DNA of 46,269 nucleotides from a virus, in IMG/VR virus record IMGVR_UViG_3300031857_000357, positions 1 to 46,269 of that record; one strand, 5' to 3'. Below are positions 1 to 46,269 of this stretch, in pieces. Position 1 is the first letter of the stretch. Every line of letters starts with the position of its first letter. A model generated the notes under the pieces. It searched no databases. It was given only the letters and a program-made list of their open reading frames with translations, and was not told the DNA's origin. The position numbers were made by a program, and so were the translations under genes.

Positions 1-1
1 G

Positions 2-103
2 CTCTATGGCGATGGTGTCGTCGAGCTGTCCGACTTCAAATCAAACGACCGCGTACACCCCGCAAACTATGCAGCTCTAGCAAAGAAAGTGATGAGCAAA
101 TGA
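2..103 (+). CDS. C-terminal end of an SGNH/GDSL-type hydrolase (partial)
   Basis: An open frame enters from the left edge and ends at TGA 101-103. Its last residues include DRVHPANYAALAKKV. This matches the final block of SGNH/GDSL esterases, where the catalytic Asp and His sit in a D-x-x-H-P-N motif followed by a helix of the form 'gy..la..v'. Such enzymes remove acyl or acetyl groups from lipids or polysaccharides; in phages they usually trim surface glycans. Only 33 residues are visible, so substrate and full domain order cannot be judged. The stop overlaps the next start (ATGA), which suggests translational coupling with the 2OG oxygenase gene. Confidence 0.6.
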   Translation, partial: LYGDGVVELSDFKSNDRVHPANYAALAKKVMSK

Positions 104-816
104 CGGACGAAACAAAACACCACCTGATCTTTCCAAGTTACATAATGGAAAGTCACTTTGAAGGGCAAGCAAACCTTAAGAAGGCTTTTAAGAAAGTGGC
201 CTTGTCTTACTTCAATGAGGATGGGTTTTCAGACGAGATGACGGGGCATGTAACAATGCACCATGAAACGGTGCTTCGACCCTTGTATGAATTTGCAGTC
301 AAAGAGGCAAAAAAGTTTGTGTCGAATTACAACATCGACCCCAACCTGTTTGATTACCACGTCGTAAAGTCATGGATGAACGTCACGAAAAACCGTGAGA
401 CGCAGGTGCACGGACACAAGGATGCGCACATCTCGTTTTCGTACTACATCAATGTCCCGGAGGAAGCCAACACACCAATCTTGTTTCAGAACCATGAAAA
501 CAGGCACGAGCCATATGCCGGAATGGCTAGGTGGAACAACCCAACAGAGTGGGACCACATCAATTCGTACACTTGGATATTCGACGTGCGCGAAGGGCAG
601 TTGATGGTGTTCTCATCGAACATGTATCACGGAACCATTCCATCCCAACCCGGCCCGGACACAGGTGTTAAGACAATAGCGGCGTTTAACGAACGACGTG
701 TGTGTATAGCAGGGGACATCTTGCTGACCTACAAAGAAAAACAAGCAAAGCCACTTGGCCTACAGCCCGTTGAGAATTGGCGTAAGTTTGAGACGAATAA
801 GGAGACACTGCAATGA
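100..816 (+). CDS. 2OG-Fe(II) oxygenase family protein
   Basis: The 238-residue protein looks like the putative 2OG-Fe(II) oxygenases common in marine phages. Visible motifs are H106-x-D108 in VHGHKDAHISFSYYINVP (metal ligands followed by the typical double-stranded beta-helix strand), a distal His at H177 in YHGTIPS, and Arg199-Arg200 in NERRV as the likely 2-oxoglutarate contact. Enzymes of this fold hydroxylate or demethylate proteins, nucleic acids or small molecules using Fe(II), O2 and 2-oxoglutarate. The substrate is unknown. It overlaps the gene before and after it by four bases, so all three are probably one operon. A second oxygenase of a different subtype lies at 44395-45039. The fold is fairly sure, the role is open. 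Confidence 0.82.
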   Translation: MTDETKHHLIFPSYIMESHFEGQANLKKAFKKVALSYFNEDGFSDEMTGHVTMHHETVLRPLYEFAVKEAKKFVSNYNIDPNLFDYHVVKSWMNVTKNRETQVHGHKDAHISFSYYINVPEEANTPILFQNHENRHEPYAGMARWNNPTEWDHINSYTWIFDVREGQLMVFSSNMYHGTIPSQPGPDTGVKTIAAFNERRVCIAGDILLTYKEKQAKPLGLQPVENWRKFETNKETLQ

Positions 817-1064
817 GTGATACACCAAGCGTACAAAGCAATGTGCCGATGCCGAAGGTTCGGCCTCGACATCTGCCACTGTATCCGTGGCTGACAATGA
901 AGCCGGGCGATAGCTTCTCGGTCCAAGGTCGGACCGCCGCAGCCGCTGCGCGCGGAAGCTTCGACCGCTACAAGCGCATGGGCAAGATCCCTGCTAACTG
1001 GAAGTGCATCCAGCACACCGATGGAGACAGCGAGGACATTCGCTTGTGGTTGACGGAGGAATGA
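813..1064 (+). CDS. Small phage protein, conserved-hypothetical type
   Basis: This 83-residue protein contains a segment 'PWLTMKPGDSFSV' followed by an Ala-rich helix, a Y/K-rich segment and a C-terminus ending in RLWLTEE. That pattern (a 'xxxGDSF' strand, a helix, then 'R-W') occurs in a widespread family of short phage proteins of unknown function; I think it is the DUF7303-like group, from memory only. It starts at an ATG overlapping the previous stop (ATGA) and is followed after one base by the DnaA-IV fusion gene, so it is translationally packed in the same operon. No catalytic residues are evident and I assign no function. Confidence 0.7.
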   Translation: MSDTPSVQSNVPMPKVRPRHLPLYPWLTMKPGDSFSVQGRTAAAAARGSFDRYKRMGKIPANWKCIQHTDGDSEDIRLWLTEE

Positions 1065-1065
1065 G

Positions 1066-1638
1066 ATGCTGATGACTGAAGCAGCAAACGGCAATCGCGT
1101 GCCGCACATCTTCGACTTCTTTTCGGATCCCGCACATGGCTGGGTCCGTGTGCCGTGGACCGTGTTTCACGAGCTGTCGATCAATCCAGATATGTTCTCG
1201 GAGTTTAGCTACGCTGACGAGGAGGGCGCATATCTCGAAGAGGACGAGGACTTCCCGAAGTTTGAAGCGATCTTCGTGGCCAAGACAAACAAGCGCGCGG
1301 TGTTCAACGATCACATCGACGATTATAGCGTCGTGCGTTCGAAACCACGGATCAAGGATTTCTTGACAGCTAAGTTGGAAAGCTATGTTCCACCTTGGAA
1401 ACAGGTCATCCTTGACGTGTGCAAGAAGCACAAGGTATCCTACAAGGATGTTCTCGGAGAAGGGAGGACAAACAAAATAGTCAAAGCAAGACAGGAAGTT
1501 TACTACAGGCTGAAGGTGGAACGTAACATGTCCTACTCAGCGGTGGGTAAGCGCCTTGGTAAAGATCATTCCACCATCATGTATGGTGTAGCAAAGTATG
1601 AAGAACTTCTGAAGAAAGAGAAGGAGCAAAGCAAATGA
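1066..1638 (+). CDS. DnaA domain IV fused to a phage-specific N-terminal domain
   Basis: In this 190-residue protein, residues about 132-180 form a helix-turn-helix typical of DnaA domain IV, which binds DnaA boxes: GRTNKIVKARQEVYYRL, then SYSAVGKRLGKDHSTIMYGV. The DHST core at 167-170 is the family signature. The AAA+ ATPase of true DnaA is absent. Residues about 14-70 are a separate domain with DPAHGWVRVP and AYLEEDEDFPKF, a pattern I know from unrelated short phage proteins. The protein could be an origin-binding replication initiator, a competitor of host DnaA, or a regulator. An ATG six bases downstream (1072) is an alternative start. It overlaps the next gene by four bases. Domain assignment is strong, function is inference. 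Confidence 0.85.
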   Translation: MLMTEAANGNRVPHIFDFFSDPAHGWVRVPWTVFHELSINPDMFSEFSYADEEGAYLEEDEDFPKFEAIFVAKTNKRAVFNDHIDDYSVVRSKPRIKDFLTAKLESYVPPWKQVILDVCKKHKVSYKDVLGEGRTNKIVKARQEVYYRLKVERNMSYSAVGKRLGKDHSTIMYGVAKYEELLKKEKEQSK

Positions 1639-2060
1639 GACACGATCAAATTCTGATGGCTGCCGCTGAAACAGTCAATACACGCGGCCAATCATATGGT
1701 GACGTTGATTTCATGTTTGAAACAGCGGCACAGATTGCGACCCTGCTAATCGGAAAACCCATTACAAAATATGAGGTTACGAGCATTCTTGAATCCGTAA
1801 AGATGGCGCGTCGCCGTGTGAACCCGCTGCTGGACGACAACTATGTTGATGGCATAAACTACGCGACCTTCTCTGGCCAGTTCGCCAAGGAAGCGTTCAT
1901 CGCGCCAGCAGGCGCTCAACCCACTGTAGAGGACGACATTGCCGCTATGGCAAAGCGGTTTGCTCCCATAAAGCAGGAGAATGCGAATGACAAATATCAG
2001 GTCAGCTTTGACGGCAACAGCACTACTGTTTCTGTCAAGTCCAGCGATGGCTCACAATGA
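1635..2060 (+). CDS. DUF6378-like phage protein
   Basis: This 141-residue protein has a conserved helical N-terminal part: RGQSYGDVDFMFETAAQIA, then KYEVTSILESVKMARR, then LDDNYVDGINYATF. This order (R-x-x-YGd, a helix, K-x-x-R, D-N-x-v-D-x-x-x-Y) matches a common phage family recalled as DUF6378, whose role is unknown; the all-helical layout resembles small nucleotide-handling or regulatory proteins, which is speculation. The last 25 residues are polar, Ser/Thr rich and read through the signal-peptide region of the next gene in another frame, an overlap of over 70 bases. That tail may be poorly constrained for this reason. Start overlaps the previous stop by four bases. Confidence 0.75.
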   Translation: MRHDQILMAAAETVNTRGQSYGDVDFMFETAAQIATLLIGKPITKYEVTSILESVKMARRRVNPLLDDNYVDGINYATFSGQFAKEAFIAPAGAQPTVEDDIAAMAKRFAPIKQENANDKYQVSFDGNSTTVSVKSSDGSQ

Positions 2061-2592
2061 AGAGTGGACCGGCCACTTCTTCATGACTGACAAGACCTAC
2101 GTCGCTATGGCTGAACGCAATAGCATTTGGAATGACACTGCAAAGAAAGTTGGGAGCATTCCGAATAACAAGCAAGCGGTCGTCGATGCACTCGCATCTG
2201 CAACGCGTAAGAAGCTTGGTGAGAAGTATGTCGATGACGTGCTTCGTTTGGCAAAGTTGGAGTCAAACTTCACTTGCCACATCAAGGGTCCGCAGACGCG
2301 CGTTGGTCGAGCCGTCGGCCCGCTTCAGGTGATGCCGTCGAGCGCAGAAGCACTCGGCGTGTCGCGCCAAGATCTGCACGCTTCTTGTGAAGCACAGATC
2401 GAAGCAGGCTTGCGTCACGTTGAGAAGTGCATCTCGGTCGGAGCAACGACCTTCAAGGCTCTCGCGGCCTGCCACGTTGCAGGTTGGGTGGGCTGGAACC
2501 AGAGGCTTGCCAAGCGCCATGAGGAGTACAAACAAAAGTATATCCGCATGGCCATGGCGATCCCGTCACAGCGCCGCTATGTTGGCGGCTAA
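1987..2592 (+). CDS. Exported lytic transglycosylase (SLT-like)
   Basis: The protein is about 201 residues. It opens with a Sec-type signal peptide: MTNIRSA, a hydrophobic core, then PAMA before HNEEW. The mature part carries LAKLESNF (catalytic Glu, residue 92 from this start), AVGPLQVMPSSAEALG and AACHVAGWVGW, which correspond to the E-S, G-x-x-Q-x-M-P-x-T-A and A-Y-N-x-G motifs of soluble lytic transglycosylases. It should cleave peptidoglycan in the periplasm. I chose ATG 1987 rather than 1981 because AGGAG at 1975-1979 is seven bases upstream of it but only one from 1981. The signal peptide is encoded inside the tail of the previous gene. Four mature-region Cys residues could form disulfides. 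Confidence 0.85.
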   Translation: MTNIRSALTATALLFLSSPAMAHNEEWTGHFFMTDKTYVAMAERNSIWNDTAKKVGSIPNNKQAVVDALASATRKKLGEKYVDDVLRLAKLESNFTCHIKGPQTRVGRAVGPLQVMPSSAEALGVSRQDLHASCEAQIEAGLRHVEKCISVGATTFKALAACHVAGWVGWNQRLAKRHEEYKQKYIRMAMAIPSQRRYVGG

Positions 2593-2599
2593 TTAAAGG

Positions 2600-2635
2600 A
2601 TAGTGGGGTTTCCGTTAATAAGGCGACCCCACTAT
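2600..2635 (+). promoter_or_regulatory. 10-bp perfect inverted repeat before the GcrA-like gene
   Basis: ATAGTGGGGT at 2600-2609 pairs perfectly with ACCCCACTAT at 2626-2635 around a 16-base loop. It fills the gap between the transglycosylase stop and the next ribosome-binding site. There is no U-run after it on either strand, so it is not a standard intrinsic terminator. It may be an RNA stability or processing hairpin, or an operator. It could equally be a rho-assisted end of the upstream operon. Confidence 0.55.
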
Positions 2636-2651
2636 TAACGCGGAGCAAGAC

Positions 2652-2867
2652 ATGTCCCACCTAGAGCAGCGTGAGGCGTCCGTATCAAAGCGAGTTGGAA
2701 ATTGCACCGTCTTCACCGTGACCACGATGGAATGTCGATGGGTCACGGACCGTAGGACGAAGAAGGGGTTTGCTATCTTCTGTGGCGAACCCGTCGTGAA
2801 ACCATCGAGGCCGTACTGCGCGGAGCATTACGCCCTGATCTATGTGAAGATGGAGAAGAAGAAGTGA
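2652..2867 (+). CDS. GcrA-like zinc domain protein
   Basis: The 71-residue protein carries the C-terminal block of the alphaproteobacterial cell-cycle regulator GcrA: MECRW, then AIFCGEPVV, then RPYCAEHYALIY. C28, C44, C56 and H59 are likely zinc ligands. In Caulobacter GcrA the C-terminal domain binds sigma70 region 2, while a separate N-terminal domain recognises DNA near methylated GANTC sites. The phage protein has only about 20 residues before the zinc block, so the DNA-binding half is missing. It could hold or redirect sigma70. GGAG at 2642-2645 supports the start. The next gene begins at a GTG overlapping this stop. The family match is good, the function is inferred. Confidence 0.75.
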   Translation: MSHLEQREASVSKRVGNCTVFTVTTMECRWVTDRRTKKGFAIFCGEPVVKPSRPYCAEHYALIYVKMEKKK

Positions 2868-3151
2868 CCCTCCTCGATTTCCTGTACCTCGGCGAGATGG
2901 AGATTAAAGGGTCCGCCGTCTCGTTCTTTGGAGACGCCTACGTCTTCTTCAATACGCAGGACGAGTGGCTGCTGAAGGAGTTCTCCGGGGTGCTGACACA
3001 GGACGAGGTGAAATACCGTGGTCGGTGGACGCAGGGGCCGCAGTTCGAGGAACTCAAGCGCCTGTTCCTTGCCGATCCCCGCCTCGTCGAGGTGGCCAAA
3101 GAATGTGTGCGTCGTCGCCTGAACATCCATAAGGAGAAGCCCCATGCATGA
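2864..3151 (+). CDS. Hypothetical protein
   Basis: A 95-residue protein that I do not recognise. It starts with GTG overlapping the GcrA-like stop (GTGA) and ends eight bases into the next gene, so it is held between real genes by tight packing. The N-terminal half alternates hydrophobic and acidic residues (FLYLGEMEIKGSAVSFFGDAY), suggesting a small beta-sheet; the C-terminal half is a charged helix ending in VRRRLNIHKEKPHA. No Cys motif, signal peptide or membrane segment is visible. Confidence 0.6.
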   Translation: MTLLDFLYLGEMEIKGSAVSFFGDAYVFFNTQDEWLLKEFSGVLTQDEVKYRGRWTQGPQFEELKRLFLADPRLVEVAKECVRRRLNIHKEKPHA

Positions 3152-3398
3152 AGTCGATAGCCTCGTCGCCGACATCCAACAGGCGCTACACGACAAGAAG
3201 CCGCCCTACATGGAGAAGCGGACCCGCCTCCACCCAGACGCTCTTCTGTATCGTGCGCTTCAGGTCATCGAGGATTTGATGTCCGAGATCCACGAGAGCC
3301 GGAACGAGCTGGTCGAACTCGAAGAGAAGTTCAAGGACCTTGAGAAGGTGGTGGACGATCTTGAGGACGAGATCAACGACCTCGTGAACGGGCGTTGA
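3144..3398 (+). CDS. Small acidic coiled-coil protein
   Basis: This 84-residue protein is unrecognised. From about residue 32 it is one long amphipathic helix rich in Glu, Leu and Lys (for example ELVELEEKFKDLEKVVDDLE) with clear heptad spacing, so it should dimerise as a coiled coil. The N-terminus has a Lys/Arg patch with Pro residues. It overlaps the gene before it by eight bases. It ends inside the promoter/operator of the following regulator gene: its last codons and stop share bases with the -35 element there. Confidence 0.6.
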   Translation: MHEVDSLVADIQQALHDKKPPYMEKRTRLHPDALLYRALQVIEDLMSEIHESRNELVELEEKFKDLEKVVDDLEDEINDLVNGR

Positions 3399-3419
3399 CA
3401 ATTAAGAATGAATTGTCAA
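3395..3419. promoter_or_regulatory. Operator-like inverted repeat over the -35 and spacer
   Basis: TTGACAATT (3395-3403) and AATTGTCAA (3411-3419) are perfect 9-bp inverted arms around a 7-base spacer. The centres of the arms lie 16 bases apart, close to one and a half helical turns. The repeat covers the -35 element and the whole promoter spacer, so a bound dimer would block polymerase. The adjacent winged-helix protein is the obvious candidate ligand. Confidence 0.65.
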
Positions 3420-3423
3420 TAAT
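3395..3423 (+). promoter_or_regulatory. Sigma70-like promoter of the winged-helix regulator gene
   Basis: TTGACA (3395-3400, perfect -35) is followed after exactly 17 bases by AATAAT (3418-3423, five of six matches to the -10 consensus). The predicted start site, six to eight bases downstream, falls on the ATG at 3430. No Shine-Dalgarno sequence lies between. This predicts a leaderless mRNA. It is the best promoter match I found in the window. Confidence 0.75.
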
Positions 3424-3429
3424 GTCACC

Positions 3430-3741
3430 ATGACTGAGAGCGAACAACTCCTTGAGATCAAAAGGGTTTTCGGTTTACCGACTCAGCTCGCCTCCTTCCT
3501 GCAACTGCTTTTGCAGAGGGAGCGGGTGCGGAAGGATGACCTGTCCAAACTGATCTCGACCTTCCACGGCGACCGTCCGTATCACAACGCGGATCGGATG
3601 ATCGCCTATCGCTTGCGCGCTCAGATGGAGAAGCACGGGGTCGTCGTCTTCTCCCAGTATGGCGAAGGCTACTACCTGAAAGCCGTGGACAAGTCGATCA
3701 TTCGGGATCGCTTGGGAATGCCTCGTCAAGACCCTTCGTAG
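3430..3741 (+). CDS. Winged-helix DNA-binding regulator (candidate)
   Basis: The 103-residue protein ends in a fold resembling the C-terminal winged helix of OmpR-type regulators: VRKDDLSKLIS, then NADRMIAYRLRAQMEKHGV, then FSQYGEGYYLKAV. The last part corresponds to the 'v.G.GY.L' wing. There is no receiver domain, so this is a stand-alone DNA-binding unit. It has its own strong promoter with an overlapping inverted repeat and apparently no 5' leader, the arrangement of lambda cI under PRM. It is likely a repressor or activator of phage genes. The 3' end overlaps the convergent DNA polymerase gene by 44 bases. Fold confidence is moderate. Confidence 0.72.
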   Translation: MTESEQLLEIKRVFGLPTQLASFLQLLLQRERVRKDDLSKLISTFHGDRPYHNADRMIAYRLRAQMEKHGVVVFSQYGEGYYLKAVDKSIIRDRLGMPRQDPS

Positions 3742-5593
3742 CCTCGCCCCATGACGGGCCGAGTTCGGCATCGACAACCGAAGGGACTTCGAGGGAGACG
3801 CAGTTCTGCATCACGTCCATGATCTTGTCGGCCTGTTCGCGGCTCGACACAGACAGCGCCAGTTCGTCGTGGATTTGGATCATGGGCAGGATGCCAGCGT
3901 CGTAGAGGTCCACCATCGCCTTCTTGGTCTGGTCCGCAGCCGAGCCTTGAATCAAACGGTTGAGGGCCTTGTAGGTGAACGCCCGCTTCAGCAAGGTGGT
4001 CTCGCCATAGACTTGCCGGGCCTCCTCAAAGGAGTAGGCCTTGTGTGCCCCGAAGGATCGTGGCTCCCACTTGTCGAAGCGGCAGCGGCGGCCAAGCAGA
4101 GTACGGATCACGCCCCGGCTGTCGGCTGTCGAGGAGACGCGGGACGTCAGCTCCTTCACGAAAGGAACCTTGTCATGGTAGATGGCGAACAATTCCTTCG
4201 CGCTCTCGAAGTCGAGGCCGAGCTGCTCGCCCAGCTTGTTTACGCCCATGCCGTAGAACAGGCCAAGGTTAATGGTCTTTGCTTGCTTGCGTGGGACACC
4301 CACGATGTCGGCAGCGAGCTGGTGGAAGTCCGACCGAGGGTCAGCGTTATATGCCTCGACGAATTGATCGGCCCCTCGCATCTTCAGGATTGAAGAATAG
4401 TGGACCACGATCCGAGGTTCTTGGGAGGAGTAGTCGAAGCTCCCCCACAGTTCCCCTTCCTCCGGCAGGAAGAGGCCGCGAATCAGAGGGCTGATCTCGT
4501 TGTCGCGCGCCGGGATTTGCTGAAGGTTGGGCGAGGAATACGAGAAGCGCCCGGTCACCGTGCCCCCGTCGTCGGAGCGGAGCTGGTGGATTTCAGCGTG
4601 GATGCGGCCGTTCACCGTGTGCTTGGTGATGCTGTCGATGAATGTCGTGCGGGCCTTGTTCAGTTCGCGGGCGCGGACGATGGCCTTGGCCACCGGGTGC
4701 TCGTGCGTGGCAAGGAAGTTCTTGGTGAAGGAGGGGGCGTCAGATTTTGCCGTGCGTGGATAGGTCAGACTGAGAGCGTCGAAGACCTTTGCAACGGAGG
4801 CAGCCGCCCAGACATTCACCTCGATGCCTGTCTCCTTCTGGACCTTGCGGAGGATCTCTTCCTCCTCCTTCTGGAGTCGGCCCTTCACCCGGTCGGCCTT
4901 TTCCAGATCGACCCGCACCCCACGCTCGCGCATGGCAAGGCAGACTTTCAGGACGCGCATCTCCAGATCAAAGATCGAGGACATCTCCTCGGCCACGATC
5001 AGGCTGCTCAACTGTTGCCACAAGCGCAGGGTCAGGGCGGCATCTTGTTCCGCGTAGCGCCCGACGAAGTGGGCGGGCAGTTTCCACATCTCGCTCTTGG
5101 GGTCGAGGCCCATCTCTTTGGCCGCCTCGCGCAGCGAGCGTTCGTCCTTGCGCTCCTTGAGATAGTCGAAGCCGAGGTTGTTCAGGGAGTAGCTGAAGCG
5201 GTTCTCGTCCAGCAGCGGGGCAGCCACCATCGTGTCGGCGATCCTGCCCTTGATCTCGACGCCCTCATGCTTCAGCCAGCCGATGTCATACATAGCGTTG
5301 TGGAAGACGAAGGTGCAGTCCTCCATTGCGCAGACCTCGCGCAGCCAGCCTAGCGTCATCCGTGGGTCGAGGTTTCCGCCGTTGGCATGTCGGATAGGGA
5401 AGTACCAAGAAGAGCCCTCCACGGCCACCGCAATGCCAATGACGTGCCCTTTCTTGGTTGCCCATCCAGCGCCCGTCTCTTTCAGATCGGGGTCATAGGT
5501 TTCCAAGTCGATTGCGACTAACCTTGCGCCGGACAAATCCGGGTAGACCTCCGGCATCACCCACTCGGTCTCGTGCTGATACTGGAATGTCAT
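3698..5593 (-). CDS. polA: DNA polymerase I family A, with 3'-5' exonuclease
   Basis: The 631-residue protein has the proofreading exonuclease first: D29-x-E31 in AIDLETYD, N99-x3-D103 in FHNAMYDIGWL and Y180-x3-D184 in YAEQDAALTLRL. The polymerase follows: motif A with D387 in SFDYSSQEPR, motif B with R435, K439 and Y447 in RKQAKTINLGLFYGMG, and motif C with H575-D576-E577 in IQIHDELALSV. There is no 5'-3' exonuclease domain. The residue equivalent to E. coli Phe762 is Leu443, a variant known from environmental phages. This is the replicative polymerase of the phage. It is the last gene of the leftward replication operon and runs 44 bases into the convergent regulator gene. Confidence 0.97.
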   Translation of the reverse strand: MTFQYQHETEWVMPEVYPDLSGARLVAIDLETYDPDLKETGAGWATKKGHVIGIAVAVEGSSWYFPIRHANGGNLDPRMTLGWLREVCAMEDCTFVFHNAMYDIGWLKHEGVEIKGRIADTMVAAPLLDENRFSYSLNNLGFDYLKERKDERSLREAAKEMGLDPKSEMWKLPAHFVGRYAEQDAALTLRLWQQLSSLIVAEEMSSIFDLEMRVLKVCLAMRERGVRVDLEKADRVKGRLQKEEEEILRKVQKETGIEVNVWAAASVAKVFDALSLTYPRTAKSDAPSFTKNFLATHEHPVAKAIVRARELNKARTTFIDSITKHTVNGRIHAEIHQLRSDDGGTVTGRFSYSSPNLQQIPARDNEISPLIRGLFLPEEGELWGSFDYSSQEPRIVVHYSSILKMRGADQFVEAYNADPRSDFHQLAADIVGVPRKQAKTINLGLFYGMGVNKLGEQLGLDFESAKELFAIYHDKVPFVKELTSRVSSTADSRGVIRTLLGRRCRFDKWEPRSFGAHKAYSFEEARQVYGETTLLKRAFTYKALNRLIQGSAADQTKKAMVDLYDAGILPMIQIHDELALSVSSREQADKIMDVMQNCVSLEVPSVVDAELGPSWGEATKGLDEAFPSDPE

Positions 5594-5717
5594 TGGTCAC
5601 CTTCATCGACTGCTTGCAGGAACAGAACGGCCAAGAGTTCTTGACCTTCCGTAAGGTTGTAATCATCTCGTCCTTGCCACAGGCACAGACTGCGTAAACT
5701 TCAGCGTCTATGTTCAT
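5493..5717 (-). CDS. Small Cys-rich protein overlapping the polymerase start
   Basis: This 74-residue frame starts at an ATG that overlaps the helicase stop (ATGA, 5714-5717), the usual coupling in this operon. It fills the otherwise empty 120 bases before polA, then runs about 100 bases into it. The N-terminal half holds VCACGKDEM and WPFCSCKQSM, two C-x-C pairs that could bind zinc or a similar metal. The half that overlaps polA is Arg-rich and probably less constrained. No family is recognised. Confidence 0.55.
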   Translation of the reverse strand: MNIDAEVYAVCACGKDEMITTLRKVKNSWPFCSCKQSMKVTNDIPVSARDRVGDAGGLPGFVRRKVSRNRLGNL

Positions 5718-7228
5718 GTCAGCGGGAACCCCTTCGACACCATTGGATGGATCAAGTGCAACTCTTTCTTTGCCCTTGTGAGACCGACATAGAAGACGCG
5801 CTTCTCGTCGTCAGCCTCGTGAACATCCCTCACGCTTCCCGTTACCTTTTGCGGGTAGTCGGTGACAAGCAGAACATTCGTTGCCTCCGCACCCTTGGCC
5901 GAGTGGATCGTTGAGATCCTGATCCTCGGCTTCTTTGTGAAGTCCTCGCCCCTTCTAAGGCATGCCTTGAAGTATACCACTTCGTTGTCTGGAATGGCAC
6001 CCAAAGCATCATCCCACGGCGCAGTTGTCAGCAGTCCATGGTTGGTGGTCAGATCTCCAAGTGTCAGCACACAATCTTCCGGCACATCAGGCAGCGTCTT
6101 GTGGCCCCGCTGCACTTGCTTGTTAAGCAGCATCTGGCGGTAGACTGCGCGCACATCCTTTGCCGTCAGCCCTTCGCCTCGGCGTAGCGCCTCCCACATC
6201 TGGATTGCTTCGAGTGTGCGGTGGTCGATGTCCTTCGACAGACTGAAGGTGTAGAGCATCCCACGCTGACGCACCTCGTCTTCCAACTGCATGGCAAGCT
6301 TGCGTGTGCGGGCCAGCAACAGCCAGTCGTCCCGTTCGAGATCGACTTCCTCGCTGTGCCTGTGCCAGATGATGCTGCCATCCTCAGGCCGCGGAAGAAA
6401 CTCCTTGCGCCTGCGGTGGTGGACGCTGGAGATCAGGCGCTGGCTCATGGCGTGGTGCGATGCTGGGATGCGATAGCTCTGCCCCAGAACCTCCGTCGTG
6501 CCCTGCAAGCGGATGAAGTATTCGACGTCGGCCCCGGCCCAGCGATAGATGGCTTGGTCGTCATCGCCTGCGATCACCACCTGTTTGCTGCGCTCGGCGA
6601 TCTGGTGGACCATCTGCCACTGGATGGGTGACAGGTCTTGCACCTCGTCGATGAAGACGATGTCAAACTGCGGGGACAGCTTCTGTTGCAGGAAGATTTC
6701 CAGCATGTCGGTGAAGTCGTAGAGGTCATGCGCTTTCTTGTACGCGCGCAACCCCCGGTCCACATACTCGACCTTGGAGAAGTCGGTCGTCTGCGGGACG
6801 GTCGAGTGGTTGTAGACTTGGCGCAGCGGGAGCAAGCAGATGCGGGACATGTTGATCACTTCGAGGAAGCGGTCGCCCATTCCGTACTCTTGATACGGAC
6901 CCTCATCCGCCGGACGAACCTCCTTGAACGGAGTCACCTTCAGCCACTTCGCGCAGTCTTCGTAATGCGCCCAGCCCATCACGCGCTTCTTGTCGATCCC
7001 GGCTCGATGCATCGCGAGGCTGTGCAGAGTCCGGAAGTACGGCAGATCCTTGTAGGTCAGGCCGAACCGCCGGGTCGCGCGTTGGATGGCTTCTTCTGCG
7101 GCTCTTCTCGTGAAAGAAAAGTATCCAATTCTTTCTGGAGAAATCCCACGGTTCAGCGCCTCCTCGACCATCGTCAGGAGCTTGGTGGTTTTGCCAGTGC
7201 CGGGTGGTCCAAGGATGATGTGCATCAT
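5714..7228 (-). CDS. UvrD/Rep-type superfamily 1 DNA helicase
   Basis: The 504-residue protein shows all SF1A motifs in order: Walker A GPPGTGKTT (residues 7-15), motif Ia FSFTRRAAEEAIQRA, TLHSLAM, Walker B DIVFIDEVQDLSPIQW, motif III VIAGDDDQAIYRWAGAD, motif IV GQSYRIP, motif V STIHSAKGAEATNVLLV and motif VI YVGLTRAKKEL. It should unwind DNA 3'-5' at the phage fork or during repair. I use ATG 7228, which forms ATGA with the primase stop, rather than the upstream in-frame ATG at 7309, which would add 27 residues without helicase character that lie inside the primase C-terminus. It is somewhat shorter than cellular UvrD. Confidence 0.93.
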   Translation of the reverse strand: MMHIILGPPGTGKTTKLLTMVEEALNRGISPERIGYFSFTRRAAEEAIQRATRRFGLTYKDLPYFRTLHSLAMHRAGIDKKRVMGWAHYEDCAKWLKVTPFKEVRPADEGPYQEYGMGDRFLEVINMSRICLLPLRQVYNHSTVPQTTDFSKVEYVDRGLRAYKKAHDLYDFTDMLEIFLQQKLSPQFDIVFIDEVQDLSPIQWQMVHQIAERSKQVVIAGDDDQAIYRWAGADVEYFIRLQGTTEVLGQSYRIPASHHAMSQRLISSVHHRRRKEFLPRPEDGSIIWHRHSEEVDLERDDWLLLARTRKLAMQLEDEVRQRGMLYTFSLSKDIDHRTLEAIQMWEALRRGEGLTAKDVRAVYRQMLLNKQVQRGHKTLPDVPEDCVLTLGDLTTNHGLLTTAPWDDALGAIPDNEVVYFKACLRRGEDFTKKPRIRISTIHSAKGAEATNVLLVTDYPQKVTGSVRDVHEADDEKRVFYVGLTRAKKELHLIHPMVSKGFPLT

Positions 7229-8748
7229 AGAACGTCCGGTACATCCATTGGCGGCAGCTCGATGCGGATATCCTCCGACCCTGCGAAGTAGGTCTGCGGG
7301 ATGGCCCACAGGTGAATGGTCTTGCCCTTGATCTTCCAGTCTGCTTTCTCAGCCTTCATCTCCTTGAGCCGCAGGCCGAGTTGCACATTGCTGTAGCGCA
7401 GGAAGTTGTTGGCCTTGAGATGCTTCTGCAAATCGCGGACTTGGAAGAAGACATACTCGTCCACCCACACGGCGATGCCTTGCAAGATCTCCTCGCGCTC
7501 GACGCCACGCGCACGGTCGCAACAGAACGAGATAAAGAGTTCCTCGAACTCACCCTTGGTTGTGGCTTCCGGTGGCACTTCGATGATGGTCAGCGCAGAG
7601 AGCAGCGTCTGCATACGAGCAGCCCATGCCTTCTCGCTCATCGTCTTGGGGTAGATGTTGATCTGGTTGAGGCAGTCCTTCTGGAACTGCTTCTGCGAAA
7701 CGAGACTGTCGGTGCCAAGCTCCACGCGCTTGCCGTCCACGTCCATGATCCAGATGGGCGGGTCGCCGTTGATCTTGGTCAGTGAGCCGAGGTCATTGGC
7801 TTTCTGTCCGGGACCGATCCCGAACTTGCGGCCGAGGCACACGTCCTTATTGCAGTAGCTTGCAATCGGTTGGTCGTCGCACTTGTAGAAGTATTCTTTC
7901 TTCTGGAGCTGACTGAGGATCAGATCGACCTCCTTGTCAGACAGCGGCGGTATCATCAGGGTTTTATTGTAATGACGTACACGGTCTTCCCATTTGTCAG
8001 GCGCTGCCATGCGTGCGTAGACACCGAGGTTGAAGAGTGAGTTGTTACGACCGCCTTCACCGAAACCTTGGGCAGCGAGCTGTTGCAAACAGGGCGGTCC
8101 TTTCGGGAGTATCTCTTCCGCTTTCTTGTGCTCAGTCTCATGATCGAGGAAGGTGTCAGGATCAACTTGACGATGTTCTGCAAAGGTGAGGAACTCTTCT
8201 GGTCCAAGGCTTTCTCCCTTGTCGTTGTATCCGTAGCGTGTGGTTCGTGTGCCACCGAAGTACGGCATGTTGAGGAAGTTGCCTGTGTCGCCACGATCAA
8301 CAAGGATCTCCTGTTGTTTCGGGAAGACTTCCGATCCCGCATAGCCAAGCAGTGCAGCGATGGAGACAAGCTTCGGTTGCAAGTCTGCCGCAGCGATCTC
8401 CTTCGTAAAGAAGAAGTACATGTGCGCACCGCCAGATTTGGAACGGCACACGATAGCCGGAAGATTGTGCTTCTCGACTTGTTTGATCAGCGCGGAGTGG
8501 TCGAGGTTGTAGACGTCGATGTCCACGGCACCCCAATGGCAATGATTGTTTGCCTTGATGGGGATGATGCCGAGACCAGTCTCTCCCTTCAGATGCTTTT
8601 CCCAATGTTCCACGGTCGGAGGTTCGCGAAGAATGCGGGCTTGTCCCTGCTTCTTCCCGTCCCGTTGTCTGTCGCTCTGCACATTGAATGTGCCATGCGC
8701 AATGTTGCTGCCAGCAAGCAGCGCAAAAAACCTTGCCGCAAGGTCCAT
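7225..8748 (-). CDS. Archaeo-eukaryotic-type primase (AEP, TOTE-like)
   Basis: The 507-residue protein has an AEP catalytic core: D76-x-D78 in WGAVDIDVY (metal ligands), S105 to H109 in SKSGGAHMYFFF (the S-x-H nucleotide-binding motif), and EVFPKQ to GNFLNMPYFGG around residues 140-165. This order fits the AEP domain described from TOTE conflict systems and many phages. A helical primase C-terminal region follows (GEGGRNNSLFNLGVYAR), with a possible Cys cluster near residues 290-305. The protein should lay down primers for the phage polymerase. It lies between SSB and the helicase. The intrinsic terminator just upstream may lower its expression relative to SSB. No fused helicase domain is visible. 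Confidence 0.87.
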   Translation of the reverse strand: MDLAARFFALLAGSNIAHGTFNVQSDRQRDGKKQGQARILREPPTVEHWEKHLKGETGLGIIPIKANNHCHWGAVDIDVYNLDHSALIKQVEKHNLPAIVCRSKSGGAHMYFFFTKEIAAADLQPKLVSIAALLGYAGSEVFPKQQEILVDRGDTGNFLNMPYFGGTRTTRYGYNDKGESLGPEEFLTFAEHRQVDPDTFLDHETEHKKAEEILPKGPPCLQQLAAQGFGEGGRNNSLFNLGVYARMAAPDKWEDRVRHYNKTLMIPPLSDKEVDLILSQLQKKEYFYKCDDQPIASYCNKDVCLGRKFGIGPGQKANDLGSLTKINGDPPIWIMDVDGKRVELGTDSLVSQKQFQKDCLNQINIYPKTMSEKAWAARMQTLLSALTIIEVPPEATTKGEFEELFISFCCDRARGVEREEILQGIAVWVDEYVFFQVRDLQKHLKANNFLRYSNVQLGLRLKEMKAEKADWKIKGKTIHLWAIPQTYFAGSEDIRIELPPMDVPDVL

Positions 8749-8763
8749 GCCCTTCCGCCTTTC

Positions 8764-8792
8764 AAAAAGGGGGACCGCCGAAGCAGCCCCCC
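8764..8792 (-). terminator. Intrinsic terminator with UUCG tetraloop, between SSB and primase
   Basis: Read on the minus strand, a 24-base hairpin (8792 to 8769) pairs GGGGGGCTGC with GCGGTCCCCC around a TTCG loop closed by C-G. The stem has two G-U pairs. It is followed directly by TTTTT (8768-8764). UUCG loops closed by C-G are unusually stable. Its place right after the SSB gene suggests that much transcription stops there. Confidence 0.85.
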
Positions 8793-8802
8793 GGACCTTG
8801 CA

Positions 8803-9609
8803 TTAGAACGGAACGTCCGCGTCACTGGTCGAAGAACCATGGTGATCTGCACCTTGGTCTTCCTTAACCTTCACCTCACCGGCGCGAACGGACTTCGAGA
8901 ACGCAACACCAAGCTCAAAGATCGCTTTTTCAGTTGCCATGTCGAGGCTGCGGTCATGACTGATTTCCCAGCCGAACCACGAGCCCTTGTCGTTACGCTC
9001 TTCGACAGTGCGAAGACGATATACTTGCGACATCATGGGCATGACGAACATTCCGTTCTTACCCATTGCGGTACGCGACTGCATCTGCGTGACCCACTTG
9101 CGAGCCTTCTTCAACTGCGTGCTCGTCATGGTCACCAGACAACGCTGCGGCATTCCATCTTCACCGAGCAGCAGCACAAAGAACTGTGCGGTGTTGGTGA
9201 GGAGGTTGCCGTTCGGAAGCACGTCGTTACCACGGTCATCGCGGTACGTCGTGTTCACGACCTTGTCGTCAACGTCGTAGGATCCGACATAGCCGCCGCC
9301 TTTCTCGCGGGGCTTCCATTCGACATAGCGACGATTGTAATAGCATGGAACTACAAGCACACCCTTGTCGCCATCGTATGCTTCGTTGGCAACGGTGTTG
9401 TAGATCATGCCTGCTTCTGCACCATCCACATACGCACCGTCACGCTTGTTCACCTGAGGTGAGAGCTGCGCAAGGATGCGGAGGAATGGGATCGACATGT
9501 CCTCAGGACGAACCTGATCCATGCCGAGCGAAGCGAACTGCTCGAACTCTTCTGCAACAACAAGTGCTGTGTTGGACTGCGCCTGAACGGCGACGGCATT
9601 CTTAGCCAT
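8803..9609 (-). CDS. Phage single-stranded DNA-binding protein
   Basis: This 268-residue protein belongs by appearance to a phage group placed in replication operons, with CYYNRRYVEWKPREKGGGY near residue 100 and a beta-rich middle. The C-terminus is a flexible, Ser/His/Asp-rich tail ending in DADVPF, close to the DDDIPF tip by which bacterial SSB recruits partner proteins. It is the third gene from the divergent promoter and is followed by a strong terminator, both fitting a protein needed in large amounts. The sequence does not show the classic OB-fold pattern of bacterial SSB, so the assignment rests on family appearance, tail and context. Confidence 0.75.
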   Translation of the reverse strand: MAKNAVAVQAQSNTALVVAEEFEQFASLGMDQVRPEDMSIPFLRILAQLSPQVNKRDGAYVDGAEAGMIYNTVANEAYDGDKGVLVVPCYYNRRYVEWKPREKGGGYVGSYDVDDKVVNTTYRDDRGNDVLPNGNLLTNTAQFFVLLLGEDGMPQRCLVTMTSTQLKKARKWVTQMQSRTAMGKNGMFVMPMMSQVYRLRTVEERNDKGSWFGWEISHDRSLDMATEKAIFELGVAFSKSVRAGEVKVKEDQGADHHGSSTSDADVPF

Positions 9610-9614
9610 GATAC

Positions 9615-10160
9615 TTAGCCCTTCTTAATGGTGGTCTTCTGACCGATGAAAATACCGAACAGTTCTGAAGGGATTTCCTTGCCCTTCTCGATCTGCTCCT
9701 TGCAGAAGGCCTTCAATGTGCTCGGATGAACAGCTTCCTTCTGATCGACAGCAAAGCCTTCGTTCTCCAGTTCCTTAACCAGTTCGACTGCTTTGTCGTC
9801 TTCGCCCTTTCCGAAGTTAACGGCGACAGTGTTCTTGATGAGATCACCGAAACCGTTGTCCCGCAGCCACTCGTGGGCTGCTTCGGACCGTTCCTTGGAG
9901 ATGTTGGCGCTGATCACTGTTGAGATCGTGACCTTTGACCCATCCGCCATCTTCAGCTCCGTGAGGCCGTGTTCTGCTAGGGCAGCAGGCAAAGCCTCAC
10001 CAGACACATGTGCGAGATCCTGTTGTGCCTTTTTCAATTCGGCAGTCAGGTCTTCCACGCGCTGTTCCAATACAAGTTGCTGACGCACCAGCGCAGCGAC
10101 TTGCTTGAGATCGTTGTTGTCTACATTGGACAACTGCATTGCAACGTCTTCGAGGTCCAC
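9615..10160 (-). CDS. Hypothetical replication-operon protein
   Basis: The 181-residue protein starts with a coiled coil (about residues 17-52, VRQQLVLEQRVEDLTAELKK). A compact domain follows with LTELKMADGSKVTIST, EWLRDNGFGDLIKNTVAVNF and a C-terminal helix with HPSTLKAFCKEQIEKG. I know this pattern from podovirus and siphovirus replication regions, probably the DUF7173-like group, where no function is established. Its position directly before SSB suggests a DNA-replication or recombination accessory role; that is context only. Four bases separate it from the previous gene. Confidence 0.72.
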   Translation of the reverse strand: MDLEDVAMQLSNVDNNDLKQVAALVRQQLVLEQRVEDLTAELKKAQQDLAHVSGEALPAALAEHGLTELKMADGSKVTISTVISANISKERSEAAHEWLRDNGFGDLIKNTVAVNFGKGEDDKAVELVKELENEGFAVDQKEAVHPSTLKAFCKEQIEKGKEIPSELFGIFIGQKTTIKKG

Positions 10161-10163
10161 TTT

Positions 10164-10484
10164 CTATCTCCTCGTGCTGTGATAAAGATCCACCTCAATG
10201 GGATAGTAACGCTCCTCGAGCCTGTCCCACTTGAGTAGTTTGAAGCGCCCATTGTTTGCCAGAGCAGCAAGAGCGCAAGCTATACCAATGCATACGGGAT
10301 CGCCCGACAGCATTAGGTAATCGTCGGATGTAAACTTCACCAGCTTACGCTCCATCCGACGGAGCGTAGGTATAGCCGAAAGAGCGACTTGATCCTTGGC
10401 TGGGATCAAGATGTCGAGGTCGCCAAACTCCAACGCATCAGAGAGATCGCGGCCACGCACTTCTTGTGTAATGTAAACAGTCAC
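10164..10484 (-). CDS. Hypothetical first gene of the replication operon
   Basis: A 106-residue protein with the pattern YITQEVRGRDLSDALEFGDL, DDYLMLSGDPVCIGIACALA and FKLLKWDRLEERYYPIEVDL. The same arrangement occurs in small proteins of many environmental phages; no function is known to me. It is the first gene downstream of the divergent promoter region and so may be expressed earliest in this operon. There are no membrane segments or metal motifs. Confidence 0.72.
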   Translation of the reverse strand: MTVYITQEVRGRDLSDALEFGDLDILIPAKDQVALSAIPTLRRMERKLVKFTSDDYLMLSGDPVCIGIACALAALANNGRFKLLKWDRLEERYYPIEVDLYHSTRR

Positions 10485-10508
10485 GGCTTTCTCCCGTTCG
10501 ACGCATGC

Positions 10509-10539
10509 AGACTACTCCGAATCAGTGGGGGTCTGTCAA
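10509..10539 (-). promoter_or_regulatory. Leftward promoter with a GANTC site in its spacer
   Basis: On the minus strand a perfect -35 TTGACA occupies 10539-10534. The best -10 candidates are weak (TAGTCT at 10514-10509 with a 19-base spacer, or AGTAGT at 17). GATTC, a GANTC site, lies in the spacer at 10523-10519. A consensus -35 with a poor -10 suggests an activator-dependent promoter. It would drive the replication operon starting at 10484. Confidence 0.5.
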
Positions 10540-10545
10540 GCGGGG

Positions 10546-10574
10546 TTGCACAAATCTTTTTCATGGGCTATTCT
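10546..10574 (+). promoter_or_regulatory. Rightward promoter candidate for the SNF2-type helicase
   Basis: TTGCAC (10546-10551) and TATTCT (10569-10574) are 17 bases apart. The match is moderate (three of six and four of six). The predicted start near 10581 leaves a short leader containing GAAAGGG at 10591-10597 before the ATG at 10607. The two divergent -35 elements are only six bases apart, so the promoters probably compete. Confidence 0.45.
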
Positions 10575-10606
10575 TTTTGCCCTGCCGATAGAAAGGGCAA
10601 TGGACC

Positions 10607-12055
10607 ATGGACATCGTTGATCGCTACAAGTTCAGACTTCCTCCGTACAAGCATCAGTCTGATGCGCTTAGGAAATCATGGGATAAGGATGAGTTTGCTT
10701 TGTTCGCCGAGATGGGAACAGGCAAGTCCAAGATCCTCATTGATAACGTCTCCATGCTCTATGATCGCGGGGACATCGACGGCTTTCTAGTTGTAGCACC
10801 GAAGGGTGTTTACAAAAACTGGGAGACCATCGAGCTGCCTAAGCATCTGCCGGATCACATCATTCACGACGTGGTCGTTTGGAATCCAGCGACGTCCAAG
10901 AAGAACCTAGAACATCTGGCCGAGGCGTTCCGTGATGACGACAACTTGAAGATCGTCGTCATGAACATTGAAGCCTTCTCCACGGACAAGGGCGTGGCCT
11001 TTGCCCTTAAGTTCTTGAAATCACGGAAGGTTTTGATGGCGGTCGATGAGAGCACGACCATCAAGAACGGCAAAGCCAAGCGCACCAAGAACATCATCAA
11101 GACCGGTAAGGTAGCCAAGTACCGCAGGGTGATGACCGGCTCGCCGATCACCAAGACCCCGATGGACTTGTACACACAGTGTGCATTCCTTGATGAGTGG
11201 CTCCTCGGCTTCTCTAGCTTCTACTCATTCCAGAACCGTTATTGTCGCTTGATGAAGCGCAGTGTCGGAACGCACTCGTTCAATCAGGTTGTTGGTTACC
11301 AAAACCTTAACGAGCTGTCAGAGCGACTCGACAAGTTTTCGTTTCGCATTCTGAAGAAGGACTGTCTCGACCTCCCTGAAAAGATCTACACCAAGCGCAC
11401 GGTCCAACTCACGGATGAACAGGCTCTTATCTATAGCCGTGTCAAGAAGGCCGCGATTGCAGAGTTGGATGGTAAGGTTCTCACAGCGCAGAACGTACTG
11501 ACGCAGATCCTCCGGTTGCAGCAGATCTGTTCCGGTTATTTCAAGGCCGACGACGGTACGGTCATAGAGATGAAGTCGGACAAGTTTGACGAATTGCTGG
11601 CTGCCCTCGAAGAAGTTGATGGCAAGGTCATTATCTGGGCGAACTACACCTACGATATCCAGATGATCGAACGTGCGTTGGCCAAGGAGTATGGTCCTGA
11701 AACCGTGCGGACGTACTACGGTGAGACGTCGCCGGATGCGCGACAGCAAATGGTTAAAGATTTCCAAGACCCGGATCATTCTCTTCGCTTCTTTGTTGGA
11801 CAGCCACGTACAGGTGGATACGGTCTGACCCTCACAGAGGCTCACACCATGATCTACTTCTCAAACAATTATGATCTGGAAGTGCGCTTGCAAAGTGAGG
11901 ATCGCGCACATCGCATTGGACAGCGCAACAATGTGACCTACATCGACATCGTCACCGAGGGAACGGTGGACGAAAAAATCCTCCGTGCACTACGCGATAA
12001 AATCAACGTAGCCACGGAGGTTCTGAAGGAAGGTTACAAAGAGTGGTTGATCTAG
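10607..12055 (+). CDS. SNF2-family (SF2) DNA helicase/translocase
   Basis: The 482-residue protein has SF2 motifs in order: a Q-like segment LPPYKHQSDALRKSW, Walker A FAEMGTGKSK (about 34-42), motif Ia LVVAPKGVYKNW, a Walker B variant MAVDEST (DEST at 147-150, in place of DEAH), motif III MTGSP (176-180), motif V TEAHTMIYFSNNYDLEVRLQ and motif VI EDRAHRIGQRNNV. Such compact SNF2 proteins are frequent in phages and probably move along duplex DNA during replication or repair. It is the only gene of its transcript, set between the replication operon and the late region. It shares a CTAG palindrome with the convergent endolysin gene, so both stop codons overlap. Confidence 0.93.
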   Translation: MDIVDRYKFRLPPYKHQSDALRKSWDKDEFALFAEMGTGKSKILIDNVSMLYDRGDIDGFLVVAPKGVYKNWETIELPKHLPDHIIHDVVVWNPATSKKNLEHLAEAFRDDDNLKIVVMNIEAFSTDKGVAFALKFLKSRKVLMAVDESTTIKNGKAKRTKNIIKTGKVAKYRRVMTGSPITKTPMDLYTQCAFLDEWLLGFSSFYSFQNRYCRLMKRSVGTHSFNQVVGYQNLNELSERLDKFSFRILKKDCLDLPEKIYTKRTVQLTDEQALIYSRVKKAAIAELDGKVLTAQNVLTQILRLQQICSGYFKADDGTVIEMKSDKFDELLAALEEVDGKVIIWANYTYDIQMIERALAKEYGPETVRTYYGETSPDARQQMVKDFQDPDHSLRFFVGQPRTGGYGLTLTEAHTMIYFSNNYDLEVRLQSEDRAHRIGQRNNVTYIDIVTEGTVDEKILRALRDKINVATEVLKEGYKEWLI

Positions 12056-12567
12056 CCCTTGGCCATCTCGGCAGCCTTGGCCTCAACCTCTGCAACGCGG
12101 CGGCCCCAGCCCTTGCCGAAGGTGTCCCACGTCGGCAACGCCTTGAGAAAGTCAAGGCGACGGTCGCAGATTGAATCGACTGTCTCCTCTGGGTCGCAAG
12201 CAAGAATTGCTTCCATGGACTTTGGACCAATGACCCCGTCTGCTGTGACCCCGGCAATCTGCTGGAGATACTTTGCAGCGCGACCGACACCGCTGTTCAC
12301 GGCCAGATCGTAGGCCGCATAGTCCACGCCGGGCGGGAGTTGATCGCCTTTGATCTTGTCCCAATACATTGCCTTGTAGAAGGGCTTCACCTTTTCAGGT
12401 GTAAGGCCGCGCATCTCCGCCTCATCCACTTCGTGGCCGACATACTGTTCCCATGCGCGCTTGGTCACGCCAAGATTTGTCATGCCGCCCGGATCCTTAG
12501 GATGGTTCACGTAACCACCCTCGTGTTTCAACACGAGCTTAAAGCACTCTTCCCAGTTGTCCTTCAT
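12052..12567 (-). CDS. Endolysin, glycoside hydrolase family 108
   Basis: This 171-residue protein has a GH108 catalytic domain: KHEGGYVNHPKDPGGMTNLGVT with the catalytic Glu at residue 16, then YWDKIKGDQLPPGVDYAAYDLAVNSG. A peptidoglycan-binding region of the type usually paired with it follows (GVTADGVIGPKSMEAIL). It should cleave peptidoglycan glycan strands at the end of infection. No signal peptide is present, so it depends on the holin encoded next to it. It is the last gene of the leftward late operon and ends in a stop shared within CTAG with the convergent helicase gene. Confidence 0.94.
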   Translation of the reverse strand: MKDNWEECFKLVLKHEGGYVNHPKDPGGMTNLGVTKRAWEQYVGHEVDEAEMRGLTPEKVKPFYKAMYWDKIKGDQLPPGVDYAAYDLAVNSGVGRAAKYLQQIAGVTADGVIGPKSMEAILACDPEETVDSICDRRLDFLKALPTWDTFGKGWGRRVAEVEAKAAEMAKG

Positions 12568-12568
12568 G

Positions 12569-13090
12569 TCACTTGTCCTTCTGTGCCAGCAGATCGTTCT
12601 TCTGCTTCGAGCCCGCGCTCGAACCGTAGTAAAAGTTCACCACGCCCGTCCATGCCGTGCCGAGCGCACCGAGCATCATGAGCAAAGCCTCGGTCCCGGT
12701 CTGCGGCATACCCTTCATAAGCATCCAAACGAGGATACCAAAGAACCCGACCGTGATCAGCAGGGCAAGCATGCGCGGCACCCAGTCCTGCGTAGCAGCC
12801 TGCATCTTGCGGGCGCTGTCGCGATCCCCAGCGGCGATGCGCTCCAGATCAATGTCCAGTTCCTTCATACGGACTTTGAAGTCCGCATCAATCTGTTTGA
12901 TCTGCGCGAGCTGCTCAGGGCTTGCCGCTTCAAGGGCCTGCTTCACCTCGCCCTCGCTTCCATTTTCGTGGCCAAGCAGGGCGTTCGACAAAGTCCGCAC
13001 GGCGACCCCAGCGAGGGGGCCACCAAGTGCCGTGGCAATGGTCGGCGCGACTTGCCCCAGCAAAGGGCCAAACGTCTTTAGAAGTTCCAT
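12569..13090 (-). CDS. Holin (3TM type)
   Basis: The 173-residue protein has a hydrophobic N-terminal stretch (about 5-32, with GPLLGQVAPTIATALGGP), a long amphipathic acidic helix (about 45-90) and two clear membrane segments near residues 108-128 (MLALLITVGFFGILVWMLM) and 134-154, before a Lys-rich tail. This is the layout of the phage 'holin of 3TMs' family. It should form inner-membrane holes that release the endolysin, whose gene starts two bases downstream. Its placement with the endolysin makes the assignment firm. Confidence 0.88.
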   Translation of the reverse strand: MELLKTFGPLLGQVAPTIATALGGPLAGVAVRTLSNALLGHENGSEGEVKQALEAASPEQLAQIKQIDADFKVRMKELDIDLERIAAGDRDSARKMQAATQDWVPRMLALLITVGFFGILVWMLMKGMPQTGTEALLMMLGALGTAWTGVVNFYYGSSAGSKQKNDLLAQKDK

Positions 13091-13102
13091 GGTCCATGCT
13101 CC

Positions 13103-13570
13103 CTAGAAGATTAAGGCCACTACGAAGATCCCGACGATGATGGACAGAACCACTCCGCCGATGATCAAGATGATCGTCATCTCTCTTGCAAACTCCTCCG
13201 CCTCCTTCTGGGCTTTCAGGCGCGCAGCCTTCTGCTCCTTCTGGATGCGGACAAGTTCCTTCTCCACCTCTTGCCATCCGCGCAACCCGTATGTTGACAC
13301 GAACTCGTTCTTGACTTGGTTGAACCACTCCTCGGCTTGTTTGCGTTTGACGACGATGTCCATCGCCATCTCTTCCGCCGAAACCTTGGCAAACAGTTTT
13401 GGTTTCGGGGGGTTCGCTGACAGCCTCGTGAGTGTACCAACCGCACCGTATAGCTTGGCGACATCGCCAGCCATACCTTGAATTTCTTTCCCGATCTTGA
13501 TGCCAGTCTTGATGGCCTCGTATGCAGTCTTAGCTGCTCCGAACACCATGCTGATTGTTACGGGGTCCAT
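13103..13570 (-). CDS. Tail-anchored membrane protein of the lysis region
   Basis: The 155-residue protein begins with a helix MDPVTISMVFGAAKTAYEAI and continues as Gly/Ala helices. A charged coiled-coil region spans about 75-128 (EVEKELVRIQKEQKAARLK), and a single membrane helix closes the protein (TIILIIGGVVLSIIVGIFVV). With the anchor at the C-terminus, most of the protein would face the cytoplasm. It lies directly beside the holin, so a holin partner or antiholin role is possible, but it does not look like a standard inner spanin, which is anchored at the N-terminus. I recognise no named family. Confidence 0.7.
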   Translation of the reverse strand: MDPVTISMVFGAAKTAYEAIKTGIKIGKEIQGMAGDVAKLYGAVGTLTRLSANPPKPKLFAKVSAEEMAMDIVVKRKQAEEWFNQVKNEFVSTYGLRGWQEVEKELVRIQKEQKAARLKAQKEAEEFAREMTIILIIGGVVLSIIVGIFVVALIF

Positions 13571-13573
13571 GGG

Positions 13574-14239
13574 TCATCTCGCAAGCTCACGGGTTGTCTG
13601 GTTGATCCGTGCCTTTGTTGCCGTGATATCCTTGGGCACAGACTTGAACCCAACACTCAGATAGCCAACCATACTGCCCTGTTCAGGCGGTATGGATCCC
13701 CGGCAGGCAAAGGTGATACCCTTCGAGACGAACCATTCCCCTGCTTCTGAAGACGCTTCAAACGTCTCGCAGAGGACCTCCCCGTTCAGCATCGAAACGG
13801 CCGCATGATTCCGGGCGGGTGACCCGGAAAAGAAAGCTCCCTTCTTCCCTTCTAGCGGAGCGTGACGCCCTTCATGCGAGAGAGCGACACGGGTGGTACG
13901 CGCGTTACTGGAAAGATTGATCTCGTGTACGATCACGGCCTCTGCGCGAAGGTCACGCATCAAGTTTGTGGACAAGGTGACGATGCGTTCGTCGGTGACA
14001 AGAATTGGCATGTGCTCGGACAGCACAAACCGCGTCATTAACTTGTCCTGATTCTGGTAGACAATCCAACCACTTAGCCCAAAGACACCCAATAGGATCA
14101 GAACAAAGAGCTTAAAGGGGCTGTCCACCCATTTGACCATGTCGATGGCGCGGTCGAGCACAGAGGCCCCGGACCGTGGTCCGTGGTTCCTCCTCGGTGC
14201 CGCCCGTTTAGCGGTCTTCTTGGTTGGTTTGCGGGCCAT
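13574..14239 (-). CDS. Single-pass membrane protein with periplasmic domain
   Basis: This 221-residue protein starts with a strongly basic cytoplasmic segment (Lys/Arg rich, residues 1-25), followed by one membrane helix (about 41-61, PFKLFVLILLGVFGLSGWIV) and a domain that should lie in the periplasm. That domain ends in KGITFACRGSIPPEQGSMVGY, which resembles the last strands of a GAF or PAS-like fold. Basic-in, anchor, periplasmic-domain topology would suit a lysis-timing regulator such as a signal sensor for the holin, or a superinfection protein. Both are guesses. It sits between the lysis genes and the giant ejection protein. Confidence 0.7.
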   Translation of the reverse strand: MARKPTKKTAKRAAPRRNHGPRSGASVLDRAIDMVKWVDSPFKLFVLILLGVFGLSGWIVYQNQDKLMTRFVLSEHMPILVTDERIVTLSTNLMRDLRAEAVIVHEINLSSNARTTRVALSHEGRHAPLEGKKGAFFSGSPARNHAAVSMLNGEVLCETFEASSEAGEWFVSKGITFACRGSIPPEQGSMVGYLSVGFKSVPKDITATKARINQTTRELAR

Positions 14240-17200
14240 TTATCTTGTGACCCCAACCCTTTCGGCGGCATCGACCATCTGTTGTGACAGCTTGCCCTTC
14301 GCCTCGCGAAGCTTTTCAAGAAGCTCCGTTTTCTTCTCGACATCGAAGCGCGGGTTCCCACGGATGACATCCATCTGGCGGTTGATCTCGGACAGACGGG
14401 CCGCTGCGGAGTTGAACGCGGTGTAGAGGTTCTTTGCCTGAGGCATCTCAGCGATGCGCTCACGGACCGAGGCCATATCACCACGAGCTGCTGCGTCATT
14501 CATCGACTGAACAATCTCAGTGACCTTCTGTTTCAACTCGTAGAAGTCGCCGACGAACTTGTTGTTCAACTGGCTCTCGGTCTTCAGGATCGAGGACAGA
14601 CCAGACAGGTTTGCAGCGACACCCGTCAGGCTTGTTGGGTCACCGAACACGCCCTGCGGACGTGTGCCGCCTGAGCTGACGAGAGAGTCAACCGTTCCGA
14701 GGAACAGCGTTGCCGACGTGCCAAGGTAGCCACGCAGGAGCGTATCGACCTGCTTTGGAGACAGGCCTGTGTACGGAGCGAGCTGACCGGCAAACTTCGC
14801 CACGCTGCTGGTGTACTCGTCGAAGCGTTCTTCCTTCGGGCTGCGCTTGTCTGACAGCGACTCAATCGGCTGGCCCGTGTAGAAGTTCTTGTTGGCAACA
14901 AGCTCTGCAAGGGGCTTGAAGACCTGTGGTACAGGCTCGAACAAGAACGTCTTCTTCATCAGTTCGGCGGTACCCATGGCGATGTCGTTGCCGTTCTGCT
15001 TGCGGATGGAATCCAGCAAGAGAGTCGGAAGACCACCGAACAACTCACCAACTTCGTAAGCGCGGGGCAGCACGACGACCGTATCGCCGACCTTCAGGTA
15101 CATGTTGCCGAGGCGATCCTTAACGGACAGTTTCTTGTACCAGTCCTCGTCGCCATACATGGCGTTGATGCCAGCGTTGATGATTGTAACCATCAGGCCG
15201 CGCGTGACGATAGCGGCAGGGATGCCGATCACACCCTTGCCAATCAAACTCTTCGGTGCGCCCTCTGTCCCGTTCTCAAAGAGACGGTACAAGCCTTGGA
15301 TACGGGCGGTGAGGAACGGCGTCAGCGGGATCAGGTTGGAGATCACGTTGCCGAGCACGCCATTGCCTGCGCCATGACGGTGGTAGTTGACGAGGTTCAC
15401 TGCTTCCCACGCAGCGTCAGCATCAGACATGCCGCGGCGCTTCAGGTAGTTGTAGTAGGCAATACGCGGGGCCATTTCGGTGATCTCGCCCAAGCCTTCG
15501 AGCTTGTCGAAAGCGCGGAGGAAACCGTTCCACGCATTCAAGGGCTTCTCACGAGACAGGTACACGCGCTTCATGTAGTCGGCTTGGTTCTTGTAGCCAG
15601 ATCCGAACCCGAACCCACCGAAGCCAGTTTGTGCGACAATGCTTTGATAAGCGTCGCCCTTGTTCCAAGTGTCGGACACGCCGCCCATGAACCCACGGAG
15701 GATTTCAAAGACGGGCATACCGGTCTTGATCTTCAGTTCAACAAGACCACGGATCGTGTTGCGAAGTTGGAACGGCGGAGTCGCAGTCACACCAGTGCGC
15801 AGCACACCAGTAAACTTAGACGCGGCACGCATGAAGGCGTTCTTTTCTTGCGGCGACAGAGCAGCAACAGCCTCGAACATGATAGGGTCATGGATGACCA
15901 TGTGCTTGTCTTGTCCGTTGACACGGAAAGAGATCGTTCCATCAGCAGGCTTATCGACGAGTTCAGCAATCGTCGTGTCGCCGCCGTTGTTCGTCAACTG
16001 CGTGAGCGTGTTTGCTGTCTCCTGATAGGCGACGTTGCGAACCGCTGCGCTGATGATGGAATTGTAGTTGCGGAGCATGTTCTCGTAGAGATCCGCATAC
16101 ACCGCACCGCCACCACCAACAGTCTTGTTGAAAGCGTTGATGCCTTCCGGGTTCTTGATGGCGTCGTAGATGTCGCCACCCAGAGTGATGTTCGGGTTGC
16201 GCTTCAGTTCCTCGTCCTGATAGCGGTACATGGGAGTGTACATCAGGGTCTTGAAGCGTTCGCCAAGCTCACGAGGAATGAGGCCGGTCTGCACCGACAT
16301 CTCAACAATCTTGTCGTTGAACTTCTGGAACTCTCGGCTCGCCTCGATGACAGCAGGATCGGCCGATGCGATGATCGCACGAAGCTGGTCACTGGACAGT
16401 GGTTTGCCGTCCTTGCCCAGAAGGTTAAGGCCGGTGCCTTCCTTGCCAGTCTGCTTTGCCGCACGCAATGCAAGCTCGCGCTGCGCGAGGAAGACAAGCT
16501 GCGCCTGATCCATCTTCTCAACGCCGATCTTTTCAAAGATCTTGAGAAGAGACTTATCGGACGGAGTGTTGTGATAGAAGAAGGACTTGGTCTCAGGGTT
16601 GTAGCCCAACGGACCAATGCTAACGACGCCCATCACGCGGCCGGTTGCGTTCTGATGGCTCTCCAAGAACTTGCCAAGATTGCGCGTGTCCGCCCGTTCA
16701 AGGAATGGAAGGTTGGACAAGACAGTGTTTCGCAGGAAGGCGCGGCCAAGCGTCTCTCCTTCACCCGCGCCAACAAAGCCGCGGAACATGTTGTTGAACC
16801 AACCCTTGAGAGAGTTGTCTTCGCGCTGCGTAATACCAGCATACTCACGCATACCGGGCGGCAGTTTCTCGATGCGCTCGCGGAGCGCACGCTGTTGCGG
16901 AGTTTCCTTTGCAACAGCCTCGGCCTCTGAATCCAAACCAATGATGCTGTTGGGAGACGTGCTGATCGCTTCGCCAACGGTGTCGTTGATGATCTTGTTA
17001 ACGCCCGGCTTTGTCTTGACGATGAACTCTGCGTAAGGCGTCGTCACTCGGTTGCCGTAGACGTCACGCAACAGCTTCTCGAAAGCGCCTTGCTTAGGCT
17101 GAATGCCAAGCATCTTAGCGATGTCGGTGTACAGCTTCTTAAGGCCGTCGAGAACGCTCTTCTGAAACTTCTGGAACGTCGTCTTAGGGACGATGTTCTT

Positions 17201-19600
17201 CAGTTCGTTGGTCATCCAACGAGCGCCACTCTCCGCGATCCACTCGCTGAAAGAGCGTTGGTAGTCGCGACCAACAGGCGTCATCTTGACGCCTGTACCA
17301 GCCGCAGCCGGGACGGTCTTTGTCGTGCTCTTCTTGAAAGCCTCGTACTGAGGACGAGTGAGACCCGCCGCACTCAGAGTGGCATCAGAGAAGTTGGGGT
17401 TAGCAACCTTGTCTGGGTTGCGGATTGCTTCAAGCAGGAAGAAGCGTTCAACCGATGCCGGGTTGCGCTGCTTCACATACTGTTCGATCACCGCATTGAA
17501 CGTCTGGTCATCTGCCTGTGAGATCCAAGTGAACTCTAGCGGGTGGGACAGTTCGTGGAACAGCGTCTTCAAGATGAACTGCTTGGCAGCTTCTGGGTTG
17601 CCAGCCACAGCCTTCATCTTGGGAAGGTCGAGTTTGATGATGTATTGCGGGACGCCCGGAGGACGGTAACCAATCGCAGTCTCGGCGCGGCCATAGGCAC
17701 CCGGCAAAGTCGTCGATTGCAGTTGGAAGTGAGTGCCGGGGAACAGACCTTGGATCAAGGTCCGTGCAACATCGACGATGCCGGGCACCGCAGTGTTCAA
17801 CTCCTTCTCGCTCAACGGAGACACGTCGATCCGCGCAGGCTTCGGGGTCAGGCCCGGAGTTGGCGTAACAAGAGGTGTCGGCGGAGGAAGGTTCTGCGTC
17901 GGCGGGATGATCGGGGCGGAACCAGCCGGAGGCTTTGCCTTGGGGGCAGGCTTCGGAGCGGGTGTGGGGGCGACCGGAGTTGGGGCTGCCGGAAGGGGTT
18001 TGGCCCCGGTGATGGTCTTGTAGGTATCTGGGTTGATTTCCCGCATGTAATCAACGGGAATAAAGCCACCATTCTGGCCACTGTTGATCAGCGCCTGAGC
18101 CTTACCTTTCAGATAATCTCGAACGCCTTTGCCATAGATCTGGATCTGGGCAAGCGTGAACCCGTTGTCCTGAAGGAACTGGCGGTACTCCTTGTCCTTC
18201 GGAGAAGGCTTGGCCTGCGCCGTGATGTACAGGGCCTTGTCGATGTCGTTTGCGAACTGAGGCGTAAACGACGCCGTTCCGAAGTTGTACTTCGGCTTTG
18301 CTCCAGCCAAGGGAGCAGGCAGGTTGATCGTCGGCAGCTCACCCGTTGGAGCGGGCGAAGGAACGATCTGTTCAGGAACCGGTGCGGGAGTCGGGGCTGG
18401 GGCCGGAGCGGGCGCAGGCGTGGGTTCAACCGGAGCAGGGGTTGCTGGGGCTGGCGCAGGCGCAGGGGTTGGTGCCGCCGGGACTGGTGCTTCCGGGGGC
18501 AGTGGTTCGCCTTCTGGAACCTGTGGTTCTTGGTCCGTGGGCGGAGGCACAAGAGGAGCCTCTTCTGGACCGGGAGCAGGTGTCGTCGGAGGAGTAACAG
18601 GTGCTTCCTCTGGAACGGCGGGTGCAGGTGTCGGGGCTGCGGCCGGAGCTTCGCGCTGCCCGGCAATGACATTGGTGACCCCGGTCACTGGACCACCGAC
18701 GATAGCACCGCGGATGGCGCTGTCGAGGATTTGTTTCCAGTTGTCGGAGGTGAAGAACTCCTTGTTGTCATCAACGAAAGAGACGGCAGCCTTGTTAACG
18801 GCCTCCTGCATGCCTTCGGTGAGGCCTTCCATGGCCGCACCTTCGACGAGACCAAGACCAAGGCGCTTCTTGATTGAGCCGACCAAGGCATCCTTGGTGG
18901 GGCCGGTCATCTTGCCAATGACGGAGGCAGGCAGCACGGATTCCAAAGCTGCGTTGACGCCGCCTGCAACAAGTGCGGGGCCGAGTTCCTCTTGCCCTGT
19001 CTCCTTCAGGATGGTGGCGTAAGCTTCCGGAACGGTCTGCGCAGCCGAGCCCGCACCTGTTGCCGCAGCGGTAGCCAGTGCCCGGCCACCTGCGGTTAGA
19101 CCACGGGAAAGAACTGCGCCTGCGCCACCGGTAACCAGACCGGGGACAATGGACGGCAGGCCTTCGCCCAAAGTTTCTGCGCCATAACGCAGGGCTGAGA
19201 TCGGGCCGGTGATATCCTCGTAGCTCTTGAACTCAGAAGGATACTTCTTGGCGATGTCGAGTTCGCTCTGAGCAGCTTCGCGAAGCTGCTGCTCGGCGTA
19301 AGACCCAGCCGCAGCAGCAACGCTTTCTGCACCAAGGGCTTCCGCTGTCTTTTGCGCACCACGACCAAGCATGGCCGGGAGATAGTCGCCAAGCAAGACG
19401 CCTGTTTGCGCAGTGCCGCGTTTCAAGCCTTCAGTAAAAAGCTGACCGATGCCACGTTCGGGCTTCGGCTTGTTCTCTTCCAGCCAGCGGGGATAGATCT
19501 CCGTCGCGACATAAGCAATGGCCTGATCTTGCGTTCCGCCTTCTGGCGTATCGACACGGAAGATCTGACCATTCGGAGCGGTGACATCAAAGCGAGGCAT
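14240..19600 (-). CDS. Giant internal virion (ejection) protein with HELSH motif and LPD38-like region
   Basis: The 1786-residue protein starts with a short phage domain (FDVTAPNGQIFRVDTPEG). A Gly/Ala-rich, membrane-active-looking region follows to about 310, then Pro/Ala linkers (about 316-430 and 535-590). A zincin-like site FHELSHPLEF has H682, E683 and H686. From about 1270 to 1690 the sequence resembles large polyvalent protein associated domain 38 (PPFQLRNTIRGLVELKIKTG, AAWEAVNLVNYHRHG). The C-terminus is a coiled coil. Proteins of this type are packed in podovirus heads and ejected into the host. The zincin may cleave a host or phage protein. No transglycosylase motif is evident. Confidence 0.87.
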   Translation of the reverse strand: MPRFDVTAPNGQIFRVDTPEGGTQDQAIAYVATEIYPRWLEENKPKPERGIGQLFTEGLKRGTAQTGVLLGDYLPAMLGRGAQKTAEALGAESVAAAAGSYAEQQLREAAQSELDIAKKYPSEFKSYEDITGPISALRYGAETLGEGLPSIVPGLVTGGAGAVLSRGLTAGGRALATAAATGAGSAAQTVPEAYATILKETGQEELGPALVAGGVNAALESVLPASVIGKMTGPTKDALVGSIKKRLGLGLVEGAAMEGLTEGMQEAVNKAAVSFVDDNKEFFTSDNWKQILDSAIRGAIVGGPVTGVTNVIAGQREAPAAAPTPAPAVPEEAPVTPPTTPAPGPEEAPLVPPPTDQEPQVPEGEPLPPEAPVPAAPTPAPAPAPATPAPVEPTPAPAPAPAPTPAPVPEQIVPSPAPTGELPTINLPAPLAGAKPKYNFGTASFTPQFANDIDKALYITAQAKPSPKDKEYRQFLQDNGFTLAQIQIYGKGVRDYLKGKAQALINSGQNGGFIPVDYMREINPDTYKTITGAKPLPAAPTPVAPTPAPKPAPKAKPPAGSAPIIPPTQNLPPPTPLVTPTPGLTPKPARIDVSPLSEKELNTAVPGIVDVARTLIQGLFPGTHFQLQSTTLPGAYGRAETAIGYRPPGVPQYIIKLDLPKMKAVAGNPEAAKQFILKTLFHELSHPLEFTWISQADDQTFNAVIEQYVKQRNPASVERFFLLEAIRNPDKVANPNFSDATLSAAGLTRPQYEAFKKSTTKTVPAAAGTGVKMTPVGRDYQRSFSEWIAESGARWMTNELKNIVPKTTFQKFQKSVLDGLKKLYTDIAKMLGIQPKQGAFEKLLRDVYGNRVTTPYAEFIVKTKPGVNKIINDTVGEAISTSPNSIIGLDSEAEAVAKETPQQRALRERIEKLPPGMREYAGITQREDNSLKGWFNNMFRGFVGAGEGETLGRAFLRNTVLSNLPFLERADTRNLGKFLESHQNATGRVMGVVSIGPLGYNPETKSFFYHNTPSDKSLLKIFEKIGVEKMDQAQLVFLAQRELALRAAKQTGKEGTGLNLLGKDGKPLSSDQLRAIIASADPAVIEASREFQKFNDKIVEMSVQTGLIPRELGERFKTLMYTPMYRYQDEELKRNPNITLGGDIYDAIKNPEGINAFNKTVGGGGAVYADLYENMLRNYNSIISAAVRNVAYQETANTLTQLTNNGGDTTIAELVDKPADGTISFRVNGQDKHMVIHDPIMFEAVAALSPQEKNAFMRAASKFTGVLRTGVTATPPFQLRNTIRGLVELKIKTGMPVFEILRGFMGGVSDTWNKGDAYQSIVAQTGFGGFGFGSGYKNQADYMKRVYLSREKPLNAWNGFLRAFDKLEGLGEITEMAPRIAYYNYLKRRGMSDADAAWEAVNLVNYHRHGAGNGVLGNVISNLIPLTPFLTARIQGLYRLFENGTEGAPKSLIGKGVIGIPAAIVTRGLMVTIINAGINAMYGDEDWYKKLSVKDRLGNMYLKVGDTVVVLPRAYEVGELFGGLPTLLLDSIRKQNGNDIAMGTAELMKKTFLFEPVPQVFKPLAELVANKNFYTGQPIESLSDKRSPKEERFDEYTSSVAKFAGQLAPYTGLSPKQVDTLLRGYLGTSATLFLGTVDSLVSSGGTRPQGVFGDPTSLTGVAANLSGLSSILKTESQLNNKFVGDFYELKQKVTEIVQSMNDAAARGDMASVRERIAEMPQAKNLYTAFNSAAARLSEINRQMDVIRGNPRFDVEKKTELLEKLREAKGKLSQQMVDAAERVGVTR

Positions 19601-19624
19601 TCCCTAGCTCCACGACGGAAGAAG

Positions 19625-20872
19625 TTATCGTACAGGTGTAGCAGAGAAACCAGCGAAGCTTCCACCCCCGGTACGAGCCTTGGTGAGTTGCCCACGAATG
19701 TACTCGTTCGCGGCCTTGCGGTCTTCCTCCGCAGCCGTGATGTCCTTCGTGACGGCGATTGCCGCTTGCAGTTTCTTGTCGGCGTTGAAGATCTCGAAGC
19801 CCTTCATGATGTCGCCGCCGCCAAGGATGCGGAACGTTTTCACTGCCTCCGGATCTTCCGCCATCTTGGCCTGTGCCAAACGGATTGCGGTCTCATCACG
19901 GCGCAATGCCGCCTGCTCCTCGCGACGAGCCTTTTCAAGACTTGCAAAGGCCGCAATGCCCGCCTGACCGCCAGCGCCGATGTTGCTCAGGGCGTTTGGA
20001 CTGCGGCCCGCGGCCATGGCAAAACCAGCCTGCATCAAAGCAAGCAGGGCGTTCTGGCGCTTGTCTTCAGCAGAGCGAGCACGCTCTTCACGAATGCCGT
20101 CAAGCGTTAGCTCAAGAGCGCCTTTCTCACGAGCCGGTGCCGCTGCGGGAGCCGCCGCTGGAGGAGCAGTCCGTTCGTCGGGACGAGCCGTGATCTCAGG
20201 ACGACGGGGAGGCATTGGGGGAGCCTCTGACGGGGCCGCAGACGGGGCAGACGTAATCGCCGCAACAGCAGCGTCTTGCCGAGCCTTGGCCGCGGCGCGT
20301 TCCTCGTCGGTGACCTCTGCGAAAATAGTGGGGACTGGATTGGCTTCACGAGCGCGCTCAACTTCTTCACGTTGAGCGCGTTCTGCCTGTGCCTTTTCTA
20401 CGACAGCCTGCCTGCTAGGGGTAGCCTCAACCATCCCGTACAAGCTGCGCATGATCGGGGTTCTAGGGACGTAACGGGGAGGCGTTGGAGCAGGAGCTTC
20501 ACCTGTGACAGGAAGCGGAGTTTCCAAAGGAATACCGGCGATGCCCATTTCGGAAGGGGCAGCCATGCTCGGCATGTCTTGACCCGGAACAAAGCGGGGG
20601 ATCGTATTAAGGCCGCCCTGCTGGAAGTGCTTGACTCCGTCAACAACTTGACCGCCCGCGCGAAACGACTGCACCGCCTGCTGCTCCTGTCCCAGCATTT
20701 GAGACGGCATGTTCAAGTCCACCGTGGGGGCAAACATGGAGCGCAGAGCCTTGGCGTTTTCGTCCGGCGTGGTCATGGACCCAAGACCGCCGCCGAGACC
20801 GACGGCAGGAGCCATGGCCTGACCCTGCTTCTGGAACATCGCGCGCTGGAGGACGGGATCGTTCAGTGCCAT
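19625..20872 (-). CDS. Putative internal virion protein
   Basis: A 415-residue protein with low-complexity Ala/Pro/Met sequence in the first two thirds, including FRAGGQVVDGVKHFQQGGLN (a variant of the KGG-type motif shared with other late proteins). A helical C-terminal region contains LLALMQAGFAMAAGRSPNAL and GAGGQAGIAAFASLEKARR, which I associate with the ejection-protein cluster of environmental podoviruses. A long Ala/Pro/Arg linker separates the parts. It lies between the giant protein and the next ejection-type gene. Virion location is inferred from the neighbours; no enzymatic motif is seen. Confidence 0.72.
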   Translation of the reverse strand: MALNDPVLQRAMFQKQGQAMAPAVGLGGGLGSMTTPDENAKALRSMFAPTVDLNMPSQMLGQEQQAVQSFRAGGQVVDGVKHFQQGGLNTIPRFVPGQDMPSMAAPSEMGIAGIPLETPLPVTGEAPAPTPPRYVPRTPIMRSLYGMVEATPSRQAVVEKAQAERAQREEVERAREANPVPTIFAEVTDEERAAAKARQDAAVAAITSAPSAAPSEAPPMPPRRPEITARPDERTAPPAAAPAAAPAREKGALELTLDGIREERARSAEDKRQNALLALMQAGFAMAAGRSPNALSNIGAGGQAGIAAFASLEKARREEQAALRRDETAIRLAQAKMAEDPEAVKTFRILGGGDIMKGFEIFNADKKLQAAIAVTKDITAAEEDRKAANEYIRGQLTKARTGGGSFAGFSATPVR

Positions 20873-20875
20873 GGT

Positions 20876-21919
20876 TCACTTCGTAAGGTTGTAGGCGGCG
20901 AGACCGGCGGTGCCGAGACCAGCGACCTGAGAAACAAGAGACGGCGAGGGGGCGGTCGTCTGGCTGATCGTCTGCTGTGACGACGGCGCACCTTTGTAGA
21001 TGTCCGACAGGAACGAAATGCGCTGGAAAGGCTCGTAAGCCGTTTGCAGTGCGGACTGACGCGCTGCGTCCAGTTCCTTCTGACGCTGGGCCTGCTGCTG
21101 CTGGCCGATGTTGTACAGAAACGAGACGTCGCCCTGCTGGAGACCAGACTGAAGTTGTCCAAGGGCCGCGGTCTGCTGACCAAGGGTGCCGATACCAGCA
21201 GCACTTGCCTGCTGCAACTGACCCGCCTGAGTCGCGCCTTGCAGACCAAGCTGCCCGGCACCCAGAGCAAGGTTACCCGCCGACTGGGCTCGCGCCTGCT
21301 GGTTGGCGAAGGCATTCATCGCCGCCTGCTGCGCTTGGCTGTAGTTAGCAAAGTAATCTTCCAAGATGCGTTTTGACTGGACGTCGGCCAGATTACGACC
21401 AAGCTCGGCCCGTTGCACACCCTCACGGCTACCACCAAAAGCGCCCGCCTTAACGGCCTGTGCCGACAGACCCTGCTGCTGGATCTGCGCCTGACGGCCC
21501 ATCTCCTCCACAGCGCGGCGGGTGACCGCTTCCTGATAGGGGTTCATATAGGCGATGGCCTGAAGCGGGTTGTAGGCCTGCGCACCGGCAGCACCGAGCG
21601 TGGCGGCCAGTTCACCATAGGTGCCCGCCGTTTGCATACCGGCCTGCCCATACTGCGGCAGACCGCCATAACCTTCTGCGGCTTTGGTGAACGCCTGACC
21701 GGCCGCCTGCATGTAAGGGGCATAAGAGCCGATGCCCGCACCGGACAATTCCAAAGCGCGGATTTGCTGCGGGGTCATTTCCGCAGCACGCATGGTGGGG
21801 ATTGTTACAGGGGTTTCCGCACGCTCTTTGGCAAGCTTCAGAAGACCAAGCTTATAGGCTTCGATCTCTGGGGCTTCGCGGACAATCTGTTCTTGGACTG
21901 TAGCTTCGGCCATGGTCAC
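20876..21919 (-). CDS. Putative internal virion protein, Gln/Ala-rich
   Basis: The 347-residue protein is almost wholly helical, with many Gln, Ala and Gly residues. A recognisable core reads MNPYQEAVTRRAVEEMGRQA, then KAGAFGGSREGVQRAELGRN and YFANYSQAQQAAMNAFANQQ. This pattern is common in proteins next to the large ejection proteins of marine podoviruses. The C-terminus carries a degenerate Gly/Gln repeat. It probably forms part of the ejected core or the DNA-delivery conduit. The alternative ATG at 21913 lies two codons downstream. The start overlaps the stop of the upstream gene by four bases. Confidence 0.75.
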   Translation of the reverse strand: MTMAEATVQEQIVREAPEIEAYKLGLLKLAKERAETPVTIPTMRAAEMTPQQIRALELSGAGIGSYAPYMQAAGQAFTKAAEGYGGLPQYGQAGMQTAGTYGELAATLGAAGAQAYNPLQAIAYMNPYQEAVTRRAVEEMGRQAQIQQQGLSAQAVKAGAFGGSREGVQRAELGRNLADVQSKRILEDYFANYSQAQQAAMNAFANQQARAQSAGNLALGAGQLGLQGATQAGQLQQASAAGIGTLGQQTAALGQLQSGLQQGDVSFLYNIGQQQQAQRQKELDAARQSALQTAYEPFQRISFLSDIYKGAPSSQQTISQTTAPSPSLVSQVAGLGTAGLAAYNLTK

Positions 21920-23478
21920 GCCATCCGTTCAAACTTGTGCATCAGTTCATACATCTTCCGGGCACCCTTCATGCGGCTGCCCTTGCCTGCACCGCGAACG
22001 GCTTTGGCGGTCATCACAAACTCACCGTCGCTGAGACGCGCTGGAATGGAATCGCTTGTCCCATCGCCCGGTCCGGAAATATGACCACCGACCTTGGCGT
22101 TCATGATGCCCGTCGTCGGGTAGCGGATTCTGCCAAAGTCAAAGGCCGGAGGAGCATAGCTTGGGGTTGTGGTTGGAGCGATATATCCGCCGCCGGGGAA
22201 GACCGGGGTCGGAGAAGCAGGGGTAACCTGACTGAAGTTTGCGGCATTGAAGCCATAAGTTCCCGGCTGCTGGGCAAGAAGCTCGCTGCCGGTCGGGCCT
22301 TTGATCATGCTGGGTTTGATGTTTTCCTTCTGAGACTGACTCAGACCAATCAAGGCCGCGCCGCCGCCGAGAAGAATGGGAAGCTTGTAATTCGACCAAA
22401 GGCTCTTGATGCCCTCAGAGGAAAAGGCCGACGGGGCGGCAGCCTCGACAGTGGGCTTTAGTGCGCCTGTCGTGATCGCCTGATTGATCGCCGAGCCACC
22501 GGCTTCAATAGGACGAGGCGCAGGGATAGGTGGATTGGCCATCATCCCTTCAGTCGTGCCAGCAGCGGCGGCTTCTGCCGCGCCTCCGGGGGTTTTGAAA
22601 AGAGCATCGCCAACAGATGTTCCTGACAGCGCCCTAGAAAGGAACGTCTCATAAGGCTTGCTGCCAAACACACTGCCACCTGCAAAAGCCCCTTCCATAA
22701 AGGAGCCTCCAGACAGGGAACTGCTGATACCGCCTGACAAACCTCCCAGTGCGCCACCAATTAGGGCACTCTTTAGGGCATCAGCGGGCTTGCCGCCAGA
22801 AAGCAAGGAGGTTGCCCCACCGACAATAGCACCTGCTGCAATGGGGCCGACAAACCAAGATAACGCTGCTGTTGCAACAACTTGAGCGCCGATCTTAAAA
22901 ATGTTGCCGAGGGACTTGAGGAAGTATTCAGGCAAGCCAGTTTTGGGATTGATTGTGCCGCTGCCGCCCATCCGCTTCAGCATGGTTGCTTCAAACGGGG
23001 TGATATGGGCCAGCATGCTGTCGCCCTTGCGACCAGCAGACGACACATTCTCAGCCTGCTTCTTCAAGGTAGCAATGCCGCCCTTTGCAAATCCCATAGG
23101 CTGAGACGGAGCCCGAACTTTCATCAGAGCCTGACCAATCAGAGCCTTCACGACGCCCATCAGGTTGGGGTCATATTGCTCAGGGACGTCGCCCGCTTCA
23201 AAAGCTCCGGAAGCAACCAGTTGCTTGACCAGTTCAGGGTACTGATCCGGGTTCTGCTCGACATAGGCAATCATTCGGAGGAACGACATCAGCTCCTCTT
23301 CGGATAGATCGTCCAACTCGTCGATAGCCTTCCTAAGCTCTTGACGCATTTCCGGCGTCATGCGCTCAAAAGAGTCGGCGACCGCACCCGTAATGTTAGG
23401 GAGGTCCTGCGCTTGGAACGGTGACTGTTCCAGCGTCTTGGCAAACTCCGGGTCCTGTAGAAGCTGTTCACCCTGCAT
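21916..23478 (-). CDS. Putative internal virion protein with glycine-zipper region and SDGEFVM motif
   Basis: In this 520-residue protein an acidic helical N-terminus (about 1-110) is followed by GFAKGGIATLKKQ, a KGG-type motif. A hydrophobic Gly/Ala/Ser region at about 190-290 (GPIAAGAIVGGATSLLSGG and similar) could insert into membranes. Long linkers follow. The C-terminal block HISGPGDGTSDSIPARLSDG, then EFVMTAKAVRGAGKG, is a recurrent signature of podovirus and siphovirus structural proteins. The protein probably helps DNA cross the host envelope. It is the third of the ejection cluster. A 106-base gap lies upstream of its start. Confidence 0.78.
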   Translation of the reverse strand: MQGEQLLQDPEFAKTLEQSPFQAQDLPNITGAVADSFERMTPEMRQELRKAIDELDDLSEEELMSFLRMIAYVEQNPDQYPELVKQLVASGAFEAGDVPEQYDPNLMGVVKALIGQALMKVRAPSQPMGFAKGGIATLKKQAENVSSAGRKGDSMLAHITPFEATMLKRMGGSGTINPKTGLPEYFLKSLGNIFKIGAQVVATAALSWFVGPIAAGAIVGGATSLLSGGKPADALKSALIGGALGGLSGGISSSLSGGSFMEGAFAGGSVFGSKPYETFLSRALSGTSVGDALFKTPGGAAEAAAAGTTEGMMANPPIPAPRPIEAGGSAINQAITTGALKPTVEAAAPSAFSSEGIKSLWSNYKLPILLGGGAALIGLSQSQKENIKPSMIKGPTGSELLAQQPGTYGFNAANFSQVTPASPTPVFPGGGYIAPTTTPSYAPPAFDFGRIRYPTTGIMNAKVGGHISGPGDGTSDSIPARLSDGEFVMTAKAVRGAGKGSRMKGARKMYELMHKFERMA

Positions 23479-23584
23479 AGACTTTCCCTATGAGCATATA
23501 ACGCGCCGACACGGCGAAGGGGGCAGGACAAAGCCTGAGGGTTTCGCCGAGAAATCTACCCTGTTCAGCCTGCCAAAACAAGCC
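23479..23584. other. 106-base intergenic stretch before an ejection gene
   Basis: This is one of the few gaps in the late region. Read leftward it holds a short CGCCG/CGGCG hairpin with a 3-base loop (23503-23515) and, just downstream, TTATAT, which could serve as a -10 element. No convincing -35 is found 16-18 bases upstream. A weak internal promoter or an RNA hairpin are both possible. Confidence 0.35.
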
Positions 23585-23878
23585 TTAGACTGTTACCGTT
23601 ACCGACCCAACGGACGCTGTCGCAGATTGCCCGGCGACATATGGGCTGTAGAGCAGCGGGACACGAAGCACTCCGCCCACCTGAAAGATCGTGCCGGGCT
23701 CCAAACCAGAATCGTTCGTAGCCAGATTCGTCAGCACAATCGTGGTCTGCCGCCCAAGGCCCGGTGCCTGAATGTAGGTCACAAGGCTGATCAGCGACCT
23801 GACCAGATCGTTGAAGTACAGTTGCTCGTATTGAGACGGAGCCCGCGGAAAGGTGGGCGGGATAAGACTCCTGTCCAT
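23585..23878 (-). CDS. Small phage protein downstream of the tail hub
   Basis: The 97-residue protein opens with MDRSLIPPTFPRAPSQYE, then an amphipathic helix (YFNDLVRSLISLVTYIQAPG). A beta-rich C-terminus follows with GTIFQVGGVLRVPLLYSPYV and a Ser/Thr/Val run. I know the N-terminal pattern from many environmental phages, where it sits beside the same large tail protein; the function is not known. Its start abuts the stop of the tail hub gene with one shared base, so it is probably a minor virion or assembly factor. Confidence 0.68.
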   Translation of the reverse strand: MDRSLIPPTFPRAPSQYEQLYFNDLVRSLISLVTYIQAPGLGRQTTIVLTNLATNDSGLEPGTIFQVGGVLRVPLLYSPYVAGQSATASVGSVTVTV

Positions 23879-25722
23879 CAGCGCCGTCCGTCTTGTTGGA
23901 TTTCAACGCGAGGAGAACCCAGCCGCCAACAGGTGCCGAGCCGGTTACTTTCCACGCGCAAGACGATTGAACGGCCGCGCAAGCGAATATCCTTGACCTG
24001 AGTGTATTGCTCAACAGGAACCGTCGCCGTGCGAACGATCTCAGAGTCCGAACCGTTTTGATAGTTAGACCCCGGATAATTCTGGGTCTTGATGATCATA
24101 TCGAGCTGCGGCGTGTTCGTGCTGTTGATGAACGTCACATCTGGAATGATGCGACGGACAAAGGAGAAGCGGTCGCCATCGCCGATATCAAGCGGAGAGC
24201 TTTCGATATAAGCGTTCAGGGGCGTCGACGGAGTCGTGCTCCCATCGTCCGTTCCAAACTCTTGGTTGTAGAGATAGTGGTCGGGGGAAGCACCAATGGG
24301 ATACTGACGCACGCCGTGGTCCAACCACGCGGTGCGGGCCATGTTGCCATAAGTCCAGACTTGCTCACGGTAATTGAAGGTCACATAGCGGTCGTTCTCC
24401 GACGAGCTTGCCGACGGATAGAACCACGTCACCTCGTTAAACTCAGAGTTCAAGCCTGCGTAGACTTTGTCGCGTTCGCTGAAGTTGAAGTCGTTAAAGA
24501 CATAATCCTTCAGCGGGCACTGCAACGGATCAGTCTTACCGGTGTAGACATAGAACTCCAGATCACCCATCCAGAACACAGTATCATCAATAGCAGCGGC
24601 GCTGTTGTACCCGTTGATGCTGATGTTGCTGGAGATCAACTGGATGCCAAAAGTGTACGGAGGGCCGATGTACTGCATTGAATACAAAGCGACTTCCGTG
24701 AAGACGAGGATCTCGCGCTTCGTTTCGACAGCATGAACAATGCTGCTGCCGCTGCCGAGGCGAAGATCGCCAGCGGTGTTCGTTGCAGTAGGCGTCCAAG
24801 TAAACGGGTCTTCCTGCGAACTGAAGCGGATGAGCAGTGGATCTTGGGCCGTGGACGAACCTTGGTTGGCCCCGAACGCAATCACATGGCGATCACGATC
24901 AGACACCAAGACTTGTGCTGCCAAGGTTGGAGTGCTGGGGTCCGTGGACAACGAGGCAAGCGTCACACCGCGCGTCGCATACCCCGCCGAAGCATCCCAG
25001 TAATACACGCCACCATTACGCACGTTGAAGATCAAGTCTTCGCCGTAATTGTCTTGAGACCACAGGCGCAGCGTGTTCGTGGCCGACAGACTAGCAGCAC
25101 TGCCCCACGTCCCACGGCCCCATGTGCCTGCGCCCCAACCAGTCCCACCGACCTGCGTGTCCAGACCGACGTTGATTTGATATGCCGCAGTCACCGTTCC
25201 ACCGTTTCCGGTGTCAGAAGAGTTTGCCGTCACAGCCACCGTGATGGTGTAGGTGTTCGCATCAACATAGGTAATTTCATACTCTTTATTCAGGACGGCC
25301 GCGGTGACATTGCCGCCAAGGGAGGTTGCCCCGCTGAAGGTGACGAAGTCGCCGTCCGTGCAGCCGTGAGCACTGTCTGTCACAGTAATGATCGAAGACC
25401 CATTTGTCGCGGCAAACGGATTCGTAAGCGTGACTGTCGAACGCAACGGGGTGATGTCGTTATAGGCCCCGCCGCGTTCAATGTAGTATTTAAGATTGGT
25501 TCCCATGCCGAGGATGTTGTCGCCGGATAGGGTGATCCAGTTTAGCATGGACCGGCAGGTGCCAAGGAACTGGGACGTAGAGTACTTGGCCCACCCACCG
25601 ATGCTTTGGGGAAACCCATACCGGAACCGGACGAGGTTAGAACTACGCCAGCCGCCTTCGTTCGTGTAACCCGTCAGGTCACGAACAACTCCGGGTCGGA
25701 ACTGAAGCTTTTGGAGGGGCAT
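23878..25722 (-). CDS. Tail hub / P22 gp10-like stabilisation protein
   Basis: The 614-residue, beta-rich protein begins MPLQKLQFRPGVVRDLTGYT, the hallmark start of a structural family in environmental podoviruses. Mid-protein there is an inserted Ig-like domain (about 98-180, Thr/Val/Gly rich). The rest has repeated strands ending in aromatic residues (for example DRYVTFNYREQVWTYGNMAR and SPDHYLYNQEFG), suggesting a beta-propeller as in P22 gp10, which closes the portal channel and connects to the tail needle. The assignment fits the P22-type neck proteins at 32-34 kb. The family call is from memory of the pattern and is moderately sure; virion function is quite sure. Confidence 0.78.
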   Translation of the reverse strand: MPLQKLQFRPGVVRDLTGYTNEGGWRSSNLVRFRYGFPQSIGGWAKYSTSQFLGTCRSMLNWITLSGDNILGMGTNLKYYIERGGAYNDITPLRSTVTLTNPFAATNGSSIITVTDSAHGCTDGDFVTFSGATSLGGNVTAAVLNKEYEITYVDANTYTITVAVTANSSDTGNGGTVTAAYQINVGLDTQVGGTGWGAGTWGRGTWGSAASLSATNTLRLWSQDNYGEDLIFNVRNGGVYYWDASAGYATRGVTLASLSTDPSTPTLAAQVLVSDRDRHVIAFGANQGSSTAQDPLLIRFSSQEDPFTWTPTATNTAGDLRLGSGSSIVHAVETKREILVFTEVALYSMQYIGPPYTFGIQLISSNISINGYNSAAAIDDTVFWMGDLEFYVYTGKTDPLQCPLKDYVFNDFNFSERDKVYAGLNSEFNEVTWFYPSASSSENDRYVTFNYREQVWTYGNMARTAWLDHGVRQYPIGASPDHYLYNQEFGTDDGSTTPSTPLNAYIESSPLDIGDGDRFSFVRRIIPDVTFINSTNTPQLDMIIKTQNYPGSNYQNGSDSEIVRTATVPVEQYTQVKDIRLRGRSIVLRVESNRLGTCWRLGSPRVEIQQDGRR

Positions 25723-25733
25723 GTCTGGCGTCC

Positions 25734-26678
25734 TCAGTTCAACTGTCGAAGGGCGGAAAGCGCAACTTCATCAAGGCCAATTAAGTGCCGAATAATACCT
25801 TCACTTTCATGCCAAGACAAAGGATCTATTTGTACGCCAATGCGTTTGGCGTCGTGGATAAAATCGGGGTCTTGGAACAAGGCATCGAACGCTAGGCGCA
25901 GTTTGGCAACGGCCTGTGGATCAGCAGATGGAGGAGCCACAAAAGCCCGGTAAGGGGCGGAGTACGATTCCAACAGGTCCAAGAGAAAGGACTGTCCGGG
26001 GAGGGCCAGTTCCGCCAACGTAACTACATCTGGGTAGTTGGGGTGCCGCACCCCTCCGTTTCCGTACTGGAGAACCACGTCGTACTTTGAGCGGTCTAAC
26101 AAATCCGGATCATTCGCCAGTCCCTCAAGACTACGATGGATGACGGTCAGCTCGTTTCGGCGAAAAGCCAGCAAGGTGTCGTTGATGCCCGCGTAACCTT
26201 CGACCAGTGTCATCTCAAGATTGCTGATGCGCTTGATCAAACGCAGGTTGCTGACCCCTGCCTCGGAGCCTGCAACCATCTTCTTCCGGTCGCGGTGGGC
26301 CACAAGAAGACGCGGTGACTTGCGACCGTCGGAGGCCGATCCCAGCCAGACCATGTTCCGCAGATCGTATCTGATGGAGGGAGAACCCACCGCCTGCAAA
26401 AGGATTGTAGGGGGATTGACGATGGCAATCTCGGAGCCGTCCGTCGGGGCCTTTTCAGACAGGTAGTTGAGTACGACCGCGCCGGATGCTCCGGGCAGAC
26501 TCTGCACATGGACCGTGGACCCCGGCAGGTGCTTTGGGAGATGGGACGCAACGAGTCGCGAAAACACAAAGAACGGCCCAGAGGTTGAGTGGACAAATAA
26601 CTTGATCTCTTTTGCCGTGGCTACAGACGAAGCCAACAGACAAACAGTCAAGATGCCATATCGACGGAAGAGGGCCAT
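25734..26678 (-). CDS. TctC/Bug-family periplasmic solute-binding protein
   Basis: The protein is about 314 residues. It has a Sec signal peptide: MALFRRYGILT, a hydrophobic core and ATA before KEIKLF. The mature part carries the TctC/Bug pattern: HLPKHLPGSTVHVQSLPGAS, then APTDGSEIAIVNPPTI, RYDLRNMVWLGSA and, near the end, FVAPPSADPQAVAKLRLAFD. Bug proteins bind carboxylates such as citrate in the periplasm for tripartite transporters; no transporter membrane gene is present here. I prefer ATG 26678 to the TTG at 26693. It overlaps the QueC-like gene by 31 bases. Such a gene in a phage tail cluster is unusual. It may assist host uptake, or have been recruited as a virion or exclusion factor. 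Confidence 0.82.
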   Translation of the reverse strand: MALFRRYGILTVCLLASSVATAKEIKLFVHSTSGPFFVFSRLVASHLPKHLPGSTVHVQSLPGASGAVVLNYLSEKAPTDGSEIAIVNPPTILLQAVGSPSIRYDLRNMVWLGSASDGRKSPRLLVAHRDRKKMVAGSEAGVSNLRLIKRISNLEMTLVEGYAGINDTLLAFRRNELTVIHRSLEGLANDPDLLDRSKYDVVLQYGNGGVRHPNYPDVVTLAELALPGQSFLLDLLESYSAPYRAFVAPPSADPQAVAKLRLAFDALFQDPDFIHDAKRIGVQIDPLSWHESEGIIRHLIGLDEVALSALRQLN

Positions 26679-27448
26679 GTAGGCATATCCCAAGTGGTTG
26701 GAAACACAGGACCTTCATATGTAGGCACATGGTACTTTAGCCAGTGCCTTGTAGGCCACCACTTGCCTTTAACCGCTGTGGCCTGCGCCATCCAATATGC
26801 AAAAGCTTGTTGAGGTGTTTCTCCCAACGAAAGGCGCTTGCGAAAGAACTCCCGTTTTGAGCACTTAAAGCACGTACCACACGGTTTATCGTCCGTAGGC
26901 TTTTCGCAAGAAAGCGTGAGGTCAAGGATATCTTGGGGGAGTTCGGCAAAAGCTTGAGATTGACAGTATTTTTGCTCCATCAAGGGTAACCAAAGCTTGC
27001 CGCGTTTAGCGGAAGCCCTGAAGATCTCCATGGCGGCAAAAAAACCGTGCGCCGAGCGACCAGCCATGCGGGAAGAGTGCCCCTCATTACCGTGCTCATA
27101 TGGGATTGCAAGAGCGTCATAGTCCCCTGCGTTGATGAGTGGCGTTATTTTTTCAACTAAATAACAGGATAAGGAAATGTTTTGTTGCCCATCCAGTTCT
27201 GGATAAGGGTCTTTGATTTGAAAGGTAAACGACCGCTCGGAGGACAACCGTTCAACAAGGCGAACCACCCGATCTAAGTCTGACTGTTTTCCGGCAGCAT
27301 AAGAGACGTTGGGATAAAATGGGCTAACAGGCTGGTACTTCTGAAGATCTAGGAAGACGGCAGTGATGTCGTCTTCCGTTTCGGAAAGGAAGCCCCACAA
27401 CAAATAGGTAGAGTCGAGACCGCCTGAAATTGGAAGAATTATCCTCAT
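26648..27448 (-). CDS. QueC-like PP-loop ATPase (7-cyano-7-deazaguanine synthase type)
   Basis: The 266-residue protein starts MRIILPISGGLDSTYLLWGF with the PP-loop SGGLDST (8-14). A zinc site near the C-terminus has C181-x8-C190-x2-C193-x2-C196 in CEKPTDDKPCGTCFKC, the Cys spacing of QueC. QueC converts 7-carboxy-7-deazaguanine to preQ0, the precursor of queuosine and of 7-deazaguanine DNA modifications used by phages against restriction. Other genes of the route (folE, queD, queE, a DNA transglycosylase) are not in this window. The middle of the protein is divergent, so the substrate may differ. It overlaps its neighbours on both sides. Confidence 0.78.
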   Translation of the reverse strand: MRIILPISGGLDSTYLLWGFLSETEDDITAVFLDLQKYQPVSPFYPNVSYAAGKQSDLDRVVRLVERLSSERSFTFQIKDPYPELDGQQNISLSCYLVEKITPLINAGDYDALAIPYEHGNEGHSSRMAGRSAHGFFAAMEIFRASAKRGKLWLPLMEQKYCQSQAFAELPQDILDLTLSCEKPTDDKPCGTCFKCSKREFFRKRLSLGETPQQAFAYWMAQATAVKGKWWPTRHWLKYHVPTYEGPVFPTTWDMPTWPSSVDMAS

Positions 27449-27879
27449 AGAGGGTCACCCTGTATCCACGACTGAGACGCTTCATCCCAAGTGTAGGAAT
27501 AACCGTCTTTGGGTTTTAGGACAGGCGCAAGCCACCGCCCTTCTGTTGGGCTGTATAACCAAGAGGGGTATGGCTGTGGTGGCATTGGCTGAACCCACGA
27601 GTGAGTTGCAGGGTCATAGGTCCAACCTTCGCCGGGAGATGGCGGGACAAACTGGTCGATGTTGGGCCAATACGAAAAACCAATGCCCGCATAGTTACCC
27701 CGGAAACTAGCGTTGTAGCTAGTCTGAAGCCAATTTGTGTCTTGTCCATACAATGATTGGCAAAATGCAATTCCCAGCGGTTCACTTTCTGGGAATGGCA
27801 AATTTGCCACAGAATCATTGCTAACAACGATCACCTCAAGAACGAGGTTGCTTGCATCCATTTTTGCAAAGTGTGCCAT
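27445..27879 (-). CDS. Tail-associated protein of marine-phage type
   Basis: The 144-residue protein starts MAHFAKMDASNLVLEVIVVS and contains WLQTSYNASFRGNYAGIGFS and three Trp-centred motifs of the form 'W.yd..t..W..P' near the C-terminus. The same set is widespread in cyanophages and other marine phages, usually next to tail-fibre genes and sometimes annotated as a fibre or assembly protein. The Trp motifs could bind glycans or the fibre tip. It lies just downstream of a Gly-rich fibre gene in the same operon. Function is inferred only from this context. Confidence 0.72.
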   Translation of the reverse strand: MAHFAKMDASNLVLEVIVVSNDSVANLPFPESEPLGIAFCQSLYGQDTNWLQTSYNASFRGNYAGIGFSYWPNIDQFVPPSPGEGWTYDPATHSWVQPMPPQPYPSWLYSPTEGRWLAPVLKPKDGYSYTWDEASQSWIQGDPL

Positions 27880-27888
27880 GATCCCCTC

Positions 27889-29565
27889 TTAGAAGGTAAT
27901 TGATCCAGAGCCTGTGAACTTGTAGGTGCGATACCCACCAGACACAGTAATTGTCGGCGAACCAGTAGTAGCAGAGGCCGCTGCAATGCTGTCCGAATAG
28001 CGGATAATTACAACGCCAGAGCCGCCTGCCGCATATCCACCACCGCCGCCGCCTGTGTTGGCTGTTCCAGCAGTGCCCGCGCTAAACGTAGTGGAGCCAT
28101 TGCCGCCACCACCAGTACCACCAGACGCGCCAGCAACACTTCCATTACCACCGCCGCCGCCTGCGTAATATGTTCCAGAGCTTGCAGGCCATTCCTGACC
28201 AGCACCACCAGCGCCGCCCGTTCCGCTTGCGCCGTTGCTTCCGCTTGCGCCCTTACCCCCGCCGCCTCCTCCTGCGAAGCCACTGGTTGTACTTCCGCTA
28301 CCGCCGGAGTTGCCTTGACCCGAAGTACCAGCCTGACCACCACCAGTAACATTGTCTGCGCGATCACCGCCGCCAGATCCGCCAGTTGTTGCGAATTGAT
28401 TATTACCACCGCCTCTTCCGCCGCCAATGGCTACAAGACCAAGTGCCACGGAATTGCTACCAGTGGTTGTAGTTGAGCCTCCGGCCCCAACAGTAATCGT
28501 ATATGCCGCACCTGTTGCCACCGTTGCTGTCCCGGTAAGCATACCGCCAGCGCCGCCGCCACCCGGATAATCACCGCCGCCGCCGCCGCTTATACCTGAA
28601 CCGCCGCCGCCAGCAATAACTGCATATTCAACTGTAAAGGAAGGTGCATTATTGCCTACTAATAGGCCGCTCGCATTAAATGTATGAATGGTATTGCCAC
28701 CAGAGGATGTTACGGTGCCGCCGTTGAATTTTTGGCTACCAGAGTAACTGAAGATAACAACGCCGGACCCGCCGTTTCTGCTTTGAGCCGCATTAGTATA
28801 CGCGCCACCGCCGCCGCCGCCGCCTGTATTAACAGTACCAGCCGTCGATGTATCATAAAGAGTCGATCCACCTTTGCCAACTAACCCAGTTGACCCGCCA
28901 TTGCCGCCGCCACCAGCCCCCCCGGTTCCGGCCTGCCCCGTAGCTGTTGCTGTATACGTCCCGCCACCGCCGCCACCACCATAAGTAACAGAAGCTCCTG
29001 AAATTGATGATGCTGTACCATTTCCACCATTGCCAGCTTTTACTGGAGATGTTGTCGCGGTGACACCCGCAGAATTAGCACCACCGCCGCCGCCGCCGGG
29101 ATGAATACTTCCAGATGTTGCCCCATTTCCACCAGCATTACCTTGTCCAGATGTTCCTGCTGCACCTGTAAGATTTATTCGACCAGAGCCACCGCCACCA
29201 GATCCGCCAGTTGTAGCAGCGCCTTGTGTATAAGAGCCGCCGCGACCGCCTCCCGTACACGTTACGGTTGTGATACCTGTTCCAGATACTTCTGAATTAC
29301 TTCCAGATGTTGAAGCATTACTTACGGCAACACCGCCAGCGCCAACAGTAACTGAGAAAAAATTTGCTGTGTTAAGCGTTAATGTCCCTGTTTTTAAGCC
29401 ACCAGCGCCGCCGCCGCCATTGCCAGCAAATGCTGAAAAATCACCGCCGCCGCCGCCACCACCTGCGACTACAAGATAAGATACAGAAACATCCACAGCA
29501 CCGGCAGCGCCACCAAAACCAAATGCTCTAGCGGAAGCAGCGCCGCGTGTAATGAGCGTAGGCAT
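27889..29565 (-). CDS. Glycine-rich tail fibre/adhesin
   Basis: This 558-residue protein is dominated by Gly. Two related modules, about residues 29-300 and 312-525, each open with a strand and Gly run (YLVVAGGGGGGG; YAVIAGGGGSG), contain a TSGQGN motif and end in GGSGVVI followed by SYS or RYS. Long Gly runs separated by short Ser/Thr/Ala segments can pack as a polyglycine-II lattice, known from the gp38 receptor-binding adhesins of T-even-like phages. The protein probably decorates the fibre tip and contacts the host surface. The C-terminal 30 residues form a small beta cap. The duplication suggests internal gene growth. Confidence 0.75.
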   Translation of the reverse strand: MPTLITRGAASARAFGFGGAAGAVDVSVSYLVVAGGGGGGGDFSAFAGNGGGGAGGLKTGTLTLNTANFFSVTVGAGGVAVSNASTSGSNSEVSGTGITTVTCTGGGRGGSYTQGAATTGGSGGGGSGRINLTGAAGTSGQGNAGGNGATSGSIHPGGGGGGANSAGVTATTSPVKAGNGGNGTASSISGASVTYGGGGGGGTYTATATGQAGTGGAGGGGNGGSTGLVGKGGSTLYDTSTAGTVNTGGGGGGGAYTNAAQSRNGGSGVVIFSYSGSQKFNGGTVTSSGGNTIHTFNASGLLVGNNAPSFTVEYAVIAGGGGSGISGGGGGDYPGGGGAGGMLTGTATVATGAAYTITVGAGGSTTTTGSNSVALGLVAIGGGRGGGNNQFATTGGSGGGDRADNVTGGGQAGTSGQGNSGGSGSTTSGFAGGGGGGKGASGSNGASGTGGAGGAGQEWPASSGTYYAGGGGGNGSVAGASGGTGGGGNGSTTFSAGTAGTANTGGGGGGYAAGGSGVVIIRYSDSIAAASATTGSPTITVSGGYRTYKFTGSGSITF

Positions 29566-29573
29566 TAGTTACC

Positions 29574-30839
29574 TCACTTAAACTGTGTCTGAGACGCCAG
29601 CACGGTGAATGTTGCGCTGGCAGTTTTGATGACGGTATAAGTATACACGTCGATTGCCGAAGCATTGCCAGATGTCGGGGCCGTCCCACCTTGCCACTTC
29701 GGCGTGACGGACGATCCATCCACTTGAACTGCACTGTTGTAGTAAGCAGTTGAACCCTGCGTCACCAAGTGAACGATGGTGAGCGTGTCACCAGTCGCCA
29801 TGAAAGTATTCAACGATGTGCCGCTGGATGCGCGGATGTTCAGCGTCCAGTTAGCCGAAGCGTTGCTGGTGTAGTACAGCACCGACTGCGTGGCGGCATC
29901 GTAGTTGATCGTGCCAGTCGCCGCCGTAGCAGAGACCGTGGCCGTTTCAAGGATGTTTGGAAGCTTTGTGGAGGCTGCGGAGGATGACCCCGCCAGAGTT
30001 ATGGCCGTCGCAGAGACAGTCCCCGTAAACGTAGGGGATGCAGACAACGCAATACTGCCAGAGCCTGTCACATTCTGTCCGAGTGCTGTCGCAACGCCTG
30101 TGCCAAAAGAGGTAATACCTGTACCGCCGGAGGCAACGGGTAGAGTTCCGGTCGTTAGGGCAGTGGTAGAAGAGGCGTACATCGCCCCGTTCGCGGTAAA
30201 CGAGGTAAGTGCCGTTCCACCGGATGCGGTGGGCAACGTGCCTGTTGTAAGCGCCGAAGTCGAGGAGGCATACACCGCACCATTAGCAGTGAACGAGGTG
30301 AGGTTGGTGCCGCCATTCGCAGTGGGGAGTGTACCTGTCACGCCGCTCGTAAGAGAAATGTTGGTGACGGTGTTGTTGGAACCGTTGATTGTCTTGTTTG
30401 TCAGCGTCTGGGTGCCAGCTTCTGACACCGGGGCGTTGACGACTTCGATGACGTCCGTGCTGTTTGTGTAGACGATGGCCTTCTTGCCATTGGCAATCGT
30501 AACACCGGTCTGGCCGCTGACCTTCACGGTTACAGAGTAGCCGCCGCTGGTGTTGTTGAAGAAGATGTAGGGCTTATCGACAGCCGGGACTTCGACAGTT
30601 CGGTTGGCCGACAGGGTGCCCGTCAGTTCGATGACATAGTTGCGGCCATTCGACGACGTGCCGTCAGGAATGGTGAGGACCGTTGCCGCACCGTCAGTCA
30701 CGGCCTGCGTCACATACCCGGCAATCGCCTCTTCAATAAGGCTGCCAAGGTTGGTGTTTGTTGTCGCGCCCCAAGTGCCGGACTGATCGCCTGTGCCAAT
30801 CAGTTCAAGCTTGAGATTTGTCGAATAGGTGCTGGCCAT
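29574..30839 (-). CDS. Tail fibre protein with 31-residue repeats
   Basis: The 421-residue protein starts MASTYSTNLKLELIGTGDQS, then GTWGATTNTNLGSLIEEAIA, a fibre N-terminus typical of environmental phages that docks to the tail. A beta-rich domain follows, then TQTLTNKTINGSNNTVTNIS, and from residue 170 imperfect 31-residue repeats of the form 'TLPTAxGGTxLTSFTANGA' plus 'YASSTxALTTG'. The C-terminal region (LNIRASSGTSLN to the end) resembles a beta-sandwich. It should form a trimeric fibre shaft and base. It is followed in the operon by the Gly-rich adhesin, which may sit at its distal end. Confidence 0.8.
   Translation of the reverse strand: MASTYSTNLKLELIGTGDQSGTWGATTNTNLGSLIEEAIAGYVTQAVTDGAATVLTIPDGTSSNGRNYVIELTGTLSANRTVEVPAVDKPYIFFNNTSGGYSVTVKVSGQTGVTIANGKKAIVYTNSTDVIEVVNAPVSEAGTQTLTNKTINGSNNTVTNISLTSGVTGTLPTANGGTNLTSFTANGAVYASSTSALTTGTLPTASGGTALTSFTANGAMYASSTTALTTGTLPVASGGTGITSFGTGVATALGQNVTGSGSIALSASPTFTGTVSATAITLAGSSSAASTKLPNILETATVSATAATGTINYDAATQSVLYYTSNASANWTLNIRASSGTSLNTFMATGDTLTIVHLVTQGSTAYYNSAVQVDGSSVTPKWQGGTAPTSGNASAIDVYTYTVIKTASATFTVLASQTQFK
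30105..30332. repeat. 93-bp imperfect direct repeats in the fibre gene
   Basis: Two full 31-codon units and a partial third encode the repeated fibre segment. The copies differ at many third positions but keep the protein sequence, so the amino-acid repeat seems under selection and the DNA repeat old. Confidence 0.75.
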
Positions 30840-30849
30840 ACAACGGCTC

Positions 30850-31521
30850 CTAAGCGGCTATAGGTGTCCATGTCGGGGATTGAGCAGGGGCAATACCGGC
30901 CCATGACGGGTTCTGGTTGGGGGTGATTTGACCCCATACAAGGACCTGTCCAACATATCCTGTTGCGGAAACGCCTGCAACAAGGACATTCGCTCCCGCA
31001 CTTGCTGTTGCAGTTCCAACTTGTCCTGTGCCCGAAACGCCCGTCACGTCGACATAGTTCACGGTCAGCGTTGTGACCGTTCCAACTTGTCCTGTGGCAG
31101 CCTGCCCGGTAACTGAGACATTGGCGGTGCCGACGACGGAAAGAGATCCAACTTCGCCCGTGGCAGATAGCCCCGTAACGAGTGCCGCAGCGCCGCCAAT
31201 GGCTGCCGCCGTTCCAACTTCCCCCGTAGCAGACACGCCTGTGACGGGCAGAAAAATAGAGGCTGAGACCGAAGCAGTGCCAACTGCCCCCGTGGCTAGG
31301 AGTCCACTAACGAGGCAGTTGGCGTCTGCTTCAACGGTGACCGTACCGACAGCCCCCGTTGCGGCAATTCCTGTGACGTCTGCCTGAACATTCAGAGAAA
31401 CGACAACGGAACCTACCGATCCTGTCGCAAGCCCAATGGTGACCGCGCCCTGACCGAAGGGGAGTTCACCCCATCCAGCAGAACGCGACCAACCTTCAAA
31501 GGCTACAACAGCATCTGTCAC
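30850..31521 (-). CDS. Repeat-rich virion protein with 22-residue units
   Basis: This 223-residue protein begins MTDAVVAFEGWSRSAGWGEL followed by PFGQG, a start seen in environmental phages. From residue 29 it consists of seven regular 22-residue units and a divergent eighth of the form 'GxxATGxVGTxxVxxxAxxxVT'. It ends NQNPSWAGIAPAQSPTWTPI, two short motifs with Trp. Regular units with conserved ATG-x-VG turns suggest a beta-solenoid or beta-prism rod. It lies between a decoration-type protein and the fibre gene and is probably a structural appendage. No enzymatic residues are seen. Confidence 0.75.
   Translation of the reverse strand: MTDAVVAFEGWSRSAGWGELPFGQGAVTIGLATGSVGSVVVSLNVQADVTGIAATGAVGTVTVEADANCLVSGLLATGAVGTASVSASIFLPVTGVSATGEVGTAAAIGGAAALVTGLSATGEVGSLSVVGTANVSVTGQAATGQVGTVTTLTVNYVDVTGVSGTGQVGTATASAGANVLVAGVSATGYVGQVLVWGQITPNQNPSWAGIAPAQSPTWTPIAA
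30910..31437. repeat. 66-bp repeat array encoding eight 22-residue units
   Basis: Codon-level repeats with a strict 66-bp period and no insertions between units. The first unit starts at residue 29, the last (divergent) ends near residue 204. Such arrays can gain or lose units by slippage. Confidence 0.8.
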
Positions 31522-31527
31522 GGCTCA

Positions 31528-31980
31528 TCACGCAATACGGATAATGGCGTCAGTAGCGTTGGCGGTCGGGAAGACGACGGTGAAGTCGCCAGCCGAAGCC
31601 GTCTTGTCCGAACCGAAGTCAAGAATGACAACGGACGGATTAGTATAGGTGTGGGCCGGGGTGCTGTTATAGATCATCGCACCACGGGCCGTGAAAGACG
31701 CGGACGACCACGTCTCGTCAGCGAAATCCGTGTACGCCGTCGTGCCGCCGGTCGTCGGGTTGACGTTGGACAGCGCCGCGCCACCTGCCGTGTAGGCAGA
31801 GCCAGAGGTGTTGGTGATCTCGTTTGTCGCCGTATAGGCCGTCGTTGCGGCCGTGAAGGACGCGCTGTTGGTGTACAGAGCGATATAGAAGATGTCGCCA
31901 CCAGACGCACGGAAATCGTGAGCGCCCTCAAGCAGTTGCTGCTTAAAGGAGGTGCACATAAAGTTACCGGTAAATGCCAT
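31528..31980 (-). CDS. Putative virion protein
   Basis: A 150-residue protein with an N-terminal helix (CTSFKQQLLEGAHDF). A beta-rich body rich in Thr, Ala and Ser follows, with DIFYIALYTNSASF, AYTDFADETWSSASFTARGA and VVILDFGSDKTASAGDFTVV. The pattern is shared by small structural proteins in many environmental phages, often near adaptor genes. The ATG at 31980 has AGGAGG five bases away and is preferred to the GTG at 31983. It overlaps the previous stop by one base (TGATG). Virion role inferred from neighbours. Confidence 0.72.
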   Translation of the reverse strand: MAFTGNFMCTSFKQQLLEGAHDFRASGGDIFYIALYTNSASFTAATTAYTATNEITNTSGSAYTAGGAALSNVNPTTGGTTAYTDFADETWSSASFTARGAMIYNSTPAHTYTNPSVVILDFGSDKTASAGDFTVVFPTANATDAIIRIA

Positions 31981-32273
31981 CACAGCCTCCTTAGGAGTTC
32001 GGCCAGTTTAGGTTGTCCTGCCTCGGTCACGGCGTGACCAACGGTTGTCCTGTCGCTTTGTATAGCACGTTTCATGTGAAACAATACGACGTGCTCCATC
32101 TGGTCCCGAAAGGCCAGAGCCTGTTCCCGGATCGCGGGAGGGGCTGTGTCAGAGACCTGAATCAAACGCTCTACACAGCGTTTAGCCCAGAACTCAGGAG
32201 GGTGGCCGCCGTTTGAGGTGGCCGCCACATCCACCTTCATGACAGTTGCCTGACCCGGATCGACCCAAGACAT
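31980..32273 (-). CDS. Hypothetical protein of the neck region
   Basis: The 97-residue protein is mainly helical (PPEFWAKRCVERLIQVSDTA; ALAFRDQMEHVVLFHMKRAI). Helical proteins of this size, with a conserved 'a..CV..LI..s...' core, occur between adaptor and fibre genes of environmental phages; the role is unknown. It is coupled by one-base overlaps to both neighbours, so co-expression at similar levels is expected. There are no membrane, zinc or catalytic motifs. Confidence 0.65.
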   Translation of the reverse strand: MSWVDPGQATVMKVDVAATSNGGHPPEFWAKRCVERLIQVSDTAPPAIREQALAFRDQMEHVVLFHMKRAIQSDRTTVGHAVTEAGQPKLAELLRRL

Positions 32274-32908
32274 CAGTTCGCCTTCACTCTTGTGAGCCCG
32301 TCACGGTAGGCGTCGATGTTCTCACGGCCTTCGCCGAGGTTCTTCAGACGGCTGACGGATTCGAGGAAACGGTTTTCGTACTTCTGCTGCAAGTCAGCCT
32401 CGCCCTTCATGTAGGTGTTGGCCTCAGACAAGCTGCCATAGAGCATGGCTTCTTCGGCATAGGTGCCAAGCCATGACGTGCCCGCGTCAACAATTGACGC
32501 CGGGCGATAGTAGTAGTGTAGCTCCGCCGCATAACTTGAAGCTGGGACGGGGGCCAACAAGAAGTTGTCCACGTCAAACAGGGCGTAATACTTTGGAACA
32601 CCCGTCGCGCCGGAAGGATTGTACTCCTGAACGTATTCCACATCCTTGTTCAGCAGAAAGACCTTCGAGCCGCTGACGGTAACCGACAGACTGTACGGGG
32701 ACAGGAAGTCGCTGGGGGCGGCAAGATATTGATTGCTGGCCGAGCAAGACCCGCTGACGTTCTTACGGAACACCTCCATCTGCGCAGCGTAAATGATGCG
32801 CTCTTCGCAGTTGCGAATGAAGGTGTTGATGTTCTGATTGAACGTCGTCTCGTCGTACTCGGTCCAGTCTTTGATCGCCTGCACCAGTGTTGCGTATGTC
32901 CAAGCCAT
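32273..32908 (-). CDS. Head-tail adaptor protein
   Basis: The 211-residue protein begins MAWTYATLVQAIKDWTEYDE and has a helical bundle with IRNCEERIIYAAQMEVFRKN, then a beta-hairpin (AAPSDFLSPYSLSVTVSGSK). It ends with a helical C-terminus (EAMLYGSLSEANTYMKGEAD). This is the usual appearance of the phage adaptor family that binds below the portal ring. I prefer ATG 32908 over GTG 32911 on spacing. It overlaps the zinc-ribbon gene by one base. Confidence in the adaptor role is good because it fits both the sequence pattern and the position among neck genes. Confidence 0.8.
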   Translation of the reverse strand: MAWTYATLVQAIKDWTEYDETTFNQNINTFIRNCEERIIYAAQMEVFRKNVSGSCSASNQYLAAPSDFLSPYSLSVTVSGSKVFLLNKDVEYVQEYNPSGATGVPKYYALFDVDNFLLAPVPASSYAAELHYYYRPASIVDAGTSWLGTYAEEAMLYGSLSEANTYMKGEADLQQKYENRFLESVSRLKNLGEGRENIDAYRDGLTRVKAN

Positions 32909-33219
32909 CACGGTCCCCCAATCACAATGGTCACAATACCAACGCTTGTGACCCCTTGGGTAGAGATATTCTGGATGAAGGGGAAGATCTGCTGACCAAC
33001 CGGGACATCCATAGGTTCAATGCGGTCAGGCCGTGGGTTCGCCAAGGCCTGTGGTTCTGTCGGAGGGTAGATCGGATCAAGCTGCGGGTGCTTGGCTTCC
33101 CAGCACTCCGGACACGTCCTCAAGCCCTGCCACTCACGCTTCAGTTGCGTGTAGTAATACATCTGCCCACAGCGGTCGCAGATGGCTTCTGACTGAAAGC
33201 CTGTGGCATGACGCGCCAT
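32908..33219 (-). CDS. Small zinc-ribbon phage protein
   Basis: The 103-residue protein has an N-terminal zinc site: C14-x2-C17 in AICDRCGQMYYYTQLKREWQ, then C36-x2-C39 in TCPECWEAKHP. The second half is Pro-rich, then hydrophobic (ISTQGVTSVGIVTIVIG). Small CxxC...CxxC proteins like this sit among neck genes in many environmental phages; whether they are virion parts or regulators is not known. It lies one base after the P22-gp4-like neck gene and overlaps the adaptor gene. Confidence 0.75.
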   Translation of the reverse strand: MARHATGFQSEAICDRCGQMYYYTQLKREWQGLRTCPECWEAKHPQLDPIYPPTEPQALANPRPDRIEPMDVPVGQQIFPFIQNISTQGVTSVGIVTIVIGGP

Positions 33220-33220
33220 A

Positions 33221-33925
33221 TCAGACCACCCGATAGAAGTTCTGGACTGGTGCCAGCGTCAAAGAAGCGCGGTCGCGGTCTTCACCGGCAGCTCGTTCGA
33301 ACTCTTCCTCATAGACGGCCTTCAAAAGCTGAACACGCTCCGGGGCCTTCTTCATGGCGATGTAGTAGGCCAAGCCCGCAGCGAGGCAGGGGTAGAAGCG
33401 GAAGGGGACCTGAAGGGTATTTACACCAGCGCCAGCATCGTCCATGCGAACGAGCTTGTCCACGATGACGTAGTAGATCTCGTTGGGCTTTGGCCAAACA
33501 TACAAGACGGGAGTGATCTGGCGGTCCACAAAATACTGAACAGGGCGTCCCTGTGTCAGCTTGTTTGGGATGTTCAGATAGTATTCGCGGCTGACTCGGT
33601 CGATGGTGAGGTCTGCCTGCGAAGAGGTGCCGACGCCGTCTTGGTTGCGGACGATGGCTGAGATGATGTCGATGGTGGAGTTAGACAGCGTGTAGCTGAC
33701 GCCGCCGTTACCAACCCCGCCCGTCGGGCTGACCGTGATGGTCTCTTTCTCAATGGTCCACTGGTTCAGGCCGCGGTTGGCCCACTCGGCAAGAAGAAGG
33801 TTGAGGCTGCGACGCGCCGTGCGCTGATCGTAACCTGTGCGAATCTCAATGCCGCAACGCTCGAAGGCCTCTTCGATATAGTCTGCAACATCGAGTTCAA
33901 ATGTCTTCGTGCCGGAGAGAGCCAT
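33221..33925 (-). CDS. Neck protein, P22 gp4-like tail accessory factor
   Basis: The 234-residue protein contains FELDVADYIEEAFERCGIEI, ARRSLNLLLAEWANRGLNQW and VYEEEFERAAGEDRDRASL. Between them is a beta domain with RQITPVLYVWPKPNE. This is the pattern of proteins that form the ring under the portal in P22-like short tails (gp4, which there also carries a lysozyme-like activity; no such site is evident here). It belongs with the adaptor and the gp10-like hub in a short-tail assembly and supports the podovirus call. The start shares one base with the previous stop. Confidence 0.8.
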   Translation of the reverse strand: MALSGTKTFELDVADYIEEAFERCGIEIRTGYDQRTARRSLNLLLAEWANRGLNQWTIEKETITVSPTGGVGNGGVSYTLSNSTIDIISAIVRNQDGVGTSSQADLTIDRVSREYYLNIPNKLTQGRPVQYFVDRQITPVLYVWPKPNEIYYVIVDKLVRMDDAGAGVNTLQVPFRFYPCLAAGLAYYIAMKKAPERVQLLKAVYEEEFERAAGEDRDRASLTLAPVQNFYRVV

Positions 33926-34176
33926 TATTTACCTCGCTTCTTGGCGACCCCCGCTTCGGACAAAGCGATGGCAATAGCCTGCTTCCTGTTCTTTACCACA
34001 GGTCCCTTCTTGCCGGAATGGAGAGTTCCTGACTTGAACTCCTTCATTACCTTACGGACCTTCTTTTGGGTCTTAACCATGCCGCCCTTTTTCTTTTCCA
34101 TGACGCCGCGCCCTTTGAGGACATCGGCCTGAGTGACTTGGCCGTCGCCAGTCAGATCGGGAAACTTCTTTGCCAT
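33925..34176 (-). CDS. DUF6496-like small basic protein with EF-hand-like loop
   Basis: The 83-residue protein has an acidic loop DLTGDGQVTQADV near the start, like a dockerin or EF-hand calcium loop. A KGG motif follows (EKKKGGMVKTQKK), then the conserved block KVRKVMKEFKSGTLHSGKKG and VVKNRKQAIAIALSEAG. The last block is the DUF6496-type signature as I recall it. It is strongly basic. Proteins like this are common in environmental phages near head and neck genes. A DNA-binding or packaging role is plausible but unproven. Confidence 0.75.
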   Translation of the reverse strand: MAKKFPDLTGDGQVTQADVLKGRGVMEKKKGGMVKTQKKVRKVMKEFKSGTLHSGKKGPVVKNRKQAIAIALSEAGVAKKRGK

Positions 34177-34409
34177 TACCTGAACCTCGCTGTCTTCTTT
34201 GCGACGCCCTTCGGCTGCTTGACGAACTGCTTGCCCGCGGCCTTTCCGGCCCGCTTGGCCTTAGTCGTCGCGGCATATTCTTGCGGAGACAGGGCCTTGA
34301 TGGCAGCCTCAGGCAAGTATCTCTCTCCCGTCTTGCTGGACGGTTTCCCGGATTTAGTGCGCCACTTTTGGGCGGTCCAATCCTTGAGAGATTGCTGCGG
34401 CTTCTTCAT
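34176..34409 (-). CDS. Small basic phage protein (DUF5872-like)
   Basis: The 77-residue protein reads KDWTAQKWRTKSGKPSSKTG, then ERYLPEAAIKALSPQEYAAT and GKAAGKQFVKQPKGVAKKT. This pattern of W-T/K-S-G-K followed by GERYLP is common in very small basic phage proteins of unknown function; I recall the group as DUF5872-like. It has about 20 Lys/Arg residues in 77. It is coupled by single-base overlaps with its neighbours. Confidence 0.72.
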   Translation of the reverse strand: MKKPQQSLKDWTAQKWRTKSGKPSSKTGERYLPEAAIKALSPQEYAATTKAKRAGKAAGKQFVKQPKGVAKKTARFR

Positions 34410-34597
34410 TTGCCCTTATAGCCCCCGCCCTTGGCCTTGTACTGCTTGGCCAGCAACTGCGCTTTGCGGGCGCTCCACTGGCCAGCAGCGGTGCCTTGAA
34501 CGGCTGACGCTTTGATCTTCTCGAACAAGGACTTGCGCATACCGGGCTTGGTGTAGTTTCCGGCAGCGTTGACCTTGCTCTTGACCATCTTAGCCAT
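34406..34597 (-). CDS. Small basic phage protein
   Basis: The 63-residue protein reads KVNAAGNYTKPGMRKSLFEK, then AGQWSARKAQLLAKQYKAKG and ends GGYKGK. The block WSARKAQLLAKxYKxxGGGY recurs in phages, next to the same neighbours. The function is not known. ATG 34597, which forms ATGA with the previous stop, is preferred over the GTG at 34603. It is strongly basic and Gly-rich at its end, like the other small proteins of this block. Confidence 0.72.
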   Translation of the reverse strand: MAKMVKSKVNAAGNYTKPGMRKSLFEKIKASAVQGTAAGQWSARKAQLLAKQYKAKGGGYKGK

Positions 34598-34749
34598 CAG
34601 CACACCTTGCAGGACTTGTTGCCTTTGCCTTCGCAGCAGCCGTCACCACGGGGCTTGACCTTGGAGACCATGCCACCTTTGGCCTTCGTCACGGAACCAC
34701 CGCACTTGGCCATACCGCCCTTGGCGTATTTCTTAGATCCGCACTTCAT
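34597..34749 (-). CDS. 50-residue Cys-rich protein with two KGG motifs
   Basis: The true product probably starts at ATG 34749, one base after the previous stop, and has 50 residues: MKCGSKKYAKGGMAKCGG, then KAKGGMVSKVKPRGDGCCEG and a CKVC end. It has seven Cys, two KGG motifs and an RGDGCC motif shared with the upstream gene. The longer frame (to 34914) is out-of-frame reading of that gene. The Cys residues could bind metal or cross-link in the virion. No function is known to me. Confidence 0.65.
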   Translation of the reverse strand: MKCGSKKYAKGGMAKCGGSVTKAKGGMVSKVKPRGDGCCEGKGNKSCKVC

Positions 34750-34750
34750 G

Positions 34751-35071
34751 TCAGTACATCCTTCCTTTGGTGTGGCCCCTGATGCAGCAGCCATCGCCAC
34801 GATGGCCCTTGCTCTTCTTGACCATGCCGCCCTTGCGGTACATCTGAGGCTCTGTGTCTCCTTGAGGGGTCGTGTCCATACCGGCGGGCCCACCCATAGC
34901 CCCATCATTTTCAATCAGGCGCTTAAGAGCTTCGCGGTCTTGTTTGAAAGAAGTCTCCTCAGAAGCTTCTCCCTCTTTCATGTCCTCGGCACGTTCCTTT
35001 CTCTTGTACTCGCGAAACTTGTCGCGAAGTGCCTGAGGAACGATGGAGTATTTCTCGCTGGGCTTGGCCAT
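34751..35071 (-). CDS. Small protein with KGGM and RGDGCC motifs
   Basis: The 106-residue protein has a charged helical N-terminus (VPQALRDKFREYKRKERAED) and a middle with EALKRLIENDGAMGGPAG. The end contains YRKGGMVKKSKGHRGDGCCI and RGHTKGR. This ending is a known recurrent motif in small phage proteins. It shares KGGMV and RGDGCC, in the same order, with the 50-residue protein encoded next. The two genes may be partial paralogues. A virion or head-associated role is inferred from their late-operon location only. Confidence 0.7.
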   Translation of the reverse strand: MAKPSEKYSIVPQALRDKFREYKRKERAEDMKEGEASEETSFKQDREALKRLIENDGAMGGPAGMDTTPQGDTEPQMYRKGGMVKKSKGHRGDGCCIRGHTKGRMY

Positions 35072-35072
35072 C

Positions 35073-35357
35073 TTATTTGCCCTTTTTCTTGCCGATGCCG
35101 ATGATCAGCATCATGCCGCCCTTCTTCATGCCCTTCTTGGCCATGCCGCCCTTCTTCATAGCCATCGTCTTCTTGGCCATGCCGCCCTTCTTCATGCCCA
35201 TGGGCATCATCGGAGGAGCAGAGGCTGCGCCCATATCAGGACCGGGAGACATGCCCATGTCCATCTTCTTGCGCGGCGACATCATTTTCTTGCTCGTTGC
35301 ACGATCACGAGTGCGCTTGGCCATCGTTTCCTGCTTCATGTCCTTACGACCGATCAT
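35073..35357 (-). CDS. Met/Lys-rich protein with MKKGGMAKK repeats
   Basis: The 94-residue protein is about one fifth Met (20 residues) and about one quarter Lys/Arg. The second half repeats MKKGGMAKK three times with small changes and ends with a short hydrophobic run and KKKGK. AGGAG lies about six bases from ATG 35357, which supports that start even though it overlaps the previous stop by 14 bases; ATG 35339 is an alternative. A nucleic-acid or membrane-binding role is possible. It does not match a named domain I know. Confidence 0.62.
   Translation of the reverse strand: MIGRKDMKQETMAKRTRDRATSKKMMSPRKKMDMGMSPGPDMGAASAPPMMPMGMKKGGMAKKTMAMKKGGMAKKGMKKGGMMLIIGIGKKKGK
35112..35195. repeat. 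Three 18-bp direct repeats in the Met/Lys-rich gene
   Basis: CATGCCGCCCTTCTTCAT occurs at 35112-35129, 35142-35159 and 35178-35195. Each copy encodes the core MKKGGM on the minus strand. The identical copies, unlike the degenerate repeats in the fibre genes, suggest recent slippage or constraint on the DNA. Confidence 0.85.
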
Positions 35358-35619
35358 GTTTGACTCCTGTCATGCGATCCAGTTTTTCTTCCAGTCGGTC
35401 GAACCGCTGCAAGATTCGGTTAAGGTCGTTATGCAGATCCGTCTTTGTCACGTAGGACGAGGCCATGTTTTCACGGGTCTCTGCGATAGTCTTCCAGATG
35501 TTGTTGGTTGTCGAGTCCACGCCGTCTACGCGTTTGTTGATATAGGACAAAGCCCACGCAATCGGCGCAACGAGAAGCGTCAGAATGACGTTCCAAATGA
35601 TGTCCAGACCAACGCTCAT
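35344..35619 (-). CDS. Small membrane protein with coiled coil
   Basis: The 91-residue protein has one membrane helix near the N-terminus (about 5-27, LDIIWNVILTLLVAPIAWAL). A coiled coil follows with VDSTTNNIWKTIAETRENMA and DLHNDLNRILQRFDRLEEKL. Similar membrane-plus-coil proteins are found in many podoviruses; some are annotated as holin-like or as gp of unknown role. With a dedicated holin at 12.6 kb, this is more likely a head or morphogenesis factor that docks at the membrane. That is inference. It overlaps both neighbours slightly. Confidence 0.7.
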   Translation of the reverse strand: MSVGLDIIWNVILTLLVAPIAWALSYINKRVDGVDSTTNNIWKTIAETRENMASSYVTKTDLHNDLNRILQRFDRLEEKLDRMTGVKHDRS

Positions 35620-35948
35620 TTGAAGCGGCTCCCTCCGGGTGGAGATTTCTTGGAACCACCGGGTCCGGCCCAGAGAACCTTTCGAGCCCAGTAGTTGGCG
35701 GAAAACTTGTCGTCCTTGCCTTTGATACCCGCACTGCGAGCAAGGTAGTTCTTGCGGGCTTCCGCAGAATAGTTGTGGCCCATGGAGGCGTCACCGAAAT
35801 GAACAACCTTCACCTCATCGCCCTTTTTGGCGAGGACCATTTTCTTTTTCTTGGGGTTGGTGGACGCACGGGGTTTGTTGAATCCGGGGAAAGAAACTCC
35901 CCGGTAGTTCAAGGTGCCGCCAGTGCGCTTGATGCTAGAGGCTTTCAT
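35616..35948 (-). CDS. Conserved small basic phage protein
   Basis: The 110-residue protein contains KVVHFGDASMGHNYSAEARK, then YLARSAGIKGKDDKFSANYW and ARKVLWAGPGGSKKSPPGG. This block recurs widely in environmental phage genomes, typically between capsid and neck genes, with no settled function. It is strongly basic, has a Pro/Gly-rich C-terminus and an N-terminal segment that could contact DNA. It overlaps its neighbours by one to four bases. Confidence 0.75.
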   Translation of the reverse strand: MKASSIKRTGGTLNYRGVSFPGFNKPRASTNPKKKKMVLAKKGDEVKVVHFGDASMGHNYSAEARKNYLARSAGIKGKDDKFSANYWARKVLWAGPGGSKKSPPGGSRFK

Positions 35949-36733
35949 CAGGCTGTACTCGCATTGTTTTTGATGAGCACAAGGATGAACATGGAGGAGC
36001 AGGCGTTGTTGTTTCCTGTCCCGATAGCTTGGGCCTCAATCGTGGTCTTCTCAGGAACAACGATAGGGTACTCAAAGACGTAATCCGCAGCGCCGTTGTT
36101 GATGGTAACGATAGCCGCTGTACGACGAATGTCGTCAGTCCCGCGTGTCACCAAGCGACCAGTCACAGGACCAGATCCGGAAGATTGGCCTGAAGAAAAA
36201 AGACCCTGAGATACATATCCCGTGTAGCCTGCCGGAATGGTGTAGCTTCCGGTGATGCGGGTATTGTAGTCGTACTGGATCACGTCATAGACCGTAGCGG
36301 GAACGCCCGCAGTGACAGTGCCAGTGCCGAAATAGATTGTGCCTTCCGCACCATCCGAAGTTCCCGCCGTCGCCACGTAGCATTGATTGACGTGTAGATA
36401 AGACTTGACCGTCGTGACGGCAGTCTGACCACTCAACGCTATTGTCTCAGAGATGGTGTTGTGGCCAGCGTCCAAACCGGAAAGGAACACGGTCCGTGCG
36501 CCGGTTCCGTTTGCGGTGTCGTTGGCGTTATCAGAACTGACCTTTAGCTGAAGAGCGGCAGAAGGAAATGCCAAGAGGCCGCCATATGGCCAGACCGTCT
36601 CCATCACCTGATCGACGTCGGAATTGTACCCAAAGATGGTGACCGACTCATGCCAAGTAATTTGACCGCGGGAGACTTGAAGCTCCCACGGTTCATTTTT
36701 ACCGGTCCTCGTTACTGATGAAGGAGCCGTCAT
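35948..36733 (-). CDS. Putative capsid-decorating or head-fibre protein
   Basis: The 261-residue beta-rich protein starts MTAPSSVTRTGKNEPWELQV, then SRGQITWHESVTIFGYN and YDVIQYDYNTRITGSYTIPA, with VFEYPIVVPEKTTIEAQAIG near the end. It has almost no helix prediction by eye. Proteins of this type lie downstream of the capsid gene in marine podoviruses and are thought to be minor structural proteins. No enzymatic motif is visible. It is separated by eight bases from the next gene in the same operon. Confidence 0.72.
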   Translation of the reverse strand: MTAPSSVTRTGKNEPWELQVSRGQITWHESVTIFGYNSDVDQVMETVWPYGGLLAFPSAALQLKVSSDNANDTANGTGARTVFLSGLDAGHNTISETIALSGQTAVTTVKSYLHVNQCYVATAGTSDGAEGTIYFGTGTVTAGVPATVYDVIQYDYNTRITGSYTIPAGYTGYVSQGLFSSGQSSGSGPVTGRLVTRGTDDIRRTAAIVTINNGAADYVFEYPIVVPEKTTIEAQAIGTGNNNACSSMFILVLIKNNASTA

Positions 36734-36741
36734 GGTAGGCC

Positions 36742-37143
36742 TCAGCCATAGTACTTCAGCACCTCTATGACGACAGTGTACTTGTCGCCAGAGCCAGCAC
36801 CGACAGTAGTGAAGAGAAGATCGCCCGTTTTCCCAGCGCCAGCGTTGTTGGTGAGGCCGCCGAAACGGGCAAAGTTAAAGGACACGAAGTCGTTCTCGCC
36901 GAGGGTCAAACAGACAACGTCTGTCGTGGCGTCCCAGAGCAACGTCAAGCCCAAGCCGACCGTGATGGCGTCAAGGGTCTGAATAGCAACACTGGTACAA
37001 GCGTTGCCCTGATACGAGGAGAGGGCAGACACGTCGATCTTGACGACACCGGTTTCCCCAGTGCCGTCAGAGATGTTCGTGAACTTGAAGACAGCACGTC
37101 TCGTGTCATCAACAAGGATCTGAGTTGCGACTGCATCAGCCAT
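36742..37143 (-). CDS. Putative virion protein, beta-rich
   Basis: The 133-residue protein runs from MADAVATQILVDDTRRAVFK to EVLKYYG. A frame extending to 37170 would add nine residues, but ATG 37143 overlaps the previous stop by eight bases and fits the local style. Strand-rich segments include TSVAIQTLDAITVGLGLTLL and DFVSFNFARFGGLTN. It looks like a jelly-roll or beta-sandwich structural protein of the head surface. I recognise the pattern from environmental phages but cannot name the family. Confidence 0.7.
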   Translation of the reverse strand: MADAVATQILVDDTRRAVFKFTNISDGTGETGVVKIDVSALSSYQGNACTSVAIQTLDAITVGLGLTLLWDATTDVVCLTLGENDFVSFNFARFGGLTNNAGAGKTGDLLFTTVGAGSGDKYTVVIEVLKYYG

Positions 37144-37363
37144 TGGAGTTGTTCTCCACGATCTCGGCACTTACCCCGCCCATGGCCTCAGCAAACTCCT
37201 GAAGAGTCATGTGATCCTTGGCGGGTTCCTTCTGGAGAAGTTCCAAAAGATGCTCGGCTAGGATAAGCGCCCCTGTCGCCTGTTGGTGGACAGCAAGGGC
37301 GTTATCCCGTTGTGCCGAAAGCTCCTTGATCTTTTCCTTCAGGAGTTCAGCGGTGATACCCAT
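37136..37363 (-). CDS. Small coiled-coil protein
   Basis: The 75-residue protein starts with a long coiled coil (KEKIKELSAQRDNALAVHQQ, then ATGALILAEHLLELLQK) and ends with MTLQEFAEAMGGVSAEIVEN. It probably dimerises. Short coiled-coil proteins with this N-terminal pattern occur near capsid genes of many phages. Role unknown. It begins six bases after the decoration-type gene and overlaps the next one by eight bases. Confidence 0.65.
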   Translation of the reverse strand: MGITAELLKEKIKELSAQRDNALAVHQQATGALILAEHLLELLQKEPAKDHMTLQEFAEAMGGVSAEIVENNSNG

Positions 37364-37369
37364 CGACTA

Positions 37370-37975
37370 TCAACCACGGTTCGTGGCAGCGTCGGTGCAC
37401 ATCACATAGTAGTTGGTGCCAGCGGCGGATACGATGCGGATCGAATGAGTCATCGTCTGCGTCGTGTGCGTCGCAAAGATCGTCCCGTTAGCCGGAGCCG
37501 GGATGTTCATCAGGTTGCCGATCTTCGTCGTGCTCGTGTCGTTGACACGAATGAACGAAGTAGCGGCCGGAACCGTTGCCGTAGCATTGAGGTCGGAGTC
37601 GAGCTGGAGAACAGCAACCGTACCACCAACGGTCACACCGGCAGCAGCGCCGAGCGTGGCACGCAGAGCGTTACCCGCGCCGGAGATCGAACCGCCAGAG
37701 TTAACCGACAGGGAGATATGAGCGCCATTGACGGTGCCGCCAGTAGCAGCGCCTGCGCCAGAGACGCGAGTGAAAGCGCGGAGCGTTTCGCCAGAGCCAG
37801 TGCTCGTGATGTCGAGACGGCTGTAGTTCAGGCGAGTGTCACCGGTCGTGGCAGAAGACGAACCATAGAAGCTCGACATGTTGCCTGCGGTGGTGAAGGT
37901 GATGGGCGAAGTAGCAGAGCCGCCGATGAAGCCATTGTCAGACGCAACGGGGCCGGAAAACGTAGTGCGGGCCAT
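37370..37975 (-). CDS. Putative capsid decoration protein
   Basis: The 201-residue protein starts MARTTFSGPVASDNGFIGGS, a start shared by structural proteins in environmental phages. The body is Gly/Ser/Thr-rich and strand-rich (RLDITSTGSGETLRAFTRVS; AVLQLDSDLNATATVPAATS). It is the first gene after the capsid-gene terminator, with GGAGA before its ATG. It probably sits on the head surface or forms a short fibre. No function beyond structure can be argued. Confidence 0.7.
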   Translation of the reverse strand: MARTTFSGPVASDNGFIGGSATSPITFTTAGNMSSFYGSSSATTGDTRLNYSRLDITSTGSGETLRAFTRVSGAGAATGGTVNGAHISLSVNSGGSISGAGNALRATLGAAAGVTVGGTVAVLQLDSDLNATATVPAATSFIRVNDTSTTKIGNLMNIPAPANGTIFATHTTQTMTHSIRIVSAAGTNYYVMCTDAATNRG

Positions 37976-38072
37976 AGGATTTCTCCTGCACGATTAGGTC
38001 CTACTGTCTGTGCAGCGTCAGCCGGGGCTGTCAGTAAGACCGGGTTTACCCGGATATCAGAGTGTAGAAGAG

Positions 38073-38097
38073 AAAGGGGAGGGCGTAAACCCTCCCC
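38073..38097 (-). terminator. Intrinsic terminator after the major capsid gene
   Basis: On the minus strand a perfect 8-bp stem (GGGGAGGG at 38097-38090 with CCCTCCCC at 38083-38076) and a 6-base loop is followed by TTTCTCTTCT. It begins eight bases after the capsid stop. The U-tract is broken by C, so some readthrough into the structural genes downstream is likely. Confidence 0.75.
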
Positions 38098-38104
38098 CTC
38101 TTGA

Positions 38105-39016
38105 TTACGCCGCGCCGGGGCAGCCGAAGATGCCGCGAGGATCGGACCAACCGAAGCTGTAACGCTCGCGAGCCTTGTAACGGACGTTGCCCGTTTCAAA
38201 ATCGCCTTCCAGAGAAGTCTTCATCGCAGCGCGATTGAAGTGCTTCAAGCCGTTCGGGGCGTCGGTCTTGATAAACCAAGCGTCCGGATCGGTGAGGAAG
38301 TGGTTGACACGATAGCCCTGAGGCAGGAGGCCCATGGACTTGATGGCGTTGATGTCGTTGTCGGCAGTGCCAACGCGGAGATCAGACACAAGGATACGCT
38401 CTGCGGTGAACTGAAGTGCCGAAGGCACAATCATCTTCAGGCCGCGAGTAGCGATCTTGAGGCCACGTTCGTCAATGAACGCTGCGATGTCGATGAGGGC
38501 CTGTTCCAACGAAGTTTCGTTGAGGTCCGCAGGAGTCGCGAGTTCGTTGGCGAAGTTGCCGCCGCCCGTGGTGGGGTGGTTGGTGGCGCAGAGTTCCACG
38601 CCGTCGCCGCCCTTGTAGGCGCTGTCGAACGCATTGTTCAGAACAGCCGCCGCCTTCACCTGCTTGGTGTTGGCCATCGAGCGAGCCAGCGCACGGGTGT
38701 AGCGAGCCGAGAGACGGTCGTAGAGGTTGTCCTCCACGGCTTCTTCGGTGATCGCGAAAGCCAGAGCGATGGTCTCATGGGTGTAGCGAGCCGTGAAGGC
38801 TTCACCAGCGTTGTCGTAAGCGATGGCAGAGCCTTCGCCCTTGACCGGTGCCTGACCGAAGCCATAGAGCATGACTTCTTCTTCGAACGCACGATCCGAG
38901 GATTCGGTGTCGAAGATTTCAGCGTGCTCGTTGTCGTAACGGTCATACTCCATGCCGAAGAGGGCATTGAGACCGGGCTCAAGTTCCTTGAGGAGCTGTG
39001 AACGAGTAATTGCCAT
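38105..39016 (-). CDS. Major capsid protein (HK97-fold)
   Basis: The 303-residue protein shows a set of signatures of the major head protein of many environmental podo- and siphoviruses: LFGMEYDRYDNEHAEIFD, SDRAFEEEVMLYGFGQAP, YDNAGEAFTARYTHET, then TDPDAWFIKTDAPNG and ARERYSFGWSDPRGIFG. It should form the icosahedral shell as an HK97-type protein. The gene follows the scaffold, as is usual, with two structural genes between. An intrinsic terminator directly downstream suits a highly expressed gene. No maturation-protease gene was seen nearby and the N-terminus looks uncleaved, though that is only inferred. Confidence 0.93.
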   Translation of the reverse strand: MAITRSQLLKELEPGLNALFGMEYDRYDNEHAEIFDTESSDRAFEEEVMLYGFGQAPVKGEGSAIAYDNAGEAFTARYTHETIALAFAITEEAVEDNLYDRLSARYTRALARSMANTKQVKAAAVLNNAFDSAYKGGDGVELCATNHPTTGGGNFANELATPADLNETSLEQALIDIAAFIDERGLKIATRGLKMIVPSALQFTAERILVSDLRVGTADNDINAIKSMGLLPQGYRVNHFLTDPDAWFIKTDAPNGLKHFNRAAMKTSLEGDFETGNVRYKARERYSFGWSDPRGIFGCPGAA

Positions 39017-39028
39017 GTGTCAGTCTCC

Positions 39029-39655
39029 TCAGATGCCCTGATTCGTACCGTTAGTCGAATAACGGTAGAAGTGGTTGTTGAGCATCACGATGGCCAGACG
39101 GCCCGCGACCAGCGGATCGTCGCTGCTCGGCTGATCCGAGAAACCAACGATACGGAGGTTGAGGACGTCAGAACCCGAACCCTCGTCAACCGTCGAAACA
39201 GCCAGCTCTGCCGTCGAGATACCCGACGTAGCATTGCCGCTGGTAGCGGTTGCGAAGTTTGCGTTTTCGTGGACGGCGTCTTGCGTGATCGCAGCATCGC
39301 AATTGATCAGGAAGAGCTGATCAGGATGCGAAGCGATTTCGCAGGTGGCGTAGCTGTTAGCCAAGACTGCGGCTGTACCGGGCCACTTCGGCGACCAAAC
39401 TGGTTTGCCGTTGAGGTCGGTGTAGTTGCAGCCAAGAAAAACGCCCAGCAGTGGAACCGTACCACCAGCGGCTGCGCCGACGATGTTAACCAGACCTGTC
39501 GAGGTGGGGATCACCGGTGAACCTTGATAGATCACCGAAGAAGTACCCGCCTGATCAACTGTCTGGATCACATACGTCGAGTTGCCGTTGGTGTTGGCAC
39601 CAGCGCCGAGCATGTTGTACGGGCGAAGCCCGAACGCGGCATCAATGTTTGCCAT
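39029..39655 (-). CDS. Minor capsid or capsid-vertex protein
   Basis: The 208-residue beta-rich protein starts MANIDAAFGLRPYNMLGAGA, then NSTYVIQTVDQAG and WPGTAAVLANSYATCEIASH; it ends RLAIVMLNNHFYRYS. This start is a recurrent marker of the protein encoded beside the major capsid gene in environmental phages. It may decorate vertices or stabilise the shell. It is encoded upstream of the capsid gene in transcription order and ends twelve bases before the capsid start. Assignment is by pattern and position. Confidence 0.75.
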   Translation of the reverse strand: MANIDAAFGLRPYNMLGAGANTNGNSTYVIQTVDQAGTSSVIYQGSPVIPTSTGLVNIVGAAAGGTVPLLGVFLGCNYTDLNGKPVWSPKWPGTAAVLANSYATCEIASHPDQLFLINCDAAITQDAVHENANFATATSGNATSGISTAELAVSTVDEGSGSDVLNLRIVGFSDQPSSDDPLVAGRLAIVMLNNHFYRYSTNGTNQGI

Positions 39656-39675
39656 TGCTCAGATCCTTGTTTCAG

Positions 39676-40131
39676 TTATTCGGCGTCTCGTGGACCACCG
39701 AAGGTGACTCTGCTTTGCCGGTCAGGTTTAATGATCGGCATGGAAGGGTGTTGTTCCCGCAGCAGGTCGTTGTCTACGGCTGTGAGCTGATCTCTTGTCT
39801 GCCCACGGTAGTACGCCTTGCGCTGCTGAACAATCTCGGTCGGAACACGCGCCAACACTAGGCCACCGACTGCAATCACTCCGGCATGTTTGCCGTCTTG
39901 AATGGAGGGGAGATCCCAGTCCGGGTATTCCTCAGCGCGAACCAGCTCAAAGCCTTCGCGAAGTCTTGCGGAAAGATTCTTCCGGTCATCGAAACCGTTG
40001 GTCTCCATCCGGATCCAACGATGCGCGTACCCCGCAGGCGGGGGAGGGGCGTCCAAAGTGGACGGTGGTTTCCAAGCCTGTACGCGGGCAGTCTTGGTTT
40101 TAGCAGTTTCAGAACGGGGTGTGCGGTCCAT
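39676..40131 (-). CDS. Head-assembly-region protein
   Basis: The 151-residue protein has a Pro-rich N-terminus (VQAWKPPSTLDAPPPPAG) and a conserved core AHRWIRMETNGFDDRKNLSA, then RLREGFELVRAEEYPDWD. A C-terminal segment with EIVQQRKAYYRGQTRDQLTA and KPDRQSRVTFGG follows. I know the same core from phages in which the gene lies between scaffold and capsid genes. Function is unsettled, perhaps a capsid-associated or scaffold-binding protein. No enzymatic motif. Confidence 0.72.
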   Translation of the reverse strand: MDRTPRSETAKTKTARVQAWKPPSTLDAPPPPAGYAHRWIRMETNGFDDRKNLSARLREGFELVRAEEYPDWDLPSIQDGKHAGVIAVGGLVLARVPTEIVQQRKAYYRGQTRDQLTAVDNDLLREQHPSMPIIKPDRQSRVTFGGPRDAE

Positions 40132-40141
40132 GATCGGCTCC

Positions 40142-41032
40142 TTAACCCTGAAGTTTCTGGATCTGCCTAGCGTAGGATTCTAGGCTAACTCCAAGGCGGT
40201 TGGCAATAGCAACTTGTGAGGGGGTCAGGCGTACCTGTTTCTTACCGTCTGAACGCGCAGCGGGACGGGCAGATGCAACAGGAGATTGAGCCTGTGGCTT
40301 GGCTTGCTGGAACTTGTGCGGAAACTCAGAGCGAATCCGACGGTCCAACTCACCGTAGTAATCGTCGCTGGTGGGATCGAAGCCTTCGACCTCAACGAGC
40401 TTCTTGTGGAAGTTAAACGCTGCCAGCGTCATCACCTCATCAGCACCAAACCACTGATTGCGGTCTGCCCATGCCTGAGCCTTCGGGTCAGGACGGGTTT
40501 CTGGTTGAGGCGGGGTGTAGGCGGGTTCTGGGCGAGGAGGTGCTGCGGCTTCCTGCTCCTGACGAAGCTTCTGAACGCGCAGACGCTCGTTCTCAATCGC
40601 CAAGCTGGCAATCATCCGCTGGGCTTCGATCTGAGCCTCAACGTCGTTCATGTCGATGGCGGACTTGAGTTTGTCCTTGGCCAGAGTCTCCTGCACCTTC
40701 AGGCGGTTGTCGAACTCCTGAACAAGGTTCTTGTCCAGAGTGTCGGCCTTCGTCTTGTAGGTATCGACCTCTTGCTTGAGGCTCTTTGCAAAATCGAGGG
40801 CGGCCTGCTCGCGACGCTCGGCTTCCCGCAGACGGTAGGTCAGTTTGTCGATGCGCTTGCGGACCGACTCAGACTGCTGGTCAAGGTCGTCCTTCTCAGG
40901 ATCGGACTTGACCTCAGCGGGCTTTTCTTCCGCTTTTGCTTCGACTTTCGGTTCTTCCTTGACCTCTGCCTCCGGGGCGGCGTCATCGACGATCACCTCA
41001 AGGGCCTCTTCTTTTTCCTGTTCTGCTGCCAT
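40142..41032 (-). CDS. Capsid scaffold protein
   Basis: The 296-residue protein has a very acidic N-terminus (EALEVIVDDAAPEAEVKEEP). A long coiled coil spans about 55-165 (SVRKRIDKLTYRLREAERRE; ENERLRVQKLRQEQEA), then a Pro linker, a conserved segment with DRNQWFGADEVMTLAAFNFH and a basic C-terminal helix (QVRLTPSQVAIANRLGVSL). This is the usual build of phage scaffolds: acidic start, central rod, C-terminal basic capsid-binding helix. It precedes the capsid gene and follows the GroES-like gene, so head assembly and folding factors are encoded together. Confidence 0.85.
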   Translation of the reverse strand: MAAEQEKEEALEVIVDDAAPEAEVKEEPKVEAKAEEKPAEVKSDPEKDDLDQQSESVRKRIDKLTYRLREAERREQAALDFAKSLKQEVDTYKTKADTLDKNLVQEFDNRLKVQETLAKDKLKSAIDMNDVEAQIEAQRMIASLAIENERLRVQKLRQEQEAAAPPRPEPAYTPPQPETRPDPKAQAWADRNQWFGADEVMTLAAFNFHKKLVEVEGFDPTSDDYYGELDRRIRSEFPHKFQQAKPQAQSPVASARPAARSDGKKQVRLTPSQVAIANRLGVSLESYARQIQKLQG

Positions 41033-41055
41033 GACTTGCTCCTAAGTGCGCTGCC

Positions 41056-41529
41056 TCAGACGTTCATGATATCGTCAGGATCAGCGATGGTTGCGATGAC
41101 CTCGTCATCGTTGATGATGCGGACTTCCCCACCTTCAATACGAAAGCGGGCTCCGGCGTAGCGACCGAGGATGATCCAATCACCCTTCTTGCACCACGGT
41201 CCGTTCTGGAACTTGTTCTTGTCCGCATAACAGTCAGGGCCGACCGCCAGAACGTAAGCCACCACAGTGGCCAAGCTCATGCGCTCGACATACTCATCCG
41301 GCAGGTAAACGTCGCCCTTGGTCTTGGCCTTGCCCTTGTAGGGCAGAACAAGAATACGCCAGCCGGTAGGCTGGGGCAGACGTTCAAGGACTGATTGAGG
41401 GAGTTTCTCTGGGTCGAGAACGCGGTCCTCGGCCTTCACATAAGCCTTCGACAAATCGTCCGCCGGGGCTTCTTCCTTTTGCGCTTCCAGCTTCTTGGCC
41501 AGATGCTCAGGCAATATCAGGTTCGTCAT
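41056..41529 (-). CDS. GroES-like co-chaperonin
   Basis: The 157-residue protein has a GroES-type domain from about residue 50: PTGWRILVLPYKGKAKTKGD, a mobile-loop-like segment VYLPDEYVERMSLATVVAYV, then LAVGPDCYADKNKFQNGP and KKGDWIILGRYAGARFRIEG, closing with INDDEVIATI. The N-terminal 48 residues are an extra charged segment absent from cellular GroES. Like T4 gp31, it could adapt host GroEL to fold the phage capsid protein, which fits its place before the scaffold and capsid genes. The fold is well supported; GroEL binding is inferred. Confidence 0.85.
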   Translation of the reverse strand: MTNLILPEHLAKKLEAQKEEAPADDLSKAYVKAEDRVLDPEKLPQSVLERLPQPTGWRILVLPYKGKAKTKGDVYLPDEYVERMSLATVVAYVLAVGPDCYADKNKFQNGPWCKKGDWIILGRYAGARFRIEGGEVRIINDDEVIATIADPDDIMNV

Positions 41530-41719
41530 CTTCGCGATGTTCCCGTTTTAGCAGAAGGCGGATTTCCTGTTCAACTTCGGACCAGACTTCAAGTCTGCCC
41601 CGGAGATGACGGTAAGCGGCGAAGTCGTTAACCGAGCCTTCTGTCATCGCTTCAACGACCACGGCCCGCCGCTCGCGGACAACCTTAAGTAGTTTGTCAA
41701 CAAAGTAAAGATCAGACAC
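41507..41719 (-). CDS. Small helical phage protein
   Basis: The 70-residue protein is helical and charged (KLLKVVRERRAVVVEAMTEG; AYRHLRGRLEVWSEVEQEIR). The block 'V..AYR.LRGRL..W..V..EI' is a frequent small phage protein next to scaffold or portal genes; the role is not known. It ends 23 bases inside the GroES-like gene, so the two are probably translated together. The preceding terminator lies just upstream of its start. Confidence 0.7.
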   Translation of the reverse strand: MSDLYFVDKLLKVVRERRAVVVEAMTEGSVNDFAAYRHLRGRLEVWSEVEQEIRLLLKREHREDDEPDIA

Positions 41720-41733
41720 GGAGTTGTCCTATA

Positions 41734-41758
41734 AAGAAAACCCTCCCTTGCGGGAGGG
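41734..41758 (-). terminator. Intrinsic terminator upstream of the head-assembly genes
   Basis: On the minus strand CCCTCCC (41758-41752) pairs with GGGAGGG (41747-41741) around a 4-base loop (GCAA) and runs into TTTTCTT. It follows the stop of the 66-residue gene by seven bases. No promoter with good elements fits between it and the next start, so the head genes likely depend on readthrough or a promoter inside the hairpin region. Confidence 0.85.
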
Positions 41759-41764
41759 CTCTAG

Positions 41765-41965
41765 TTACCGAAGAACGAACTTGGTCGCACGGAGCTGGAG
41801 GCCAAAGCCGCGCGCAGTCTGCTCGCCCTTGGGGGCTGCCTCGATGCGGACGTCTTGGGTCTTGGCATAGGGGACCATGCCTTGGCCCTGAATATCGAGG
41901 CTTGTCTGAACGGTGGGAGTAGGTACCTTCATGCGGGGAGCGCCGCCACGAATAAACTTGGACAT
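41765..41965 (-). CDS. Small virion-region protein
   Basis: The 66-residue protein reads RGGAPRMKVPTPTVQTSLDI, then QGQGMVPYAKTQDVRIEAAP and ARGFGLQLRATKFVLR. The Gly/Arg start and the conserved 'R...G.GLQLR...F' end occur in small proteins of environmental podoviruses. Role unknown. It is followed at once by an intrinsic terminator and preceded by the large low-complexity protein gene, with eleven bases between. Confidence 0.65.
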   Translation of the reverse strand: MSKFIRGGAPRMKVPTPTVQTSLDIQGQGMVPYAKTQDVRIEAAPKGEQTARGFGLQLRATKFVLR

Positions 41966-41976
41966 CTGTTTTCTCC

Positions 41977-43932
41977 TTAGGCTGTTCCGGAACCAGACGA
42001 TCCGGACGACGTTGACCCTGTTGGATAGCTGACAGCCCCGAAGTCTGGAACCGGGGTGGATGCGGGCGCGCCAGTCGCGGCTGCCGCAGGGAGACCCACA
42101 TATGGGGTGACGCCCGGCGTAACAGCGACGTTCTGAGTTGATACGAAATTGGCCAAATTAGACAAGGCAGAGGTGTTGAGAGCAAGGTTCTGCGTAGCGG
42201 AAGCAGCGGCCTGAGAAGCCGGTGTTCCAAAAGCATTGTTCATCTGATCCGCAAACGCCGGATTTGTGGCGTACAAGATATTGGCCATTTGAGTCACCGC
42301 ATCGCTTTGCGGTGTTCCAGTTGACTGGAAGGGGCGAAGTGGTGATTCCGTCCCACCGCCGCCCGTATTGCTGACGCCTGCAACAAGATCTTCATTGGAA
42401 GACGGGCTGGTGGATGGCGTACCCGTGGGAGTCGATGTGTCTTGCCCAATTTCAGCATCAATGGAGGTGTAATCGGGGGCTGTTTGGTTTTGATAGGCGT
42501 CAAAGACATTCAAACTTGCGACGTCAATAGGCGCACCAAGGTCAACTGGTTGCCCGTACTGTGGAGACTGGGGCGGAGCAACGGGAAGGGACGCGACTTC
42601 AATCTCTGGACCCAGAGATGTCGGAACTCCGAACTGGCCGGGGCTGGTTCCGATCTGAACACCGGGGCCATAAGAGAGTTGATTGTTAATTGCCGAAATT
42701 TGCGCGGCAAGATTGTCAGTCACCACTGTCGGGGCGGTGACAGAAGTTGTCGCTTGTGCCAACGAGGGGGCGGCCGGGGCAGGAGCAGGGGTCGCAATCT
42801 GCGGCGTGCTCACATAGGGCGACACAGGAGAAAGCTCCGGCATCGTCATGGGGGCCTGTGCTGTTTGCGGTGGGGCAACGGAGATCGGGCTACCTTGAAA
42901 CGGCTGCGAGGTAGTCTGGCCGTAGGTCACACCAAACGGACCGGTAGCAACATTGCTGGCCGGAGCATTACCCGTCTGGGTCGAACCGCGCGTTTCCATC
43001 GGAGCAATCTGGGGTTGCTGGACGACGGGGTTGACGCTGAACTTGCTGAAGTCCGGGGCCGAAATGTTACCAAAGAACGAGGCTATGCTGGAAGCAAGAC
43101 CGGGTCCTTCATTCCCCCCGCCACCAGTTCCGGTATCATCGGAGGTCCCGCCCATTCCTAGACCCATGCCCTCGGATCCTGCTCCTGCCATTCCAGAAGG
43201 GGAACCCGTGGCAGAGAGGCCGAAACCGGTTGCGGGCGCAGAAGAAATTGCTGCGTCAATACCCACATAATCCGGGGCGGATTCCTGTTCCGCCTCAGAC
43301 TGTGCGTTCTGCGCGGCGCTGTTCGCGGCCCATGCAGCAGCCTCTGGGCCCAGATTAGACAGATCGCTCTGGGCCTGCGCTTGTTGAGCATTAGGGGCAG
43401 CGTAATCTGCGTAACTATCCGCGGCACTAGGATCCCCCGTAGCGGCAGCGGCGGCTGAAGTGGCGGCGGCGTCATCTGCGTCGGCGGCAGCGGCAGCGGC
43501 GGCTGAAGTGGCGGCGGCGTCATCTGCGTCGGCGGCGGCTTCCGCGGCACTGGCGGCAGCGGCGTCTGTGGCGGCGGCATCGTCGGCGGCAGCGGCGGCT
43601 TCCCCAAAGCCCTCCCCGGCAGCGTCATCCCCACCGTCGTCATCCCCACCGTCGTCATCCCCACCGTCACCATCCCCGTCCCCACAGCCACATCCGCAAC
43701 CGCAGCCACACCCGCACCCTTGCGAGGCTAGTGACACGACCTTTGCTTCCATCTGGCAAGCGTAGAGGCCGCCAAGCATGTTCAGGAGAGAGCGTTCTTC
43801 AGCGGTAATGACCGGTTCGGCCTTCGGTTCCCCGCGCTCGACAGGAGCCGTCTCGACAATCTTCGCCGCCTCGCCAGTGGCAAGGTGCTTCATCATCTTG
43901 ATGGCAAGAGCGCGGAGTTCGTCGTCGGTCAT
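41977..43932 (-). CDS. Large low-complexity protein with Cys-Gly and Asp-Gly runs
   Basis: The 651-residue protein has a conserved helical N-terminus (ELRALAIKMMKHLATGEAAK; EERSLLNMLGGLYACQMEAK). It then has a run of six Cys alternating with Gly (73-84), Asp-Gly repeats and three DGGDD units to about 103, and an Ala/Asp region with two 16-residue repeats (134-165). The remaining 480 residues are Pro/Ser/Thr/Gln-rich with repeats of the form APDYxxIDAxI. There is no signal peptide or membrane helix. It lies before the scaffold set. Metal binding by the Cys and Asp runs is plausible. Function unknown. The ATG overlaps the previous stop. Confidence 0.72.
   Translation of the reverse strand: MTDDELRALAIKMMKHLATGEAAKIVETAPVERGEPKAEPVITAEERSLLNMLGGLYACQMEAKVVSLASQGCGCGCGCGCGCGDGDGDGGDDDGGDDDGGDDAAGEGFGEAAAAADDAAATDAAAASAAEAAADADDAAATSAAAAAAADADDAAATSAAAAATGDPSAADSYADYAAPNAQQAQAQSDLSNLGPEAAAWAANSAAQNAQSEAEQESAPDYVGIDAAISSAPATGFGLSATGSPSGMAGAGSEGMGLGMGGTSDDTGTGGGGNEGPGLASSIASFFGNISAPDFSKFSVNPVVQQPQIAPMETRGSTQTGNAPASNVATGPFGVTYGQTTSQPFQGSPISVAPPQTAQAPMTMPELSPVSPYVSTPQIATPAPAPAAPSLAQATTSVTAPTVVTDNLAAQISAINNQLSYGPGVQIGTSPGQFGVPTSLGPEIEVASLPVAPPQSPQYGQPVDLGAPIDVASLNVFDAYQNQTAPDYTSIDAEIGQDTSTPTGTPSTSPSSNEDLVAGVSNTGGGGTESPLRPFQSTGTPQSDAVTQMANILYATNPAFADQMNNAFGTPASQAAASATQNLALNTSALSNLANFVSTQNVAVTPGVTPYVGLPAAAATGAPASTPVPDFGAVSYPTGSTSSGSSGSGTA
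43438..43533. repeat. 48-bp tandem repeat in the low-complexity gene
   Basis: Two adjacent, nearly identical 48-bp units encode ADADDAAATSAAAAA-type segments on the minus strand. The near-identity indicates a recent duplication, unlike the older fibre repeats. Confidence 0.8.
43624..43719. repeat. Short tandem repeats encoding Cys-Gly, Asp-Gly and DGGDD runs
   Basis: A GC-rich stretch with three in-phase 15-bp units (encoding DGGDD) followed, on the plus strand, by alternating Asp-Gly then Cys-Gly codons. The Cys-Gly codons vary (GGC/GGT/GGA; TGC/TGT), so the peptide is kept while the DNA varies. Confidence 0.8.
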
Positions 43933-44402
43933 GCTGCGGCCTTGTGGTCCTCATAGAACCGCTTGAGGTTCGGGAACTTACTAAGATCCGAGCCATTATC
44001 GCTCAGATTGGCCACCTCAATCAACATCAAGTCTTTGAGGTCTTCTTCCGAGACTTCGACGGCTTCGCCCGTTTTCCAGTTTTTAAGGGCTTGGCCTTCG
44101 AAGCACTGCGGACGGTTGATTTGCGAGAAGGTCCACGCGAGCCTTTCCGTCCTTTCGCCGAAGAGCCCTTTGATGACGGGGCGCTTTTCGGCGTCGAGGG
44201 TTTGGTTTCGGAAGGCGTTCGTCCCATAGATTGAATGAAGTCCACCAGCCAGCGCCACATCTTCGTCTACCCCCATGCGCTTCAGGTCATCGTAAGTATT
44301 AGTTAGGTGTTCGCCTAACGTCAGACCCATGCGCCTGTTGTGTTGCTTCTTGAATGCGCCAACACGCTTCAAGGCGATGATCAAGAGATGCCGTTTACTC
44401 AC
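43929..44402 (-). CDS. HD-like protein (DUF6817 type), partner of the 2OG oxygenase
   Basis: The 157-residue protein contains LTLGEHLTNTYDDLKRMGVD with H32, then VALAGGLHSIYGTNAF with H56, and GERTERLAWTFSQINRP. I recall this as the DUF6817 family, which resembles HD-domain hydrolases and oxygenases: a metal-binding His early, then LHSIYGT in place of the HD pair. In environmental sequences it is often joined or adjacent to a 2OG oxygenase. Here it overlaps the oxygenase gene by eight bases, so a joint reaction is likely. The substrate is unknown. It also overlaps the Cys-Gly protein gene by four bases. Confidence 0.75.
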   Translation of the reverse strand: MSKRHLLIIALKRVGAFKKQHNRRMGLTLGEHLTNTYDDLKRMGVDEDVALAGGLHSIYGTNAFRNQTLDAEKRPVIKGLFGERTERLAWTFSQINRPQCFEGQALKNWKTGEAVEVSEEDLKDLMLIEVANLSDNGSDLSKFPNLKRFYEDHKAAA

Positions 44403-45039
44403 GCGGGCGTCCCTTCAGAACGAGGACCTTGCGGGCGACAGGACAGATACGGCTCACTCCACGTCCAGCATGTTTGATGTTGCCGGGAAAGACCGACATG
44501 CGCCCATACTTCGGAAGAATTGCCTTCAAGATATCGTCTTCCTTCTCGTTGAGGAAGATTGTCTCGCCCGCCCACTCCGGCTTCCAGTCCTTCTCGTAAT
44601 AGATCACGACTGTCTGGTCCTCGGCGAACTTGCTGTCTTTGTGAATATACCCTTCGACGCCATACGTATGCGCGTTTGCATAGGCTCGCACGAGTGTCGG
44701 GGTCGTAGGCAAAAAGCGTGGCTGGATGTAGTCCCACAAATCTCGGATGCATTGCGGCACCTCGTGGTAGACCTCTTCACGTTCCACTTTGCTGTCAGAC
44801 AGCACAATGTTCCAGTGACCAAAGCCGAGCATCTTATTGCTGCGCCAGCCGTACTGCCAGCCACGGCGCTCAACTTCCGTGATGCATTCGGTTAGCAGTT
44901 CATCTGGGATGCAGTCGTCAAAGCAACGGATCGTCTCGTGCTCTGCGATCTTCTTGCTTGCTTCAATCAAAGAAGCGTCGCGCTTCATCGCTGCAACAAG
45001 GGCTTCGACAGCGTCGTTGTACTTAAGGGTGTCGTCCAT
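44395..45039 (-). CDS. 2OG-Fe(II) oxygenase (prolyl-4-hydroxylase-like fold)
   Basis: The 214-residue protein has a C-terminal double-stranded beta-helix: YANAHTYGVEGYIHKDSKFA with H133-x-D135, then DQTVVIYYEKDWKPEWAGET (the typical G-E-T strand), GRMSVFPGNIKHAGRGVS with H190, and PVARKVLVL with Arg203 as a probable 2-oxoglutarate ligand. It should hydroxylate a protein or nucleic acid side chain or a small molecule with Fe(II) and O2. It differs in layout from the oxygenase at 100-816. The next gene, overlapping by eight bases, is the HD-like partner. Confidence 0.87.
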   Translation of the reverse strand: MDDTLKYNDAVEALVAAMKRDASLIEASKKIAEHETIRCFDDCIPDELLTECITEVERRGWQYGWRSNKMLGFGHWNIVLSDSKVEREEVYHEVPQCIRDLWDYIQPRFLPTTPTLVRAYANAHTYGVEGYIHKDSKFAEDQTVVIYYEKDWKPEWAGETIFLNEKEDDILKAILPKYGRMSVFPGNIKHAGRGVSRICPVARKVLVLKGRPRE

Positions 45040-45040
45040 T

Positions 45041-46246
45041 CTATGACCTCACCGTTTTTGGTTTTGGCTTCCAACCGACCATTGCCTTCATGCGAAGCAA
45101 TGCGTCGCGGAAGACACGATCCTTCTTTGGCACATCACGGATCAGCTTATCAAGCTCCTGCTCTGTGGAGAGAGCATCCTCCGTTCGATTGAATGACTGT
45201 GTCGGGTTCAACCGATGGCGCTTTGCAATCACTTGCAATGCAGCAAGATTGCGCTTGTAGCGCGGTGACTGCGGGCCAGCGACATTCTTTGCGTATTGGT
45301 TCAGCGCATAGAAGAGCTTGTTGGGGTCGCCCTCGGACCGCCGGATCATGTTGTTACCAATCTCCGGGCCGTAGGCAGCAACAGCAAACTTGCTCAGGTC
45401 AAACTGTGCCTTCTCATTGTGGCCGCCGACTTCCCCGCCCTTTGCAAAGGCTTGCGCGGTCTTCGTGTCATGGCCCATGCGCTTAGTTGGCTGTGGCTTG
45501 GAGCGACCATGTTGGTTGGCTACGATACCATAGCCCTGCCCAGCAAGGCCCCCAAGAGAAAGATCAAGGCGAGCAAGCATACGAAGAGCCCGCGGATAGC
45601 GACGGAAACGAACGAGAAGAGCTTGCACGTCGCCGCTGAGTATCTCGTTCGCAAAAGCAAGCGCACGGTCCGGCGGGATGGTGTTGGTGGCAGCCATTCG
45701 TAGAAGGAAAGCAATCTTAAACTCATCAAGGTTTCCCTTCTCCGCGATGCCTTGGATCTCCTTCACCACAGCCGCTGTCGTCTCAGGCACATTGATGCCG
45801 GGCTTTTGTTCTGGACCCGTAACAAGATCGACGATGCCACCCTTGGCAAAATCTCTGCGAACGACATAGGAAGAATCTGCGGGCACGTCTTCTGTTGAAC
45901 GGGGAAACTGCCTCTGCCTTTCTTCAAGGGAAAGAGGCATACGGGTCTGCACATTACGGGCTTCGACTTCCCCGAACAGACGGCGATAAGCTTCGTAGTC
46001 GTCCATTCCAACAAGAGAGTTGTTTATCGTCTCAACCTCTTGATCAAGGGGGTTAAGGACGTTTTTACGAAAACTGTCTGTCTCTGGAATTGGTATTTTT
46101 TCGCCAGTAACAATCCGCTTCAAGCGGTTAAACACACCGCTGTTTTCGTGGTCGCGATACTCTTGAGCAAGAAGTCGACTTGCTTCCAGCCTAGCGTCCA
46201 GCAGTCTTTGAAGATTGTAGGAACGGATGTGGTCACGAGCTGACAT
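45041..46246 (-). CDS. Large unknown late protein with two KGG motifs
   Basis: The 401-residue protein is mostly helical. It carries FAKGGIVDL near residue 133 and FAKGGEVGGHNEKAQFDLS near residue 265, followed by YGPEIGNNMIRRSEGDPNKL and FYALNQYAKNVAGPQSPRYK, and ends Lys/Arg-rich. GGAGG about seven bases from the ATG supports the start. I do not recognise a family; the KGG segment with its 'GGH' extension also appears in ejection-cluster proteins of this phage. It is the first late gene in this window and could be a portal-side or internal head protein. Confidence 0.65.
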   Translation of the reverse strand: MSARDHIRSYNLQRLLDARLEASRLLAQEYRDHENSGVFNRLKRIVTGEKIPIPETDSFRKNVLNPLDQEVETINNSLVGMDDYEAYRRLFGEVEARNVQTRMPLSLEERQRQFPRSTEDVPADSSYVVRRDFAKGGIVDLVTGPEQKPGINVPETTAAVVKEIQGIAEKGNLDEFKIAFLLRMAATNTIPPDRALAFANEILSGDVQALLVRFRRYPRALRMLARLDLSLGGLAGQGYGIVANQHGRSKPQPTKRMGHDTKTAQAFAKGGEVGGHNEKAQFDLSKFAVAAYGPEIGNNMIRRSEGDPNKLFYALNQYAKNVAGPQSPRYKRNLAALQVIAKRHRLNPTQSFNRTEDALSTEQELDKLIRDVPKKDRVFRDALLRMKAMVGWKPKPKTVRS

Positions 46247-46269
46247 ATCGTTCCCTCCACGAGCAAGCC

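Follow-up and report, generated by a model that had tools for sequence, protein, structure and literature searches.

The closest described counterparts of the protein analyzed here, which is encoded in a 46,269-base IMG/VR record of a virus of aquatic bacteria (the window), are the TctC/Bug proteins of tripartite tricarboxylate transporter (TTT) systems (BugD, Bug27, TphC, AdpC, and MatC; PF03401), a kind employed by bacteria for organic acid uptake, with which it shares a type II binding-protein fold, a signal peptide, and an orphan gene without permease genes. In TTT binding proteins, two waters are held on the ligand carboxylate by the loop P-F-x-A-G-G-x-x-D (PMC5812351, PMC8556258). Orphan expansions of these binding proteins are known, and their members may rely on common permeases or have a sensory role (PMC5994714, PMC5812351). 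Entries of the same fold from uncultured Caudovirales, automatically named 'PBP2_Bug_TTT' or 'Bordetella uptake protein', are present in BFVD/UniProt and are only 13–15% identical to the window protein; among the papers searched, none was found that dealt with these entries. Since such automatic labels on uncultured phage proteins exist, the presence of a Bug-type protein in phages is as such not new. The phage clade, its altered ligand motif, and the pairing with an enzyme gene presented below were not described in the papers searched, whose only related content was a tctA domain match on a viral contig of SUP05 and a gene for 'tricarboxylate transport' close to viral norB/nirK. A text match to 'tctc' in another paper proved to be a primer sequence and not a gene.

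Cyanophage PstS is generally assumed to use host permeases, and its likeness to the present case lies in a phage supplying the periplasmic binding component, which would rely on the permeases of the host. PstS and other phage-encoded periplasmic binding proteins are known in cyanophages (PMC6359870). However, PstS belongs to another family and ligand class, and the window TctC is set apart by its pairing with PP-loop ATPase genes and by its absence from the cultured phages searched.

The window features relevant to the analysis are as follows:

23878..25722, minus strand: virion structural protein (PHROG 3287, E 1.5e-71; relatives annotated 'phage stabilization protein'), downstream edge of the cassette, near the start of which the DNA alignment with contig L012 resumes
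25734..26678, minus strand: TctC/Bug-fold secreted solute-binding-like protein of 314 aa with a signal peptide at about residues 1–22, based on the open frame, the predicted fold, and the phage clade
26648..27448, minus strand: PP-loop ATPase ('QueC-like') of 266 aa with an SGGLDS motif and a PP-loop fold (PHROG 1550, E 1.8e-11), directly upstream of TctC with a 31-nt overlap
27445..27879, minus strand: PHROG 7759 protein, function unassigned (E 3.9e-37), the usual upstream neighbor in podovirus-type cassettes, found in the same order in L009, L010, L012, L088, L091, L107, L109, and L112
27889..29565, minus strand: glycine-rich fibre-like protein, upstream edge of the swapped cassette, from its sequence and the break points against L012
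100..816, plus strand: 2OG-Fe(II) oxygenase of subtype OG1, the one that follows TctCb in T4-like phages (PHROG 81, E 2.9e-22; OG1 profile, E 1.4e-76)

The TctC gene was found to be a single open frame of 314 codons on the minus strand, with the ATG at 26678 and the stop at 25734–25736, and stops occur throughout the plus strand of the same interval. The gene is thus intact and full-length, as an earlier sequence-only reading of the window had claimed, and a chance ORF was ruled out by the fold, the relatives, and the selection. The N-terminus (MALFRRYGILTVCLLASSVATA-KEIKLF) showed, by inspection, a Sec-type signal peptide with an A-x-A site, a signal peptide having been proposed in that reading, and a hydrophobic N-terminus with this site was likewise seen in the relatives. 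The placement between a tail hub and a QueC-like gene was also confirmed, the PHROG 3287 virion protein lying on one side and the PP-loop gene on the other. The same reading had described the gene as in frame with and overlapping late genes. The overlap holds for the QueC-like gene, within the last 31 nt of which TctC starts, but this start lies in a different frame; hence, 'in frame' was wrong, and the end of TctC is separated from the PHROG 3287 gene by a gap of 11 nt and does not overlap it.

The assignment to TctC/Bug is weak on sequence alone. The window protein scored 16.7 bits with the Pfam TctC model, below the gathering cut-off of 27; a PDB sequence search returned one chain, Bug27, at E 0.25; and the PHROGs contain no family for TctC proteins. 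The AF2 model, built from 36 aligned sequences (pLDDT 88.8, pTM 0.84), clearly predicts the TctC/Bug fold, a two-domain type II binding protein closest to the TTT proteins. The best 17 PDB structure matches of the model were all TTT solute-binding proteins (TM 0.60–0.71, E 1e-10 to 1e-13), including TBP, TphC, Polaromonas TctC, MatC, Bug27, AdpC/Rpa4515, BugE (2dvz), and BugD, and the next class of match appeared at E ∼1e-7. The TctC structural match, failure of which had been named as a reason to reject the family, was therefore found, and the family claim stands for the predicted fold, though the Pfam score stays under the cut-off. Homologues in alphaproteobacteria, Rhizobiales and others, showed 21–27% identity over the alignment, and the Pfam TctC cut-off was passed by five of the six scanned and failed by one. 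As the ligand-loop signature is absent, the window protein was filed as a divergent homologue of TctC/Bug (PF03401) and not as a classical member.

In place of the P-F-x-A-G-G-x-x-D signature, the window protein has H-S-T-S-G-P-F-F-V, in which the loop is cut to one Gly and the Asp position is occupied by Phe37. This Asp was conserved in all 32 bacterial homologues and in two of eight type-a phage proteins; it was found in none of the nine podovirus-type and none of the 26 type-b proteins (0/35 together). The phage protein further differs from TctC/Bug proteins in a deletion of the segment ahead of the GSxG loop, shared by the podovirus-type and most type-b proteins, and in a phage-specific D-x-R motif. 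Its residues D117 and R119 (window numbering, motif WLGS..DGR) occur in every one of the 35 proteins of the podovirus type and type b and are nearly absent in bacteria. With the loop Asp lost and an invariant Asp-x-Arg gained, the site looks remodelled rather than simply decayed, and for the same reasons the ligand is probably unlike those of ordinary Bug proteins. As the loop coordinating the carboxylate is altered, the protein need not bind an organic acid.

Alignment-based scans recovered the gene in at least nine podovirus-type contigs (L012, L010, L088, L090, L091, L107, L109, L112, and L002, a near-identical copy), and related TctC genes were found at about 30 further loci on T4-like contigs of up to 168 kb; these counts are lower bounds because the phage pattern scans were incomplete. 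The T4-like loci adjoin neck and terminase genes and are encoded, with metabolic genes, in the opposite orientation to the virion genes. One of these contigs, L153, has a terminase that was nearest to those of Sinorhizobium phages (57%) among cultured phages. The cultured phages searched held no relative of the podovirus, a, b, c, or d types of TctC, nor of a ∼400-aa PP-loop protein described below. A pattern scan of bacterial genomes with a single sequence gave no match, and an alignment of the phage copies was needed as the query. Among 289 genomes searched across the class at E 1e-70, no closer bacterial relative turned up, which shows only that none in that sample approached the scores of the phage copies.

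In a tree of 75 sequences, all phage copies (podovirus type, b, and a) were split by one branch (support 96/85) from 32 alphaproteobacterial homologues, a sample fetched with phage-derived patterns and hence biased. The window type was sister to T4-like type b (support 99/94), and the branch of the window protein (1.39) was the longest of its group. The three phage types thus appear to form a phage-specific clade. Close relative pairs of phage TctC gave dN/dS values of 0.06–0.14, indicating that the protein is maintained by purifying selection; the values come from relatives, the window protein itself being comparable only with one near-identical copy. The gene, therefore, has the features of a phage auxiliary metabolic gene, namely a cell-derived family, flanking virion genes, and selection in relatives. 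For passive cargo, which was to be recognized by absence from relatives together with degenerate binding loops, the outcome was mixed: the gene is present and under purifying selection in many relatives, and the canonical ligand loop has given way to another conserved motif.

Bug proteins normally serve membrane transporters, and the sequence-only reading had stated that these are absent here. In agreement with this, TctA (PF01970) was found neither in the whole window record nor in 13 other TctC-bearing virus records (14 in total, records that may be incomplete), and TctA/TctB had no match among 25 of the 32 families listed for the 40 other window ORFs. A complete TctABC system was not found, as no TctA was recognized alongside the window TctC. 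The scan of the 40 ORFs also recognized a Cpn10-type co-chaperonin, an AEP-TOTE primase domain, SNF2 and UvrD helicase domains, and a DnaA C-terminal HTH domain. In bacteria, two Beijerinckiaceae MAGs carried seven and nine TctA together with at least 142 TctC-type matches each, an imbalance that is in agreement with the published orphan expansions (PMC5994714).

The partner gene encodes a generic PP-loop ATPase fold, with LarE/ArgG/TtuA as its best structure matches. An identity as QueC (7-cyano-7-deazaguanine synthase) was rejected on the basis of this generic fold, a TIGR00364 score of 12.4 against 150.3 bits, and zinc-site cysteines that are not conserved among the partners. Apart from T4-like type b, 37 phage TctC genes (types a, c, d, and podovirus) were counted, of which 34 adjoin a PP-loop gene and the remaining three lie at contig ends. 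In 2000 shuffles within clusters, which keep the shared ancestry of the loci in place, the mean was 16.3 and the maximum 25 pairings. The podovirus TctC has the PP-loop gene as its immediate upstream neighbor. T4-like types c and d, both above the Pfam TctC cut-off, are preceded by another kind of PP-loop protein, which is ∼400 aa long, was recognized by an SGGSDS motif, and matched no Pfam family. The PP-loop/TctCd pair was inverted as one unit in L155, L157, L159, and L175. Two PP-loop families, four TctC types, and podoviruses as well as T4-like phages with differing layouts are thereby spanned. Since the same pairing recurs in unrelated viruses, TctC and the PP-loop enzyme probably work together, steering what the infected cell takes in. 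Tandem arrays of two to four PP-loop (QueC-like) paralogues were also noted in L131, L132, and L133, which are phage contigs without TctC. On the whole, the sequence-only reading was right about the Bug fold and the missing transporter but had overlooked the recurrent PP-loop pairing and the whole phage clade.

Podovirus-type relatives with visible flanks showed the order PHROG 7759, QueC-like gene, TctC, usually behind a fibre-like gene and on two very different backbones. The window and L012 are 74–80% identical in backbone DNA on both sides of the fibre-to-hub cassette, which itself does not align. The gene content of the cassette also varies: L006 has a hub 93% identical and lacks both TctC and the QueC-like gene, L009 lacks TctC, and L115 (4781–4840) bears the scar of an almost exact TctC deletion with the PP-loop gene left intact. 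Hence, the TctC/PP-loop pair is not obligatory. An extra gene of unassigned function, with the start MKI.F.PT...GRD(F/Y)PP.PMKK, was observed directly after TctC in L010 (7193–7927) and L091 (8893–9675). In L121 (8207–8927), most of the mature TctCb domain could not be aligned with that of L123; the signal peptide was kept, the flanks were 85–91% identical in DNA, and the two proteins were placed in different subclades of the tree. This looks like allele replacement by recombination, and it hints at selection for changing ligand specificity.

Type b TctC of T4-like phages is followed in most loci by one or two 2OG-Fe(II) oxygenases. The OG1 oxygenase was present in three of six TctC-bearing podovirus-type contigs and in none of nine relatives without TctC (exact p ∼0.04, post hoc, on incomplete contigs); the oxygenase link in podoviruses is weak, and that of the window OG1 gene to the window TctC is only suggestive. 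In L151, L153, L155, and other T4-like loci, a dense island beside the neck gene was seen to hold up to three TctC-type genes, with several PP-loop genes, 2OG-Fe(II) oxygenases, and a fatty-acid-hydroxylase gene.

For the role of the protein, we give an even chance to an accessory periplasmic solute-capture protein that would use a host permease and supply the PP-loop partner enzyme; the ligand, permease, enzyme link, and timing are what we infer. Infected cells would produce the TctC protein along with the PP-loop ATPase encoded upstream, and TctC, once secreted, would bind a small, probably anionic organic molecule in the periplasm. The bound solute would then be presented to a host membrane permease, e.g., one of the TctAB sets of the host, and the PP-loop enzyme may use or modify the imported compound, as might the adjacent 2-oxoglutarate/Fe(II) oxygenases in T4-like carriers. 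A host permease is proposed because TTT-rich bacteria typically have orphan binding proteins that share a small number of permeases. The capture and permease half of this mechanism follows from the family and the enzyme half from gene pairing only, against which it speaks that T4-like TctCb pairs with oxygenases and not with PP-loop genes. Among the three roles that the sequence-only reading had offered, enhanced uptake, here via a host permease, is the best supported.

The pairing could also reflect separate functions gathered in one recombination hot spot by the fibre and neck genes, with shared cassette ancestry behind it. Both genes lie in a spot rich in cargo, glycosyltransferases, methyltransferases, and oxygenases included, and this favours such chance neighbours, as do the ancestry shared by the loci and retained in the shuffles and the cases of L115, where TctC alone is lost, and L009, where it is missing. 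The recurrence of the adjacency across PP-loop families, TctC types, and phage layouts and the inversion of the PP-loop/TctCd pair as a unit argue against it, and we consider this explanation rather unlikely. A periplasmic sensor input or decoy, which would bind a metabolite and modulate a host sensor kinase or sequester a signal without feeding transport, has precedents in Bordetella BctC, needed for signaling through BctE, and in TTT binding proteins near histidine kinases (PMC5812351, PMC5994714). The changed ligand loop and phage records without a permease gene would fit it, but it leaves unexplained why TctC is repeatedly paired with a PP-loop enzyme of the cytosol, and no sensor gene was recognized in the loci listed; we regard it as improbable. 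The remaining two roles that had been offered were superinfection exclusion, with TctC acting from the periplasm to block a receptor or the entry of DNA, and a component of the particle. The position of the gene in the fibre/stabilization region and the swapping of TctCb alleles between close phages, as expected of a gene in conflict, would suit this pair, and nothing was found pointing to a superinfection block as such. A virion part is disfavoured because the protein bears a conserved signal peptide that directs it to the periplasm. The complete two-domain binding fold is kept along with this peptide, and the T4-like copies are grouped with metabolic genes and oriented opposite to the virion genes; both roles are thus considered highly improbable.

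Solute capture through a host permease for the PP-loop enzyme, the preferred reading, can be extended tentatively to a two-part phage system of which the papers searched gave no description and which remains somewhat doubtful. In this system, a remodelled secreted binding protein and a cytosolic PP-loop ATPase, often with 2OG-Fe(II) oxygenases, would be exchanged as a unit between unrelated aquatic podovirus-type and T4-like phages, and would import and chemically activate a specific metabolite during infection, the binding-protein alleles being swapped to change the ligand. The TctC genes of phages are a real family that is maintained and has been under-described. Aquatic phages have a clade of organic-solute binding proteins of their own, and in T4-like members up to three TctC-type genes share one island. 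Should the pairing be functional, these phages would steer the uptake of the infected cell and couple it to an ATP-dependent conversion.
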